The position numbers were made by a program, and so were the translations under genes. A stretch of 34,847 nucleotides of DNA, taken from Patescibacteria group bacterium (GTDB lineage Bacteria; Patescibacteriota; Minisyncoccia; Phycocordibacterales; PALSA-1337). Shown here piece after piece: positions 1-34,847 of the stretch. How positions within the stretch are numbered: position 1 is the stretch's first letter; the number at the start of each line of letters is the position of its first letter. Location of the stretch: NCBI GenBank assembly GCA_028865095.1, contig JAGWLA010000001.1, forward strand, positions 201,806 through 236,652. Direction: 5' to 3'. The notes below the pieces were generated by a model that saw nothing but the letters and a program-made list of their open reading frames with translations, ran no database searches and was not told the origin of the DNA.

Positions 1-105
1 CCGGCCGGCGCGGCCGCCTATAACTTCCTGACGGACTTCATCCCTATCAGCGATGCCCTCCGAGCGGGGCTGGGGATCCGGAGCAAGCGGGTCCATATCC
101 CATGA
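1..105 (+). CDS. C-terminal end of an unidentified protein (partial)
   Basis: Frame 1 is open from the window edge for 34 codons to a TGA at 103-105, and the next gene's ATG (102-104) overlaps that stop as ATGA. The overlap is the same junction seen at 1239 and 2009, so this is very probably the 3' end of a gene co-transcribed with the M23-like gene. The residues end in RSKRVHIP. Nothing in this tail identifies a family. Confidence 0.5.
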   Translation, partial: PAGAAAYNFLTDFIPISDALRAGLGIRSKRVHIP

Positions 106-587
106 AGGCGTGGCCTGTACCCGATGCATATTCGAGGAAGATCCCGTCATGTCCGGATGCGGCTTTTGGATCTGTCCGTAGCTATAAGAAAGGCGCCGGG
201 AAGCACGCTGGGATCGATATCTATGCGCCGGTCGGCTCGAAAGTCCTCGCGATAGAGAGCGGCCGGGTCGTCCACGTCTCCGAATTCACCGGCGCTCCCT
301 GGAGCCCGCAATGGAGGAGAACATGGTATGTGATGATCGAACATAAAGACGGCAGAGTCTCGGCATATGGCGAGCTTCGGAAGCCGAGGTTGAGGAATGG
401 GCGGGAGATAAAGCTTGGACAGATCGTCGGGTATACAGCAAAAGTCATCTTCGGGCCGATGGATATCGATTCGAGCATGCTCCACTTCGAGCTCCATCGG
501 AAAGGATCCAGACTGTCGCAGGACTGGATTGGCAAAAGACCCGAGAGATTCATCGACCCGACGAGGTATTTGAGATCCATCGGTTGA
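102..587 (+). CDS. M23 (LytM-fold) peptidase-like protein, catalytic histidines missing
   Basis: A 161-residue protein that is essentially one LytM/M23 domain. Zinc-ligand motifs are visible: HAGID (H35, D39) and the histidine of MLHFE (H128). M23 enzymes normally have a second catalytic His two residues before the last ligand (HLHFE) and another in a YxHL motif. Here these are M126 and E91 (YGEL). The fold and metal site look kept but peptidoglycan hydrolysis is doubtful, so it may be a binding or scaffold version. There is no signal peptide or membrane segment in this frame. It starts on the ATGA overlap with the upstream gene, which suggests translational coupling. Family assignment is good; activity is uncertain. 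Confidence 0.75.
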   Translation: MKAWPVPDAYSRKIPSCPDAAFGSVRSYKKGAGKHAGIDIYAPVGSKVLAIESGRVVHVSEFTGAPWSPQWRRTWYVMIEHKDGRVSAYGELRKPRLRNGREIKLGQIVGYTAKVIFGPMDIDSSMLHFELHRKGSRLSQDWIGKRPERFIDPTRYLRSIG

Positions 588-606
588 TATCGACGGGCCC
601 TTTTCC

Positions 607-615
607 TGGTATAAT
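607..615 (+). promoter_or_regulatory. Extended -10 box TGGTATAAT for the gene at 625
   Basis: TGGTATAAT ends 9 bases before ATG 625 and only 3 before ATG 619. A start site about 7 bases past the box lies at or beyond 619, so 625 is the more plausible start and the mRNA would be leaderless or nearly so. Confidence 0.6.
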
Positions 616-624
616 CCAATGGTT

Positions 625-1242
625 ATGACCCATCCCCGCTCGCGGCTGAACGCCCTCTATAAGCTGCTCATCTCCTCCTTCACGACCTCGACGTTCGCCG
701 AGAGCATCATCCTGCCGATATATGCCATCTTCGTCCAGAAGGTGGGCGGCAGCATCCTCGACGCAGGCATCGCCTATGGCCTGTTCCTCATCACCGAAGC
801 GGCCTTCACCATGGTCGTGCACCGCTATAAGTGGGACGCGAACCAGCGCATAGGGCTCATGGTCGGCGGGTGGCTGATCTGGCTCGGCGGCGTCTTCACC
901 TATCTCTTGATCTCCGACATATGGATGCTCTTCGTCTGCCAGGTGCTCATGGCCATCGGCAATGCGGTGGCCGACCCCGTCATCGACGAAGAGCTGGCGG
1001 CGCACACGGATATGGGCCTCGAAGAATTCGAGTGGGGGATATTCGAGGGCAGCAAAGCCTTCAGCGACGGCGCCGCGGCCATCGTCGGCGCGGCCATAGC
1101 CGCCTATCTCGGCTTCGGCGTCCTCATCTGGTTCATGGTCGCGGTGGCCACTGCATCCTTCCTGATGATACTGGTCTATGTGATGAAGCTGCGTAAGATG
1201 AGGCCGGAGATGTCCGCAGCATCGGCAGTGATTGATCGATGA
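625..1242 (+). CDS. Half-size MFS-type membrane protein (6 TM)
   Basis: A 205-residue protein with about six hydrophobic segments, matching one six-helix half of a Major Facilitator Superfamily carrier (full carriers have 12). It is similar in layout to the half-size protein at 2887: both have VGGS-[IV]-LD after helix 1 and a helix-4 segment with ADP. The motif A loop (HRYKWDANQR) is degenerate. The start at 625 is chosen from the promoter position; ATG 619 would add two residues. The stop overlaps the next start by four bases (ATGA), so it heads a three-gene operon. It may act as a dimer or pair with another half. Substrate unknown. Confidence 0.7.
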   Translation: MTHPRSRLNALYKLLISSFTTSTFAESIILPIYAIFVQKVGGSILDAGIAYGLFLITEAAFTMVVHRYKWDANQRIGLMVGGWLIWLGGVFTYLLISDIWMLFVCQVLMAIGNAVADPVIDEELAAHTDMGLEEFEWGIFEGSKAFSDGAAAIVGAAIAAYLGFGVLIWFMVAVATASFLMILVYVMKLRKMRPEMSAASAVIDR

Positions 1243-2012
1243 CGAAGACGGCAGACACCGTCGTGCTGGTCCTCTTGCCGTTATCGGCTGCTGCCGCGAC
1301 GATCGCTTATGGAGCCGATAAATTCATCGCCACGACCCTTTTCTTCGGCCTGCCTATCGCATATTTGACGATAAGAAGGCCCGGCATCTTCAGAAAAAGC
1401 CTCATATTCGCCTTCTTTTTCTCTCTGCCGCTCTCGATCTTCGTCGATACTCTGGCCGTCTATGACGGCGCCTGGTATGTCCCGCACAGCATAGCGCCGT
1501 TTCGTCTGTTCGGGGCAGCCACTCTCGAGATCTACTGGTTCGGTCTTCTATGGGTGCTGCTCGCAGTCTTGTTCTATGAGCATCTTTCGGGCCAGTCAAT
1601 CTCGAGGCCATTCTCCCCGGCATATCGCTGGCTTCTGGCGCTGTTCGCCCTCTTGGTCATAATAGTTCCGGTACTATATCTCATCGACGCGGCTCTTCTG
1701 GCCATCCCGTATTTCTATCTATGGATGTCTCTTGTATTCGTCATGCCGATGCTCGTCTGGTTCCTCGTGCGTTATCCTGCATTCTTGCCACGTTTCATCT
1801 CGGCGGGAGCCTATTTCTCTTTTCTCCTCCTTCTGTTCGAGCTCACGGCGCTTCATCAGGGACTGTGGACATTTCCAGGGAAGCACTTTATAGGATGGAT
1901 CGAGCTGTTCGGATATAGATTTCCTCTGGAAGAATTCGTGTTCTGGATCATCTTCGCCACGCCGTCTTTGTTGGCTTATTACGAATATTTCGCTGATGAT
2001 AGGAAATTATGA
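1239..2012 (+). CDS. Lycopene-cyclase-domain-like integral membrane protein
   Basis: A 257-residue, very hydrophobic protein with 7-8 membrane segments. Two tandem halves can be seen: one with DGAWYVP followed by a LEIYWF segment, the other with HQGLWTFP followed by PLEEFVFW. The W-x-x-P plus P-x-E-E-F-x-F pattern is the signature of heterodimer-type (CrtYc/CrtYd) carotenoid cyclases; only the second half keeps the acidic EE pair. No carotenoid synthesis gene is nearby, so the substrate is open. It overlaps the previous stop (ATGA at 1239) and the next start (2009). GC looks lower than in flanking genes. The fold call is reasonable; cyclase activity is unproven. Confidence 0.65.
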   Translation: MTKTADTVVLVLLPLSAAAATIAYGADKFIATTLFFGLPIAYLTIRRPGIFRKSLIFAFFFSLPLSIFVDTLAVYDGAWYVPHSIAPFRLFGAATLEIYWFGLLWVLLAVLFYEHLSGQSISRPFSPAYRWLLALFALLVIIVPVLYLIDAALLAIPYFYLWMSLVFVMPMLVWFLVRYPAFLPRFISAGAYFSFLLLLFELTALHQGLWTFPGKHFIGWIELFGYRFPLEEFVFWIIFATPSLLAYYEYFADDRKL

Positions 2013-2344
2013 GCTACTATTTTTTCTTCGCATTTCTGTCTACCGTCGTCCTGACCAGGATATTCTTATTCCTATTTCCGGTAAGCTCTCCGACAGTCCA
2101 CGATCTCCGTCTTCATCATTGGATGTATGGCGTTTTTGGCATCCTGATCGGGCTGGCCACGCATCAGCTGATGATATTCTCTATCAGTCTCGGCTTATTC
2201 GTAGATGAGCTGACCTACTTAATCATCGGCGGCACGTCGCACAGGGACAATTATTCGCCGATTTCGATCCTCGGGACGATCGCCTTCATCGTCGCAGTCT
2301 TCTTCTTGAGAGATTATCTTGTAGCGCCATTCACGCATCTATAA
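2009..2344 (+). CDS. Small integral membrane protein of unknown function
   Basis: A 111-residue protein with about four hydrophobic segments. Conserved-looking polar residues lie at membrane borders: an HHWMYG motif near the middle and a GLFVDELTYL motif after the next helix. These His and Asp/Glu residues could bind metal or form part of an active site, but I cannot name a family with confidence. It is the last gene of the 625-2344 operon, starting on ATGA with the cyclase-like gene, which suggests it works with that protein. The region is visibly richer in A/T than most of the window. Confidence 0.6.
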   Translation: MSYYFFFAFLSTVVLTRIFLFLFPVSSPTVHDLRLHHWMYGVFGILIGLATHQLMIFSISLGLFVDELTYLIIGGTSHRDNYSPISILGTIAFIVAVFFLRDYLVAPFTHL

Positions 2345-2350
2345 TGCCCC

Positions 2351-2356
2351 TATAAC
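2351..2356 (+). promoter_or_regulatory. -10 box TATAAC, leaderless start at 2363
   Basis: TATAAC is followed by exactly six bases and then ATG 2363, so the predicted transcript begins at the start codon. This favours ATG 2363 over an in-frame TTG at 2357. Confidence 0.6.
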
Positions 2357-2362
2357 TTGGCC

Positions 2363-2890
2363 ATGGACGCAGCAAATAAAAAAGCCCTGATCATCGTCGA
2401 CGTTCAGCCGTCATTCCTGGATGACAGGAATGGATATATAGTCGAGAATATACTCAAGCTTTTGAACGGCTCAAGATATGATCTTTATGTTGAGGCTACG
2501 TTCCATGCGGAGCGCGGCTCTTTATGGGACAAGCAGCAAGGCTGGATATGCCCGGAAGAGGGGGATGGGACTGAAACGGTCGGAAGGCTCTCCGAAGCCT
2601 TGAGGCCGCTCGACCCTATAAAAGTGCGCAAGGAGACGAAGTCCGTCTTCAGGGGAGACAGAGACCTTTCGAAGATATTCGCAGACAAAGGCGTCGGCGA
2701 AGTCCACGTGGTCGGATTGGACACGAATGACTGCGTCCTCGCCACGGCATATGAATCGTTCGACCTCGGATTCATCACCTATGTCATAGCGGAGTGCTGC
2801 CAGTCCTCTTCTTCCGATCGGCTGCATGCATATGCGATCGAATTGCTGGATGCGCAAGACATGATCTGCTGGTATAATCACCCATCATGA
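2363..2890 (+). CDS. Isochorismatase-family cysteine hydrolase (nicotinamidase-like)
   Basis: A 175-residue single-domain protein of the isochorismatase/nicotinamidase superfamily. The catalytic triad can be read: Asp13 in IIVDVQPSF, Lys in VRKETKSVF, and the nucleophilic Cys in GLDTNDCVLATA. The middle has a metal-site-like stretch (ATFHAERGS) where nicotinamidases carry Asp/His ligands. Hydrolysis of nicotinamide or another amide is possible; the substrate cannot be told from the sequence. The start is set by the TATAAC box six bases upstream. The 3' end overlaps the start of the next gene by four bases and contains that gene's own -10 box. Confidence 0.85.
   Translation: MDAANKKALIIVDVQPSFLDDRNGYIVENILKLLNGSRYDLYVEATFHAERGSLWDKQQGWICPEEGDGTETVGRLSEALRPLDPIKVRKETKSVFRGDRDLSKIFADKGVGEVHVVGLDTNDCVLATAYESFDLGFITYVIAECCQSSSSDRLHAYAIELLDAQDMICWYNHPS
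2870..2878 (+). promoter_or_regulatory. Extended -10 box TGGTATAAT for the gene at 2887
   Basis: The box lies inside the last codons of the hydrolase gene and ends eight bases before ATG 2887, predicting an mRNA with at most a one- or two-base leader. Confidence 0.65.
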
Positions 2891-3435
2891 AGCCCCAGGA
2901 AAGGATACTCCTCATCGGCGCCGGATTCTGGTGGCTCGGCGAAGGCCTGTTCGGACCATTGTTCGCTGTTTTCGCGGGAAAGGTCGGCGGCAGCGTCCTC
3001 GACATCGCATGGGCATGGGCCATATATCTGCTCGTCACGGGCGGGCTCGAAGTCTTCATCGGCCGCATATCTGACAAGATCGGCCACGCCAAATTGATGG
3101 TGGCCGGCTATGCCTTGAACGCCGTATTCACCTTCGGCTATCTTTTCGTGCATGATCCCGCGGGCCTGTTCATCGTCCAGGCGGGCCTCGGCGTGGCGCT
3201 CGCATTGGCCGACCCGACCTGGGACGCCCTCTATGCGAAGCATGAGGACCGACGCAGCGCAGGCAGGATATGGGGGCTCGAGCACGGGACGGAAGAGCTG
3301 ATAACCGGGGCGTCCATATTCATCGGCGGCTTCATCGTCAGCTACTTCTCGTTCACGACGCTGTTCGCGATCATGGGCGTCATCCAGGTCGTCGGCGCGC
3401 TGTACCAGGCGAAGATACTCTATTTCGACCGCTGA
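2887..3435 (+). CDS. Half-size MFS-type membrane protein (6 TM)
   Basis: A 182-residue protein with six predicted helices and then a stop. It corresponds to the N-terminal half of an MFS carrier: the loop after helix 2 reads GRISDKIGHAK, a good motif A, and helix 4 carries ALADPTWDALY. No second half follows in any frame before the next gene, so the short form looks genuine. It is a relative of the half-size protein at 625 and precedes a full-length MFS gene at 3508. A homodimer, or a heterodimer with the 625 product (which lacks a good motif A), is a reasonable guess. Substrate unknown. Confidence 0.75.
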   Translation: MKPQERILLIGAGFWWLGEGLFGPLFAVFAGKVGGSVLDIAWAWAIYLLVTGGLEVFIGRISDKIGHAKLMVAGYALNAVFTFGYLFVHDPAGLFIVQAGLGVALALADPTWDALYAKHEDRRSAGRIWGLEHGTEELITGASIFIGGFIVSYFSFTTLFAIMGVIQVVGALYQAKILYFDR

Positions 3436-3507
3436 CGCTTCCGGCCTATGCATTTCTTCCATCATCGGCGCAGGCATACGCACTGGCGGCGGAGGCATGA
3501 AGAAGGG

Positions 3508-4692
3508 ATGCCTTCCGGGGTGAAGATCCTGGCCTGGGCCCGGGCGGTCCGCTGGATCGGCTGGGGCTTCGGCGAGGCCCTCATCCCGGTGTTCATCCTG
3601 ATGTTCTCGAACACGTTCGCCGAGATGGGGCTTCTGGCATCGACCGTCGACATCGCTTCGCTCGTCAGCTTGCCGATCATCGGGATGTGGGCCGACCGCG
3701 TGCCGGCGCGGAAGCTGATCCTATGGTCGTTGGCGCTCTACCCGCTGGTCGGCGTCAGCTACTATCTGGCGGGAGTCTGGGGCATGGCGATATTCATCGT
3801 GGCGGCCCGCGCGGCGAACGGCGTCACATGGGAACTGGAGAATGTCGGCATCGAGACGTATTACCGGAGGGCGGTCGACCATGAACGGGTCGCGACCTCC
3901 TTCGGCTACGTCGAGACGTGGTCGCATATCGCCTGGATAACGGCCGCCCTCGGCGGCATCGTCCTCTTGCGGTTCGTCTCCATACCGTTCCTGCTCCTGC
4001 TCATCGCCCCGTTCGCCGCCATCGCCTACTTCATGGTGCTGAAGGCGCCCAAGGATCCTGTGGAAGGCGAAGGCCGCGGAAGGACGCCCTCGCTGCTCGG
4101 CTCTTACGGGAAGGCTCTGGGAGAATTGCGCACCTGGGGCGGCCATCTCTGGCTTCTGGGAGGGATGGTCATGTTCTCGTCGGTGGTGAGCAGCCTCATG
4201 TATCTCTTCGTGCCCATCGACGCCTATATAAACGGGGCGGACCTGCCGATGGTGGTGCTCGTCACGGTGTTCGGCTCGCTTCCGGCCCTCTTCGCCTACC
4301 AGCTGGGGAAGATCGCCGACGCCGGCGACAAGTATAAAGTGATCTCGTTCAGCCTTTTGGCGTCCGCGGCCGTGGCGGTCGGCCTCATCATATTCCCGTC
4401 GTATTGGTTCAAGCTCATCGCCATGTTCCTGATGGGCATCGTCCTTGAGCTCCTGTATGTCGCCCAGGGAAGCCTGGTCACCACGCTCGGCCCTGAAGAG
4501 CGCTACGGCGAGCGGGGCAGCGCCTTCGAGAGCATCACGGTCCTGGGAGACCTCTCCGCGCCTCTCCTCATCGGCGTCGCTTTCGATGCCGTCGGGTTCG
4601 GCACGACCCTGCTCTCCATCGCCCTTATAGCAGTCATATTTGGCCTCGTATACAGGCGGCTGGCGGCCCCGTCTTCACGGCAGGGCCGATAG
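3508..4692 (+). CDS. MFS transporter, full length (about 12 TM)
   Basis: A 394-residue major facilitator with two six-helix halves joined by a loop around residues 195-215 (KAPKDPVEGEGRGR). Motif A-like GMWADRVPARK follows helix 2, and a weaker copy (LGKIADAGDKYK) follows helix 8. ATG 3508 is chosen because it leaves a short N-terminus before helix 1, as in the two half-size relatives. An upstream in-frame ATG at 3448 would add a His/Arg-rich tail of about 20 residues that looks non-native. A GGAGG lies at 3491-3495, 12 bases before 3508. It probably belongs to the same unit as the gene ending at 3435. Substrate unknown, efflux likely. Confidence 0.8.
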   Translation: MPSGVKILAWARAVRWIGWGFGEALIPVFILMFSNTFAEMGLLASTVDIASLVSLPIIGMWADRVPARKLILWSLALYPLVGVSYYLAGVWGMAIFIVAARAANGVTWELENVGIETYYRRAVDHERVATSFGYVETWSHIAWITAALGGIVLLRFVSIPFLLLLIAPFAAIAYFMVLKAPKDPVEGEGRGRTPSLLGSYGKALGELRTWGGHLWLLGGMVMFSSVVSSLMYLFVPIDAYINGADLPMVVLVTVFGSLPALFAYQLGKIADAGDKYKVISFSLLASAAVAVGLIIFPSYWFKLIAMFLMGIVLELLYVAQGSLVTTLGPEERYGERGSAFESITVLGDLSAPLLIGVAFDAVGFGTTLLSIALIAVIFGLVYRRLAAPSSRQGR

Positions 4693-4694
4693 TC

Positions 4695-4732
4695 TGGTAT
4701 ACTGCCCCCGCATTACCAAGGGTTGATATAAC
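4695..4732 (+). promoter_or_regulatory. Two -10-like boxes upstream of the DoxX-like gene
   Basis: TGGTATACT at 4695-4703 and TATAAC at 4727-4732 precede ATG 4747. They would give leaders of about 37 and 7 bases. This is one of the few first genes here where no box sits at the leaderless distance. Confidence 0.4.
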
Positions 4733-4746
4733 ATCCACACACTGAT

Positions 4747-5136
4747 ATGACGATAGCTTTTCTGATAGGACGCATCATCTTCGGCCTTTATTGGCTGGAA
4801 GTCGCGTACGGGCACCTCTTCAAGTCGGCGGGCCTGATCGGCTATGCCCAGTCCAAGGGGGTCAAGAGCCCTAAGCTGGCCGTGTTCGGCTCCGGCGTGC
4901 TGGCCCTCATCGGCGGCGCGACCATGATCCTGGGCACGTACCCGGGCGTCGGCGTCATCGCCATCGTCCTCTTCCTGCTCGGCGTCTCTTTCCGGATCCA
5001 TCCGTACTGGAAGACGGCCGATCCCATGGCCAAGATGGGCGAGAGGATCAACTTCAACAAGAATATGGCCATCCTCGCTGCGGCTCTCATGTTCCTGGCC
5101 ATCGCTATGCCGTGGCCGTATTCGCTCGGCTGGTAA
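4747..5136 (+). CDS. DoxX-family small membrane protein
   Basis: A 129-residue, four-helix membrane protein of the DoxX/DoxD type. It starts with a helix bearing GLYWLEVAYGHLFKSAGLIG, then a helix-break segment QSKGVKSPKLAVFGSG, and a third region FRIHPYWKTADPMAKM. DoxX proteins are found with quinone or sulfur oxidation and oxidative-stress systems, but most have no proven reaction. It is one of four DoxX-type proteins in the window. It is probably monocistronic, ending just before the nested-hairpin element that fills the gap to the convergent DUF3298-like gene. Confidence 0.75.
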   Translation: MTIAFLIGRIIFGLYWLEVAYGHLFKSAGLIGYAQSKGVKSPKLAVFGSGVLALIGGATMILGTYPGVGVIAIVLFLLGVSFRIHPYWKTADPMAKMGERINFNKNMAILAAALMFLAIAMPWPYSLGW

Positions 5137-5141
5137 CGATA

Positions 5142-5276
5142 GCGCGCGAGGAAAGGAGACATGCTCTGAGATACACGGAAAGCCCCCTGCAGGGGGCTTT
5201 CCTAGTCCTCGGCGTCCTTCTGCTGAAGGCCGCCTCCGGAGGTATCTCAAAGCATGTCTCCTCTCCTCGCTTGCGC
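5142..5276. repeat. Nested inverted-repeat element (outer stem around two hairpins)
   Basis: Arms 5142-5174 and 5242-5276 pair over 33 positions with two A-C mismatches and a two-base bulge (TT at 5271-5272). Inside are hairpin A at 5177-5202, an 11-bp perfect stem with loop TGCA, and hairpin B at 5211-5234, a 10-position stem with one mismatch and loop TGCT. It fills nearly all of the 146 bp between two convergent genes. Hairpin A with its A-rich 5' side and T-rich 3' side could terminate transcription both ways. The outer stem goes well beyond what a terminator needs. Confidence 0.8.
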
Positions 5277-5282
5277 GCTCCG

Positions 5283-6050
5283 TCACTTGATCGAGCTTCT
5301 CGATATGGTCACATGCTGCTCGCCGAACGAGCCTGGAGCCACCGCGTACTTGGGGAAATAGATCGTGACAACGTCGTCGGTGAAAGTGAAATACCGGAAA
5401 TTGGCCGGATCGGGCGCCGTGCCGGCTTCGATCATGGAAACGGGGGCGTAGCCTGCCGACGCTTGGTCGAGGCTGCCGGTCAGCTGCTGCCGGGAGAGGG
5501 CCGATATCTGGGCGAGATAATCCGGCACGCCAGGGAAGAGGTCGCCCAGAGATAAGGAGCGCTTCGCGGAGGCGTCATAGGCGAACGTCTGGACCTCCTG
5601 ATTCTCGTTAGCGCCGCCGGTATAGGAGTCATACCGCTCGATGAAGCTCACATAGCGCCCGCCGATCTGCGCCGGCTGCCATGAGGCGATGAAGGAATAA
5701 TCCGAAGGGCTCAGTGCCGCAGACGGCCCCCCGGTCGCTTCGCGGGCGATCTCCGTCTCGGCGGAAGCCGTGCGGAAGCTCGCGAGCCGGCTCAGCGTCG
5801 CCGAGGCGATGGCGTCATTCAGGGCTCTGGGCAATGAGGGGAATTGGGGATATTCGACGGAGACTGACGGCGACGTCGAGGCGTCTTCCTTCATGGAGAC
5901 GATGTCGAGGGGCGTGACGGAAGCCCCTGCCGGCATGTCTTCGGGCGCCACGGCGGCGCCCCAGAGATGCCGGGACGCCAAGAACCCGCCGAGCGCGCCC
6001 GCGACGGCGAACAGCGCTGCGATGAGGACCGTAGCAGGCTTGCTTATCAT
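5283..6050 (-). CDS. Membrane-anchored DUF3298-like extracytoplasmic protein
   Basis: A 255-residue protein with one N-terminal membrane segment (residues 7-27) and an outside domain. The C-terminal half has DUF3298/RsiV-like features: SFIERYDSYTGGANENQEV, a SLSLGDLFPG segment, and near the end FTFTDDVVTIYFPKYAVAPG. In other bacteria this domain occurs in the anti-sigma factor RsiV, which binds lysozyme, and in PdaC-type deacetylases, but no catalytic domain is present here. Binding of a cell-wall ligand is a guess. It is divergent from the P-type ATPase gene with only 16 bases between the nearest possible start codons, and TAGAAT lies six bases before its ATG. Confidence 0.7.
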   Translation of the reverse strand: MISKPATVLIAALFAVAGALGGFLASRHLWGAAVAPEDMPAGASVTPLDIVSMKEDASTSPSVSVEYPQFPSLPRALNDAIASATLSRLASFRTASAETEIAREATGGPSAALSPSDYSFIASWQPAQIGGRYVSFIERYDSYTGGANENQEVQTFAYDASAKRSLSLGDLFPGVPDYLAQISALSRQQLTGSLDQASAGYAPVSMIEAGTAPDPANFRYFTFTDDVVTIYFPKYAVAPGSFGEQHVTISRSSIK

Positions 6051-6055
6051 GCCCC

Positions 6056-6062
6056 TATTCTA
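6056..6062. promoter_or_regulatory. Overlapping divergent -10 boxes
   Basis: On the minus strand TAGAAT (6062 to 6057) sits six bases before ATG 6050. On the plus strand TATTCT (6056-6061) sits five bases before an ATG at 6067 that is in frame with the ATPase. The two boxes overlap almost completely. Confidence 0.5.
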
Positions 6063-6115
6063 CACCATGCGGGCGCTGCAGTCCCGCGGCCCTTTCAACG
6101 AGGGGCTCGATGGCA

Positions 6116-6121
6116 TACAAT
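6116..6121 (+). promoter_or_regulatory. -10 box TACAAT before the ATPase start at 6130
   Basis: TACAAT ends eight bases before ATG 6130. It competes with the TATTCT/ATG 6067 arrangement as the real start of the ATPase gene. Confidence 0.45.
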
Positions 6122-6129
6122 GGGAGCAT

Positions 6130-8538
6130 ATGCGCCCCGAACATGACATGCCGATCCCTCTGAAAGGCCTCACCGAAGCCAAAGCCAAGGAGCTCCTCGC
6201 CCAGTACGGGCCGAACACCATCGAAGAGAAGAAGCGCTCGCTCTTCTCCCGCCTCTGGAAGTCGGTCGCGTCGGTGATGTCGCTCATGTTCGTCGCCGCG
6301 GGCGGGCTCTCCCTCTGGGCGGGCGAGGGCAGCGACGCCGCCATCATCGGCGTCCTCTTCCTGACGAACGTCGGCGTCGGCGTCTGGCACGAAGCCAAAG
6401 CGGACAACGCTCTCGAGAAGCTCAAGGAGAAGCTCGCGGTCGTGGTCAAGACGCTGCGCGACGGGTCCTGGAAGGACCTGCCGTCGGCTGCGCTGGTGCC
6501 CGGCGACGTGATCGAGCTCACGACCGGGAGCCTCATCCCTGCGGACATATCGTTCGCCGACGCTCGGAACGTCTCCGTCAACGAGGCGGTGGTGACGGGA
6601 GAGTCCCTCCCGAAGGAGAAGAAGACGGGCGACAAAGGCTATTCCGGGTCGTTCGTGTCGACCGGCTTCGCCCATGCCACGGTGGAGGCGACCGGCACGC
6701 GGACGTATTTCGGCACGACCATGACCATGGTCGAAGGGGGCCGCCGCCGCAGCCAGCTCGAAAAGGACATCATATCGATATCCCGCTTCCTCTCCATCGT
6801 CAGCCTCGCCATCATGGCCGTCCTTACGGCGGTCCTTCTCGGAGCCCACGAGCCTTTGCTGAAGATCGCCACTCTCGACGTCTCCATGCTCATCGCCGGC
6901 ATCCCCGTGGCCTTGCCGACGGTCATGACGCTCATCATATCGGTCGGCATCATGGAGCTGGCCAAGCGGGCGGTCATCGTCCGCCGCCTCTCGTCCCTCG
7001 AAGACCTGGCCGACGTCAACCTGCTCCTGTCCGACAAGACGGGGACCCTTTCCGAGAACGTCATCAAGGTCGCCAAGATGGAGGCCGTCGCCCCCGGCGT
7101 CTCCGCCGAGCGCGTCTGGTCCCTGGCTCTCGCGGCCGCGCCGCGCCCTAATTCCAACCCGCTCGACATCGCCATCGAGTCGAAGGCCCGCGAGCTAAAG
7201 ATAGCGGCTCTTCCGGTGGAGGATTTCATCCCGGGAGATTCGGAGCGCAAGCGCACCACCGCTTTCGTCACGGAAGGAGGCGTCCGCAGGGCCGTCTCTC
7301 TCGGCGCGCCGCAGACCATCAGGGCGCTCGCTTCCATGGACGCCCCGACTGCGGAGCGCTACGACGCCCTGGTGGCGGGGGCCGCCAAGGAAGGGTTCAG
7401 GGTGCTGGCGCTCGCGGCCAGCCCTGACGGGGAAGAGAAGGGCATGCGCATGCTCGCCGTCTTCTTCTTGGCCGACGCCATCAGGGCGGATGCGCGCGAG
7501 ACCATCGATTTCATGAATGAGTACGGCATCAAGGTCAAGATGGTGACCGGCGACGGCCGCGACGTCGCCGCCCACGTGGCTGCCGAGCTCGGCCTTCCCG
7601 GGAGGATCGTCGAACGGGTCGAGCTCGAAGGACGCCCTTCCGAGGTGAAGGAGGCTTTCCCGGGCGTCGCCGGCTTCGCCGAGGTGATGCCGAAGGACAA
7701 ATACGACGTGGTCATGATGGCGCGCGACATGGGCCGCTATACCGTGGCGGTCACCGGCGACGGAGTGAACGACGTCCCGCCGGTCAAAGCCGCCGACGTC
7801 GGCATCGCCGTGTCGAACGCGGTGGACGCCCTCAAAGGGAGCGCCGACATCGTCCTCACCGAGCCCGGCATCTCCGTCATCAAGGATGCCATCGTCGAGG
7901 CGCGGAAGATCTTCGCGCGCCTCTACAACTACTCCCTCTACCGCATATCGGAGAGCTTCCGGCTGATCGTCACCATCGCCGTGATCGGCGTCATCTTCGG
8001 GACGTACCCTCTGACGCCGGTCCAGATCATCCTCATCGCTCTTCTGAACGACATCCCCATCATATCGCTGGCGTTCGACCGGGTGGCCGTCTCCAAAGCC
8101 CCGTCCGCCGTCGACGCCAAGCGGCGCTTCGCCCTTTCGACGGTGTTCGGCCTGACAGGCATCGCCAACAGCATGATCCTTCTCTGGGTGGCCATCGCCG
8201 TCTTCCATGAGCCGTGGGCCGTCATCCAGACGCTGTTCTTCCTCAAGCTGACCGTCTCGGGCCATATGCTCGTCTATGTCGCCCATACCGAGAGGCCGTG
8301 GGTCAGGTTCTTGCCGTCGAAGCAGGTCATCATCGCGACCATCCTCACCCAGCTCGTCGCCACCGCCATGTCGTTCTACGGCTTCTTCACCGCCCCGATC
8401 TCGTGGAGGCTCATCTTCTTCGTCTGGATATGGTCTTTCTTCTGGATGCAGATCGCCGAATTGTCCAAGCAGTGGTATCACCGGCTCACCGACCGGCCTT
8501 CGCCGCCCGCTCCCGCGCCTGCGCCCGCTCGCGCCTGA
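6130..8538 (+). CDS. P-type H+-ATPase (P3A, plasma-membrane type)
   Basis: An 802-residue P-type ATPase. In order: an N-terminal cation-ATPase segment (LKGLTEAKAKELLAQYGPN), actuator domain with TGES, the phosphorylation site SDKTGTLSEN (Asp302), nucleotide-domain motif VTGDGRD, the hinge TGDGVNDVPPVKAADVG, and a C-terminal membrane bundle with LNDIPIISLAFDRV. The last motif matches the helix-6 Asn-Asp of P3A proton pumps, and the length fits this class better than heavy-metal or Ca2+ pumps. The tail is Pro/Ala-rich. The pump would energise the membrane by ATP hydrolysis. Start 6130 is supported by TACAAT; ATG 6067 would add 21 residues. It stands alone, divergent from the DUF3298-like gene. 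Confidence 0.9.
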   Translation: MRPEHDMPIPLKGLTEAKAKELLAQYGPNTIEEKKRSLFSRLWKSVASVMSLMFVAAGGLSLWAGEGSDAAIIGVLFLTNVGVGVWHEAKADNALEKLKEKLAVVVKTLRDGSWKDLPSAALVPGDVIELTTGSLIPADISFADARNVSVNEAVVTGESLPKEKKTGDKGYSGSFVSTGFAHATVEATGTRTYFGTTMTMVEGGRRRSQLEKDIISISRFLSIVSLAIMAVLTAVLLGAHEPLLKIATLDVSMLIAGIPVALPTVMTLIISVGIMELAKRAVIVRRLSSLEDLADVNLLLSDKTGTLSENVIKVAKMEAVAPGVSAERVWSLALAAAPRPNSNPLDIAIESKARELKIAALPVEDFIPGDSERKRTTAFVTEGGVRRAVSLGAPQTIRALASMDAPTAERYDALVAGAAKEGFRVLALAASPDGEEKGMRMLAVFFLADAIRADARETIDFMNEYGIKVKMVTGDGRDVAAHVAAELGLPGRIVERVELEGRPSEVKEAFPGVAGFAEVMPKDKYDVVMMARDMGRYTVAVTGDGVNDVPPVKAADVGIAVSNAVDALKGSADIVLTEPGISVIKDAIVEARKIFARLYNYSLYRISESFRLIVTIAVIGVIFGTYPLTPVQIILIALLNDIPIISLAFDRVAVSKAPSAVDAKRRFALSTVFGLTGIANSMILLWVAIAVFHEPWAVIQTLFFLKLTVSGHMLVYVAHTERPWVRFLPSKQVIIATILTQLVATAMSFYGFFTAPISWRLIFFVWIWSFFWMQIAELSKQWYHRLTDRPSPPAPAPAPARA

Positions 8539-8599
8539 CGGCCGCCCGATGCGTCATGCGGCTTGACGGCGCCCGCTTGACGGCGCCGGAGCTTCCGTG

Positions 8600-8605
8600 T
8601 ATCAT
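8600..8605 (+). promoter_or_regulatory. -10 box TATCAT, leaderless start at 8612
   Basis: TATCAT is followed by six bases and ATG 8612. This favours 8612 over an in-frame GTG at 8597 that overlaps the box. Just upstream, at 8563-8588, GCTTGACGGCGCC occurs twice in tandem. Confidence 0.6.
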
Positions 8606-8611
8606 TCAAAT

Positions 8612-8890
8612 ATGGCTTTGAACGTAAAGAAGCTCGCTGAGCTCCTGAAAGCGGCGGGGAACGAGTCCCGGCTCGAGATCCTCTGCCTCATGGGCCAGAA
8701 GCCCGGGAGATGCGTCTCCGAGCTGTCAGGCGAGCTGGGCCTCTCCGTGGCCGTGGTCTCGCATCATATGCGGGCCCTGGCCAGAGCCGGCGTCCTCACG
8801 GCCGAGAAGGACGGAAAGCGGGTATGCTACCGCTTCGCCCGCAAGGGGATAGGGAAGGAATTACAAGCGCTGGTGTGTAAATACATATAG
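8612..8890 (+). CDS. ArsR-family winged-helix transcriptional regulator
   Basis: A 92-residue winged-helix protein: LAELLKAAGNESRLEILCLM (first helices), the recognition region ELSGELGLSVAVVSHHMRALARAGVL, and a wing EKDGKRVCYRFA. This is the ArsR/SmtB fold. Cysteines occur at LEILCLM, GRCVSEL, RVCYR and ALVCKYI, but no clear classical metal site (ELCVCDL) is present; thiol or redox sensing is possible. Thioredoxin follows six bases later, so the pair may be an operon and the regulator may control it. The GTG 8597 start would place the promoter inside the gene and is less likely. Confidence 0.85.
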   Translation: MALNVKKLAELLKAAGNESRLEILCLMGQKPGRCVSELSGELGLSVAVVSHHMRALARAGVLTAEKDGKRVCYRFARKGIGKELQALVCKYI

Positions 8891-8896
8891 AATGCC

Positions 8897-9229
8897 ATGT
8901 CAAAGATCATCGATTCGACCCAGTCAGATTTCGAAGCCGTCGTCCTGAAGTCCGCCGTCCCGGTCCTGGTGGACTTCTGGGCGCCGTGGTGCGGCCCGTG
9001 CGTCATGATGGCGCCCGTCCTCGAAAGCTATGCCGGCGATATGGACGGGAAGGTGCGCGTGGTCAAAGTCAACGTCGACGAGCCCGCCAACCAGGCCCTC
9101 GCCGCCCAGTATCAGATCCGCAGCATCCCGAACATGAAGCTCTTCAAGGCGGGGAAGGTCGTCCACGAGGTGGTCGGCCTGCGCTCGAAAGCGGACCTGG
9201 CAGCCGAGCTCGCGAAAGCGCTCGGCTAG
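8897..9229 (+). CDS. trxA: Thioredoxin
   Basis: A 110-residue classical thioredoxin with the active site WCGPC (Cys32, Cys35) after VLVDFWAPW, and the cis-proline loop IRSIPNMKLFKAG. It reduces protein disulfides in the cytoplasm and is the likely electron donor to MsrA, MsrB and the DipZ membrane protein encoded further along, as in other bacteria. It lies six bases after the ArsR gene; TATAGA at 8886-8891 could also give it its own start. Its TAG stop overlaps the stop of the convergent VanY gene within the four bases CTAG. Confidence 0.95.
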   Translation: MSKIIDSTQSDFEAVVLKSAVPVLVDFWAPWCGPCVMMAPVLESYAGDMDGKVRVVKVNVDEPANQALAAQYQIRSIPNMKLFKAGKVVHEVVGLRSKADLAAELAKALG

Positions 9230-10152
9230 TCGAATATGCTCGCGAGATAGCCGTCGATCGTCCTCTGATCGAGGTCGTAGAGGTGCTTCCCGCTGTCGTG
9301 GAGGTACGTCGCCAGCTTCACGCCGACGAAGCGCCAGTGCCACGGCTCGTATATGTAATACGGGTTGTTGTCAGGGTATGAGAGGGTGAAGCCGTATCTG
9401 TAAGCGTTGGCCGTGAGCCAGGCGTACGCGCCCGTCGCGGCGAAGCGGTCGTCCAGCTGGCCGCCCAAGCCGGGAGCGATGAGGTCGACGGCCGTGCCCA
9501 GCTGATGCTCGGAATAGCCTTGGTCGGCCGAGAAAGTGTTCGCCGTGCCGGCCCCGTAGACGACCGTGTACTGGCTCTTCAGATTGCTCTGGGAATCGAA
9601 CGAGCGGTAGGCCGAGGCGACGTACATGAGCGCGCCGCTCGACGATGCGGCGTCCAGCATGCTCTCGAGCTTGGGCAGCACCTGGGGGATGACCTGTTCA
9701 AGCTTGCTGTCGCTGTATTTATAGGCGTCGGGGATCTCGGCCAGGGCGGCGGGCATGTAGTTCTCGTTCAAGAAGTACACTTTTGAATATTTCTCCAGGA
9801 GCTGCGGGTCGATGGACTGGAGCTTCTGCAGGTCGGACACCGTCGACGACACCGTCGAGAATTGCTGCTGGTACGAGCCGAGCTGCGAGGCGAGCGATCC
9901 GACGTTCTGCCGCTCCTCGGAAAGAGCGTTCGCCAGGGAAGCATGGGTGGCGACGATGGAGCTTTGCAGCCCGGCGGTGGTGCTCGACAGATCGGCTTCC
10001 AGGGCCGACAGCCGAGCGTCCGTCTCGGCCAGCCGGGCGTCCGTCCGGACGGCGATGCCGTGCGCGTACCAGGCGTCCACGCCGCTGCCGACTGCCGCGG
10101 CCGCGAGGGCCGCTCCGGCGATCCATTGCCATGCGGGTCCGATCGATCTCAT
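9226..10152 (-). CDS. VanY-type D-alanyl-D-alanine carboxypeptidase (M15B)
   Basis: A 308-residue membrane-anchored enzyme. An N-terminal hydrophobic segment (residues 7-24) is followed by a heptad-rich coiled coil to about residue 110, then the peptidase domain. The M15 zinc motifs are present: YSEHQLGTAVDL (S-x-H-x-x-G-x-A-x-D) and EPWHWRFVG. It should trim the terminal D-Ala of peptidoglycan stems outside the cell, and the coiled coil would hold the domain away from the membrane or dimerise it. It is divergent from the FAD oxidase, with 27 bases between starts and a TATGAT box six bases before its ATG. Confidence 0.9.
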   Translation of the reverse strand: MRSIGPAWQWIAGAALAAAAVGSGVDAWYAHGIAVRTDARLAETDARLSALEADLSSTTAGLQSSIVATHASLANALSEERQNVGSLASQLGSYQQQFSTVSSTVSDLQKLQSIDPQLLEKYSKVYFLNENYMPAALAEIPDAYKYSDSKLEQVIPQVLPKLESMLDAASSSGALMYVASAYRSFDSQSNLKSQYTVVYGAGTANTFSADQGYSEHQLGTAVDLIAPGLGGQLDDRFAATGAYAWLTANAYRYGFTLSYPDNNPYYIYEPWHWRFVGVKLATYLHDSGKHLYDLDQRTIDGYLASIFD

Positions 10153-10158
10153 GCCGAT

Positions 10159-10173
10159 ATCATATGGTATAAT
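10159..10173. promoter_or_regulatory. Back-to-back -10 boxes of a divergent leaderless pair
   Basis: Minus strand: TATGAT (10164 to 10159), then six bases, then ATG 10152. Plus strand: TGGTATAAT (10165-10173), then six bases, then ATG 10180. Any -35 elements must lie inside the opposite coding region. Confidence 0.7.
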
Positions 10174-10179
10174 CGGCCT

Positions 10180-11886
10180 ATGTCAATCGAACAAGACCTC
10201 GCAGCGGTCGTCAAAGGAAGCGTCGGCGCTTCCGGCGAAGCCCTTTCTGCCGCGAGCCACGATGCGAGCCTCTTCGAGGTCAGGCCGCGGGCCGTCGTCG
10301 CCCCGAAGGATGTGGACGACCTGAAGGCCTTAGTGAGATATGCGTCCGCGCATGAAGGGGTCAGCCTGACCGGCCGCTCCGCAGGCACCGATATGTCGGG
10401 TGGGCCGCTGACGGAGTCGGTCGTGGTCTCGTTCACGGAGCATTTCAACCATATCAAAGAGGTCGTCGAAGCTCCGCAGGGCGCGCTTCCGGCCCTGCCA
10501 GACGACGTCGCGGGCATCGACGTCGACGTGACCGGCTATGCCGTGACCGAGCCCGGCGTCTATTATCGCGATTTCGACAAGGCCACGCTGGAGAAAGGCG
10601 GCCAGATCATGCCTTCATATCCCGCGTCGCGCGAGCTCTGCACCGTCGGCGGCATGGCGGCCAACAATTCCGGGGGAGAGAAGACGCTGACGTACGGCAA
10701 GACCGAGCGGTATGTCCGCAGGCTCAAGATGGTCTGCGCCGACGGCAACGAATACGAGTTCAAGCCGCTCGCGCCCGCCGAAATGGCGGCCAAGAAGGGG
10801 CTGGCGACCTTCGAAGGCGAGATATACCGCGCGATGTCCGACCTCATCGGCTCGAATCACGGCCTGCTTCAAAAAGCGAAGCCCATCGTCTCCAAGAATT
10901 CCTGCGGCTATTATCTGTGGAACGTCTACGACGAGAAGACGGGCGTCTTCGACCTCTGCAAGATGATCGTCGGCTCGCAGGGCACCCTCGGCCTCATCAC
11001 CGAGATCGAGTATGCCTTGGTGAAGCCGAAGAAGCATTCCCATCTGCTGGTCGTCTTCCTGACCAGCCTCGACCAGCTCGGCGCGACGGCGGAGCGCGTC
11101 CTCGAGCAGAAGCCGGAGAGCTTCGAGTCATACGACGACCAGACGCTCAAAGTGGCGTTCAAATTCCTGCCCCAGCTCATGAAGCAGATGGGCGGCAACC
11201 TGGTCACGCTCGGCCTGGAATTCATGCCGGAGATGATGGCGGTCCTGGAAGGCGGCATGCCCAAGCTCGTGCTCATGGCCGAATTCACCGATGACGACGA
11301 TGCCGCCGCCCTGGCCAAGGCGGTCGCGGCCCGCGAGTCGCTGAAGGGCCTCCACGAGAAGACGCTGGTGACCGCCACGGCCAAGGCCGAGAACAAGTAT
11401 TGGGTCATCCGCCGCGAGAGCTTCAACATGCTCCGGAAGCACATCCACGGCGTGCGCACGGCGCCGTTCATCGACGATTTCGTCGTGCCGCCCGCTTCGC
11501 TCCCCGCGTTCCTGCCGAAGCTGAACGCCCTCCTCGAGCCGTACAAGAAAGACCTGACCTACACCATCGCCGGCCACGTGGGCGACGGCAATTTCCATAT
11601 CATCCCCTTGATGGACCTGAATGACCATGAAAAGACCCAGCGGATCATCCGAGACTTGTCGGTCAAAGTCTACGCGCTCGTCCACGAGTTCCATGGCTCG
11701 ATAACCGGGGAGCACAATGACGGCATCATCCGCACGCCGTTCGTCAAGATGCAGTACGGCGAGAAGGTCTATCGGCTCTTCGAGGAGGCCAAGAAGATAT
11801 GGGACCCGAAAGGCATATTCAACCCGGGCAAGAAGGTCGGCGGGACGCTGGAGTATGCGTTCGACCACATAGTGAAATCGTCATGA
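10180..11886 (+). CDS. FAD-binding oxidase of the GlcD / D-lactate dehydrogenase type
   Basis: A 568-residue flavoprotein of the VAO/PCMH superfamily. N-terminal FAD-binding motifs: VSLTGRSAGTDMSGG and GGMAANNSGGEKTLTYGKT. The C-terminal FAD-oxidase cap has AGHVGDGNFHIIP and GSITGEHNDGI, close to the GHVGDGN and GEHGDG signatures of glycolate and D-lactate dehydrogenases. It probably oxidises a 2-hydroxy acid and passes electrons to a quinone or other acceptor. It lacks the 4Fe-4S CysX2CysX2CysX3CysP motifs of longer family members. Start 10180 is set by TGGTATAAT six bases upstream. The two-domain DoxX-like gene follows with an ATGA overlap, suggesting a joint electron-transfer role. Confidence 0.88.
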   Translation: MSIEQDLAAVVKGSVGASGEALSAASHDASLFEVRPRAVVAPKDVDDLKALVRYASAHEGVSLTGRSAGTDMSGGPLTESVVVSFTEHFNHIKEVVEAPQGALPALPDDVAGIDVDVTGYAVTEPGVYYRDFDKATLEKGGQIMPSYPASRELCTVGGMAANNSGGEKTLTYGKTERYVRRLKMVCADGNEYEFKPLAPAEMAAKKGLATFEGEIYRAMSDLIGSNHGLLQKAKPIVSKNSCGYYLWNVYDEKTGVFDLCKMIVGSQGTLGLITEIEYALVKPKKHSHLLVVFLTSLDQLGATAERVLEQKPESFESYDDQTLKVAFKFLPQLMKQMGGNLVTLGLEFMPEMMAVLEGGMPKLVLMAEFTDDDDAAALAKAVAARESLKGLHEKTLVTATAKAENKYWVIRRESFNMLRKHIHGVRTAPFIDDFVVPPASLPAFLPKLNALLEPYKKDLTYTIAGHVGDGNFHIIPLMDLNDHEKTQRIIRDLSVKVYALVHEFHGSITGEHNDGIIRTPFVKMQYGEKVYRLFEEAKKIWDPKGIFNPGKKVGGTLEYAFDHIVKSS

Positions 11887-13055
11887 AGCCACGTCGACAG
11901 CATTGTCCGGGAGCGGAGAGGATATCGCCCCTCGGAAGCGTTCGGAGCCTTGCAAGGCTCCTCGCCCGGTTCTCGGCGATTTCCCTGCCGGGAAATCGCC
12001 TGCGGATGTCCCTCGGGGCGATATCCTCTTCGCTCCTCATAGCTATGCCGTCGATCGCTTCGGCGCATGAGGTGTATGTGCTCACCCAAGGGCAGATACG
12101 GCAGGCGATCGGCGCGCCGTCGTTCAGCTTGGTGGGGGAGGCGATGGGCCATATCGGAGAGTTCGCCTTCTGGGCCTTCATCGGCGCCCTGGTGGTCGGC
12201 GGGGTCTTCTGGATATCGATCCTGCGCTTCTTAGAGCGCCGCTTCGACCCGATGCTCGTCAGGGCGAGGAGATACGCGACGCTCATCGCTCGCATCACCA
12301 TCGGCATCTCGTTCGTGGCGAGCGCCTGGTATCAGGCGACGTACGGGCCTGAATTGCCGCTCGTCTCCAATTTCGGGCCATGGTCGGGAGCGCTTACCCT
12401 CGCTCTCGCGGCCATCGGCGTCCTGACCATCGTCGGCCTCTATGCCCGGACGGCCGCGCTCGTCGGCCTCGCCATATTCGGCGCGGCGGTATGGCAGCAC
12501 GGCTCGTACATGCTCACGTACGCGAACTATCTAGGGGAGATGATCGTGCTGCTCATCCTCGGCGCGCATGAGTACAGCCTCGATAGCCTCTTGGCTCGGC
12601 GCTCGGGCCGCCGCGGCATGGGAGCGCCCGCATGGCTCGCGAGCATGAAGGGATATCTGGCGCCGAGGAGCTTCGCCATCCTGCGCGTCCTTTTCGGGGT
12701 GGCCCTCATATACGCGTCATATTATGCCAAGATCCTGCACAACAACCTCGCGCTCTTCACGGTCGACCAGTACCACCTCGACAAGATCCTCGGCTTCGAG
12801 CCGCATTTCCTCGTCCTCGGCGCGGCCATCGTCGAGCTCCTGATCGGGACGTTCTTCATCCTCGGCATAGAGATACGCTTCACGGCTCTCTTCTTCCTGT
12901 TCTGGCTGACCCTCTCGCTCATATTCTTCGGCGAAGCGGTCTGGCCTCACCTCATCCTCATCGGCATCCCCATCGCCTACCTCTTCTATGGCTACGACGA
13001 TTATTCCTTGGAGGGCTGGTTCTTCCGCAAGAAGAAGTACGAGCCGGTGCTGTGA
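11883..13055 (+). CDS. DoxX/DoxD-like membrane protein with two four-helix domains
   Basis: A 390-residue (from 11883) or 349-residue (from ATG 12006) integral membrane protein. After a signal-peptide-like SLLIAMPSIASA and HEVYVLTQGQI comes a helix, then two DoxX-type blocks: one with RITIGISFVASAWYQATYG and a second with ILRVLFGVALIYASYYAKI. It ends in a charged tail FRKKKYEPVL. ATG 11883 overlaps the FAD oxidase stop as ATGA, pointing to coupled expression. However, residues up to about 50 from that start are encoded by a nested-hairpin element, and a start at 12006 is possible. A role receiving electrons or quinone from the oxidase is inferred from context only. Confidence 0.7.
   Translation: MKPRRQHCPGAERISPLGSVRSLARLLARFSAISLPGNRLRMSLGAISSSLLIAMPSIASAHEVYVLTQGQIRQAIGAPSFSLVGEAMGHIGEFAFWAFIGALVVGGVFWISILRFLERRFDPMLVRARRYATLIARITIGISFVASAWYQATYGPELPLVSNFGPWSGALTLALAAIGVLTIVGLYARTAALVGLAIFGAAVWQHGSYMLTYANYLGEMIVLLILGAHEYSLDSLLARRSGRRGMGAPAWLASMKGYLAPRSFAILRVLFGVALIYASYYAKILHNNLALFTVDQYHLDKILGFEPHFLVLGAAIVELLIGTFFILGIEIRFTALFFLFWLTLSLIFFGEAVWPHLILIGIPIAYLFYGYDDYSLEGWFFRKKKYEPVL
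11911..12035. repeat. Second nested inverted-repeat element, over a gene N-terminus
   Basis: Arms 11911-11931 and 12015-12035 (21 nt each) pair at 20 of 21 positions; the exception is G opposite T. Inside are hairpin A 11944-11961, an 18-bp perfect palindrome (7-bp stem, loop TGCA), and hairpin B 11975-12000, an 11-bp perfect stem with loop TGCC. The layout is the same as at 5142-5276, although the arm sequences are unrelated. It begins 25 bases after the FAD-oxidase stop, and its right arm encodes part of the signal-peptide-like segment of the next gene. Confidence 0.8.
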
Positions 13056-13078
13056 TATCATCGATCAGTCGACCCGTA

Positions 13079-13084
13079 TATAAT
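13079..13084 (+). promoter_or_regulatory. -10 box TATAAT, leaderless start at 13091
   Basis: TATAAT (in TATATAAT), then exactly six bases, then ATG 13091. No good -35 is seen 17 bp upstream. Confidence 0.7.
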
Positions 13085-13090
13085 AGCCGC

Positions 13091-13903
13091 ATGCCCGCCG
13101 CCTCCCACATCTCCGTCGCGAACCTGACCAAGACCTTCAAAGGCGGCCTTACGGCCGTTGATGGCATCTCCTTCGAAGTGCCGGCCGGCAGCATATTCGC
13201 CTTCCTGGGGCCCAACGGCGCAGGGAAGACCACGACCATCAAGATGCTGACCACTCTGGTCCACCCGACGTCCGGGACCATCCGCCTGAACGGCCTCGAT
13301 CCGGTCGAGAGCCCGCACGACGCGCGCCAATCCTTCGGCATCGTCTTCCAGGACCCGTCGCTCGACGACGAGCTCACCGCCTACGAGAACATGTTCTTCC
13401 ATGCCGGCCTCTATGGGGTGCCGCGGCCGGAGACCGCGGGCAAGATCGAGAGCCTGATGAGGTTCGTCGAGCTCTGGGACAGGAAGGATTCGCCGGTGAA
13501 GACGTTCTCCGGCGGCATGAAGCGCCGCTTGGAGATCGCCCGCGGCCTCCTGCATACGCCGGCCATCCTCTTCTTGGACGAGCCGACCACCGGCCTCGAC
13601 CCGCAGACCAGGAATTACATCTGGAATTACCTGAAGAAGCTCAACGAGGAGCGCGGGCTGACGGTCTTCTTCACCACGCATTACATGGAAGAGGCCGAGC
13701 GCGCCGCCCATCAGGTGGCCATCATCGATCGTGGGAAGATCATCGCCCGCGACACGCCGGCCGCCATCGTGGCGTCGGCCGGCGCCGCCAGCCTCGAGGA
13801 CGCGTTCATCACGCTGACCGGCCGCGAGATCCGCGAGGAAGAGGCGAGCGGCATCGACCATATGCGGGCGATGCGCCAGGCGTTCAGGGGAGGGAGGAGG
13901 TAG
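13091..13903 (+). CDS. ABC transporter ATP-binding protein (DrrA/NatA type)
   Basis: A 270-residue ATPase: Walker A GPNGAGKTT, Q-loop FQDPSLDDELTAYENM, signature FSGGMKRRLEIARG, Walker B ILFLDEPTTGLDP and H-loop TTHYMEEAE. The DDELTAYENM stretch and the EEAERAAHQVAIIDRG region are typical of DrrA-like ATPases that drive ABC-2 permeases in drug or lipid export. The C-terminus has SLEDAFITLTGREI, also standard for the group. No permease is adjacent; the only ABC-2 permease in the window lies 4.8 kb away at 18663, also with its own leaderless promoter. It is probably transcribed alone. Confidence 0.92.
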   Translation: MPAASHISVANLTKTFKGGLTAVDGISFEVPAGSIFAFLGPNGAGKTTTIKMLTTLVHPTSGTIRLNGLDPVESPHDARQSFGIVFQDPSLDDELTAYENMFFHAGLYGVPRPETAGKIESLMRFVELWDRKDSPVKTFSGGMKRRLEIARGLLHTPAILFLDEPTTGLDPQTRNYIWNYLKKLNEERGLTVFFTTHYMEEAERAAHQVAIIDRGKIIARDTPAAIVASAGAASLEDAFITLTGREIREEEASGIDHMRAMRQAFRGGRR

Positions 13904-13948
13904 AGAAACGGCCCGTCTTTAGTAGGCTTTATCGTCACACATACATAT

Positions 13949-14320
13949 ATGAAATTCTCATCGTTCTCGTTCGTCTCGTATCCGACGGTCGACATCAAGC
14001 GGTCCAGGGCGTTCTACGAGGGCGTGCTCGGCCTCACGGCCACGTCGGTATGGGAAGGCGACGGGTACGCCTTCATCGAATACGACATGGGGCCCGATAC
14101 CCTCGCCATCGGCATGGGCTCGGATAATTTCAAGCCGGGCAAAACCGGCGGCACTGCCGCCCTCGAAGTCGACGGCGATTTCGACGCGGCCCTGAAGGAG
14201 CTGAAGGACAAAGGCGTGAAGCTCCTCATGCAGCCCTATGACGGGACTGTCTGCACCATGGTCCTCATCGAGGATCCCGATGGGAATCAGATAATGATCC
14301 ACAAGCGGAAGGCGAAGTAG
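13949..14320 (+). CDS. VOC-family (glyoxalase/bleomycin-resistance fold) protein
   Basis: A 123-residue single VOC module with two beta-alpha-beta-beta-beta units: FVSYPTVDIKRSRAFYEGVLGLTAT, and later LIEDPDGNQIMIHKRK at the end. The final DPDGNxI segment is the usual C-terminal metal-side motif. The substrate is unknown; family members include lyases, dioxygenases and antibiotic-binding proteins. The start at ATG 13949 is preceded by TATCGT at 13930-13935, which would give a leader of about six bases. It is followed by a strong symmetrical terminator shared with the convergent gene. Confidence 0.85.
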   Translation: MKFSSFSFVSYPTVDIKRSRAFYEGVLGLTATSVWEGDGYAFIEYDMGPDTLAIGMGSDNFKPGKTGGTAALEVDGDFDAALKELKDKGVKLLMQPYDGTVCTMVLIEDPDGNQIMIHKRKAK

Positions 14321-14343
14321 GCGCGAAAAGCGTAGCGATGCGA

Positions 14344-14367
14344 AAAAGCCGCCCCGGGGCGGCTTTT
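14344..14367. terminator. Bidirectional intrinsic terminator
   Basis: A perfect 24-bp palindrome with AAAAGCCGCC on the left and GGCGGCTTTT on the right of CCGG. It lies between convergent genes ending at 14320 (+) and 14390 (-) and supplies a U-tract in either direction. Confidence 0.85.
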
Positions 14368-14389
14368 CTTCGGGAGCTTACATCCTCCG

Positions 14390-14620
14390 TCACCCGATCA
14401 GTCCTGCATAGTGCAGGAGCACCAGGAAGGCGCCGATGGCGATGAGGAAGAGGCCGAGGCCCACGGGGGAGCCCCATGAGAACCACGATCCCCATGCCCG
14501 CCAGTTGCGCAAGGCTTCGGTGCCCGCGTCCCGCTCTTCTCCGCGGGCTTTGGCCAGCATCCGGGCCTTGATGGCGTCGGCGTACTCCTTGCTGAAGCTT
14601 TTGTTCTCGTCGGTATCCAT
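14390..14620 (-). CDS. Small protein with a C-terminal membrane anchor, unknown function
   Basis: A 76-residue protein with a charged, helical N-terminal half (KEYADAIKARMLAKARGEER) and one C-terminal membrane segment (GLGLFLIAIGAFLVLLHYAG). I do not recognise the family. The start at 14620 gives the compact form. The same frame is open upstream to ATG 14728, five bases beyond where a transcript from the TACAAT box at 14740-14745 would begin, and would add a 36-residue Ser/Arg/Thr-rich N-terminus. Which start is used is undecided. It ends at the shared terminator. Confidence 0.6.
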   Translation of the reverse strand: MDTDENKSFSKEYADAIKARMLAKARGEERDAGTEALRNWRAWGSWFSWGSPVGLGLFLIAIGAFLVLLHYAGLIG

Positions 14621-14926
14621 GTGATATCCGATTATTCTGCGGCTGATAATGCCGGGATATGCGTGGGTGCGGCTCGCTGCCGTTCGGGCGCTTCCGGAGC
14701 GCCGCGGCGTTGATGGAGCCGTGTGCATGCCACGGGGAGATTGTAGCATGAAAATTATTTTGGAGGCGCTTTGTCTGGCGTCAGGTTGGCATCAGCCAAT
14801 TGGTATTGACACATGACACATAATATGTAGTATTTAAACCAGTTGAGACGATTTATGGCTCAATGACAAATACAACCGGACGAGCCTGTCTTGCGATGGC
14901 GCTTGTCCACAACCAATGGAATGTAG
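14621..14926 (+). promoter_or_regulatory. Largest gene-free stretch, with a TTGACA-type promoter
   Basis: This 306-bp gap holds the minus-strand box at 14740-14748 and, for the plus strand, TTGACA at 14806-14811 followed after 16 bp by TAGTAT at 14828-14833. That is the best conventional -35/-10 pair in the window. A transcript would start near 14840 and carry a leader of about 87 bases before ATG 14927, unlike the leaderless genes elsewhere. The leader contains a 45-codon ORF from ATG 14863 that runs into the next gene in another frame; I do not call it a gene. Confidence 0.5.
14740..14748 (-). promoter_or_regulatory. Extended -10 box TGCTACAAT (minus strand)
   Basis: On the minus strand TGCTACAAT is identical to the box before the SDR gene at 23332-23340. 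It is 11 bases from ATG 14728 and 119 from ATG 14620, so it would serve the small anchored protein. Confidence 0.45.
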
Positions 14927-15802
14927 ATGAAAAAAAAGAAAGCTCCGTTATCGTTGATGCAGATGTTCTCAAAGATACTCAAAGGCAAAGGCCTTCATGA
15001 TGGTTATAATCCCGTTCAGGAGGCAAGCGGCCGTGTGATCGGCGAACTAGATCCTCTGTCGAGGTCGCTGTTCTTTGAGCGGTCTGCGGCTATCGATGAG
15101 GTTAAGGCGCTCAAGAGCCGCAAGAAAAAGGACGAGGCTAAAATCGACTCGTTGAGCAAAAAGGCCGAGGTTCTCACTTTCTTGCTTCGCGAATCGGTCG
15201 GGGTAAAAATCCCAGTCGTCACGAATCCTGATGTCGATTTGAGGGTATCAAAAGACTGGCGTTTGTCGATCGGTTCGATGATTGATGACGCCGTTCCATT
15301 CGAGGCAGCTGATAGGATTTCTCGTCAGGTATTCGGGCGCGTGCTCTCTATCTTCACCGAGCCTCAGAAAGGGCATTTCGAAGATCCTCCGTCTGAAGCA
15401 GAATCGAATGAGCCTGTTATCGGAAAGGTCACCGATCCTCGCATCAAGGCGCTCTGGCATCTTGGATCGGAACTTGTCAAAGAGCGTGACAGCCTAATCC
15501 CTCCTTCCTCACTTGAGGGTCCCTTAAGATTGAAGTGGATGAAAGCCCAGACGCTGGGAGAGCTGCTTCATATGGGATTGCAGATTCAGACACTGAATAT
15601 CCAAATCGATCAGTTAAGGGCTTTTTCCTTCATGCTTACCCGAGAGACCGTCTCGTCAAAAATGGCGTCTCCCGATAGAGCCATAGGGTTGCGGAAGGGT
15701 TGGAAGATCGTGACCGTTCCGAATAGCGAGCCTACTCCGGACATACTCGAAATGCTCATGGAGCTTGGCGGGCTTCCCGAAGGGCTCTTCTCTCATCGCT
15801 GA
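14927..15802 (+). CDS. Unrecognised protein, lower GC than neighbours
   Basis: A 291-residue soluble protein I cannot place. It starts with a lysine run (MKKKKAPLS), has a charged helical region around residues 60-85 (DEVKALKSRKKKDEAKID), an acidic linker near residues 145-165 (EDPPSEAESNEP), and a helical C-terminal half (LGELLHMGLQIQTLNIQIDQL). No signal peptide or membrane helix is seen. Hand counts of three 60-base lines give about 50-58% GC, against 63% in one line of the ABC ATPase gene. It has a conventional promoter with a long leader and its own strong terminator, all of which suggests a transferred gene. Confidence 0.7.
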   Translation: MKKKKAPLSLMQMFSKILKGKGLHDGYNPVQEASGRVIGELDPLSRSLFFERSAAIDEVKALKSRKKKDEAKIDSLSKKAEVLTFLLRESVGVKIPVVTNPDVDLRVSKDWRLSIGSMIDDAVPFEAADRISRQVFGRVLSIFTEPQKGHFEDPPSEAESNEPVIGKVTDPRIKALWHLGSELVKERDSLIPPSSLEGPLRLKWMKAQTLGELLHMGLQIQTLNIQIDQLRAFSFMLTRETVSSKMASPDRAIGLRKGWKIVTVPNSEPTPDILEMLMELGGLPEGLFSHR

Positions 15803-15825
15803 CCCAAGTCATCTTACGCAGCTTC

Positions 15826-15853
15826 AAAGCGCGTCCTTGTAGGATGCGCTTTT
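15826..15853 (+). terminator. Intrinsic terminator
   Basis: A 12-bp stem (AAAGCGC on the left, one G-T pair inside) with a TGT loop, followed by TTTTATATTTTC. It ends the gene at 14927-15802; read from the other strand the T-tract is weaker. Confidence 0.85.
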
Positions 15854-15896
15854 ATATTTTCTATTTTCTCTATCAAAATCAAAGCTTTAGAAAGCA

Positions 15897-16466
15897 TCAC
15901 CACACCCAGGGGATGAGGCGCTTGGTCCGGGCTTTGTAGGAGGGATAGGCGTCGGGGAAGAGGCGGGCCATGATCCGTTCTTCGGCGAAGACGCTGGGCA
16001 GGATATAGGCGGCGAAGGGCACGAGCACCAGGATCCAGAGCATGCCGAAGACGAGGATGGAGCCGGCCATGGCGAGGAAGATGCCGGAATATATAGGATT
16101 CCTGATGTAGGCGTAGGGGCCGGAAGTGACCAGCTCGGCGTCTTTCTTCTCGGACATGGGCTGGCCCCAGTTGCGGCCGAGGTTGAAGCGCGCCCAGAAC
16201 GCCACGGCGATGCCGGCGAAGGTCAAAGCCATGCCGGCCCAGCGCGCCGCCGGCTCGTGCAGATACCAGAGCAAGAACGCGCCCCGCATGCCCGAGAGCT
16301 TGATGAATATCAGTATGACCGCCACGAAGAGCAGGCGGACGACCCACCAGCGGGCTCCGGCCCGCTTGGCGTACTTCTTGGTGAAGAAGGCGGATACGAG
16401 CCAGACGAGCGCGAACAGGATCCAGGCGTCGCTCGTCATCCTGCCGATGAGGTCGGTGTATTGCAT
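15897..16466 (-). CDS. Isoprenylcysteine methyltransferase-like (ICMT/PEMT) membrane protein
   Basis: A 189-residue membrane protein with about five helices. The C-terminal half carries the PEMT/ICMT signature: LVTSGPYAYIRNPIYSGIFLAMAG, then an EERIMARLFPDAYPSYKARTKR segment with the Glu-Glu and Tyr of the S-adenosylmethionine site. Bacterial relatives probably methylate lipids or small molecules; a prenylated protein substrate is unlikely here. ATG 16466 is chosen because TATGAT lies exactly six bases upstream; a longer frame to 16502 would read through the promoter. Confidence 0.85.
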   Translation of the reverse strand: MQYTDLIGRMTSDAWILFALVWLVSAFFTKKYAKRAGARWWVVRLLFVAVILIFIKLSGMRGAFLLWYLHEPAARWAGMALTFAGIAVAFWARFNLGRNWGQPMSEKKDAELVTSGPYAYIRNPIYSGIFLAMAGSILVFGMLWILVLVPFAAYILPSVFAEERIMARLFPDAYPSYKARTKRLIPWVW

Positions 16467-16472
16467 GGGACC

Positions 16473-16481
16473 ATCATAGCA
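16473..16481 (-). promoter_or_regulatory. Extended -10 box TGCTATGAT (minus), leaderless start at 16466
   Basis: Read on the minus strand, TGCTATGAT is followed by six bases and ATG 16466. Confidence 0.65.
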
Positions 16482-16486
16482 TGGAC

Positions 16487-16519
16487 AAAAAACGGCCTGC
16501 ATCTTGCGATGCGGGCCGT
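16487..16519 (-). terminator. Intrinsic terminator of purH
   Basis: Bases 16492-16503 pair with 16508-16519 (12 positions, one G-T) around a four-base loop. On the minus strand the stem is followed by six T (16492 to 16487). It lies just past the purH stop at 16540. Confidence 0.85.
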
Positions 16520-16539
16520 GGCGGGCGAAGGGGCTGGGG

Positions 16540-17133
16540 TCAATGGGTGCCGAGAGGGATCATCGTCCCCGCGTCCTCATGCTTCGCGAACTCAGTGGCG
16601 ATCACGAGGTCATAAGCGGCCGTGGCGCGGAAGGCTTTCCCCGCGAGATAATGCCGCGTCTGCTCGCTGACCGTGCCGTCCGCCGCGATCTCGATCAGGA
16701 GGTCGTCATAATCCTCAGGATCGACGACGACAGCGACATGATGGAAGTTCTTGGCCGCGCCGCGTATGAGCGACGGCCCGCCGATGTCGATCTGCTCGAC
16801 CGACGGCTTGGCGGAGAAGTCATACAGATTGACGACCACCATGTCGATGGGGACGATCCCATGCTGGGCGGCCGCCTCCATATGAGCGGGCTTGTCCCGG
16901 TCGGCCAGGATGCCCCCGTGGATCATGGGGTGGAGGGTCTTGACCCGTCCGTCCATCATCTCGGGGAAGCCGGTGACCTCCTCCACCAGGGTGCAAGGCA
17001 CGCCGCTCCCTTCGAGCGCTCGGGCGGTGCCGCCGGTGGACACGATCTCCCAATCTCCTGTTGCGATGAGGCCGCGGGCGAATTCGACCAGGCCTGTCTT
17101 GTTCGTTACGGACATCAGTACACGTTTTTTCAT
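16540..17133 (-). CDS. purH: Stand-alone IMP cyclohydrolase (N-terminal half of PurH)
   Basis: A 197-residue protein that equals only the MGS-like IMP cyclohydrolase domain of bifunctional PurH (about 510 residues). Family motifs are intact: [44 protein letters not shown] and [15 protein letters not shown]. It would close the ring of FAICAR to IMP. The AICAR transformylase domain is absent: the stop is followed within 25 bases by a terminator and then by an unrelated gene's promoter. Another enzyme must supply FAICAR, or the domain has another role. Start 17133 gives the standard N-terminus [14 protein letters not shown]; no leaderless box is seen. Confidence 0.9.
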
Positions 17134-17199
17134 AGTTCGATCTTTCGTTCGTTCTCTACCGTCATGCCATACACTACTCGCATCACGGAAAAATGCAAT

Positions 17200-17270
17200 C
17201 TCCTGCCGCCCGGCTGTTCGGGCAGGCAGGGAGGTGAAAAGAAAGATGCAAAGAGCCCGGGAAGCTCTTG
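17200..17270. other. Two hairpins between divergent purH and the gene at 17300
   Basis: Hairpin 1 (17200-17233) pairs CTCC, TGCC and GCCCG with GGAG, GGCA and CGGGC, with two single-base bulges. Hairpin 2 (17252-17270) pairs AAGAGC with GCTCTT. On the minus strand hairpin 1 is followed, after six bases, by five T, so it could attenuate read-through towards purH. It does not match a purine riboswitch that I know. Confidence 0.4.
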
Positions 17271-17284
17271 AGGAGCAGAAGATA

Positions 17285-17290
17285 TATAAT
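17285..17290 (+). promoter_or_regulatory. -10 box TATAAT for the gene at 17300
   Basis: TATAAT (in TATATAAT) ends nine bases before ATG 17300, predicting a leader of about three bases. It fixes the start far downstream of the longest open frame. Confidence 0.6.
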
Positions 17291-17299
17291 AGATGCCGT

Positions 17300-17848
17300 A
17301 TGCGCGCCGTCATCGTCAACGATCTGATGCAATCCGGCTACGCCTATGAGCGCGCCGAGCCGGCGGGCAAGAATTTCGCGCCGGGCTTCCGTCCCGAGCT
17401 GACGCCGAAGGAGATGCTCCGGCTCGGCATATTCGGCGGCGTATATATGCGCGATTGCAGGGAGGAATTCCCGGCTGATTGGTGGGAAGGCGCCAAGCTC
17501 GCTCCCGATGGCAGCGACGAGCGCGACCCTGGGCTCAATTGTTTCGGCGTGAATGCCAGCCAGCCGCTGTCTGTCTGGCAGGAGAAAGGCTGGATAGACC
17601 CGCGCGATCCGCGAGGATGGTTCCAGTGGTATTGCCGCTATCACATGGGAAGGAGGCTGGGCGGGCCTTCACAGGCGCCGTCAGCCAAGAAAGGGGAGAC
17701 CGAGGACGAGCGGCAGATCCGCCGCTGGAAGGCGATCTATCGGCATATCGCCCAGATCAGGAAGCATTGCCGCCCGGGCGACCCGTCGTGTCGGCCGCGG
17801 CAGCGGCAGGCGGTGCTGCAGTGGGCTTATGATTCAAGGAAGATGTGA
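17300..17848 (+). CDS. Conserved uncharacterised protein (WFQWYCRY family)
   Basis: A 182-residue soluble protein. Features: [78 protein letters not shown], and a C-terminal cysteine and arginine-rich [13 protein letters not shown]. From memory, proteins with the same GWI[14 protein letters not shown] core occur in fungi, plants and scattered bacteria and have no assigned function. The many Trp, Tyr, Arg and Cys residues suggest a nucleic-acid or metal-binding fold, but that is a guess. It is divergent from purH. Confidence 0.8.
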
Positions 17849-17861
17849 GGGGCCGCGGCTG

Positions 17862-17936
17862 AAGGCGGGTTTATCATATATGGCGATCATCGAGGATACC
17901 GAAGGCAACCGCGTCGGGCTGCACAGCTGGAAATAA
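17862..17936 (+). pseudogene. Remnant of a VOC-family gene (C-terminal tail only)
   Basis: Codons from 17880 read MAIIEDTEGNRVGLHSWK and then TAA, the typical final strand of a VOC/glyoxalase protein. The bases just before, read one frame over, give EGGF, also usual at this point, so a frameshift sits near 17871-17880. Nothing upstream continues the domain. A degraded end of a lost gene is the best reading. Confidence 0.5.
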
Positions 17937-17942
17937 GGGACG

Positions 17943-18293
17943 CTACGGCCTCTTGTTGTGGAGCCAGATGACGAAGCCGAGGGCGATGGCCACGCCGAGC
18001 GGGAACAGGGCCATGGGGACGCTCACGTAGACGGCGGTGGCATAGACGGCTCCGACGAGGACGACGAACAATCCTTCATAGGCGTAGCGGAAGAAGCGGC
18101 GCGTCCACAGGCCGATGGCGCCGATGACTTCGCCCGCGCCGATGAAGTACATGAGCCAGACCGGCAAGCCGGCGACGGCGAAGCTCTGGACGGCCATCGG
18201 CTGGGCGAGCAGCTTGGGCACCCCCGATACCAGGAAGAGGGCGCTCACAAGCGCGAGCAGGACGTAGTAAGCGGTCTTTTGTGGGGTGGTCAT
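17943..18293 (-). CDS. DoxX-like small membrane protein
   Basis: A 116-residue protein with four hydrophobic helices and the DoxX-like pattern FLVSGVPKLLAQPMAVQSF after helix 1, GAGEVIGAIGLW in helix 2, and a short basic tail (HNKRP). Function in this group is mostly unproven; some members pair with redox enzymes. It starts at ATG 18293, 54 bases from the divergent gene at 18348. TATAAG about 19 bases upstream could be its -10, giving a short leader. Confidence 0.75.
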   Translation of the reverse strand: MTTPQKTAYYVLLALVSALFLVSGVPKLLAQPMAVQSFAVAGLPVWLMYFIGAGEVIGAIGLWTRRFFRYAYEGLFVVLVGAVYATAVYVSVPMALFPLGVAIALGFVIWLHNKRP

Positions 18294-18347
18294 AAAAGTG
18301 ACATCGTGCGGGCTTATAGGGTTATAGTATACATAAATGCGTAAATC

Positions 18348-18647
18348 ATGTCATCGCGCACAAAAAAAGCTGCCATCGGCATAGGAGCGCTCGTCGTGGC
18401 CCTCGCGGCGGCCTTATTCGTGCAGCACGTCGTCTTGCGCAAGGCCCACAGCACTTTCGAGGACTATTATGCTTTCAGGGGATGTTCCCAGCTCATCGAG
18501 CGCACCCCTGATTCGGGCACATGCCGGACGGCGTCCGGGAATGTCATAAAGATCGTCCAGTACCGCGGCCGCTGGTATCTCGATGGCGACCTGCCGTCGT
18601 GCTTCGTGACCCTTCCCGACGGCTCCTGTCTCGTCGGCCTGCCGTAA
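18348..18647 (+). CDS. Membrane-anchored small protein with three cysteines, unknown
   Basis: A 99-residue protein with a basic N-terminus (SSRTKKAA), one membrane segment (residues 8-28) and an outside domain of about 70 residues. Cysteines occur at GCSQL, GTCRTASG, SCFVTLP and SCLVG. The Trp/Tyr-rich QYRGRWYLDG and paired cysteines suggest a small disulfide-stabilised fold. I do not recognise a family. TATACA at 18328-18333 would give a leader of about eight bases. The next gene's promoter begins right after its stop. Confidence 0.6.
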   Translation: MSSRTKKAAIGIGALVVALAAALFVQHVVLRKAHSTFEDYYAFRGCSQLIERTPDSGTCRTASGNVIKIVQYRGRWYLDGDLPSCFVTLPDGSCLVGLP

Positions 18648-18656
18648 TGGTATAAT
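18648..18656 (+). promoter_or_regulatory. Extended -10 box TGGTATAAT, leaderless start at 18663
   Basis: The box directly follows the TAA of the upstream gene and is six bases from ATG 18663. Confidence 0.7.
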
Positions 18657-18662
18657 CGTCGC

Positions 18663-19421
18663 ATGTCAGCGACGGCCTTCTATCCTCTCTACATCCTCTG
18701 GCTCCGTCAGATCAAGCGCTATTTCCGCTCGAAGTCGCGCATGATCGGCTCGCTCGGCCAGCCGGTCGTCTTCTTGGTGGCGCTCGGCTTCGGCTTCGGC
18801 CCGGTCTTCGCCAAGGCCGGCGGAGGCGACTACATCCAATTCCTGTCGCCGGGCATCATCGCCATGTCCATCATGTTCACTGCCGTCTTCTCGGGCATCG
18901 AGCTCATCTGGGACCGCCAGTTCGGCTTCCTGAAGGAGACCATGGTGGCTCCGGTCTCGCGACTCTCCATCATGTTCGGCCGGACCTTGGGCGGGGCAAC
19001 GACCTCGTTCCTGCAAGGGTGCATCGTCCTCGCCATCACTTTGGCCATCGGCTTCCGGCCCGACCTCGGCATGGTCCTCTGGGGGCTCTTGTTCATGTTC
19101 GGCATCGCCATCGTCTTCACGGCCTTCGGCACGGCCATCGCTTCCACCATGGAAGACATGCAGGGTTTCGGGCTCATCGTCAACCTGGTCAATATGCCGC
19201 TCTTCTTCCTTTCCGGCGCCCTTTTCCCTCTGAATGACGCGCCGGTCTGGATACGCGCCATAGCCGACGTCAATCCGCTGTCATATGGCGTCGACGGCTT
19301 GCGCACGGCCCTTACCGGCGTCTCTGAGTACGGCCTCGGCCTCGACGCCCTTGTCATCGCTGCCGTCACCGTCCTCTTCCTCGCCATCGGCGCGTGGCTG
19401 TTCGGGAAGATAGAGGTGTAG
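18663..19421 (+). CDS. ABC-2 type permease (DrrB-like)
   Basis: A 252-residue membrane protein with six helices and the ABC-2 pattern: an N-terminal amphipathic stretch (LRQIKRYFRSKSRMIGSLGQP), FLSPGIIAMSIMFTAVFSG in helix 2, ERQ-like WDRQFGFLKETMVAPVSR, and NLVNMPLFFLSGALFPLNDAP before the last helix. This family exports drugs, glycolipids or polysaccharides with a separate ATPase. The DrrA-like ATPase at 13091 is the only matching partner in the window. Both are under single-gene leaderless promoters, so any pairing would be in trans. Confidence 0.88.
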   Translation: MSATAFYPLYILWLRQIKRYFRSKSRMIGSLGQPVVFLVALGFGFGPVFAKAGGGDYIQFLSPGIIAMSIMFTAVFSGIELIWDRQFGFLKETMVAPVSRLSIMFGRTLGGATTSFLQGCIVLAITLAIGFRPDLGMVLWGLLFMFGIAIVFTAFGTAIASTMEDMQGFGLIVNLVNMPLFFLSGALFPLNDAPVWIRAIADVNPLSYGVDGLRTALTGVSEYGLGLDALVIAAVTVLFLAIGAWLFGKIEV

Positions 19422-19444
19422 TCGAGAGCGCGGCAGAGAAGCTC

Positions 19445-20401
19445 CTACTCGCCCGTCGTGCTTCCGTTATAGTTCTGCGAAGGGGTGCCGGCCTGCCAGT
19501 TGCCCATCTTCTGGAAGTCCGCTTGGCACTCGGCTTGATGGGAAGGATCGGAACAGTATGCGTTGCAGGAAGCCTCGGAATCGCAGTTGCCGGGGCTCGG
19601 CATGCTCTGTTGTCCGGGCTGGCCGTTCATCGGCCCTGTGCCATTGTTATCTGATTGGCCGGTCGATGAACCGATCTGCCAATTGCCCATCTTCTCGAAG
19701 ACGGCCTGGCATTCAGCTTGATGAGAGGGGTCGGAGCAGTATGCATCGCAGGATTCTTTGGAAGTGCAGTTGCCGGGACCCTGGAAGCTCTTGTGGGCTT
19801 GCTCGAATCCGGCCGCCGAAGGGCCGGATCCTCCGGGCATGCCCTGACCATTGCCGTGAGGGCCGATCACATCGCCGACGCCGGCGGCTTCAAAGTCGGT
19901 CTGGCATTCCTGCATGTGGCTCGGCTGATCGCAGTAGGCCATGCAGCTCTTCTTGGACATGCACTCGCCGGGCATATGGCCGCCCGACTTGATGTATGCG
20001 AGCATCTTCTCGCCGATAGCGATGTCAGGGGTGCTGAAGCCATTGGCTTTGGCGAAGTCTATGCACGAAGACATGTTCGCTATGGTCGAACAATAGGCGT
20101 CGCAGGCATCCGGCGTCGAGCAGCCGCCCGGGCCTTGGCCTTTGGCTAGTATGGACGCGAAAGCCTGGGCGTCGTCCGCCTGGCTCTGGCTGATCATGCC
20201 GCTCTGTTTAGCGTAGTCGGTGCAGGCTTGCATATGCGCCGGATCGTCGCAATAGGCATGGCAGGCGCTCCGGCTGTCGCAGCCGCCGAGAGAAGCGATC
20301 GGGAACTGGGCTTGCGGAGCTTGGGCGTATGAGACCGATGCGCTGAAGATGGCGGCGAGCGCCATCGCCGCAGCCTTCCGGGAGAGAGTCGATGTAGGCA
20401 T
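19445..20401 (-). CDS. Secreted protein with five cysteine-rich repeats
   Basis: A 318-residue protein with a signal peptide (residues 1-26, ending SVSYA-QAP). It has five copies of a module with four cysteines spaced C-x5-C-x3-C-x8-C, typified by CDSEASCNAYCSDPSHQAEC. Copies 4 and 5 are nearly identical in their cores; linkers are rich in Gly, Asn, Pro and Ser. Each module probably forms two disulfides. Such repeats are, from memory, common in Parcubacteria, but no function is known; cell-surface binding is plausible. It is the second gene of an operon with the anchored protein at 20410-20658, eight bases apart. Confidence 0.8.
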   Translation of the reverse strand: MPTSTLSRKAAAMALAAIFSASVSYAQAPQAQFPIASLGGCDSRSACHAYCDDPAHMQACTDYAKQSGMISQSQADDAQAFASILAKGQGPGGCSTPDACDAYCSTIANMSSCIDFAKANGFSTPDIAIGEKMLAYIKSGGHMPGECMSKKSCMAYCDQPSHMQECQTDFEAAGVGDVIGPHGNGQGMPGGSGPSAAGFEQAHKSFQGPGNCTSKESCDAYCSDPSHQAECQAVFEKMGNWQIGSSTGQSDNNGTGPMNGQPGQQSMPSPGNCDSEASCNAYCSDPSHQAECQADFQKMGNWQAGTPSQNYNGSTTGE

Positions 20402-20409
20402 GTGTTGAG

Positions 20410-20658
20410 CTAGAAGGGATTAGTGTATAAGCCCTGGATCGGATCCAGGCCTGAAGCGGCCGATGCCGGCTGCGAGGCCGTCGATGAAGCCGACGGGCTT
20501 GAAGCCCGGCTTGTCGTGTGCGTCAGAGGCGCGGCGGCCTGCGGCGCCGCAGAAGGAGCCGGCCTTTTGGTGCCGAGGAGATACCAGAGCAAGGCAAGGA
20601 CGACGGCTGCCCCCACGATGATCGTTCCTTCGACGAGCTTGTGCATGCCTATCTGCAT
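20410..20658 (-). CDS. Single-TM protein with a Ser/Ala/Pro-rich outer tail
   Basis: An 82-residue protein: short N-terminus, one membrane helix (GTIIVGAAVVLALLWYLL), a basic stop-transfer TKRP, then a low-complexity Ala/Ser/Pro/Thr tail ending LDPIQGLYTNPF. The tail probably lies outside the helix as a flexible spacer. Start 20658 is fixed by TATAAT seven bases upstream on the minus strand. It precedes the secreted cysteine-repeat gene in the same unit and may anchor or help export it. The family is unknown. Confidence 0.7.
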   Translation of the reverse strand: MQIGMHKLVEGTIIVGAAVVLALLWYLLGTKRPAPSAAPQAAAPLTHTTSRASSPSASSTASQPASAASGLDPIQGLYTNPF

Positions 20659-20665
20659 CGCTTGT

Positions 20666-20673
20666 ATTATACT
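20666..20673. promoter_or_regulatory. One shared -10 site serving two divergent leaderless genes
   Basis: ATTATACT reads TATACT on the plus strand (20668-20673, six bases to ATG 20680) and TATAAT on the minus strand (20671 to 20666, seven bases to ATG 20658). The four central base pairs TATA belong to both boxes, and the start codons are 21 bases apart. Confidence 0.75.
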
Positions 20674-20679
20674 ACACGC

Positions 20680-21225
20680 ATGAAGCACTACACCATAGAA
20701 GAGAACCCGCTCTCGCACTTCCTCTTTAACAACACGCGCGTGTCATGGTTCTGGCTCGTCGTCCGCCTTTACGTCGGCTACGAATGGCTCTCGGCCGCGT
20801 GGGAGAAAGTCACGAGCCCAGCATGGACCGGCGCCCAGGCCGGCTCGGCGCTCTCCGGATTCCTGAACGGAGCCCTGGCCCAAGTCGGCGGCGCCCACCC
20901 GAACGTTCAGGGGTGGTACGCCGCTTTCCTGAAGGATGCCGTGCTCCCGAACGTCCATGCCTGGTCGTACGCCGTCTCGTACGGCGAGCTCGCGGTCGGC
21001 GTCGCCCTCGTGCTCGGCGCGTTCACGGGCATCGCCGCGTTCTTCGGCCTCTTCATGAACCTCAATTACCTCATGGCCGGGACCGTCTCCACCAACCCGA
21101 TCCTGTTCGTCCTGGCCATCGGCCTCATCTTGGCCTGGAAGACCGCCGGCTGGTTCGGCTTCGACCGCTGGCTCGTGCCTCTTCTCGGCACGCCCTGGCA
21201 CCCGGGGAAGGGGTTCAGGAAATGA
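20680..21225 (+). CDS. DoxX/DoxD-family membrane protein (quinone-oxidoreductase-like)
   Basis: A 181-residue membrane protein with four main helices: WFWLVVRLYVGYEWLSAAWEK, a periplasmic-side helix LSGFLNGAL, SYGELAVGVALVLGAF, and LNYLMAGTVSTNPILFVLAIGLILAWK. The RLYVGYEWLSAAWEK and NLNYLMAG motifs are typical of DoxD, the small subunit of thiosulfate:quinone oxidoreductase. No DoxA subunit or sulfur gene is nearby, so the activity is unproven. Start 20680 comes from the TATACT box six bases upstream; a longer frame back to 20518 crosses the divergent gene. Confidence 0.85.
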   Translation: MKHYTIEENPLSHFLFNNTRVSWFWLVVRLYVGYEWLSAAWEKVTSPAWTGAQAGSALSGFLNGALAQVGGAHPNVQGWYAAFLKDAVLPNVHAWSYAVSYGELAVGVALVLGAFTGIAAFFGLFMNLNYLMAGTVSTNPILFVLAIGLILAWKTAGWFGFDRWLVPLLGTPWHPGKGFRK

Positions 21226-21258
21226 TGGGCATAGTCTTACGATGGAAGCAGTGACATC

Positions 21259-21723
21259 ATGAAGAAACCCGTGAAATTCAAGCCCCGGCGCGGTCAGACA
21301 GACTTCACTCATATCCGCTGGGCGCCGGTCATTAATTGCGTGGTCATGCATCGAAGAAAGATATTATTGGTCCAGCGGAGTCCCGATCTGCATTTCTATC
21401 CCGGCTATTGGAACGGCGTATCCGGATTCTTGGACGACGATAAGAGCCTGAATGAGAAAGCGCTCGAGGAGCTGAAAGAAGAGCTCGGCTTGTCCAAGAA
21501 GGATATTGTCTCGATAAAGCAGGGCGCCGTATTCGATCAGGACGAGCCAAAGTATGAGAAGACGTGGATCGTGCATCCTGTGCTGGTCAAAGTGCGGACG
21601 GATAGGATCACGACCGATCGGGAGGCGAAAAAGGCGGAATGGCTCACTTTGAAAGAAGCAAGAAAGCTACGGCTGTTGCCCGGCTTCGACAGGGTATTGC
21701 GTCATCTGTTTTCCGCATCATGA
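21259..21723 (+). CDS. Nudix hydrolase with an atypical Nudix box
   Basis: A 154-residue Nudix-fold protein. The Nudix box spans residues 57-79: a glycine, then SLNEKALEELKEELGL. The EELKEE metal ligands are kept, but the first conserved Glu is Lys and the REx arginine is Glu. Strand and loop features (RKILLVQRSPDLHFYPGYWNG, KKAEWLTLKEARKL) fit NUDIX enzymes acting on nucleoside diphosphate derivatives. The substrate is unknown. It begins 33 bases after the DoxD-like gene, perhaps co-transcribed, and is followed by a strong terminator. Confidence 0.82.
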   Translation: MKKPVKFKPRRGQTDFTHIRWAPVINCVVMHRRKILLVQRSPDLHFYPGYWNGVSGFLDDDKSLNEKALEELKEELGLSKKDIVSIKQGAVFDQDEPKYEKTWIVHPVLVKVRTDRITTDREAKKAEWLTLKEARKLRLLPGFDRVLRHLFSAS

Positions 21724-21818
21724 AATGGTCGTGCGCTCCGATAGCGAAGTTATAAGCCGCCAGAGGGGTATCGAGCAGGCCTTTCGATGGAGATTGAGAG
21801 TCATTTCCTTTTCGTGCT

Positions 21819-21855
21819 GCCGCCATGGAGCCTTGCTCCGTATGGCGGCTTTTTT
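21819..21855 (+). terminator. Intrinsic terminator between the two Nudix genes
   Basis: GCCGCCAT (21819-21826) pairs with ATGGCGGC (21842-21849), with an inner GGAG/CTCC pair, followed by six T (21850-21855). A second copy of AAGCCGCC at 21754-21761 could pair with the same right arm. The rest of 21724-21877 shows no gene. Confidence 0.85.
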
Positions 21856-21861
21856 ATAGCT

Positions 21862-21870
21862 TGGTATAAT
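21862..21870 (+). promoter_or_regulatory. Extended -10 box TGGTATAAT, leaderless start at 21878
   Basis: It sits seven bases after the terminator T-run and ends seven bases before ATG 21878. Confidence 0.7.
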
Positions 21871-21877
21871 TGCTCTC

Positions 21878-22291
21878 ATGGTCACCCTCCAAGTCGGCGT
21901 CAAAGCGTTCCTCAAGAATAAAGACGGCAGATATTTGCTGCTCCATCGCTCGGCGGAGAAATATAAGGGCACCAAAGGATCGTGGGACATCGTCGGCGGA
22001 AGGATCGAGCCGGGCACGAAGCTCATGGAGAATCTGAAAAGGGAGGTCAAAGAAGAGACGGGCTTGGCGATATCGTCGGAGCCGCGCCTCATCCACGCCC
22101 AAGACATCATCCCGAACCCGGAGAAGCATGTGGTCCGGCTGACATATGTTGCCGATGCCGACGGGACACCGGTCCTGGACACTGCCGAGAACGTGGAATA
22201 TGAGTGGCTGACCGCTTCCGAGATGAAGGCGCATGACGACCTGGACATATATGTCAAAGAGATACTCGAGCGTGGTATACTAGGGGCATGA
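21878..22291 (+). CDS. Nudix hydrolase
   Basis: A 137-residue Nudix protein with the box GGRIEPGTKLMENLKREV followed by KEETGL; the REVKEETGL core is complete, and only the first Glu of the box is replaced by Thr. An N-terminal strand LQVGVKAFLKNKDGRYLLLHRS and a later VEYEWLTASEMK complete the fold. It probably hydrolyses a nucleotide with a diphosphate; the exact substrate cannot be read. It overlaps the next start by four bases (ATGA), but that gene also has its own -10 box inside this one. Confidence 0.88.
   Translation: MVTLQVGVKAFLKNKDGRYLLLHRSAEKYKGTKGSWDIVGGRIEPGTKLMENLKREVKEETGLAISSEPRLIHAQDIIPNPEKHVVRLTYVADADGTPVLDTAENVEYEWLTASEMKAHDDLDIYVKEILERGILGA
22273..22281 (+). promoter_or_regulatory. 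Extended -10 box TGGTATACT, leaderless start at 22288
   Basis: The box lies within the last codons of the Nudix gene and ends six bases before ATG 22288. Confidence 0.65.
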
Positions 22292-22629
22292 ATCAGATCC
22301 AGCTCATCCTCATCTTCGCCGCAGTGATCGTCGGCGTGGTGTCGGCGGCGTACCTGTATCAGACGGTCGGGGCTTTCATGCCCGGCCTGAAGAAGCCGCT
22401 CCGGACCATGGCGCTCGGCATGTTCATCATCGTGCTCGGCGTCATCCTCGGCGCTTTCATCGCCTACGAATCGTCGCGGGGCCTCGATTTCGCTTTCTAT
22501 GGGGTGCCGCTGTCGGCGTACTTCTATGTCTTCTATATCCTCGGCTCCATCGTGATCGCCCTCGGCGCGCGCGGCTTGGTGGTCAGGCCTCGGAGCAAAG
22601 TGGCTGACGTCTCCCTTCAGAGAGTCTGA
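22288..22629 (+). CDS. Small integral membrane protein (3 TM), unknown
   Basis: A 113-residue protein with three membrane helices: LILIFAAVIVGVVSAAYLYQTVGAF (long), TMALGMFIIVLGVILGAFIAY, and FYVFYILGSIVIALGARGLVV. It ends in a short basic cytoplasmic tail (RPRSKVADVSLQRV). No catalytic motif or family is recognised. It has an ATGA overlap with the Nudix gene as well as its own leaderless promoter, so it may be expressed both ways. It ends 13 bases from the convergent SDR gene. Confidence 0.65.
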   Translation: MNQIQLILIFAAVIVGVVSAAYLYQTVGAFMPGLKKPLRTMALGMFIIVLGVILGAFIAYESSRGLDFAFYGVPLSAYFYVFYILGSIVIALGARGLVVRPRSKVADVSLQRV

Positions 22630-22641
22630 CGGCCTACGGCG

Positions 22642-23325
22642 TCACCACGGATATTTCTTCCCTTTGAACCAGAACTGGCCGGTCTCCGGGCGGGAGACTG
22701 CCAGCGCATATATGTCGGCGGCCGCCTCTTCGGGGGTCACCGGGGCTTCGTCGCCGCCCATGTCGGTCTTGACCCAGCCGGGATGGACGGAAGAGACGAT
22801 GATGCCGGTCTTCTCATGGGCCATCCTGACGGCGAGCGTCCGGGCGTACATATTGAGGGCGGCTTTGGAGATCTTATAGGCGGGGTAATGATAAGGCTCG
22901 TGGGTGTCTTCGAGGATATCGGCTTCCGCGATCGAGCCTGCCTGCGAGGAGATATTCACGATATGGCCGTCGCGGCTCATGAGAGGGACGATGAGCTCGG
23001 TGAAAGCGGCGGTGCCGACCACGTTCACTTCCAATGTCGCGCGCAGCTTGTCCGGCGCGAGGCAGGTCTCGTCTCCGTCGATCAATATGCCGGCGTTATT
23101 GATGAGGATGTCCGCTTTGGCTCCCGACGAAGCGATGGCGGCAGCGCACTTCCGGATCGATTCCGGCGAAGAGAGGTCGAGCGCATGGATCGCCAGGCGG
23201 TCATGCGCCGCGGCCTGGCCGCTGGTGAAGACGGTGCCGATGACCGTGAAGCCTTCGGCCAGGAACTTCTCGGCGAGGGCTTTGCCGATGCCGCGCCCGA
23301 TGCCGGTGATGATGGCGGTTTTCAT
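22642..23325 (-). CDS. Short-chain dehydrogenase/reductase (SDR)
   Basis: A 227-residue classical SDR: cofactor motif TGIGRGIGKALAEKF, the NNAG motif in ILINNAGILIDG, catalytic Ser in NISSQAGS, and Tyr/Lys in YPAYKISKAALN. After the Tyr comes the usual VHPGWVKTDMGG loop. NAD(P)-dependent oxidation or reduction of an alcohol or ketone is expected; the substrate is unknown. It has a leaderless promoter (TGCTACAAT, six bases before ATG 23325). It sits between the 3' ends of the 22288 gene and the MacAB-like operon. Confidence 0.9.
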   Translation of the reverse strand: MKTAIITGIGRGIGKALAEKFLAEGFTVIGTVFTSGQAAAHDRLAIHALDLSSPESIRKCAAAIASSGAKADILINNAGILIDGDETCLAPDKLRATLEVNVVGTAAFTELIVPLMSRDGHIVNISSQAGSIAEADILEDTHEPYHYPAYKISKAALNMYARTLAVRMAHEKTGIIVSSVHPGWVKTDMGGDEAPVTPEEAAADIYALAVSRPETGQFWFKGKKYPW

Positions 23326-23331
23326 GCTCTG

Positions 23332-23340
23332 ATTGTAGCA
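23332..23340 (-). promoter_or_regulatory. Extended -10 box TGCTACAAT (minus), leaderless start at 23325
   Basis: Read on the minus strand the box is followed by six bases and ATG 23325. Confidence 0.7.
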
Positions 23341-23361
23341 CGCCGCTCTGCCGGCATGCGC

Positions 23362-24588
23362 CTATTCGTACCGCAAAGCTTCGATGGGGTTGAGCTTCGA
23401 GGCGCGGCGGGCGGGATAATAGCCGAAGACGATGCCGATGACCGCCGAGACGCCGAAGGCCAGAAGGACCGAAGAGCTCGATATGGAAGTCTGGAGCACT
23501 CCGAGCCGGGTGACGATGAAGGACACCAGCCAGCCCAGGAAGACGCCGATGCCGCCGCCGATGACGGTGAGGGCGACGGCCTCGGCCAGGAATTGGACGT
23601 TGATGTCCTGTGCCCGGGCGCCGATGGCTTTGCGCAGGCCGATCTCGCGGGTGCGCTCGGTGACGGTAGTGAGCATCATGTTCATGATGCCGATGCCGCC
23701 GACCACGAGGGATATGCCGGCCACAGCGGCAAGGAGCAGGGTGAACGTGCCGGTGACGCTGGATGCCGCCGATACGATCGAAGCCTGGTTCAGGACGTTG
23801 AAGTCGGCCTGGGTCGGGTCGCTGATATGATGGCGCCCGAGCAGCAGGCTCGTGACGTCGTTCTGGACCTGGGTCATGTCATCTGCCGATGCCGCCGATA
23901 TGCTGATGGTCGTGTAATACGTCGTATTGCCGAGCAGGAAGAGCTGGGCGTCTTGCAGAGGTATGTAGATGACGTCGTCCTGGTTGTTGAAGCCGCTCGA
24001 TCCTTTGGAGACAGTCTCGCCGACCACGGTGAATTGGATGCCTTTGATGGCGATGGTCTGGCCGACGGGGTCGGTGCCCGACGCGAAGAGGTCGCTGGCC
24101 GTGGTCGGCCCGATGACCGCGACATGGGCCAGGCTCGCGCCGTTCTGGTCGGTGATGAACGAGCCGTCGCTCACCTGGATATTGTGGACATCGGCATATG
24201 CCGCGGTCACGCCGGTCACGGCCGTGTTGGTGTTCGTCCCTTTGGCGGTGACTTGATAGCGCCCCGACACTTCGGGGGAGACGGCGGCGATGTTGGCCAC
24301 TTGGGAGGATATGGCCTGGGCGTCGCCGGGAGTGAGGGTCTGGGCATTGCCTCTTCCGCCCGAAGCGCCGTAGCCGAAAGACCTCTGGGCGCCGGGGAAT
24401 ATCTCGATGAGATTCGAGCCGAGCTGCTGGATGTTGGCCTGGATGGAGCCTTGGGCGCCTTGCCCGATGGCCACCATGACGATGACGGAGCTGATGCCGA
24501 TGATGATGCCGAGCATGGTCAGCGCGGTCCGCACCTTGTTGGCGGTCAAAGCCGAGACGGTCTCGTGGAGGAGGTCTTTAGTGGTCAT
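23362..24588 (-). CDS. FtsX-family ABC permease (MacB-like membrane subunit)
   Basis: A 408-residue permease. One N-terminal helix (residues 20-40, MLGIIIGISSVIVMVAIGQGA), a large outside domain of the MacB_PCD type to about residue 280, then three C-terminal helices with LLAAVAGISLVVGGIGIMNMML, an ERTREIGLRKAIGA coupling helix, and the closing ASKLNPIEALRYE. This is the standard MacB/LolC layout without a fused ATPase. Start 24588 overlaps the ATPase stop by 11 bases. It is the last gene of the adaptor-ATPase-permease unit and would export a substrate by mechanotransmission. Confidence 0.92.
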   Translation of the reverse strand: MTTKDLLHETVSALTANKVRTALTMLGIIIGISSVIVMVAIGQGAQGSIQANIQQLGSNLIEIFPGAQRSFGYGASGGRGNAQTLTPGDAQAISSQVANIAAVSPEVSGRYQVTAKGTNTNTAVTGVTAAYADVHNIQVSDGSFITDQNGASLAHVAVIGPTTASDLFASGTDPVGQTIAIKGIQFTVVGETVSKGSSGFNNQDDVIYIPLQDAQLFLLGNTTYYTTISISAASADDMTQVQNDVTSLLLGRHHISDPTQADFNVLNQASIVSAASSVTGTFTLLLAAVAGISLVVGGIGIMNMMLTTVTERTREIGLRKAIGARAQDINVQFLAEAVALTVIGGGIGVFLGWLVSFIVTRLGVLQTSISSSSVLLAFGVSAVIGIVFGYYPARRASKLNPIEALRYE

Positions 24589-25318
24589 GGGGTGAGAGAG
24601 AGGCCTTCTCTTTAGCGTCGGCGATGAGGCGCTTCCTGTGGCCGCTGCCGTCTTCGACGACCAAGCCGTCCCTGATATGGATGATGCGATCGGCGTGCTC
24701 GGCCACATCGCGCTCATGGGTGATGAGCACGATGGTGCGCTGCAGCTCTTTGTTCAGCCGCTGGAAAGTGCCGAGCACGATGGTGCCGGTAGCGGAATCG
24801 AGGTTGCCGGTCGGCTCGTCGGCCAGGATGAGGGCCGGGTCGTTCACCAAGGCTCGGGCGATGGCTACGCGCTGTATCTGGCCTCCCGAGAGCTGATTGG
24901 ACATGTGGCTGAACCGGTCTTCGCTGAGGCCCGCCCCTTTCAGGGCGGCGGCGGCGCGGGCTTCGCGCTCCTGTTCAGCCACGCCGGCATATATGAGCGG
25001 GAGGGTGACGTTGCGCATGACGGTGGCGCGGGGGAGGAGGTTGAACGACTGGAAGACGAAGCCGATGCGGTCGCGCCGGATGCCGGCCAGCTCGTCGTCG
25101 GACAGCTTCGATACGTCGTGCCCGTCGAGCAGGTATGTGCCCGACGTCGGCGTGTCGAGGGCGCCGAGGATGTGCATGAGGGTGGATTTGCCCGAGCCGG
25201 ACGGCCCCATGATGGCGACGAACTCGCCGTCTTTGACGGTGAACGACACCCCGCGCAATGCCCGGGTCTCGTTATCTCCGTTCACGTACGTCTTCGTTAT
25301 ATTCTTGATCTCGATCAT
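24578..25318 (-). CDS. ABC transporter ATP-binding protein (MacB/LolD type)
   Basis: A 246-residue ATPase: Walker A GPSGSGKST, Q-loop VFQSFNLLPRATVMRNV, signature LSGGQIQRVAIARAL, Walker B ALILADEPTGNLDS and H-loop LITHERDVAE. The NLLPRATVMRNVTLPL and DEPTGNLDS stretches mark the LolD/MacB/FtsE branch. The C-terminal tail after residue 220 is short and basic. Start 25318 is 14 bases after the HlyD stop and no Shine-Dalgarno is visible. It pairs with the permease at 23362-24588. Confidence 0.93.
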   Translation of the reverse strand: MIEIKNITKTYVNGDNETRALRGVSFTVKDGEFVAIMGPSGSGKSTLMHILGALDTPTSGTYLLDGHDVSKLSDDELAGIRRDRIGFVFQSFNLLPRATVMRNVTLPLIYAGVAEQEREARAAAALKGAGLSEDRFSHMSNQLSGGQIQRVAIARALVNDPALILADEPTGNLDSATGTIVLGTFQRLNKELQRTIVLITHERDVAEHADRIIHIRDGLVVEDGSGHRKRLIADAKEKASLSPHDH

Positions 25319-25332
25319 ATGGAGGTGCCGCT

Positions 25333-27150
25333 CTAGTTGCCGCCGGCCCTGAAGGCCCGCGCGGCGCCGCCGGCTCCGCGAGCTCCGCCGAAGCTGGAGA
25401 GCAGGCTCGGAGCGGCCGCCGATGCCGATGAGGATCCGGATGCGGCCACGGTCTTGATGACGACCCAATCTCCGGCGGTCAGGCCGCTCACGATCTCGGT
25501 ATTCGTGTCATCCGATGTCCCGACGGTCACGATCTGCGTAGCAGGAAGGAGGCTGGTGGATATGGTCACTGTCCGCGCCGAGCCCTGCACTGCCGTGCCG
25601 CCCGTCCGGGCATAGGGAGAGCTGGACGCATACCCTGCGGTGGACGACGCGGACCGGAAGCGGGTCGCAGCGCTCGACGTCCCCGAAGAGGGCCCGCTGC
25701 CTTGAGGGCGCAGAGCCGACAGGAGGGAAGAGACGTCGGCAGCGGAGAACGTCTGGACGTAGCTCCGTGAGCCTTGCGTCTTGATCGCGGCCGACGGCAC
25801 GACGAGCACGCCGTCCGATTCGTCGGTAGTGATGGTGGCGTTCACGCTCATGCCGGGAAGGATGCGGCTATCGGCGGTGCCGATGTCCACTTTGACGCCG
25901 TATGCGACCACGCCCGACGACACGGTCCCGACTTGGTCGATCTCCTGGACCGTGCCAGTGGCGGTGAGATCGTTGATGGCGTTGAAAGTGATGGACACAG
26001 GGTCGCCGGCTTTGACTTTCGCTGCGTCGACCTCGTCAAGGGACAGGGCCGCGATCTTTTGGTCGCCTACCACGGTGGCGATGGTCGTGCCGCTGCCCGC
26101 TTGATCGTAGAGAGACACCGGGATGCGGCCGATGACGCCCGAGAACGGCGCCCGTATGAAATACTTGTCATACGCCTGCTGCGCTTGGGTGAGCGCGAGC
26201 TGCTGGGATTGGATGTCCAGGCTCGTCGCGCCGGTCACGAGATCGGACAGCGCATTCTGGCTGCTGGTGATGCCGGTCTGGGCCGAGAGAAGGCTCGCCA
26301 CCGCGCTGTTCATGGTGGAAAGCCAGGTAGCGACGTCGGTCTGGGCGGTGCTCGCCAGCGACGGCTGGTAGCTCGGCTGGGCGTTCTCGATCCAAGTGAT
26401 GGTGTTCTGGGTCTTCTGGAGGGAGGCTGAGACCTTCTGGGACAGCGCATAGGTATCGGAAAGGACGCTTGTGATGGTCGATGTCGAGCTCGTCCTAGAA
26501 AGGGATTTATATTCGGCCAGAGCGCTTTGATAGAGGACGTTTGCGGCATCGTAATCGCTTCCCGCTGCGAGCCGGTACGACTGGCCCGTCGCAGGAAGGT
26601 TCGTCGACTGCTGGTCGCTCAAGAACGTCCCGCTCTTATAGAAGAGGTCGTTCATCGAGGGCATGATCGTCTGCAGGCTGATGAACGTGCTCGCGATGGC
26701 GTTGTAGGCGGTCCCGTATGCCTGGCTCACCGTGTCCCGGGCATTGGTCAAGTCGGTGTTAGTGGGAGGCTCGACGAGCTTGGCGTAAGCGATCTTGGCG
26801 CTCTCCAAGCTGTTCAAGGCATCGGTGTCGTCGATGGTGGCGATGAGGTCTCCTTTATTCACGTGCTGGCCGACCTTCACGTCGATGGAAGTCACGGCCC
26901 CGGAGACCTGGCTGGTCACGTCGAGCTGGTTCTCCGCCGAGACTTCGCCCGTGCCCGCCACGGTCTGGATGATGCTCCCGAGCCCGACGCGCTCGATCTG
27001 GTATTGAGGGGATGCGCTCGCGGTCTTGATCGATGCGCCGATCTCGTATCCTCCGCCGATCACGGCGATCGCGATGACGGCGGCTGCCGCCTTGTGCGAG
27101 GCGATGCCGCGCAGAAAGAGGTCGAAAGGACGGTTCCGGAGGTGCTTCAT
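25333..27150 (-). CDS. HlyD-family adaptor (MacA-like)
   Basis: A 605-residue membrane-fusion-type protein. Membrane helix at residues 20-37; split lipoyl/barrel-sandwich domain with VSGAVTSIDVKVGQHVNKGDLIATIDD and, after a long helical hairpin (about residues 105-330), FIRAPFSGVIGRIPVSLYDQAGSG; then beta-barrel regions (VKAGDPVSITFNA). A Ser/Gly/Arg-rich low-complexity insert lies near residues 485-535 and a Gly/Ala/Arg tail at the end. The cell probably has no classical outer membrane, so it likely bridges the permease to the wall or another exporter part. It is third in the sigma-to-permease unit. Confidence 0.9.
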   Translation of the reverse strand: MKHLRNRPFDLFLRGIASHKAAAAVIAIAVIGGGYEIGASIKTASASPQYQIERVGLGSIIQTVAGTGEVSAENQLDVTSQVSGAVTSIDVKVGQHVNKGDLIATIDDTDALNSLESAKIAYAKLVEPPTNTDLTNARDTVSQAYGTAYNAIASTFISLQTIMPSMNDLFYKSGTFLSDQQSTNLPATGQSYRLAAGSDYDAANVLYQSALAEYKSLSRTSSTSTITSVLSDTYALSQKVSASLQKTQNTITWIENAQPSYQPSLASTAQTDVATWLSTMNSAVASLLSAQTGITSSQNALSDLVTGATSLDIQSQQLALTQAQQAYDKYFIRAPFSGVIGRIPVSLYDQAGSGTTIATVVGDQKIAALSLDEVDAAKVKAGDPVSITFNAINDLTATGTVQEIDQVGTVSSGVVAYGVKVDIGTADSRILPGMSVNATITTDESDGVLVVPSAAIKTQGSRSYVQTFSAADVSSLLSALRPQGSGPSSGTSSAATRFRSASSTAGYASSSPYARTGGTAVQGSARTVTISTSLLPATQIVTVGTSDDTNTEIVSGLTAGDWVVIKTVAASGSSSASAAAPSLLSSFGGARGAGGAARAFRAGGN

Positions 27151-27159
27151 GGCGGTAGG

Positions 27160-27660
27160 CTATTGGTTATTGATAGGGGAGGCGAGCGGAGAGCTTTGCG
27201 GCGGAGTGCCGGATGCCGAGGGCGGCGGCGGGACGATCCGTATCAGAGAGGCTTGGATGCGGCCTTGGCCGTCCGGTTCGCCGATGACCACTACCGTCGA
27301 ACCGACCGACAGGTCGGACGTCGATGCCTGGTCATGGAAATAGCGGATGACGGTCCCGTCGGAGACCAGCACGTTCTTCTCCGCTTCGGCGGGGCCTTTG
27401 ACCGTGAATTCGGGCAGCCTCACTGCCACGATCTGGCCGAATGCGCCGTGGGAATTGAGCGATGCATCATCCGCGTCGGGCATGAACGGCGAATGGGGGC
27501 CTCCGAACTGCTTCGCATAGCTGTCGTCCCATTGATATGAGAACACCGCCTTCCTGTAGCCCACGGCCATCCCGGCCCAAAAGATGACGAGAGCGACGAG
27601 CAGCACGGCAAGGACCGCGACGAGCTTGGAGAGGGCCGAGGATCCGAGGAATTCTTTCAT
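27160..27660 (-). CDS. Single-TM protein with an outer beta domain, unknown
   Basis: A 166-residue protein with an N-terminal helix (residues 11-34, VAVLAVLLVALVIFWAGMAVGY) and a domain with FGQIVAVRLPEFTVKG, KNVLVSDGTVIRYF and LSVGSTVVVIGEPDGQGRIQA. This looks like an OB-type small beta barrel similar to DUF5666 proteins, though I am not certain. The C-terminus is Pro/Ser-rich. It is placed between the sigma-linked membrane gene and the HlyD gene (nine bases before its start) and probably belongs to the same export system. Confidence 0.7.
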   Translation of the reverse strand: MKEFLGSSALSKLVAVLAVLLVALVIFWAGMAVGYRKAVFSYQWDDSYAKQFGGPHSPFMPDADDASLNSHGAFGQIVAVRLPEFTVKGPAEAEKNVLVSDGTVIRYFHDQASTSDLSVGSTVVVIGEPDGQGRIQASLIRIVPPPPSASGTPPQSSPLASPINNQ

Positions 27661-27689
27661 GGTGATGATATGCGCTGGTAATGGGGTGG

Positions 27690-28091
27690 CTATGCCGAGG
27701 CCGCGCCGCTCGAGAGGCGGAGGGACGACCAGTCTCTGGCCGCGCCGCGGACCGAGTAAGCGATGACGAGGGCGAGGGCGATCACGGCGGCAGACGAGGC
27801 GACGGGCGCCGATTCAGCTATCGACAGCGCCAACACCTTCCATGTGGAGGAGAGCGATCCGCCATCGGAGAACATCAGGGATACGTATTCGCCGAACCCG
27901 GAGGCTGAAGCCCGCTCGGCGAGGTAACGGATCGCCGGGACGAACGCCGAAAGCGCGCCCGCGATGAGCGCGATGTGGAGCGTCGCCAAAGCCCGGGCCC
28001 GCTGCACCCTCTTCCGGGCGATGCGGACCATGACGCGGCGGATGATGTCTTCTGCGATGAGGTCTTCTTTCATGTCTTTGCGGTGTCGCAT
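27690..28091 (-). CDS. Two-TM protein downstream of the sigma factor, possible anti-sigma factor
   Basis: A 133-residue protein: a basic cytoplasmic N-terminal segment of about 35 residues (EDIIRRVMVRIARKRVQRARA), a helix (LATLHIALIAGALSAFVPAI), an outside loop, and a second helix (VASSAAVIALALVIAY) with a short tail. Its place 36 bases after the ECF sigma gene and the N-cytoplasmic layout suit an anti-sigma factor, but no zinc HxxxCxxC motif is present. Start may be 28091 or the internal ATG 28073. This role is inferred from position only. Confidence 0.65.
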   Translation of the reverse strand: MRHRKDMKEDLIAEDIIRRVMVRIARKRVQRARALATLHIALIAGALSAFVPAIRYLAERASASGFGEYVSLMFSDGGSLSSTWKVLALSIAESAPVASSAAVIALALVIAYSVRGAARDWSSLRLSSGAASA

Positions 28092-28127
28092 CGTATACGA
28101 GCGAAGCCCCGGCCTCGGTGCGGCCGG

Positions 28128-28721
28128 TCATTTCCGGTGCGGCAAGCGCGGCTTGAGCTTCTGGAGGGCGCGCCGATGCCAGCTTTTGACCGTGTTCATC
28201 GGCTTGTCCATCGCTTCGGCGATCTCGTCGAACGTCAGCCTGTCGTGGTAATGCATGATCAGCACCGCTTTATGGTCTGGATGCAGCGCGCCCATCGCCT
28301 TTTCGAGCTCGGCTCTGAGCTCGGCCTGAGCGAACAGCTCGGGCGGAAGAGGCGCTTCGTCCTCGAGGACGTCGGCGAACATCAGGTCGTTCTCCTCGTC
28401 GTCGAGCTCGGAGAAAGTGGACGCCCTCCGCTTCTTGATGCAGTCGAGGGCGGTGTTCCGGGCGATGGCATAGAGCCATGGCCTGAAGGCGCGGCCCTCT
28501 TTGAAGCGCTTGATATGCTTCCAGGCCTTGAAGAAGGAATCTTGGGCGATGTCCTCGATGTCCTCCGGGTCTTTCGCATATTGCCGCACGAAATAGGAGA
28601 TAGGCCCCGCATGCCGGCGCATCAGCTCCTGGAAAGCGAGGTCGTCTCCCGCTTTGACGGCTGCCGCCAGCTCCTCATCGGTCTCTGTTCGATGCGCGAG
28701 GGTATCCATGGTCGGCTCCAT
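28128..28721 (-). CDS. ECF-type RNA polymerase sigma factor
   Basis: About 197 residues. Region 2: LAFQELMRRHAGPISYFVRQY, DIEDIAQDSFFKAWKHIKRF and FRPWLYAIARNTALD. Region 4: LEKAMGALHPDHKAVLIMHYHDRLTFDEIAEAMDKPMNTVKSWHRRALQKLK. Sigma regions 1 and 3 are absent, as in group 4 factors. The region 2 to 4 linker is acidic. Several in-frame ATGs exist (28733, 28724, 28721, 28709); TAGTAT at 28728-28723 and TATGTG at 28734-28729 overlap the first two, so 28721 or 28709 is likelier. It heads the downstream membrane, adaptor and ABC genes and probably controls them. Confidence 0.9.
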   Translation of the reverse strand: MEPTMDTLAHRTETDEELAAAVKAGDDLAFQELMRRHAGPISYFVRQYAKDPEDIEDIAQDSFFKAWKHIKRFKEGRAFRPWLYAIARNTALDCIKKRRASTFSELDDEENDLMFADVLEDEAPLPPELFAQAELRAELEKAMGALHPDHKAVLIMHYHDRLTFDEIAEAMDKPMNTVKSWHRRALQKLKPRLPHRK

Positions 28722-28741
28722 CATACTACACATACGATGAA

Positions 28742-28768
28742 ACCGCGCGCCTGCGAGAGGCGCGCGGT
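28742..28768 (-). terminator. GC-rich hairpin, possible terminator of the small ORF
   Basis: An 11-bp perfect stem (28742-28752 with 28758-28768) with a five-base loop, followed on the minus strand by only three T. It separates the small ORF from the sigma gene promoter region. Confidence 0.5.
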
Positions 28769-28779
28769 CCCAGACGGCT

Positions 28780-28860
28780 TTACTGCTGAGCCGGAGCTTG
28801 CTGTTCGGCCGGCTTATCAGCCGGAGCCGGGTTCGGAGTGTTGTTCGGTTCCATATGCAT
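28780..28860 (-). CDS. Candidate 24-26 residue Pro/Ala/Gln-rich peptide
   Basis: A short minus-strand frame from ATG 28860 (or 28854) to TAA 28782-28780: MEPNNTPNPAPADKP then AEQQAPAQQ. It fills the gap between the sigma factor and the divergent XRE gene and is directly followed by a hairpin. A TATTGT box lies 17 bases before ATG 28860. The composition is low-complexity, so it could be chance in GC-rich DNA. Confidence 0.35.
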   Translation of the reverse strand: MHMEPNNTPNPAPADKPAEQQAPAQQ

Positions 28861-28900
28861 GCGTTCGGTTAGGGCTGACAATACTCGACCTTGCCGCTCA

Positions 28901-28909
28901 TGGTATCAT
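28901..28909 (+). promoter_or_regulatory. Extended -10 box TGGTATCAT for the XRE regulator
   Basis: TGGTATCAT matches the window's common TGGTATAAT form and would start a transcript near 28916, a leader of about 35 bases before ATG 28951. Confidence 0.45.
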
Positions 28910-28950
28910 TATCGTAGCGAAGGCACAATGACCGACGCTTCGCCGCCGCC

Positions 28951-29148
28951 ATGGACTCTCATGTCGAAAATAAGCTGAAAGAGATACGGATGCGGGCCGG
29001 TTTGACCCAGGAAGGGCTTGCGGATGCCATCGGCGTCTCGCGCCAGACCATCATCTCCATCGAGAAAGGAAAATACGTCCCCTCCGTCGCTTTAGCATTG
29101 AAGATCGCCCGCCGTTTTAATCTAACCGTCGAAGACATATTCCGATAA
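28951..29148 (+). CDS. XRE/Cro-CI family small regulator (YozG-like)
   Basis: A 65-residue single HTH domain: NKLKEIRMRAGLTQEGLADAIG (helices 1-2), VSRQTIISIEKGKY (recognition helix) and VPSVALALKIARRFNLTVEDIF. This short type is usually encoded next to a small membrane protein, as here (29163). It should bind DNA as a dimer. Candidate targets are the two perfect palindromes 400 bp downstream, before dipZ. Confidence 0.9.
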   Translation: MDSHVENKLKEIRMRAGLTQEGLADAIGVSRQTIISIEKGKYVPSVALALKIARRFNLTVEDIFR

Positions 29149-29162
29149 CCAGGCTATATACA

Positions 29163-29528
29163 ATGAACATGAAGCCATCGATCTCAGAGATAGCCATCGC
29201 CCTCGTGCTCATCGCCCTCGCGGCGCTCCTCGTCGACCCGTATTGGATGCCCATGGGCATGCTGTACACGCTGCTCGTCTGTTTCGCGCTCGTCTTCGGC
29301 GGGTTCGCGGCGTTCATATGGCGCGAGCGCGGCGGGGACGAGCGCGACGCCCTCATCCGCTATGTGGCCGCCCGGTCGGCGTATCTCTCGAGCGTGCTCA
29401 TCATGGCTGTCGGCATCATATCCCAAACGGCCGCCCATCATACCGTGGATCGGTGGCTCATGGCCTCGTTCATCGTGGCCATCTTGGCCAAAGCAGTCGG
29501 GTATGCCTACGGGTCTTCGAGGTATTGA
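29163..29528 (+). CDS. Four-helix membrane protein paired with the XRE regulator (DUF2178-like)
   Basis: A 121-residue protein with four helices in two pairs and a cytoplasmic loop RERGGDERDALIRYVAARSAY, the feature shared by DUF2178-type proteins that accompany short XRE regulators. It may sequester or signal to the regulator; the function is unproven. ATG 29169 (MKPSIS) may be the true start: TATATA at 29155-29160 lies eight bases before it, against two for ATG 29163. Spacing from the regulator stop is 14-20 bases. Confidence 0.75.
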   Translation: MNMKPSISEIAIALVLIALAALLVDPYWMPMGMLYTLLVCFALVFGGFAAFIWRERGGDERDALIRYVAARSAYLSSVLIMAVGIISQTAAHHTVDRWLMASFIVAILAKAVGYAYGSSRY

Positions 29529-29538
29529 GCCGCCCGCG

Positions 29539-29571
29539 CATGCATATATGCATGTAAAGTATACTTTACAT
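29539..29571. promoter_or_regulatory. Two abutting perfect palindromes (likely operators)
   Basis: CATGCATATATGCATG (29539-29554, 16 bp) and ATGTAAAGTATACTTTACAT (29552-29571, 20 bp) are both perfect and share three bases. The second covers the -35 element of the dipZ promoter. They lie between the XRE/membrane pair and dipZ. Confidence 0.75.
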
Positions 29572-29593
29572 ACCAAAGAAGGCTCTATACAAT
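29565..29593 (+). promoter_or_regulatory. dipZ promoter: TTTACA, 17 bp, TACAAT; leaderless
   Basis: TTTACA at 29565-29570, a 17-bp spacer, and TACAAT at 29588-29593, then six bases to ATG 29600. It is one of the few leaderless promoters here with a good -35. Confidence 0.75.
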
Positions 29594-29599
29594 AGCCGC

Positions 29600-31435
29600 A
29601 TGGTCATATTCATCGTCTCATTCATCGCCGGCATCTTGACGGTCCTCGCGCCGTGCGTATTGCCGCTTCTCCCGGTGACTCTCGGCGGGGCCATGGCGGA
29701 AGCGGGGAACAGGAAGCGGCCGATAGTCATCATCGGGTCGCTCGCCGCATCGGTGCTCGTCTTCACCCTCCTTCTGAAAGGGTCGACGGCCTTGATCGGC
29801 GCGTCGCCCACGTTCTGGGCATATATATCGGCGGCTATCCTGACGGGATTCGGCTTGACCCTGCTCTTTCCAGTGACATGGGCGAAGATAGTCCTCGCTC
29901 TGCCCGGCCATACTGCGCCCGATTCCTGGATGGCGAAAGGCTATCAGAACCGCTCTTCGTGGTGGGGCGACGTCCTCGTCGGGGCGGCGCTCGGCCCCGT
30001 CTTCACGACCTGCTCGCCGACCTTTTTCGTCATCGTGGCCACGGTGCTGCCGCAATCCTTCGGAGCGGGCATAGCCGACCTCGTCGCCTATGTCGTCGGC
30101 CTGTCCCTGTCGCTGCTGCTCGTCGCATATGTCGGCCAACGGCTGGTGAGGCATCTTGGCTGGGCCATCGACCCTGCCGGCTGGTTCCGGAAAGCCCTCG
30201 GCCTCCTCTTCATCGTCGTGGCTGTCGCCATCGTCACCGGCTGGGACAAGAAGGCCGAGGCCGGCATCCTCGACAGCGGCTTCTTCGACGTCACCGCCCT
30301 CGAGCAGTCCATCCACATGAGCTTGCAGGGGCCGAGCGCGCTGCCGTCGGCTCCCGGATCGTCGTGCGCTCCGGGCCAGCTCTGCGCGATCCCTTCGCCG
30401 GGAGGCTCTCCCCGGCCGGCGCTCTCGGCTTCGAGCTCGTCGTTGCTCCCGCCCCCGCCTCCGGAGCGCGACGAAGGCCGCTACGTGGAGATCAAGGACC
30501 CGGCCGGCTTCGTGAACACGCCCGGCGGGGCGCCCCTCTCCATCGGGCAATTCGTCGGCAAGAAGGTCGTCCTCGTCGATTTCATCGACTATTCATGCAT
30601 CAATTGCGAGCGCACCTTCCCGTATCTGGAGAGCTGGTGGAAGAGATACGGTGATCAAGGTCTCGAAGTCATCGCCATCCATACGCCGGAATTCGCTTTC
30701 GAGAAGGACATCGCCAACGTCCGGGCGGCCGCCGAGCGCTTCGGCCTGACTTTCCCGATCGTCCTCGACAACGGCTATGCCACCTGGAACGCATACGGCA
30801 ACGAATACTGGCCGCATAAATACCTGATCGACATACATGGGAACGTCGTCTATGACAAGATCGGGGAAGGGGGAGACTCGCTGGTCGAGTCGGAGATAGT
30901 CAAGCTGCTGGACGACCGCATGGCATACCTTGGGCAAAAGGGCTCCGTCTCCGCCGGCACCTCGACGATGCCCGACTATTCCATCCAAGCCGAGAGCCCG
31001 GAGACGTATCTCGGCGCGGCCCGCAACGGATATTTCGGGAACGGGGCGCCTTACACGGTTGGCGATGCGACGTATGCCGTGCCGCCGTCTCTGGCGCCGA
31101 ACCAGTTCTATCTCGGGGGAGCGTGGCATATCGGCCAGGAATACGCGCAGGCTGCGGCCGCTTCGTCGTCGCTGTCGTACGTGTTCGCCGCTTCCAAAGC
31201 CTATGTCATCCTGACGACCGCCGACGGCAAGCCGGCGGACGCCGCGGTGCTCATCGACGGAAAGCCGATCGCTCCCGATCAAGCCGGCGCGGACGATTCG
31301 GGCGGCGTCATCCATATAGGTGCGCCGCGCCTCTATGGGATCTTCTCGAGCCCGAGCGGCGCCGCCGAGCGGCACCGGGTCGACATCATCTTCGCGCAGC
31401 CGGGCGTTCGGGCCTATACGTTCACATTCGGATAG
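29600..31435 (+). CDS. dipZ: DipZ: CcdA/DsbD membrane domain, thioredoxin-like domain and C-terminal beta domain
   Basis: A 611-residue fusion. Residues 1-215 form a six-helix CcdA domain with its cysteines in APCVLPLLP (Cys18) and TTCSPTFF (Cys138). A Ser/Pro linker follows to about residue 290. The TlpA/redoxin-like domain has active site CINC (Cys333, Cys336) and cis-Pro motif YWPHKYLID. The C-terminal 140 residues are a galactose-binding-like beta domain, as in Mycobacterium DipZ. It moves electrons from cytoplasmic thioredoxin across the membrane to outside disulfides. Next to msrA and msrB it points to thiol and methionine repair. The palindromes over its promoter suggest tight control. 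Confidence 0.9.
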   Translation: MVIFIVSFIAGILTVLAPCVLPLLPVTLGGAMAEAGNRKRPIVIIGSLAASVLVFTLLLKGSTALIGASPTFWAYISAAILTGFGLTLLFPVTWAKIVLALPGHTAPDSWMAKGYQNRSSWWGDVLVGAALGPVFTTCSPTFFVIVATVLPQSFGAGIADLVAYVVGLSLSLLLVAYVGQRLVRHLGWAIDPAGWFRKALGLLFIVVAVAIVTGWDKKAEAGILDSGFFDVTALEQSIHMSLQGPSALPSAPGSSCAPGQLCAIPSPGGSPRPALSASSSSLLPPPPPERDEGRYVEIKDPAGFVNTPGGAPLSIGQFVGKKVVLVDFIDYSCINCERTFPYLESWWKRYGDQGLEVIAIHTPEFAFEKDIANVRAAAERFGLTFPIVLDNGYATWNAYGNEYWPHKYLIDIHGNVVYDKIGEGGDSLVESEIVKLLDDRMAYLGQKGSVSAGTSTMPDYSIQAESPETYLGAARNGYFGNGAPYTVGDATYAVPPSLAPNQFYLGGAWHIGQEYAQAAAASSSLSYVFAASKAYVILTTADGKPADAAVLIDGKPIAPDQAGADDSGGVIHIGAPRLYGIFSSPSGAAERHRVDIIFAQPGVRAYTFTFG

Positions 31436-31455
31436 GCTTTATAGGATAAATGATA

Positions 31456-31461
31456 TATAAT
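31456..31461 (+). promoter_or_regulatory. -10 box TATAAT for the small basic ORF
   Basis: TATAAT (in TATATAAT) ends nine bases before ATG 31471. No other gene start within range uses it, so it supports the 35-residue ORF and the msr genes behind it. Confidence 0.6.
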
Positions 31462-31470
31462 GCATCCACT

Positions 31471-31578
31471 ATGGCGAAAAGAGCATCATCCCAGAAGCAC
31501 GGCTCGCGGTCCCGCAAGACCGCCAAGCGCCGCGCTGCTTACCGGGCCCGCAAGCACGGTACGAAGGCCCACAAGTAG
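31471..31578 (+). CDS. 35-residue very basic protein, unrecognised
   Basis: From ATG 31471 to TAG 31576-31578. It starts MAKRASSQKHGSRSRKTAKR and ends with RARKHGTKAHK: 7 Lys, 7 Arg and 3 His in 35 residues, and no acidic residue. It looks like a ribosome- or nucleic-acid-binding mini-protein of the size and character of ribosomal proteins THX or bS22, but I do not recognise it as either. It has its own TATAAT box. msrA follows within 40 bases, across a strong hairpin. Confidence 0.65.
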   Translation: MAKRASSQKHGSRSRKTAKRRAAYRARKHGTKAHK

Positions 31579-31619
31579 CATGCCTTCCGCCGCCGGACCC
31601 CTGCGCGGCGAAGGCATGC
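31578..31619 (+). promoter_or_regulatory. Strong hairpin covering the msrA start codon
   Basis: Arms 31578-31587 and 31610-31619 pair perfectly (10 bp), extended by GCCGC with GCGGC across one bulged C. Both possible msrA ATGs (31580 and 31616) lie in the paired GCATGC ends. There is no T-run, so it is not a typical terminator. Confidence 0.6.
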
Positions 31620-32146
31620 TCGAGACGGCCGTCTTCGGAGGCGGCTGTTTCTGGTGCACGGAAGCGATATTCAAGCGCCTGAAGGGCGTGAAGTCGGTCG
31701 TGCCCGGATATACCGGCGGCGCGACGTCCGACCCTGACTACGAAAAAGTGGCGGGAGGGGCGACGGGGCATGCGGAATCCATCAAGATAGAGTTCGACCC
31801 GTCCCTCATCACGTATGACGACTTGCTCGCGGTCTTCTTCAACACCCACGATCCCACGACCCTCAATAGGCAAGGGTCCGACGTCGGCACGCAGTACCGC
31901 TCGGCAGTCTTCTATGCTGATGACGAGCAGCGCACCAAGGCCGAGGCGCTCATACGGGAGCTGAACGGCGCGCACGCCTATGACAAGCCGGTCGTGACCG
32001 ATATCGTCCCGCTCGGCCCGTTCTACGAGGCGGAGAGCTATCATCGGGACTATTACGACAGTCATGCCGATCAGCCTTACTGCCAGATCGTCATCGCCCC
32101 GAAGCTCGAGAAGCTCCAGAAAAGGTTCGCCGGATTGCTCGCTTAG
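31616..32146 (+). CDS. msrA: Peptide-methionine (S)-S-oxide reductase MsrA
   Basis: A 176-residue MsrA. The catalytic motif GGGCFWCTE (Cys11 from ATG 31616) follows a short N-terminus. GYTGGATSDPDYEKVAGGATGHAE and NTHDPTTLNRQGSDVGTQYRS are also diagnostic. No signal peptide, so cytoplasmic. It repairs the S epimer of methionine sulfoxide using thioredoxin. ATG 31616 gives the usual MsrA N-terminus; ATG 31580 would add 12 residues. It probably shares a transcript with the basic ORF before it and msrB after it (30-base gap). Confidence 0.95.
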   Translation: MLETAVFGGGCFWCTEAIFKRLKGVKSVVPGYTGGATSDPDYEKVAGGATGHAESIKIEFDPSLITYDDLLAVFFNTHDPTTLNRQGSDVGTQYRSAVFYADDEQRTKAEALIRELNGAHAYDKPVVTDIVPLGPFYEAESYHRDYYDSHADQPYCQIVIAPKLEKLQKRFAGLLA

Positions 32147-32176
32147 CATCGTCCGCATAACATATCTTCCATCGCC

Positions 32177-32617
32177 ATGAATGAAGAAGACATCAAGAAG
32201 AAGCTGACGCCCGAAGAATACGAGGTCCTGCGCAGAAAGGGGACCGAGGCCCCGTTCAGCGGGAGCTATCTGAACGAGCGCCGGCCCGGCACGTATCTGT
32301 GCAAGGCCTGCGGCAGCCCGCTGTTCCCGTCCACGGCCAAGCTCGACTCGAGCGCCGGCCCTGCCGGCCTCGCGGGATGGCCGTCGTTCGACCAAGCGCT
32401 GCCGGGCGCCGTGCGCCTCCAGCCGGACGACAGCCACGGCATGCGCCGCACCGAAGTCGTCTGCGCCCGCTGCGGCTCGCACCTCGGGCATCTCTTCGAC
32501 GACGAGCATGCTTCCACCGGCAAGCATTTCTGCCTGAATTCGGTCTGCCTCGACCTCGCCCCCGAAGGGCGGCCTGAAGGGCCTGAAGGAGCGGGCGCCG
32601 CCGAAGCTACGGATTGA
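32177..32617 (+). CDS. msrB: Peptide-methionine (R)-S-oxide reductase MsrB
   Basis: A 146-residue MsrB: KLTPEEYEVLRRKGTEAPFSG, two zinc CxxC pairs (CKAC and CARC), GWPSFDQAL, RRTEVVCARCGSHLGHLFDDE, and the catalytic Cys in KHFCLNSVCLDL. It reduces the R epimer of methionine sulfoxide. The C-terminal tail (GRPEGPEGAGAAEATD) is extra. It is 30 bases after msrA, clearly the same unit. Its 3' end overlaps the convergent aspS end by 11 bases. No Shine-Dalgarno is obvious. Confidence 0.95.
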   Translation: MNEEDIKKKLTPEEYEVLRRKGTEAPFSGSYLNERRPGTYLCKACGSPLFPSTAKLDSSAGPAGLAGWPSFDQALPGAVRLQPDDSHGMRRTEVVCARCGSHLGHLFDDEHASTGKHFCLNSVCLDLAPEGRPEGPEGAGAAEATD

Positions 32618-33896
32618 GCCGCTTCACGTCGCGGGGCACGTACGTCGCTTCCCGCACGTTCGGGAGATCGAGGATCTTCATGACGAGCCGGCCGGGGCCG
32701 ATGCCCGCTCCGCCGTGGGGAGGGCAGCCGTAGCGGAAGAAATTCAAGTAATCCTTCAGCTGTCCGAGGTCCATGCCTTTCTCTTTCGCCTGCCTCTCCA
32801 AGACGTCCACGCGATGCTCGCGCTGGGCCATGGTGGTCACCTCGATGCCTCGATAGAGCAGGTCGGCGCGCCTCGAGCGGTCGCTGCCCTCATCGAGCCG
32901 CATATGGTAGAAGGCGCTCTTGGACGTGTGATATTCGGAGATGAAGACGAAGTCGTGGCCGTGCTTCTCCTTGACGTAGTCGCATATGGCGCGCTCCTCT
33001 TCCGGCGACAAGTCATGCTCTTCCGCCGAAGGGACGCCCCGCTCCTTCAGGATCCTCTTGGCTTCGACGATGGGGATGCGCGGGAAAGGCCGGGCGGGGA
33101 CGTCGATGGCCACGTCGGGGAACGCCTTCTTGACCTGCTCGAAGCCGGCGACGATCATCTCTTCCTCGGCGTCCATGACGTCGGACAGCGATTCGATGTA
33201 CGAGATCTCGAAGTCCCATCCGGTGAACTCCGTCAAGTGGCGCGTCGTGAACGATTCCTCAGCCCGGAATACGGGGCCGACCATGAAGACTCTCTCAAAG
33301 CCGCTGGCCATAGCCATCTGCTTATAGAATTGAGGCGATTGGGCCAGGTATGCCTTGCGGTCGAAGTACTTCACCTCGAAGACTTCCGCGCCGGTCTCCG
33401 ATGCGGTGGACATGAAGGACGGGGAATAGAGCTGGATATAGCCGTTGGCGTCCCAATAGCGCCGGAAGCCTTTCTCCAGCTCGGTCCACACCCTGAATAT
33501 CTTTGCTTTCTCGGGTTTCCGGAGGTCGATCCACCGATAATCGAAGCGGATCGGGGCCTCGGTCTCTTCTCCGGTCTTTATGACCACGGGTATGGGCAAT
33601 TCGGGAGCGGCTGCCGACAGCGCTTCGAGGGAGACGATCTGTATCTCCGCGCCGCCGGGAGCGTTCTTCTCGGCTTTGGCGTGTCCCGTCACTTTGACCA
33701 CCGACTCCAAGGAAAGGCTCTTGAGCGCCTCGGACGCGGGCGAATCCTTGAGGATCACCACTTGGGCGATGCCCGTGGAGTCTCGCACGTTCATGAACGA
33801 CACTTTGCTCTGTATGCGCAGGGCATGGACGAACCCCTCTATCTCGACTTCCTGGCCTGCCATAGCCGGCAGGTCTTTTATGTATGTTCTTTTCAT
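32607..33896 (-). CDS. aspS: Aspartyl-tRNA synthetase, archaeal/eukaryal-type (possibly non-discriminating)
   Basis: A 429-residue class II synthetase. N-terminal OB anticodon domain (VEIEGFVHALRIQSKVSFMNVRD, residues 15-100), then a catalytic core with the RFDYRWIDLR flexible loop, motif 2 GPVFRAEESFTTRHLTEFTGWDFE, and motif 3 GIGPGRLVMKILDLPNVREATYVPRD. The length and lack of the GAD insertion make it the archaeal/eukaryal AspS type, not the usual ~590-residue bacterial enzyme. Enzymes of this type often also charge tRNA-Asn. Motif 3 has GIGPGR where GLGLER is usual. A TATGAT box lies 24 bases upstream, so a short leader is expected. Confidence 0.93.
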   Translation of the reverse strand: MKRTYIKDLPAMAGQEVEIEGFVHALRIQSKVSFMNVRDSTGIAQVVILKDSPASEALKSLSLESVVKVTGHAKAEKNAPGGAEIQIVSLEALSAAAPELPIPVVIKTGEETEAPIRFDYRWIDLRKPEKAKIFRVWTELEKGFRRYWDANGYIQLYSPSFMSTASETGAEVFEVKYFDRKAYLAQSPQFYKQMAMASGFERVFMVGPVFRAEESFTTRHLTEFTGWDFEISYIESLSDVMDAEEEMIVAGFEQVKKAFPDVAIDVPARPFPRIPIVEAKRILKERGVPSAEEHDLSPEEERAICDYVKEKHGHDFVFISEYHTSKSAFYHMRLDEGSDRSRRADLLYRGIEVTTMAQREHRVDVLERQAKEKGMDLGQLKDYLNFFRYGCPPHGGAGIGPGRLVMKILDLPNVREATYVPRDVKRLNP

Positions 33897-33960
33897 ATAT
33901 TCGCTCGGAGAAACGTAAGGGAATCATAGCTCATGGGGGCGTGATTGACAATGTCGGCGG

Positions 33961-33969
33961 TGATATACT
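33961..33969 (+). promoter_or_regulatory. -10 box TGATATACT, leaderless start at 33976
   Basis: TATACT (33964-33969) with an extended TG is followed by exactly six bases and ATG 33976. Confidence 0.65.
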
Positions 33970-33975
33970 GTCCCC

Positions 33976-34470
33976 ATGAAAGTCGCGCTCCAACTCGTCG
34001 CCCTGGCGCTCATCGCGGTGTTCGCCGTATTCGTGCTCGGCCTCGCGAAGTCGGCATCGCCCCGCCCGCTTCCCCCGAGCCCGGCGGCGCCGGCCGCCGC
34101 CACCGGCACGGCGGCCTTCGAGCCTGCGACCTCCACGCCCCCGGCGGCCGTCTCTGCTCCTCGCCCCGGGGATAAGGTCTCATCGCCCCTCTCGTTCTCC
34201 GGGGAAGCGCCCGGCTCATGGTATTTCGAGGCGGTCTTTCCGGTGACGGTCGTCGATTGGGACGGCAGGATCATCGGGGAAGGCCAGGCTCATGCCCAGA
34301 GCGATTGGATAGCCACGGGCACGGTGCCGTTCTCGGGAACAGCCGACTTCACAGTCCCTGCAGATACGGGCCCGCAGAGCGCGCGCGGCGCGGTCATATT
34401 CAAGAACGATAATCCGTCCGGCGACCCGTCGCGCGACGCATCCGTCGAGATCCCCGTCACGTTCCGGTGA
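33976..34470 (+). CDS. Membrane-anchored Gmad2 (Ig-like) domain protein
   Basis: A 164-residue protein: an N-terminal helix (LQLVALALIAVFAVFVLGLA, residues 5-24), an Ala/Pro/Thr linker to about residue 60, and a Gmad2-type domain with PRPGDKVSSPLSFSGEAPGS, WYFEAVFPVTVVDWDGRIIG, FSGTADF and the final VEIPVTFR. The Gmad2 fold was first described in spore germination proteins and is common in envelope proteins of many bacteria; its ligand is unknown. It lies outside the membrane and is divergent from aspS. Confidence 0.85.
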   Translation: MKVALQLVALALIAVFAVFVLGLAKSASPRPLPPSPAAPAAATGTAAFEPATSTPPAAVSAPRPGDKVSSPLSFSGEAPGSWYFEAVFPVTVVDWDGRIIGEGQAHAQSDWIATGTVPFSGTADFTVPADTGPQSARGAVIFKNDNPSGDPSRDASVEIPVTFR

Positions 34471-34537
34471 CGCACCGTTTCCGGCCTGCCGGCGTATAGT
34501 ACGCATAAGCCGGCTCGACGGCATTATCAATCAACCA

Positions 34538-34552
34538 ATGAAAACCATATGA
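34538..34552 (+). other. Four-codon mini-ORF overlapping the SHOCT gene start
   Basis: ATG AAA ACC ATA TGA (34538-34552) ends in ATGA shared with ATG 34549. TATCAA at 34525-34530 lies seven bases before its ATG, the leaderless distance. It could be the real translation start that feeds the next gene by coupling. Confidence 0.3.
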
Positions 34553-34800
34553 TGTACGGCTATTACGGCGATTATTATGGCGGCTTCTGGCCGTTCCATG
34601 TGATCGGCTCGCTGTTCGGCGTCCTCATCCTGGTCTTCTTCATCGTCCTGCTCGTCAAGCTCATCCGCGGAGCGAGGAAAGGCCGCTGGTGCGGCCCGTG
34701 GGCGGGCAGCAGCGCCGAAGACCTCTTGAAGGAGCGCTTCGTCAAGGGAGAGATATCCAAGGAAGAGTACGAGGAGAAGCTGAAGGTCATCCGCGCCTGA
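34549..34800 (+). CDS. SHOCT-domain membrane protein
   Basis: An 83-residue protein: a Tyr/Gly/Asp-rich start (MMYGYYGDYYGGF), a membrane helix (VIGSLFGVLILVFFIVLLVKLI), a basic segment, and a C-terminal SHOCT domain (LLKERFVKGEISKEEYEEKLKVI). SHOCT is a short oligomerisation-type helix pair found at the ends of many bacterial membrane proteins. Function unknown. The last 47 bases of the window after its stop show nothing I can name. Confidence 0.85.
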   Translation: MMYGYYGDYYGGFWPFHVIGSLFGVLILVFFIVLLVKLIRGARKGRWCGPWAGSSAEDLLKERFVKGEISKEEYEEKLKVIRA

Positions 34801-34847
34801 CGCGCCTTCGGCCGTCGCGCGCCCGATGGAAGCCGCCGCGAGCCCTC

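Follow-up and report, generated by a model that had tools for sequence, protein, structure and literature searches.

The DNA analysed here is a stretch of 34,847 nucleotides (the window) from the genome of a tiny uncultured bacterium of the Patescibacteria, denoted G000, the other genomes compared being given further G-numbers. On its plus strand, the open reading frame 11883..13055 encodes a DoxX-like membrane protein (Pfam DoxX, E 2e-4, slightly below the gathering score), and its start overlaps the stop of an FAD-oxidase gene as ATGA. Near its 5' end the gene carries in frame a 127-base folded DNA element (11909..12037, minus strand), which was delimited by folding, arm complementarity, a scan for its structural plan and searches with covariance models. 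The outer arms, 11910..11931 on the left and 12015..12036 on the right, comprise 22 nt each, are 95% complementary and enclose two inner hairpins, both assigned to the minus strand: hairpin 2 at 11944..11961 (GGAGCCT-TGCA-AGGCTCC), seen in both the fold and the scan, and hairpin 1 at 11975..12000 (GGCGATTTCCC-TGCC-GGGAAATCGCC), seen in the fold. The DNA fold of 11900-12045 has an energy of -47.3 kcal/mol, compared with a mean of -26.7 kcal/mol for dinucleotide shuffles, none of which (0/200) folded as well (z -7.0), and the minus-strand RNA fold of the element gave z -8.8. The nested-hairpin element that an earlier note had placed at 11911-12035 is thus real, and its reading of the inner loops as TGCA and TGCC is borne out; on the strand in which the family is aligned, the loops read NGCA, the TGCC of the plus strand becoming GGCA.

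Under strict settings, a scan of ~235 kb (the window and a ~200 kb sample of the same genome, the remainder being covered by the model searches) for an outer stem with two inner hairpins returned this element and one other, and nothing in two Markov-1 resamplings. The four top-ranked stretches of a wider folding scan, namely a pair in the window and a single stretch on each of the contigs C13 and C4, all contain a common core once they are oriented alike, both window copies lying on the minus strand. In the DoxX-like gene the core, as matched by both covariance models described below, spans 11928..12017 (minus strand), and the stem core of its hairpin 1 recurs in the copy on C13. The second window copy (5142..5276, minus strand), identified by its fold and by a model match with E 2.7e-21, is located between the ends of two convergent genes, with its core match at 5165..5251. 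It had been noted earlier that the element at 5142 has the same plan and a different sequence, as if structure alone were kept. The common plan holds, but the difference in sequence is only part of the picture, as the core CGCAG[hairpin, loop NGCA]CGAG..[hairpin, loop NGCA] is common to both, which refutes a sequence-free conservation of structure; this core, and the information carried by the outer arms (an inverted copy of host flank, see below), are what the earlier reading missed. Both the element at 5142 and that at 11911 belong to a single family and lie on the minus strand.

The orthologues of the DoxX-like gene in G009 (MKPFLKQKKTSKLLGWLLAGLFAVIATPWVVSAHEVY) and G015 (MKNLTAFFGAIVLATASMGFVGFGSHASVASAHEVY) keep the ATGA overlap and the SAHEVYVL motif, with the residues surrounding the putative cleavage motif SAHEVY, and they have neither the element nor any palindrome in the signal-peptide region. 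The HEVY motif is preceded by 61 residues in the window protein and by 33 and 36 in the orthologues; the net gain is therefore 25-28 residues and not the approximately 42 that the element had been expected to add, although its span of ~42 codons was judged correctly, and hence some of the native signal-peptide codons must have been replaced. The right arm encodes GAISSSLL, which is part of the present hydrophobic stretch of the putative signal peptide, and on this ground it may be the native arm, while the distal part of the left arm was probably derived or copied from the host flank, as judged from other sites. That the stretch is an insertion is shown by the orthologues in two relatives that do without it; the comparison proposed earlier thus revealed element-free forms, rather than the same residues in every orthologue. 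The view that these bases simply belong to the gene and fold by coincidence agrees with their forming an open frame, but it is refuted by these orthologues and by the recurrence of the structured core at dozens of unrelated loci, and we give it practically no credence.

A dispersed family and its landing sites

Modelling of the family across the genome, also proposed in the earlier note, was carried out with two covariance models, R1 built from the four top-ranked copies and R2 from 58 copies, and yielded 9-14 matches in G000. R1, with which the DoxX-gene element scores 78.0 bits, has matches in 29 of the 34 genomes of the genus, including 14 in G000 and 32 in G018, the weakest of them being marginal and some representing the same copy read on the opposite strand. 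R2 (whole-genome E 2e-14 for the DoxX-gene element, 9 matches in G000) matches 36 of 53 genomes and 6 of 10 genera of the family, and, at the level of the order, 39 of 297 genomes and 32 of the 165 genera sampled, with no match outside the order in a phylum-wide sample. The copies form one dispersed family across the genus. Judged by the DoxX protein, the nearest named relative of the host, and the only one found, is Candidatus Taylorbacteria, whose genome contains no copy at its DoxX locus. No Rfam family matched above its gathering score, and a limited search of the literature found no report of such repeats in Patescibacteria or Taylorbacteria. A second, GC-rich subtype with a different first hairpin (e.g. 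CGCGAAGGCG) was observed mostly within long genes (loci L043, L044, L046, L047, L048, L049, L055, L068 and L070).

Other copies are found in frame and free of stop codons in ligA (three genomes), dnaE (G000), uvrB, secA, tgt, mnmA, infB, folD and comF, essential genes among them, the gene names being assigned by sequence recognition and alignments; the initial in-frame screen kept open frames only, and a later homology search across ten genomes revealed no stops there either. The likeness to the palindromic elements of Rickettsia suggested by the earlier note is well served by these copies in housekeeping genes. One further copy lies in the 16S rRNA gene of G014, and many are located between convergent genes. 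Empty sites are available for uvrB (G018:C28 and G008), ligA (G000) and the rmuC-rplU gap (many genomes), and it is from such presence and absence between species that we infer movement. At the recR-rplU gap and two other intergenic sites, relatives possess copies in opposite orientations, which therefore represent separate insertions, and an orthologous pair in the same orientation (C7 of G000 and C27 of G018, locus L069), whose stem has decayed in G018, shows vertical descent. The convergent gap between recR and rplU has served repeatedly as a landing site and is represented by L111:11388-11543 (G000), L058:4633-4773 (G018), L116:1626-1764 (G015) and L117 (G017); in G017 the gap is occupied by nothing but a perfect palindrome of 30 bp, which takes in the recR end, and the element is absent.

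In the 58-copy alignment all 31 core pairs vary on both sides, and the share of paired cells is 96.8%, compared with 69.8% after shuffling. G-U makes up about half a percent of cells in the inner stems, and in an unbiased count G-T and A-C occurred 42 and 27 times in the outer stems, and 4 and 6 times in the inner ones. G-T being not clearly above A-C, the pairing appears to have been determined in the DNA itself or on both strands, and not through selection on the RNA of one strand. Selection at the RNA level, judged by tolerance of G-U, was considered and rejected, as the stems have almost no excess of G-U over A-C. More broadly, the family could be a functional structured RNA or a bidirectional terminator whose fold is under selection, and not a mobile repeat, which would account for the strong covariation and for the many copies between convergent genes, while the avoidance of G-U could mean that both strands must fold. 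Such a role is, however, at odds with the copies inside coding regions and 16S rRNA, with both orientations at orthologous sites, with the decayed orthologous copy in G018, with the lack of an Rfam match and with G-U near zero, and we regard it as very improbable.

Outer arms and host flanks

Among 19 pairs of copies whose cores are at least 90% identical, the identity of the arms is 0.68-0.95 at positions 0-6 and only 0.26 at position 7; from there it varies patchily as far as position 17 and lies near background past positions 18-19, whereas the two arms of each single copy pair almost perfectly with each other. In G018 the stem ends 18 or 19 positions out in 15 of 23 copies (median 18, quartiles 17.5-18.5). 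Since copies with near-identical cores have unrelated arms, each with near-perfect pairing of its own and a uniform end, the arms must be renewed between copies, paired and uniform in length. Maintenance of arms unrelated to the target by slow compensatory drift was considered as well, and is hard to square with near-identical cores that bear unrelated arms. Part of the arm may nonetheless be inherited or reflect a target preference, given that some subfamilies, such as three copies in G014, have common outer arms and that weak conservation is seen at positions 14-17 in the 19 pairs.

Occupied and empty sites indicate where the arms come from. The empty uvrB gene reads AAGGAGTCC, AAGGGT and TACAAAGG in succession, and the occupied one (G018:C23) reads AAAGAGTCC, the element, GGACTCCTT and ATAAAGG; the native AAGGAGTCC thus remains on the left as AAAGAGTCC, while its inverse, GGACTCCTT, stands on the right, with native sequence after it. 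Six native bases have been lost, and no source was traced for the 11 bases that separate the native flank from the core. In ligA of G018 the left arm GGGAATCCCGGCGC encodes IGNPGA, similar to LGSGIA of the empty G000 gene, and corresponds to the native loop in place and length, and the right arm GCGCCGGGG, the inverse of the left one, directly precedes the common TTCCCG.CGACC; in G003 this spot, before TTCCC, is occupied by a copy that was inserted independently. In the 16S rRNA gene of G014 the left arm GGAAACAGG is also present in the element-free 16S gene of G009, which lacks the inverse right arm CCTGTTTCC; the native site there was a hairpin already before insertion. In G015 the left arm covers the final codon of recR and its stop (CACTAA), and the inverse CTTAGTG lies beyond the element. 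At all four sites, then, one arm belongs to the host and the other has the appearance of an inverted copy of it, uvrB and 16S being the clearest cases, since in ligA the length of the host loop varies between species and the recR case rests on the conserved coding end. Native boundaries can be placed only to within a few bases, given a similarity of 77-91% between genes with and without the element and the variable length of the loops in which the inserts lie; the sites in folD, tgt, mnmA, secA and comF were also compared, and there the host loops are too variable to tell which arm is native. The G018 assembly holds two uvrB genes, L070 (on C23) and L187 (on C28), 77-91% alike at the DNA level, and the presence of two different uvrB genes in one assembly suggests that it includes co-binned contigs of a close relative.

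Two other origins of the arms have to be weighed against copying upon insertion. The element might target pre-existing palindromes, such as terminator hairpins, in which case each arm would be one half of the target; a hairpin is naturally present at the 16S site, and terminator-like hairpins do occur at element-free sites (recR-rplU in G006 and G028, and the L056 site in G000). This reading is contradicted by the empty uvrB and ligA sites, where there is no palindrome, and a palindrome is likewise absent from the empty rmuC-rplU gap in about ten genomes and from the DoxX signal-peptide region of G009 and G015, which makes it an improbable general explanation. The main rival is a process in two steps, in which a short-armed insertion would later have its stem extended and perfected by template switching during replication (quasipalindrome correction). 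Template switching is an established route by which stems arise and become perfect (PMC8794818; PMC6649704), which fits the almost purely Watson-Crick stems counted above and the other perfect hairpins that occur without the element in the genus, such as the G017 palindrome at the recR end and long hairpins in 16S. Independent slippage should, however, scatter the stem lengths, while the stem ends in G018 are near-uniform, and near-identical, young copies already have fully different arms; we therefore consider the two-step process unlikely, if the most serious of the alternatives. The uniform stem end suggests instead that the extension of the arm belongs to insertion.

In the 16S genes of the genus (L217-L245), the segment around helix 39 is highly variable and often forms long, nearly perfect hairpins without the element. 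The 16S flanks of L152 (G230) and L072 (G014) are ~84% alike, though G230 is placed in another family, and G230 has a different hairpin at the spot of the G014 element.

Proposed mechanism and comparison with known repeats

We favour, with a probability of roughly two in three, the interpretation that the family is a non-autonomous mobile palindrome similar to the Rickettsia palindromic elements (RPE), with an outer stem that copies the target flank in inverted form and ends ~18 bp past the core. The conserved unit would be a Y-shaped core, composed of the base of the outer stem, the two NGCA-loop hairpins and the conserved junction bases. Upon insertion the core would become attached to the target on one side, and the neighbouring host strand would serve as the template on which its paired 3' end is lengthened (snap-back copying), so that the far outer stem would become an inverted copy of the host flank and not a direct target duplication; the new end would then be rejoined to the other host flank, possibly by short homology. 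The order of these steps is conjectural, as is active transposition. In-frame copies free of stops would persist in genes as ~40 extra codons, presumably translated, and decay thereafter. A more tentative proposal, which we put forward with some reservation, is that the family represents a new class of mobile DNA, which would move as a folded Y-shaped hairpin and make a fixed-length inverted copy of the flank at each landing with the aid of a putative enzyme, within the order of its host.

The family inhabits very small genomes with little spare DNA, yet it enters essential genes and 16S rRNA. Each site keeps a readable record of how the stem was made, which renders the insertion mechanism testable, predicts a structure-recognising enzyme common to these bacteria and would account for stretches of extra residues in their core proteins.

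To our knowledge, protein-coding palindromes have been described mainly in Rickettsia, and their mode of movement is an open question. RPE are dispersed palindromic repeats of ~100-150 bp, a large share of which lie in frame in unrelated housekeeping genes and are tolerated as extra residues (PMC10969869; PMC6649704). The present family resembles them in size, in its palindromic nature and many dispersed copies, and in the in-frame, stop-free copies in ligA, dnaE, uvrB, secA, tgt, mnmA, infB, folD, comF and doxX. It differs, as far as RPE can be set beside it by description, in its occurrence in another phylum, in the Y-shaped core with two NGCA-loop hairpins and in outer arms that are unrelated between near-identical copies and match the host flank. 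The double-hairpin and repetitive hairpin-forming elements of mitochondria (Allomyces, sponges) are, according to the portion of the report drawn on here, small multi-hairpin repeats with no known enzyme that sit in intergenic DNA, in rRNA genes and in frame in protein genes (PMC2800124). The range of targets is similar, and so is the combination of conserved loops with variable, co-varying stems, a purely structural resemblance, but those elements are organellar and mostly shorter, and that portion of the report does not mention a copy of inverted flank (PMC2800124).

Like MITEs, the copies are short, non-autonomous, dispersed inverted-repeat DNA; unlike MITEs, they have no conserved terminal inverted repeats, the arms being near random between near-identical copies, and the flank copy seen at uvrB and ligA is an inverted one, with no direct target-site duplication. 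With REP/REPIN sequences they have in common hairpin-forming intergenic repeats with two inner palindromes, but there is no constant tag of the GTAG/CGTC type beside the palindrome (GTAG occurs in one subgroup only, internally) and no RAYT (Y1 transposase) gene in G000. A RAYT-type transposase was examined as a candidate mover and rejected, since a search with PF01797 found none in G000 and the Y1 loci examined had no element within them. Quasipalindromes produced by short-range template switching also have one arm of an inverted repeat copied onto the other (PMC8794818; PMC7202029); however, this is a local mutation process, which leaves unexplained the common core at dozens of loci and the uniform end of the stem.

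Several other repeats were encountered in these genomes. The rmuC-rplU gap of G012 (L123:5189-5392) holds a different palindromic insert (CGCGAAGGTGATGATCC ... GGATCCTCGCCTTCG), perhaps from another repeat family. Within the window, two 121-nt direct repeats (19488-19791), 79% identical, lie inside the gene of a cysteine-rich repeat protein, and an 11-bp perfect hairpin, ACCGCGCGCCTGCGAGAGGCGCGCGGT (28742-28768), is located just upstream of a sigma-factor-like gene. In G018 (C25, L062:1940-2000) a lone inverted copy of one element arm stands immediately before a complete element; it has the arm sequence of another copy 5 kb away and is perhaps a broken element.
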